Shown here: piece after piece, positions 1 to 11,962 of the stretch
How positions within the stretch are numbered: the stretch's first letter is position 1
How the letters are laid out: each line of letters opens with the position of its first letter
Source: Bacteroidota bacterium
GTDB taxonomy: Bacteria > Bacteroidota > Bacteroidia > Chitinophagales > Chitinophagaceae
DNA: 11,962 nt
Assembly: GCA_947461015.1 (NCBI GenBank)
Contig: CANHIR010000047.1
Span: 1-11,962 of the forward strand
Direction of reading: 5' to 3'
The notes under the pieces: generated by a model
What the model was told of the DNA's origin: nothing
The model's database searches: none
Seen by the model: the letters and a program-made list of their open reading frames with translations, nothing else
Program-made: the position numbers and the translations under genes

Positions 1-986
1 GATTTTGATAAAGGTGCTGTAAATGTTAAAGGAGTGGTGTTAGCTACAATAGAAGCGTCCACATAGGTTTTCACCGCTTTTACAGAAGGGTATTTTATAT
101 CAGATGTACCATCTAAAACAACATCCAAAGTTTTATTACTTAAATTTTCCTTCGTATTTAATGAAGTAGTAACATTAGTGCTATTTGCTTTTAATGCTAA
201 CTGATTATAAATAGCAGTACTGTCAAATGTTTTTGCAGCCAATTGTGCTGGCGTTACATATTTAGTTAAACTGTCAGCAATATTTAATTTAGTCGCTAGC
301 GAAGTGTTTACAGTTGTAGAATTTGCTTTTAATGCTAACTGATTATAAATAGCTGTACTGTCAAATGTTTTTGCAGCCAATTGCGTGGGTGTTACATATT
401 TAGTAATACTATCTGCAATATTTACTTTATTGGTTACTAAACTGTTCAAGTTGCCCACTTTAGCATAAGGCAATAACATTTTTGCTGTATCCGAAAAATT
501 CACTTTATTATCCAAGCCAACAACTGATTCTGCATATAATGCATAGGGAACGGCACCAAATGGACTGGTTCCAAGGTTTACTAAATCCTTGGTATAATCC
601 CAGTTTGTTGAACTTACTAAAGGAGCAATTGCAATTTGAACATTTAAATAGAAAGGACCTTTGGACCAATCAATTGCTTTAAAGTTAGCGGCAGCACCAC
701 CTAGTCTTGTACCTTCACCTAAACTCACATTAAAAACACCAGAAGCATCGGTAGTAGCTGCAAAACGCTCTTTTAAAACAACTATACCATTGCTAGTAGA
801 TTGTATTAAGCTTGTTTCAACAACAATACTTCTGTCCTTTGCAGGATTGGAATATCCATCCCTGGCTACTGCCTGGAAAAATATGCCCGAACCTGTCACC
901 TGTGCTTTTAATACATTACTTGTACCAACAAGTAACATAACACCTAACAGTACTAAAATTTTCTTTAAATAAATTTGATTTCTCAT
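1..986 (-). CDS. Fibre-like repetitive surface protein, N-terminal part (C-terminus beyond window)
   Basis: I translated this frame by hand: it opens with ATG at 986-984 and stays open to the left edge, giving about 328 residues. Residues 1-29 form a Sec signal peptide ending in LKAQ. Next comes a domain of about 135 residues (FQAVARDGYSNPAKDRS ... TTDASGVFNVSLGEG ... IDWSKGPFYLNVQIAI ... GTSPFGAVPYALYAES) that I recognise from the N-termini of many large Bacteroidota surface proteins. After it are two 46-residue repeats built on TKYVTPxQLAAKTFDSTAIYNQLALKANS, then DGTSDIKYPSVKAVKTYVD, a motif common in fibre- or adhesin-like Bacteroidota proteins. The gene starts 22 bases after the stop of the preceding small sorted protein, so it is probably the last known gene of the surface operon. 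An extracellular structural or adhesive role is inferred. The missing C-terminus might carry a sorting domain or an intramolecular chaperone. Confidence 0.8.
   Translation of the reverse strand, partial: MRNQIYLKKILVLLGVMLLVGTSNVLKAQVTGSGIFFQAVARDGYSNPAKDRSIVVETSLIQSTSNGIVVLKERFAATTDASGVFNVSLGEGTRLGGAAANFKAIDWSKGPFYLNVQIAIAPLVSSTNWDYTKDLVNLGTSPFGAVPYALYAESVVGLDNKVNFSDTAKMLLPYAKVGNLNSLVTNKVNIADSITKYVTPTQLAAKTFDSTAIYNQLALKANSTTVNTSLATKLNIADSLTKYVTPAQLAAKTFDSTAIYNQLALKANSTNVTTSLNTKENLSNKTLDVVLDGTSDIKYPSVKAVKTYVDASIVANTTPLTFTAPLSK
183..428 (-). repeat. Two tandem 138-bp coding repeats inside the fibre-like gene
   Basis: The segment starting at 183 recurs at 321, an offset of 138 bases or exactly 46 codons. 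The first 63 bases of each copy (183-245 and 321-383) differ at one position, and similarity falls off over the next 45 bases. The frame is kept, so this is an in-frame tandem duplication of a protein repeat and not a CRISPR-like array. The near identity over 63 bases points to recent duplication or gene conversion. Confidence 0.85.
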
Positions 987-1008
987 AAACGTATAATTCT
1001 AAATATTG

Positions 1009-1518
1009 CTAATTTCCTTTTATAAATTTTATTGCGTCAACAAAACTGCTTGACTCTATTTTTAATACATAACTTCCTGCTGTTAATCCGCTCAAGTCCA
1101 TTGTTAAGCCCTGAAATAAATTATAGCCATTTTCTTTTCTTGTGCTAACAATTGCACCATCCGTATTCCAAATACTTAAGTTAAAAACCTCATTCAATGG
1201 CGGCGCATTGACAAATTTTACTTTGGTAGCTGCATTCACCGGATTTGGGAATAACTTAATGCCTAAACTGTTAAACTTCATGGTCACTTCACAATTCATT
1301 GCAAACTCACCTGTGTTTCGCTTACCACTTAATACCGCAATACCAGTTTGAACATCTAAACAAGCAGCAGTACTTTTATAATTTAATGCTGAAATACTGC
1401 TTGAAGCATTACCCATACTTCCAATACTACTCATTACAAAAGCAGGGGATTGTGCATTGGTCTTAGTAACCAAAGCAATACTTGCAAACAGCATTAGCGA
1501 GTATATTTTTATTTTCAT
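1009..1518 (-). CDS. Small secreted protein with T9SS type A sorting domain
   Basis: The product is 169 residues. I chose ATG at 1518 because it begins a good signal peptide (MKIKIYSLMLFASIALVTKTNAQ). An upstream in-frame start at 1566 would only add charged residues that overlap the previous gene. Residues about 24-82 are a short region rich in Ser, Ala and Asn with two cysteines (C53, C76), and I do not recognise a family in it. Residues about 85-169 form a typical C-terminal sorting domain: LGIKLFPNPV near the start, LSGLTAGSYVLKIES, and a basic end IKFIKGN. Such domains direct proteins from the periplasm across the outer membrane through the type IX system and are then usually cleaved. 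If that happens here, only about 60 residues remain, which is unusually small. The start lies one base after the stop of the lipoprotein gene, implying translational coupling. Confidence 0.8.
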   Translation of the reverse strand: MKIKIYSLMLFASIALVTKTNAQSPAFVMSSIGSMGNASSSISALNYKSTAACLDVQTGIAVLSGKRNTGEFAMNCEVTMKFNSLGIKLFPNPVNAATKVKFVNAPPLNEVFNLSIWNTDGAIVSTRKENGYNLFQGLTMDLSGLTAGSYVLKIESSSFVDAIKFIKGN

Positions 1519-1519
1519 G

Positions 1520-1957
1520 TTATTTAGCACTGTAATAAAATTTATTGGTTGTTCCATTGTTATCATTGGACATTACTAAAACCTTTGCCCCCATAGATTC
1601 CACTTTATATTCATAGGTTATGACATTGCCCCCAATTGATTTTGCATTAACTTTGATTAATATTTTACCATTCGCTACCTCAATACTATAGGTACCTTTT
1701 GCTCCGTCTGAATCAAGCGTTGTTTTGTCATTTAAGAAATTAATAAAATAAGTAGATTGACCTAGGTATGATCTTGTCTTTATGATACCTCCATTAATAG
1801 TTTCAACGTAATCTAAGAACCAAGTTTTATCACTTAGCATTTTATAACTCAGATCCACCTGTGCTGCAGGTGTATCCTTACTGCAAGCAGAGAAGCTAGT
1901 GGAAATTACCACTGCTACTATGATTGTATATATGTATGTATTAAATTTATTGTTCAT
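1520..1957 (-). CDS. Small lipoprotein, lipocalin-like
   Basis: The product is 145 residues. The N-terminus is a lipoprotein signal, with a hydrophobic stretch at residues 9-20 and a lipobox SFSAC that places the lipidated cysteine at C25. SKD follows it; a charged residue directly after the cysteine is seen in Bacteroidota lipoproteins exported to the outer surface, but one Asp is weak support. The mature part has alternating polar and hydrophobic strands with KTWFLDYVETINGG near its start and NKFYYSAK at the end. This resembles the lipocalin-like small lipoproteins of Bacteroidota, which form short beta barrels. The ligand is unknown. The gene lies 17 bases after the outer-membrane protein gene and one base before the sorted protein gene, so all three are probably co-transcribed. 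The lipoprotein call is firm; the lipocalin fold is only a likely guess. Confidence 0.72.
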   Translation of the reverse strand: MNNKFNTYIYTIIVAVVISTSFSACSKDTPAAQVDLSYKMLSDKTWFLDYVETINGGIIKTRSYLGQSTYFINFLNDKTTLDSDGAKGTYSIEVANGKILIKVNAKSIGGNVITYEYKVESMGAKVLVMSNDNNGTTNKFYYSAK

Positions 1958-1974
1958 TATGTTTTCTTTTCATT

Positions 1975-3282
1975 TTATAATAAATCGGTTGCTTTAACCA
2001 TAATACCCAATTGGAAAGAATTCAAATTGGTTTGAATAGGTGATTTTGTAAGTGAACCAATATTGTGATTATAGTGTAAGAATAAGGTGTATAAGGATCT
2101 ATTGTTAAACTCTACACCCAAGTCCCCCTTTATAAATATTTGCTTATACGCATTTGTAACTTGATTGTCTAAACTAGCTTTTGAAATTCTTGCATCAAAG
2201 CTTGGGCCTGCAACTAAATAAAATTTGAATTTTGTAAGATCCCCGTATGGAATTAATTTTTTATAGTGCGCTGCTATATTCATAACAAAGAAATAATCCT
2301 CTGCTTTAAATGGCGAAAAATTTCCTACCACTGGAGTTAAGCGAGAACTAGATAAGTAATTTGCTCCAGATGTAATTTTACTAAAATTAAAACCCAAAGA
2401 ATATTCATGCTTTTTTTGAATCAACCCATCCAAACGAATGCCACCAAAATATCCTGTCTTATACACATCTTCGTTAATGTCATTATATGCATAATTAAAA
2501 TTGGAACGATAAGCGCCTGCATCAACGTTTTGTTTTGAAAAATTAGCCCCTGCTAATAATGACACTGTTGTTGTAGCAGTATATTGCAAGAACTTTTGTT
2601 CCATTGTTTTATAAAGAGAGGTAGTGTCCTTTACTTTTACATTGAAAACTTCTTTTGATTTTGAAACAGCAACATAAGTACTATCTGTTTTAACTTCTTT
2701 TTTCTTTGTGAATCCTATTCTTGATAACCAACTCGTTTTCTTTGTTGTGTCCTTTGCAATAGTTGCAACTGTGTCTTTTACTTTTGAAGACAATACTTCT
2801 TTTGCTTTAACAATAGTTGTATCCTTTTTGAAAATATTGATTTTTTTAAAATCTAGCTTTGCGAAAAAAGACTTTTTAGTAGCAGTATCCTTTTGTATAA
2901 CTTCCAAAGGTTTTTCAACCACCTCAACTATTGGCTTATCTATAACCTTCGCTATTATTTGAGCACTGTCATTTTTAACTGCGTTTTTCTTTGTGAACCC
3001 TAATTTAGACAACCAACTCGTTTTCTTTGGAGTATCCACTGTAATCACTACAATGGTATCCTTAACTTTTGGAGCCAATACCGCAGAAACATTAACATTG
3101 GTAGTATCTTTTTTGAATAAACTCACTTTAGGGAGGTGAATCTTAGGAAGGTGAATTTTTGAAAAATTCAATTTGGAAAACAACCCACTCTTTACGGGAA
3201 TGCTGTCTTTTACTTGTGCACTCACCATGGCACTTGACAAGGTAAAACAAATTACAAAAAAAACACATTTAATTTTATTCAT
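1975..3282 (-). CDS. Outer-membrane beta-barrel protein with duplicated Lys/Asp/Thr-rich N-terminal repeats
   Basis: The product is 435 residues. Residues 1-23 are a signal peptide ending in VSAQ. Residues about 34-225 are rich in Lys, Asp, Thr and Ser and hold an internal duplication with a 95-residue period: FKKDTT at 56 and 151, KVKDT at 72 and 167, KKTSWLSxxGFTKK at 86 and 181. A smaller repeat, KIHLPKIHLPK, lies at 42-52. Residues about 231-435 have the alternating, aromatic-flanked strands of an outer-membrane barrel (VSLLAGANF, YFGGIRLDGLI, YSLGFNFSKI, FKFYLVAGPSFDAR, FIKGDLGVEF, YTLFLHYNHN), ending in SFQLGIMVKATDLL. This matches the PorT-like or general outer-membrane barrel type of Bacteroidota. 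The repeat arm would sit in the periplasm or outside the cell, and its partner is unknown. The gene leads the surface operon. An AraC-type regulator gene lies upstream, separated by a terminator. Confidence 0.75.
   Translation of the reverse strand: MNKIKCVFFVICFTLSSAMVSAQVKDSIPVKSGLFSKLNFSKIHLPKIHLPKVSLFKKDTTNVNVSAVLAPKVKDTIVVITVDTPKKTSWLSKLGFTKKNAVKNDSAQIIAKVIDKPIVEVVEKPLEVIQKDTATKKSFFAKLDFKKINIFKKDTTIVKAKEVLSSKVKDTVATIAKDTTKKTSWLSRIGFTKKKEVKTDSTYVAVSKSKEVFNVKVKDTTSLYKTMEQKFLQYTATTTVSLLAGANFSKQNVDAGAYRSNFNYAYNDINEDVYKTGYFGGIRLDGLIQKKHEYSLGFNFSKITSGANYLSSSRLTPVVGNFSPFKAEDYFFVMNIAAHYKKLIPYGDLTKFKFYLVAGPSFDARISKASLDNQVTNAYKQIFIKGDLGVEFNNRSLYTLFLHYNHNIGSLTKSPIQTNLNSFQLGIMVKATDLL
2630..3125 (-). 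repeat. 285-bp in-frame duplication inside the outer-membrane protein gene
   Basis: Matching DNA blocks are offset by exactly 285 bases (95 codons). For example CTTTGTGAA occurs at 2704 and 2989, each followed by an AACCAACTCGTTTTCTTTG block. The two units have diverged clearly, much more than the repeats of the fibre gene, so the duplication is older. The outer limits given are approximate. Confidence 0.7.
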
Positions 3283-3334
3283 ATGCTATAAAAAATATAT
3301 TGGATAATTGTCTATGGAATGTCATTATGACAAA

Positions 3335-3369
3335 ACAAAAAGCCCCCACTCCATTTTTGGAGAGAGGGC
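3335..3369 (-). terminator. Rho-independent terminator of the AraC-type regulator gene
   Basis: On the minus strand an 11-base stem (GCCCTCTCTCC, loop AAAAAT, GGAGTGGGGGC, two mismatches) runs into TTTTTGTTTTG. It lies about 110 bases after the stop of the regulator gene and about 55 bases before the start of the outer-membrane protein gene. It therefore separates the two transcription units. The rest of 3283-3476 is AT-rich, with a 10-base palindrome TGTTCGAACA at 3408-3417 and no gene that I can support. Confidence 0.85.
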
Positions 3370-3476
3370 GCAATTTAGTTTGAATTTTATTCTAGACTAA
3401 AATCTATTGTTCGAACATTGTCTAAGTTTCCAAAACCAATACAAACTTCTAGACATTTATCTTAAATATCCAGACA

Positions 3477-4664
3477 TTAATCTAGATTTTGCAAATATTC
3501 ACTTGGTGTTTGTCCAGTTTTTAATTTGAAAGCATTTATAAAGCTACTTCTGGATCCAAAACCTGCTTGCTTAGCAAGGGCATCTAATGTCAAAATTTCA
3601 GAAGACCCATCATTAATTTTCTTAATAACATAGTCAATTTTTAAATCATTTTTCCAGGTATTAAAATTAATATTCATGTATTCATTGAAGAAATAGGATA
3701 AATGGTGTACTGGAATATCTGTGTCTGCAGACATAACTGTAAGGTTAAATTGAAGACTTAAGTATGGCATTTTTTCTACATATGTTTCTACCTTCAATTT
3801 CAATAAACTCAGTTTTTCTGGAGAAATTTCAAAACCCTTCCCCTGTTTTTTAATGTCTTCCGCAATGCCCAGCTTTTGTTCAACTTCTCTATTTTGTTTG
3901 GTTACAATGGCGAAATCTAATTGGGGTAAACCGTATAAAATATTGGGGAAAAAAAACAATGATATATTTAATAAAATCAAACCAGCAATAGTACAATACA
4001 ACATGAAAACTCCTTGATCATAACTATTATAATAATCCATTTTATTATATACAAACAAAGTAAATACTAAGAATCCTAAATACAACAAAACTGACATTAC
4101 TATTAATAAAGTGAGCCATTTGTAAATTAACTTAGACTGTTTGCTAGTGTATGTTTCATGTAATTCATTTCGATAAATTAAAATAATAGTTGCGATAACA
4201 TAGCCAAGTGCAAATACAGGCCTAAGCATGAAAGTGAATACAGGACTGAGAAATAAATTTTTAATCTTTAAAATATTTAAGGGGTCCTGTAAAATGCTTT
4301 GGGAATAGGCTAATTTATAATCGGCTCCTTGAAAAATAAAAGGCACTGCATTTATTAATATAATTATCGCAGGTATAAAATGGAGCAAATCTAGTTTTGA
4401 TAATTTATAATCATCCTTGAATAATCCACGAACATAAAAATAAAATAAGGGGCCAAGTAACAAATACAAAGGAGCGAAATGCACCAACATAACGGCAATT
4501 AAATACTTATTTCCCGAATATACCGTGGCATAATGGGACAAAGAATAGATATTATTAATAAATAAGAAAAAGAATAAGTAAATATTAACCTTATTTGACT
4601 GCCTCAAATTAATGAGCAATAAAAAAGTAACAATAAAGCCTAATATAGTAATGGACAATAACAT
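3477..4664 (-). CDS. Membrane-anchored AraC-family transcriptional regulator
   Basis: The product is 395 residues. The N-terminal 240 residues hold about seven hydrophobic helices, roughly at 1-19, 27-43, 55-79, 95-112, 145-165, 182-208 and 220-240. A polar linker follows (about 245-290), then a C-terminal AraC-type DNA-binding domain (about 290-395). The second helix-turn-helix is clear in LDALAKQAGFGSRSSFINAF, followed by KLKTGQTPSEYLQNLD. Bacteroidota encode many such seven-helix AraC proteins. They are thought to sense a signal in or outside the membrane and bind DNA on the inner side. The signal is not evident here. The gene is monocistronic: it has its own terminator after it and a terminator-bounded neighbour before it. 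The next gene downstream opens the surface operon, which makes that operon a candidate target, but this rests on adjacency alone. Confidence 0.85.
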   Translation of the reverse strand: MLLSITILGFIVTFLLLINLRQSNKVNIYLFFFLFINNIYSLSHYATVYSGNKYLIAVMLVHFAPLYLLLGPLFYFYVRGLFKDDYKLSKLDLLHFIPAIIILINAVPFIFQGADYKLAYSQSILQDPLNILKIKNLFLSPVFTFMLRPVFALGYVIATIILIYRNELHETYTSKQSKLIYKWLTLLIVMSVLLYLGFLVFTLFVYNKMDYYNSYDQGVFMLYCTIAGLILLNISLFFFPNILYGLPQLDFAIVTKQNREVEQKLGIAEDIKKQGKGFEISPEKLSLLKLKVETYVEKMPYLSLQFNLTVMSADTDIPVHHLSYFFNEYMNINFNTWKNDLKIDYVIKKINDGSSEILTLDALAKQAGFGSRSSFINAFKLKTGQTPSEYLQNLD

Positions 4665-4691
4665 AAGTAAGGAAAAAAGCTTATTTGCTTA

Positions 4692-4699
4692 CAAAAGTA
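4692..4699 (-). promoter_or_regulatory. Possible promoter -7 box of the AraC-type gene
   Basis: The minus strand reads TACTTTTG here, an exact match to the Bacteroidota -7 consensus TAnnTTTG. It ends 27 bases before the ATG at 4664. No convincing -33 TTTG lies at the usual distance, so the call is tentative. Confidence 0.4.
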
Positions 4700-4782
4700 A
4701 ATAGAATATAACCAATTAAGCATGAATAACTAGGAATTTCTATACCCTTACTCAAAGATCCTTTGCCTAAAACATGAACAAC

Positions 4783-4812
4783 AAGAAAGCCGATCTTAAG
4801 ATCGGCTTTCTT
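4783..4812 (-). terminator. Terminator of the NTF2-like gene: perfect 30-base inverted repeat
   Basis: Two 15-base arms (AAGAAAGCCGATCTT and its exact complement) abut without a spacer, which forms a GC-core hairpin with A-rich and T-rich flanks. It begins 45 bases after the stop codon of the secreted NTF2-like gene and is followed on the minus strand by TTGTTG. Symmetry would allow it to act on both strands, but only the minus strand has a gene leading into it. Confidence 0.8.
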
Positions 4813-4857
4813 ACCACGAGCTTTTTTTGCTAGTTATTCTGTAGTTATTGTCTTTCG

Positions 4858-5361
4858 TTAAAATTGTATCCCTTCTTCTTGAAATTGCTTGCTAAAATCA
4901 CCATACGTTCCTTCTTGATAAATTTTACCGTCTTTATTAAACCAAGAAAATACTACAAATTCAATCACTAATTTCTTACCTGTTTTAATTGAAGTTCCAG
5001 ACCAAGTCCACCAAGCTTGTGCAACTTTATCCGCCCCTTGATCATAAGCAAGGTAATCTGGGTAGCCAAATTGCTTTACTTGGATATCTTTAAAGAATTT
5101 AAAATCTGTACCCAACAACGCTATATTTTCTTTCTTAGTCATCCATTTATTCATATCCATTCCAGAAATCCAAAATTTCGCAGAATCTGCATAACACGAA
5201 CTCCATAATTCAGCGTCCTGTGTTACATATCCCTTAACTGCTTTTTTCACCACATCGATATTTGGATGATTTACATAAATAGTACCATTGGTTTTTACAG
5301 TTTGAGCAAAAGAAATTATCACAATCAGTGATAAGGCGATAGTTGAAATTAACTTTTTCAT
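4858..5361 (-). CDS. Secreted NTF2/SnoaL-like domain protein
   Basis: The product is 167 residues. Residues 1-20 (MKKLISTIALSLIVIISFAQ) form a signal peptide. The mature part has the outline of an NTF2-like cone fold: a helical start (NIDVVKKAVKGYVTQDAELWSSCYADSAKFW), a middle region with WMTKKENIALLG, and C-terminal strands with paired aromatics (AQAWWTWSGTSIKTGKKLVIEFVVFSWFNKDGKIYQEGTYGD, quoted here only as the span of residues about 114-155). SnoaL-like members bind small hydrophobic molecules or act as isomerases or cyclases, but many Bacteroidota versions have no known activity, and I see no residue set that fixes one here. The gene stands alone, with a strong terminator after it and the hairpin-rich tRNA region before it. 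The fold assignment is likely; the function is unknown. Confidence 0.68.
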   Translation of the reverse strand: MKKLISTIALSLIVIISFAQTVKTNGTIYVNHPNIDVVKKAVKGYVTQDAELWSSCYADSAKFWISGMDMNKWMTKKENIALLGTDFKFFKDIQVKQFGYPDYLAYDQGADKVAQAWWTWSGTSIKTGKKLVIEFVVFSWFNKDGKIYQEGTYGDFSKQFQEEGIQF

Positions 5362-5427
5362 AATATAATGTTATTTGATTATTGCAATAGTAGTCAAAGC
5401 AACTTAGTTTATGCTATACAATTATAT

Positions 5428-5459
5428 CCTATTTGTTCCTGAATAGGAGAATGGAACAA
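5428..5459. promoter_or_regulatory. Interleaved inverted repeats upstream of the NTF2-like gene, possible operator
   Basis: TTGTTCC (5433-5439) is matched by GGAACAA (5453-5459) with a 13-base spacer, and CCTATT (5428-5433) by AATAGG (5442-5447). The pair lies 67-98 bases before the start at 5361, where a regulator site could lie. Nothing else identifies the binding protein. Confidence 0.25.
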
Positions 5460-5464
5460 TATTG

Positions 5465-5637
5465 ATAAAAATATGTGTGTTATTGTAGCAAAGCCCAGGC
5501 TGTCAGCTCTCGCTTCGCTCGGCTGACTACTAAACGTATTGGATTAACCCAAAGCCTTACACGAATCAAACTTTGTTTGCTTAGTGGTTTTTTTCATTTC
5601 GTTAACTTACGAAAGCATGCTTTCGACCTTAACTCTA
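5465..5637. other. Hairpin-rich non-coding stretch downstream of the tRNA
   Basis: I see no real gene in the 310 bases between 5362 and 5671. This part is richer in short inverted repeats than its surroundings. TCAGC/GCTGA frames a CG-rich loop near 5500-5525. CAAAC-TTT-GTTTG lies at 5567-5579 inside CAC/GTG and is followed by a run of seven T at 5588-5594. A perfect 16-base palindrome CGAAAGCATGCTTTCG lies at 5610-5625 inside GTTAA/TTAAC arms (5601-5633). The segment near 5488-5525 is clearly richer in G and C than its flanks. It could be a dispersed repeat, a decayed element or a structured RNA. Confidence 0.4.
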
Positions 5638-5664
5638 TAAAACAAAACTTCAACTTTGTTGAAG
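5638..5664 (-). terminator. Probable terminator of tRNA-Arg
   Basis: On the minus strand a perfect 7-base stem CTTCAAC-AAA-GTTGAAG is followed by TTTTGTTTT, starting eight bases after the mature tRNA 3' end. The stem is AT-rich, but the T-rich tail and position fit an intrinsic terminator and tRNA trailer. Confidence 0.65.
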
Positions 5665-5671
5665 GCATTTG

Positions 5672-5743
5672 TAGCCTCGCCCAGGATCGAACTGGGATTT
5701 AGCGCTTCGGAAACGCTTGTACTAACCATTGTACGACAAGGCC
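5672..5743 (-). tRNA. tRNA-Arg (anticodon CCG)
   Basis: The minus strand folds into a full cloverleaf of 72 bases. The acceptor is GGCCTTG with CGAGGCT (including a G1-U72 wobble). The D stem is GTAC/GTAC with an eight-base loop containing GG. The anticodon stem is AGCGT/GCGCT with loop TTCCGAA, so the anticodon is CCG (complement at 5708-5710), which reads the Arg codon CGG. The variable loop has four bases, and the T arm is CCCAG-TTCGATC-CTGGG. The discriminator is A and CCA is not encoded. It starts 37 bases after the crtY stop, on the same strand. Confidence 0.93.
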
Positions 5744-5749
5744 ATACTG

Positions 5750-5757
5750 CAAATTTA
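5750..5757 (-). promoter_or_regulatory. Possible -7 box of the tRNA-Arg promoter
   Basis: The minus strand reads TAAATTTG, an exact TAnnTTTG match that ends six bases before the mature tRNA 5' end. No clear -33 box is visible. The alternative is that the tRNA is processed from the crt operon transcript, since I see no terminator between crtY and the tRNA. Confidence 0.4.
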
Positions 5758-5780
5758 GTTAAACTAACTGAGCATTAAAA

Positions 5781-6986
5781 TTAACCCCGCCGAAACAATA
5801 CTTTTATGGCGGCAGGTAAAAATGTCCTTGTGGGTAAACTGCGCATGATGCGAAAGTCCTCCCAAATGGTAGAGGTATTAGATAAAAATTTAAAAATAGT
5901 CGTAGCCTTGTTCTTTTCAAAAATGCGCTTAAATATCTCACTTCCATCCATCAAATCATAATATAGTATGTATAATAAGACTGCATCATAAAATTGATGT
6001 CTAGTATTATGTATTTCGGTTTGCACCTCCTTTTCATTGACTAAAGATGTTACAATTTGCTTTACCTGCTCCTGAATAAAATGAAATGCATACCCTGTAC
6101 TGGACTTTACTGCATTGCCTAATGTGCCTATAACATATATTGGTGGGCTACTTTTAGCAAAGCTTCGGGTAGTCATTGGTATTGCACCCATTTCCTCGTG
6201 TAATATTTCATAGTTTACATTAGGAAAATGCTTTTCTAAATAGATATTAATCTCAACTGTATAATCCGCTGGTTGTAATATGGTTTTAGAGAATAAAGTA
6301 TATTCAACCAAAGCTTTACGGTTAGTTAAAGGAAGTACATACATAAAACCAGTAGCTCCTTTTTGATCCACATTAAAATCCATTAATCTTGCAACATTTG
6401 CATCAAACACATTGGAATCAAATTCAACTAAATGACCTTTGAAATGTTGCCACAAAAATGGGGTATCGGTACTTTTTTGACTGATACTATATAATTGATC
6501 AATAGGCAACAAACTAGAAAAAACTTTTTTTCCCTTGGCCATTCCGCCCTCCCAATGAACAATTGCATTTTCAGCATCCTTATCAATTGAAGTTATATTG
6601 GCTTCTTGCCAATACACATTCGCAAATTGCTTAGCAAAATTCAAGACATGATTATAAAAATCTAACCCATTGATCATTTTGTAAATAAATGGATCCGTTG
6701 GCAAGGTTCTTGAGAAACTATTTTTATGTACCGATATCCGATCCCATTTTTTGCAAATTAAGGATTCAAAAATACCAGCTTCTGCTTCCCAAAAACACCA
6801 GGTGCGATCATTTGACTTATCAAATGATCTATCTATCAACAATATTTTTTGATTGTTTAATACAGGTGTACTTAATATAGAATACAACAGAGAAAGGCCT
6901 GAACAACCTGCGCCGGCTATAATTATATCATAAATACCATCATAATTAGAGTTGGTATTATTTTCCATTGGCTTGAATGCGTTCAT
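5781..6986 (-). CDS. crtY: Lycopene beta-cyclase
   Basis: CrtY closes both ends of lycopene into beta rings to give beta-carotene. It is an FAD/NAD(P)-binding, membrane-associated enzyme. The product is 401 residues, normal for bacterial CrtY. Residues 20-35 hold the dinucleotide-binding fingerprint GAGCSG (25-30). DRTWCFWE (60-67) is the family signature DxTWxF. FLWQHFKGHLVEF (177-189), FMYVLPL (214-220), GAIPMTT (267-273) and GTLGNAVKSSTGYAF (287-301) also match conserved CrtY blocks. With the start at 6986 the gene overlaps crtZ by 29 bases. A second ATG at 6968 (MENNTNSNYDG) would cut the overlap to 11 bases. I keep the first because AAGG precedes it, but either is possible. It is the last crt gene, and tRNA-Arg follows. 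Confidence 0.92.
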   Translation of the reverse strand: MNAFKPMENNTNSNYDGIYDIIIAGAGCSGLSLLYSILSTPVLNNQKILLIDRSFDKSNDRTWCFWEAEAGIFESLICKKWDRISVHKNSFSRTLPTDPFIYKMINGLDFYNHVLNFAKQFANVYWQEANITSIDKDAENAIVHWEGGMAKGKKVFSSLLPIDQLYSISQKSTDTPFLWQHFKGHLVEFDSNVFDANVARLMDFNVDQKGATGFMYVLPLTNRKALVEYTLFSKTILQPADYTVEINIYLEKHFPNVNYEILHEEMGAIPMTTRSFAKSSPPIYVIGTLGNAVKSSTGYAFHFIQEQVKQIVTSLVNEKEVQTEIHNTRHQFYDAVLLYILYYDLMDGSEIFKRIFEKNKATTIFKFLSNTSTIWEDFRIMRSLPTRTFLPAAIKVLFRRG

Positions 6987-7431
6987 CTTGACGAACCTTA
7001 TCCCAATATTTTTTAGCCACTATTAACATGCCAAAACTTTCACTATCTTCTTTTCCAATATGCTTATGATGCATTTTGTGTGCCCAACGAATTGCCTTTA
7101 TATACCTACTATTAGACTTTGTAAACCACTTTATACGCTGATGAATGATTACTTCGTGCACTATAAAATAGGCAAATCCATACATCGCAACACCAGTTCC
7201 AATTCCTGCGACCCATAATGGTCCACCAAAATTTCCATAAAATATACATGCCATACTTGGCACCGCAAAAATTAAAAAAAAGGCGTCATTTTTTTCAAAA
7301 AAATGTCCAGTTGGTTGATGATGATCTTCATGTAAATACCATAAAAAACCATGCATAACATAACGATGTGTTAACCAAGTGATCCCTTCCATAATTGCGA
7401 AAGTCAACAATGTTACTGCAATAAAAATCAT
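6958..7431 (-). CDS. crtZ: Beta-carotene 3-hydroxylase
   Basis: CrtZ hydroxylates the beta rings of beta-carotene through beta-cryptoxanthin to zeaxanthin, using a non-haem di-iron centre in the membrane. The product is 157 residues from ATG at 7431; an in-frame TTG at 7440 adds only three residues. The histidine clusters that bind iron are present in the expected order: HRYVMH (22-27), HEDHH (34-38), HEVIIH (92-97) and HKMHHKH (118-124). Hydrophobic helices lie at about 2-20, 50-66 and 72-91. The family also includes fatty acid and sterol hydroxylases, but the cluster and the HEDHH and HKMHHKH spacing support CrtZ. The start is 27 bases after crtB and the 3' end overlaps crtY, consistent with coupled translation. 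Confidence 0.92.
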   Translation of the reverse strand: MIFIAVTLLTFAIMEGITWLTHRYVMHGFLWYLHEDHHQPTGHFFEKNDAFFLIFAVPSMACIFYGNFGGPLWVAGIGTGVAMYGFAYFIVHEVIIHQRIKWFTKSNSRYIKAIRWAHKMHHKHIGKEDSESFGMLIVAKKYWDKVRQDERIQANGK

Positions 7432-7458
7432 AATAATCAATTTTAAGTGGTAAAGGTA

Positions 7459-8301
7459 CTACAACAAATTTAACTGGCTACGAATTTTAGCTTTAGCAAA
7501 TATAAAAACCTTGCCATAATCTGGAATTCTGATCCGAGTTTGTAAAATAGAATGATGTTTGGTTTTTTTTATTTTCTTGTAAAGGGTGTAATAATATTTG
7601 AACGCCACATATACGCCAAATCGCGCCTTAAGAGGCAATATTTTAATGCCATCCAAGGCAGCTGAAAAATCGGCTTGGATATCTTCCTCTATTATTTGCT
7701 TATCCTCCTGTTTAAAATTCGCAAAATCACAATTTGGAAAATACATTCTTTCCAATCCTTCAAAATCCGCTTTAATGTCTCTTAAAAAGTTAACCTTTTG
7801 AAAAGCAGCGCCCAATCTTTGAGCAGAAGGTTTTAAATGCTCATATTTTTCTTTGTCCCCATCACAAAATATATGTAAACACATTAAGCCTACTACTTCG
7901 GCACTGCCATAAATATAATTTTGGTATGTAGCTGCATCATACTCCTGTTTGCTTAAATCCATTTCCATGCTGTTAAAAAAAGCATCGACTAATTCAAGAC
8001 CAATATTATATTTCCTAACGGTCAATTGAAAACGATGTAAAATTGGATTTAAACTAACCCCCTGCTCAATAGCAGTATAGGTATCTAATTTAAATTGTTC
8101 CAATAATTTAGCCTTATCAAAATCATGAAAAGTATCTACAATTTCATCTGCAAAGCGAACCAAACCATAAACATCATAAATGGGTTGACGTAAATCCTTA
8201 TGCAATAATTTAATAGCCATAGAAAAACTTGAACTATACCTTAAAGTAGTTTGTTTGCTGGTTTCTGCTGTTACTTGATTGTATAATTGAAACGATGACA
8301 T
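7459..8301 (-). CDS. crtB: Phytoene synthase
   Basis: CrtB joins two geranylgeranyl diphosphates head to head to make 15-cis-phytoene, the first committed step of carotenoid synthesis. The product is 280 residues, typical of the bacterial family. Both Asp-rich metal- and diphosphate-binding motifs are visible: DEIVD at 52-56, preceded by YDVYGLVRFA, and RDIKADFEG with D175 and D179. SSSFSMA at 23-29 and AAFQKVNFLRD at 165-175 are further family blocks. Squalene synthase and HpnC/HpnD enzymes are related, but the position between crtI and crtZ decides for phytoene. The start lies two bases after the crtI stop. Confidence 0.95.
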   Translation of the reverse strand: MSSFQLYNQVTAETSKQTTLRYSSSFSMAIKLLHKDLRQPIYDVYGLVRFADEIVDTFHDFDKAKLLEQFKLDTYTAIEQGVSLNPILHRFQLTVRKYNIGLELVDAFFNSMEMDLSKQEYDAATYQNYIYGSAEVVGLMCLHIFCDGDKEKYEHLKPSAQRLGAAFQKVNFLRDIKADFEGLERMYFPNCDFANFKQEDKQIIEEDIQADFSAALDGIKILPLKARFGVYVAFKYYYTLYKKIKKTKHHSILQTRIRIPDYGKVFIFAKAKIRSQLNLL

Positions 8302-8303
8302 AT

Positions 8304-9809
8304 CTATGCTTTATTATAATTTTGATTAACCAATTCGGCAACCACTTCTCCACTTATTAAGCTAGGCGGAACCCCTGGACCCGGAACGGTTAATTGACCA
8401 GTGTAATATAAATTATTTATTTTTTTACTCTTACAAGAAGGCTTTAAAATTGCCGTTTGCATCAAAGTATTTGCCAATCCATAGGCATTTCCCTTAAAAG
8501 AGTGGTATTCAGATACAAAATCCGATACCGCAAAGGACTTTTTATATACAATCGCATCTCCAATAGATTGTCCAAATCGCGCTTCCATCCTTGCAATTAT
8601 TTTATGAAAATACACATCTCTAATGGCTTCCGTATCTCCATTTAAACCAGCAGCAACAGGAATTAATAGGAACATATTTTCATGTCCTGCTGGCGCCACG
8701 GTGGCGTCCGTAACCGAAGGAAAACTTGCATAAAATAAAGGATCCTTAGGCCAAGCTGGATGGGTATATATTTCCTTCCCATGAACCCCAAAATCAGTGT
8801 CAAAAAATAAATTATGGTGTTGTACTCCAGTTAATTTTTTATTTAATCCTACATAATATAAAATAGAACTAGGTGCCATTAATCTGTCTTCCCAGTATTT
8901 GTTGGAATAGGACTGATATTTTATATCTAACAACTTTGTTTCAATATGGTGATAGTCGCCAGCACCCACAATCACATCAAATTCATATTCCTTTTGTTCT
9001 TGCGTTTGTCTATGAATAGTTCTAACCGATTTTGCCTCACCATTCACAACATTTATTTGCCTAACTTCTTCTCCAAATTTAAATTGTACGCCTTGTTCTA
9101 GTGCTACTTTATACATTCCATCCACAATACTATACATTCCTTTTTCTGGATACCAAGTACCTCCTTTTATGTCAGCATAGTTCATTAAAGAATATAGGGC
9201 AGGTGTATTTTCTGGCAATGCTCCTAAGAACAGCACAGGAAATTCCATGATAGACTGAATATAAGGATGCTTAAAAAAATGTGCTACATGTTTTTTCATG
9301 TTCTTAAAGATGTCCAACTTAAACACCCCTTTTATTACATCCCACTCAATAAATTCAAATAAGGATTGTCCAGGCTTATGCACCAACTTCCCTACGCCCA
9401 CATCATATTTATACTTTGCTTCCTCCATGAATTTGTCCAATGCCTTTGCAGCACCGGGTTCAACAGATTCTAATAAATCCTGAAATGCCTCGTAATTCGC
9501 AGGCATATCCCAATGGGTAGTTTCAAAATATACACGATAGGAAGGATCTAATCTTTTTAGTTGATAATAATCACTAACTTTTTTACCAAATTTTGCAAAG
9601 TATTTTTCAAATACATCGGGCATCCAATACCAACTAGGCCCCATGTCAAAAACAAAACCATTGGTTTCAAATTTTCTTGCTCTTCCTCCTGGGATATTGT
9701 GTTGTTCAACAACAGTAACCTCCCAACCTTTTTGTGCTAAAAAACTTGCTGCTGAAAGGCCAGCAAATCCTGCGCCTATAACTAAAACATTTTTATTGGG
9801 GGAAGGCAT
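8304..9809 (-). CDS. crtI: Phytoene desaturase (CrtI type)
   Basis: CrtI converts phytoene to lycopene by four desaturations, using FAD at the membrane surface. The product is 501 residues, the usual length. The N-terminus has the FAD-binding fingerprint VLVIGAGFAGLSAASFLA with GAGFAG at 12-17, the acidic residue ending the second strand at E35, and GGRARKFE at 41-48, then FDMGPSWYWMPDVF. The C-terminal family block GQLTVPGPGVPPSLISG lies at 471-487. CrtN and CrtD-type desaturases share this layout, so the number of desaturation steps is inferred from the presence of crtY, which needs lycopene. The gene begins seven bases after the sigma factor stop and is followed two bases later by crtB. 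Confidence 0.95.
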   Translation of the reverse strand: MPSPNKNVLVIGAGFAGLSAASFLAQKGWEVTVVEQHNIPGGRARKFETNGFVFDMGPSWYWMPDVFEKYFAKFGKKVSDYYQLKRLDPSYRVYFETTHWDMPANYEAFQDLLESVEPGAAKALDKFMEEAKYKYDVGVGKLVHKPGQSLFEFIEWDVIKGVFKLDIFKNMKKHVAHFFKHPYIQSIMEFPVLFLGALPENTPALYSLMNYADIKGGTWYPEKGMYSIVDGMYKVALEQGVQFKFGEEVRQINVVNGEAKSVRTIHRQTQEQKEYEFDVIVGAGDYHHIETKLLDIKYQSYSNKYWEDRLMAPSSILYYVGLNKKLTGVQHHNLFFDTDFGVHGKEIYTHPAWPKDPLFYASFPSVTDATVAPAGHENMFLLIPVAAGLNGDTEAIRDVYFHKIIARMEARFGQSIGDAIVYKKSFAVSDFVSEYHSFKGNAYGLANTLMQTAILKPSCKSKKINNLYYTGQLTVPGPGVPPSLISGEVVAELVNQNYNKA

Positions 9810-9816
9810 AATAAGA

Positions 9817-10317
9817 TTAATATCTTTCTATTTTTTGTTTCAAAATTTTTCGTGCAAAGTGAATCCTGCTTTTTATCGTTCCCAATGGCTCACCCAATTC
9901 TTCGGCGATTTCATTGTACTTATAGCCTTCAAAATACAAATTAAATGGTATTCTAAACAATTCTGGCAGCGCAAATATCATTTCATTCACTTCTCTCATG
10001 TTTAAATTGGTAATTCCCTGATTCAACACCTTTGTATGTGTTTGATCTATGATATAATCATTTGGGGTACTGTCAAAAACAATGGATTGCTTTGAACGCT
10101 TACGGTAATCATTTATGAAAATATTACGCATAATGGTATACAACCAAGCTTTAATATTGGTTCCTACATTGTATTTGTCCTTATTGGAAAAGGCACGAAA
10201 CAAGGTTTCCTGAAACAGGTCCTTAGCAGATTCATGGTCCTTTGTTAAATTAATTGCAAAAGGCCTTAAAAACTCGGCATTTTCGGTAAGTAGTAAACTG
10301 AATTCAGCGTTTGACAT
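9817..10317 (-). CDS. ECF (sigma-70 family) RNA polymerase sigma factor
   Basis: The product is 166 residues, normal for an ECF sigma factor. Region 2 spans about 12-78 with the core-binding and -10 recognition stretch DLFQETLFRAFSN ... NIKAWLYTIMRNIFINDYRKRS. Region 4 spans about 108-162 with LPELFRIPFNLYFEGYKYNEIAEELGEPLGTIKSRIHFARKIL, containing the -35 recognition helix-turn-helix. (These spans are given in pieces; there is a short linker between them at about 79-107.) No anti-sigma gene is adjacent, which is unusual for an ECF factor. The gene heads the tight block leading into crtI, crtB, crtZ and crtY and is preceded by a 140-base regulatory gap. It probably drives the crt genes and perhaps other light-stress genes. 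In Myxococcus the ECF factor CarQ plays a similar role, but orthology is not shown here. Confidence 0.9.
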   Translation of the reverse strand: MSNAEFSLLLTENAEFLRPFAINLTKDHESAKDLFQETLFRAFSNKDKYNVGTNIKAWLYTIMRNIFINDYRKRSKQSIVFDSTPNDYIIDQTHTKVLNQGITNLNMREVNEMIFALPELFRIPFNLYFEGYKYNEIAEELGEPLGTIKSRIHFARKILKQKIERY

Positions 10318-10324
10318 ATATTTT

Positions 10325-10357
10325 TGTTTAACATTTAAATAATAATGCTAAACAAAA
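10325..10357. promoter_or_regulatory. Operator-like element, proximal copy
   Basis: TGTTTA (10325-10330), an 18-base spacer and TAAACAAAA (10349-10357) form a dyad; the arms TTTTGTTTA and TAAACAAAA (10322-10330, 10349-10357) are exact complements over nine bases. GGGGA follows at 10362. The element ends eight bases before the sigma factor start codon. It may be a site for the adjacent CarH-like regulator or part of a promoter. Confidence 0.5.
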
Positions 10358-10379
10358 TTAAGGGGAAGTATCCATATTC

Positions 10380-10412
10380 TGTTTAATTATTTTTAATAAA
10401 TATTAAACAAAA
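10380..10412. promoter_or_regulatory. Operator-like element, distal copy
   Basis: This repeats the proximal element exactly 55 bases away: TGTTTA (10380-10385), an 18-base spacer and TAAACAAAA (10404-10412), with GGGGA at 10414. Here the perfect arms extend to TGTTTAAT and ATTAAACA. The spacer sequences of the two copies differ while their lengths agree, as expected for constrained protein contacts. Confidence 0.5.
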
Positions 10413-10457
10413 TGGGGATAAAATGATAATTAATTGATTTTCTGCGTTTTAGTTAAA

Positions 10458-11336
10458 CTACATACTGGATAATAATTCCATGGTCTCTGAAAGAGACTGC
10501 ATAATACGAATATGACCAGCAACTGGCCCTTTGTATTCCTGCATCATTTGACCTGTTAAAATAACAGGGATTTTAGTATTGATTTGAGACAATTGTTCCA
10601 TGAACTTATTCATCTTAAATCCTTTTATGGGAGCTGTAATATGAGCATATAAATAATCCACTTTCTTATACTCTGTTAAATATTTAAGATCCACCAATGG
10701 AACATTGGTACCTAAATAATCTACATTGTACCCTTTTGACTTTAATAAAAAGTGAACAAAAAGTAATCCAATTTCATGATATTCTCCCTCTGGCATAAAC
10801 AATACAACCAATTTTCCGGATGGATTCATTTTAGGTAATTTTTCAATGCCTAAAATAATTTTTTGTCTAATTAAATTGGATGCAAGGTGCTCCTGTGCTG
10901 GGTTTATGTGATTGGTAATCCATAAAACTCCTACTCTCTCTAAGAATGAAAATATGATTTCGGTGATGGTTTTTTCAATCCCTTTATTTGCAATATAATT
11001 GTCTAATTGTCTTTCAAAGGAAATCATGTCCAATGAGACCATGTCTTTAATTAAGGCATTTACCACACGCTCTTTTTCGGCATCCAACTGATTCAAACCA
11101 AGAATTTTCTCTTCCATCTCGGCAGCACTCATCTTGTCTATATGTGATATTTTGAACCCGTATTTATTTAAAAGAGATACGTTCAAAATTACCTTTAACT
11201 CTTCCCCAGAATAGGATCTGATATTGGTTTCGGTACGCTGCGGTTGTAAAAACTGATAGCGTTGCTCCCAAATACGAATAGTATGGGCTTTTATTCCAGA
11301 AATTTGCTCTAAATCCTTAATAGTATAAGATGACAT
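10458..11336 (-). CDS. carH: CarH-like MerR-family regulator with cobalamin-binding photoreceptor domain
   Basis: The product is 292 residues, the length of known CarH proteins. Residues 4-70 form a MerR helix-turn-helix with wing (YTIKDLEQISGIKAHTIRIWEQRY, given as the span 4-27, then RSYSGEEL). Residues about 85-170 fit the four-helix cap domain and about 172-292 the Rossmann-like cobalamin domain. W139 followed by nine residues and E149-H150 gives the Wx9EH motif that contacts the upper face of adenosylcobalamin. E185-Y-H187-x-x-G190 gives ExHxxG, whose His is the lower ligand. In Thermus and Myxococcus, CarH binds DNA as a tetramer in the dark and falls apart in light, freeing carotenoid genes. 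The position just before the sigma-crt operon fits this. The start is 41 bases after rfbA with no terminator between them. The symbol rests on motifs and context. Confidence 0.85.
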   Translation of the reverse strand: MSSYTIKDLEQISGIKAHTIRIWEQRYQFLQPQRTETNIRSYSGEELKVILNVSLLNKYGFKISHIDKMSAAEMEEKILGLNQLDAEKERVVNALIKDMVSLDMISFERQLDNYIANKGIEKTITEIIFSFLERVGVLWITNHINPAQEHLASNLIRQKIILGIEKLPKMNPSGKLVVLFMPEGEYHEIGLLFVHFLLKSKGYNVDYLGTNVPLVDLKYLTEYKKVDYLYAHITAPIKGFKMNKFMEQLSQINTKIPVILTGQMMQEYKGPVAGHIRIMQSLSETMELLSSM

Positions 11337-11377
11337 ACACCTAAAACAACATATAAGAGGAAAGGTTCAGTAAAAAT

Positions 11378-11962
11378 TTACTTTTTTAAATTTCTCAAGT
11401 ATTCACCATACCCACTTTTGGCATATTTATCGGCTAAAACTAGTAATTGTGCCTTATCTATAAAGCCCATGCGGTAGGCAACCTCTTCAATACAACCAAT
11501 TTTTTGACTTTGGCGCTTTTCAATAACGCGCACAAACTCGCAAGCATCTGCCAAGGATTCAAAGGTACCTGTGTCTAGCCAAGCAGTTCCTCTATTCATA
11601 ATACCTACTTGTAATTTTTTACGCTCCAAGTAAACTTTGTTCACATCTGTAATTTCATACTCACCTCTTGGTGATGCAGGAATATTTTTTGCGATTTCCA
11701 CCACATCATTGTCGTAAAAATATAAACCAGGTACCGCATAATTTGATTTAGGCGCATTTGGTTTTTCTTCTAATGATAATGCATTATTATTTTCATCAAA
11801 TTCCACCACACCATATCTTTCTGGATCATTTACTTCATATGCAAAGACCGCTGCCCCTTCTACATCGTTAAAAGATTGCACCAACTTACTAAAGCCGGCA
11901 CCATAAAATATATTATCTCCCAATACTAAAGACACTTTATCCTTTCCAATAAAATCCGCACC
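11378..11962 (-). CDS. rfbA: Glucose-1-phosphate thymidylyltransferase, C-terminal two thirds (start beyond window)
   Basis: RfbA (RmlA) makes dTDP-glucose from dTTP and glucose-1-phosphate, the first step toward dTDP-L-rhamnose and related sugars for surface polysaccharides. The frame is open to the right edge (GADFIGKDKVSLVLGDNIFYG), so this is the last ~194 residues of a protein usually about 290 long. A GTG at 11935 lies inside the conserved block and is not a start. Conserved segments: LGDNIFYG, DPERYGVVEFD, EEKPNAPKS, AVPGLYFYD, SPRGEYEITDVN, GTAWLDTGT and QKIGCIEEVAYRMGFI. Together these are diagnostic of the family. It lies 41 bases before carH on the same strand. The functional link to carotenoids is not obvious, and the other rml genes would be expected to the right of the window. 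Confidence 0.93.
   Translation of the reverse strand, partial: GADFIGKDKVSLVLGDNIFYGAGFSKLVQSFNDVEGAAVFAYEVNDPERYGVVEFDENNNALSLEEKPNAPKSNYAVPGLYFYDNDVVEIAKNIPASPRGEYEITDVNKVYLERKKLQVGIMNRGTAWLDTGTFESLADACEFVRVIEKRQSQKIGCIEEVAYRMGFIDKAQLLVLADKYAKSGYGEYLRNLKK

Follow-up and report, generated by a model that had tools for sequence, protein, structure and literature searches.

The locus described here raises the question of which protein reads two dyads that lie between the gene for a MerR-family regulator with a B12-binding module and the gene for an ECF-type sigma factor, ahead of a set of carotenoid genes. In the window, by which we mean the whole stretch of 11,962 nucleotides analysed, the order on the minus strand is a nucleotidyltransferase gene, the MerR/B12 regulator gene, the gap with the dyads, the ECF sigma factor gene, crtI, crtB, a probable crtZ and crtY (Table 1). 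The product of 6958..7440 we take to be probably of the crtZ type, from its histidine-rich motifs and, in part, from the place of its gene. The named records whose regulators are similar to that of the window come from MAGs of freshwater type, with Bacteroidetes, Chitinophagaceae or Sediminibacterium in their titles. One record titled Comamonas sp. (CALPWK020000046.1, L154) carries a regulator 73% identical to that of the window and is probably mis-named or a mixed bin. Judging from the sequences, the most likely answer to the question is that the dyads form a real and conserved operator pair for the adjacent CarH/LitR-like repressor.

Table 1. Positions of the dyads, the predicted promoter box and the neighbouring genes in the window.
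Feature	Position	Strand	Remarks
CarH/LitR-like regulator gene	10458..11336	-	292 aa; MerR DNA-binding, B12-binding helical and B12-binding Rossmann-like domains
Distal dyad	10380..10409	-	operon strand TGTTTAATATTTATTAAAAATAATTAAACA
Proximal dyad	10325..10354	-	operon strand TGTTTAGCATTATTATTTAAATGTTAAACA; separated by 7 bp from the ECF start codon
Predicted -7 box, overlapping the proximal left half	10343..10350	-	TAGCATTA; agrees with TAnnTTTG at 4 of 6 specified positions
ECF-type sigma factor gene	9817..10317	-	Sigma70_r2 and Sigma70_r4_2; first gene downstream of both dyads
crtI-type phytoene desaturase gene	8304..9809	-	NCBIfam NF058655 CrtID, 719.5 bits vs cut-off 640; next in the putative operon
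crtB-type phytoene synthase gene	7459..8301	-	PF00494
Probable crtZ-type carotene hydroxylase gene	6958..7440	-	translation only; no Pfam/NCBIfam match
crtY-type lycopene cyclase gene	5781..6986	-	PF05834

The dyads and their conservation within the genus

An earlier note on this DNA had described a tandem pair of TGTTTA-N18-TAAACA elements with the same spacer length and different spacer sequences, and had judged chance hard to accept as its source. Both copies in the merR-ECF gap are indeed exact; they lie 55 bp apart from start to start, and each carries a wider TAAACAAAA tail. Shuffling of the window gave 0.01 exact dyads on average and two copies in 0/200 cases (these were Markov shuffles, which preserve dinucleotide content on average only). 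The genome search that the note had proposed, over 1,701,433 bases of a genome 71% complete, recovered this pair as the only exact copies and no instance of the backwards pattern. With up to one mismatch allowed, the genome count is at background (30 matches, the two exact ones included, vs 32 in the control), and this is the one result that speaks for chance occurrence in AT-rich DNA. We regard chance as practically out of the question, given the shuffles, the class-wide association of the site with the MerR regulator described below and, above all, the conservation of the dyad in 53/53 same-genus gaps, which by itself refutes it.

This conservation emerged from the alignment of the gap across relatives, also proposed in the note. 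A protein search of 100 genomes, the window's own among them, returned a match at E <= 1e-20 in 78. The same-genus set comprised 54 loci whose regulator was about 50% or more identical; one of them (L033) ran off the end of its contig and was dropped, which left 53 readable gaps. The contig of L042 stops before the ECF gene, yet it holds the gap with both dyads. A divergent copy in G010 (L096) and the second copies in G027 and G035 (L095 and L094) were grouped with the distant loci, and all of these were without a dyad. A proximal dyad (last base A or G) adjoins the ECF gene in every readable gap, with a spacer of 18 bp in 35 and 19 bp in 18 when 17 to 20 were allowed. The two spacer lengths fall along parts of the genus (L018-L071): one has 18 bp throughout but for L034, and the other mainly 19 bp, with 18 in L067, L068 and L071. 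Upstream of this element, at a distance of 24-26 bp, 49/53 gaps have a second right half, [TC]AAA[CT][AG], accompanied by a perfect left half in 43 of those 49; it was not found in L052, L056, L059 and L071. A motif-blind alignment of the last 100 bp of 32 gaps, anchored on the sigma factor ATG, had as its conserved columns both elements and a -7-like box. The GGGGA that the note had placed after each element is present at both window copies, but as a feature of the site it was discarded: it lies within 16 nt of at least one element in 3/53 same-genus gaps, and of two in 1/53.

The -7-like box overlaps the left half of the proximal dyad. The sigma-A -7 box of flavobacteria, TAnnTTTG, spans -12 to -5 (PMC9723704; this and the other sources cited by PMC number are represented here by excerpts of their text). 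The pattern TANNTTT[AG] occurs at the proximal left half in 46/53 gaps, in 13/53 as an exact TANNTTTG, and in 0/49 distal elements. A -33 TTG box was not significantly enriched in these gaps (18/53, against a shuffled mean of 11.9 and a largest shuffled value of 21). The window's own box, TAGCATTA, matches poorly, with 4 of 6 specified bases. As predicted from its sequence, the box would put transcription initiation some 21 nt ahead of the ATG and within the proximal dyad, and steric repression of a housekeeping promoter would be the most economical interpretation.

The regulator and the distribution of the site in Bacteroidia

The regulator has an N-terminal MerR winged-helix domain (PF13411, E 1.4e-13; PF00376, E 4e-8) followed by a CarH-type B12 module of helical and Rossmann-like domains. 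Its score against the CarH equivalog NF052513 was 102.8 bits (E 1.9e-29), short of the curated cut-off of 400 bits. In Thermus CarH, adenosylcobalamin (AdoCbl) is bound by W131, E141, H142 and H177 (PMC11796333); W139, E149, H150 and H187 of the window's protein, the last of them the lower-ligand His, align with these residues and are invariant in 24 homologues, and Wx9EH was read in 28/29 scanned loci, L097 being the exception. A structure comparison that ranked only Foldseek candidates found a CarH-like fold for the model of the regulator.

We then compared the occurrence of regulator and site in 296 Bacteroidia genomes, selected at 90% completeness with the exception of the window's own. 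The regulator profile matched at E <= 1e-30 in 198 of them. TTGTTTA-N18/19-TAAACAA was present in 140/198 genomes with the MerR (321 sites, backwards control 66) and in 18/98 genomes without it (23 sites, backwards control 28), a co-occurrence with a Fisher p of 8.7e-18 as against 1.0 for the backwards control. Because related genomes are not independent, the test was repeated inside families: within the 20 families that hold both kinds of genome, the site was found in 72/101 with and 12/43 without the regulator (Mantel-Haenszel p 1e-6, permutation p 5e-5). The exact 14-base site is absent from 58/198 genomes with the MerR, and five genomes of one genus (G205, G280, G302, G341 and G357) have sites with no MerR match at E <= 1e-30.

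Among order-level and named loci, the dyad stands before ECF genes and also before merR itself, in records titled, for example, Flavisolibacter, Flammeovirgaceae, Catalimonadaceae and Flavobacteriales. At L076, L082 and L098 a dyad precedes merR with no ECF match within about 2 kb on each side, and the same holds for L337 and L350 within about 1.5 kb; even at the weakest threshold, E <= 1, the flanks of these five loci gave only short, chance-level ECF matches. In L098, merR is followed by crtI and crtB, and the dyad begins 35 bp upstream of merR. Two loci of one genome, L088 and L091, have three dyads each around merR; their contigs stop about 200 bp past the gene, and they were left out of the argument from missing ECF genes. 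The exact dyad was not found at the distant merR loci L072, L073, L078, L081, L087, L092, L094-L097, L099, L181, L184 and L185; of these, L092 does have a dyad with one mismatch ahead of its ECF gene. At the best 30 class-wide merR loci, the window counted, exact dyads were present in 19 and absent from 11, and when spacers of 14 to 24 were tested at these loci, the sole lengths seen were 18, in 25 cases, and 19, in 6.

We also searched for CrtI in 80 genomes: 5 of the same genus, and 75 from among the 98 in the class that lack the MerR. The MerR-lacking genomes yielded 16 crtI loci, three of which (L358, L359 and L370) had no readable promoter and were left out of the count; dyads were found at 0/13 of the remainder. 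An ECF match was also absent from 12 of these 13 loci, so they do not separate the MerR from the ECF factor. The thirteenth, L360, has only a 39% ECF match, which lies in the opposite orientation. This ECF gene was not found with a readable promoter in any locus lacking this merR.

Candidate targets beyond the carotenoid genes

The matrix used to score other promoters drew on the genus's 74 crt-gap sites alone; the genes scored were identified by the Pfam families PTPS, GTP_cyclohydroI, Bac_rhodopsin, BCD, Fasciclin and FAD_binding_7 (photolyase). We set the score threshold at 15 once the shuffles from the scan of ptps and the relatives' rhodopsin genes had been seen; it was already fixed when the FAS1 and class-wide rhodopsin scans were made. 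Where more than 30 loci were found, those examined were the 30 best-matching ones and not a random draw.

A second ptps gene, followed by folE, had promoters over the threshold in 21/30 same-genus loci (shuffles 0/600), whereas the first ptps gene had none in 30. In the window's genome, CGTTTA-N18-TAAACA, with one mismatch, lies 55 bp before the ptps-folE pair (G000:C110:4298-4327, equal to L374:1999-2028), and this is the only extra target in that genome that is backed by conservation. Further targets from the one-mismatch search of the same genome were rejected as background (30 vs 32).

Rhodopsin promoters of relatives exceeded the threshold in 13/47 cases (48 were fetched, of which L222 had no upstream DNA; shuffles 0/940), and 10 of the best 30 class-wide rhodopsin loci (L376-L405) did so as well (shuffles 0/600, reversed 0/30). 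At L196, L197, L198, L205 and L110, the dyad-preceded rhodopsin gene is followed by a beta-carotene dioxygenase-like gene. The promoter of the window genome's own rhodopsin gene (L297) has no site (score -7.8). This promoter and that of L225 share TTGTGAATGA and then GTTCACCAAAA at about -46 upstream of the rhodopsin gene, with the dyad absent. A rhodopsin over the Pfam cut-off was found in 67/296 genomes, and the MerR was present in 67/67 of these (Fisher p 3e-14), a co-occurrence that a shared lifestyle or a shared need for carotenoids could explain alone. Among FAS1 genes, 5/31 rows (30 genes, as L375 repeats L277) scored 15 or more (shuffles 0/620); the window genome's own FAS1 gene (L277/L375) has no site (score 4.8). 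At L126, L119, L201, L203, L204 and L192, dyads stand at the beginning of genes whose products have fasciclin (FAS1) domains. As a general target, FAS1 was set aside.

The sites before ptps-folE and before rhodopsin genes therefore point to a light regulon, in which proteorhodopsin would be a striking candidate target. Control of rhodopsin genes by the MerR is a prediction from these sites. If it holds, it would supply a molecular mechanism for the light-controlled expression of rhodopsin in Bacteroidia. More generally, a 14-base site that tracks one regulator family across the class would allow a light regulon to be predicted from sequence and then tested in strains in culture. The broadest form of this proposal is that a CarH subfamily widespread in Bacteroidia acts as a B12 light repressor with an inverted TGTTTA-N18/19-TAAACA operator and directly controls genes for carotenoids, pterins and, in many lineages, proteorhodopsin; it may prove correct, but we put it forward tentatively.

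Readings of the dyads and comparison with known operators

The earlier note had offered, as an alternative to an operator, that TTTTG and TAAACA are promoter boxes read by the ECF factor itself, which would make for positive autoregulation. Autoregulation by ECF factors is common, and the dyads of the same-genus gaps do stand directly before the ECF gene. Moreover, crtI-keeping genomes without the MerR mostly miss both the ECF gene and the dyad, which makes the association with the MerR partly an association with the ECF gene. However, the motif is a two-fold dyad, it precedes merR with no ECF gene in reach at the five loci described above as well as ptps-folE, and its proximal copy carries a predicted sigma-A-type -7 box. 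A CGT box has been tied to ECF factors in F. psychrophilum (PMC9723704), and there is no CGT on the operon strand of the window from the distal dyad to the ATG. We favour a MerR operator over an ECF promoter because the site follows the CarH-like MerR and precedes merR where no ECF gene is near, and we consider that the ECF factor is quite unlikely to be the reader.

It is similarly improbable that the dyads are bound by another regulator of light-related genes in place of the adjacent merR product. The minority of genomes that carry sites with no MerR at E <= 1e-30, five of them in one genus, would fit such a protein; the strong co-occurrence with the MerR, within families too, the sites at merR promoters and the identity of the half-site with the CarH core TnnACA all speak against it. 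A different doubt concerns what the MerR senses. The protein could bind the dyads without being a B12 light sensor, in the manner of CarA or class II LitR, and answer to a partner or some other signal. Such family members exist: CarA is one (PMC8156234, PMC9304148), and class II LitR, whose operators are also inverted hexamer pairs, works with a LOV protein (PMC9758184). The full set of aligned AdoCbl-contact residues, invariant in 24 homologues, argues for sensing, but is not decisive because CarA too keeps the canonical motif (PMC8156234). We judge a non-sensing regulator to be unlikely, though a reading to be reckoned with, and it shares the operator claim with our preferred explanation.

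That explanation, which we think probable on the sequence evidence, is that both 30-bp dyads are operators of the adjacent CarH/LitR-like MerR, acting as a dark, B12-dependent repressor of the ECF-crt operon. We infer here binding and the oligomeric state it would involve, repression, the structure of the operon and the dependence on light and B12. In the dark, the MerR bound to adenosylcobalamin would sit on both dyads; the proximal one would cover the -7 box and the expected start, the distal one would lie at the upstream edge of the promoter, and housekeeping RNA polymerase would be excluded, leaving the ECF-crtI-crtB-crtZ-crtY operon off. Light would break the Co-C bond, the MerR would release the DNA, and the carotenoid operon would be expressed together with the ECF factor. 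The other genes preceded by such a site, ptps-folE here and merR and rhodopsin genes in many relatives, would form a light regulon with it.

In the open-licence literature, no operator for a CarH-like protein in Bacteroidota was described among the matches listed, and the excerpts of PMC6338057 and PMC3587595 give no regulator for crt or rhodopsin genes. MliR of Bizionia was considered as a counterpart and rejected, being a different MerR-like protein without an effector domain. In Chryseobacterium lacus, carotenoid synthesis is reported to be induced by light, but its authors, having detected neither car nor lit genes, suspect that a new regulator is at work (PMC7064467); this organism may accordingly use a different mechanism. 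The crt cluster of Echinicola marina resembles that of the window in having merR and a stress-type sigma gene (rpoE) with the crt genes, but the excerpt of that report describes no operator or mechanism (PMC8683446).

CarH operators of Thermus thermophilus, Bacillus megaterium and myxobacteria are like the dyads in their TnnACA core and their place before carotenoid genes and, if the predicted -7 box and the proposed regulator are right, also in overlapping promoter elements and being read by a repressor of the B12-domain MerR type. The half-site TAAACA, as T-nn-ACA, fits this core (consensus in PMC9304148). In layout they are unlike them, with 11-bp repeats of the form nnnnTnnACAn that stand in tandem, three to five at a time and some of them degenerate (PMC9304148, PMC8156234), as against inverted pairs that here lie 24-25 bp apart from start to start and usually occur twice. 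In the 53 gaps, outward inverted TnnACA pairs occur 68 times at 24 bp (0.3 expected) and 23 times at 25 bp (0.4 expected), whereas direct pairs at 11 bp number 0 (0.88 expected), so the known layout of 11-bp direct repeats was rejected for these gaps. At 21 bp there are 17 direct pairs (1.0 expected), all within single dyads, 12 via TGTTAAACA at the right half and 5 via TTAACA at the left, and might be weak extra contacts. The suggestion in the earlier note of operators for a CarH-like regulator thus gains from the conservation, the co-occurrence with the MerR, the sites at merR promoters and the TnnACA match, and parts from CarH in the arrangement of the half-sites. A long-spacer inverted DNA-binding geometry is undescribed for CarH in the excerpts of the literature searched, and raises the question of how a DNA-binding domain of the CarH type recognizes two inverted half-sites set 24 bp apart.

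Two other operators also invite comparison. That of Myxococcus xanthus CarA, also at a carotenoid operon, is about 55 bp long and was first described as two inverted repeats, one of them over the -35, but was later suggested to consist of direct repeats (PMC9304148); unlike the regulator proposed here, CarA works without B12, and CarS counteracts it (PMC8156234). Class II LitR of Pseudomonas (PplR1, PmlR2) likewise uses hexamer pairs, with two sites at one promoter, one over the -35, the other downstream of the start site and ahead of the start codon, and its light-inducible genes include folE and phrB (PMC9758184). PmlR2 differs in being the effector of a LOV photoreceptor, and the operator T(G/A)TACA-N12-TGTA(C/T)A differs in its hexamer, TGTACA, and its spacer of 12 (PMC9758184), a pattern from which our sites depart with half-sites TGTTTA/TAAACA and spacers of 18 and 19. 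From these excerpts, class II LitR of Pseudomonas is nevertheless the nearest published layout, with a spacer 6 to 7 bp shorter, and the inverted arrangement described here is new for a known kind of system.
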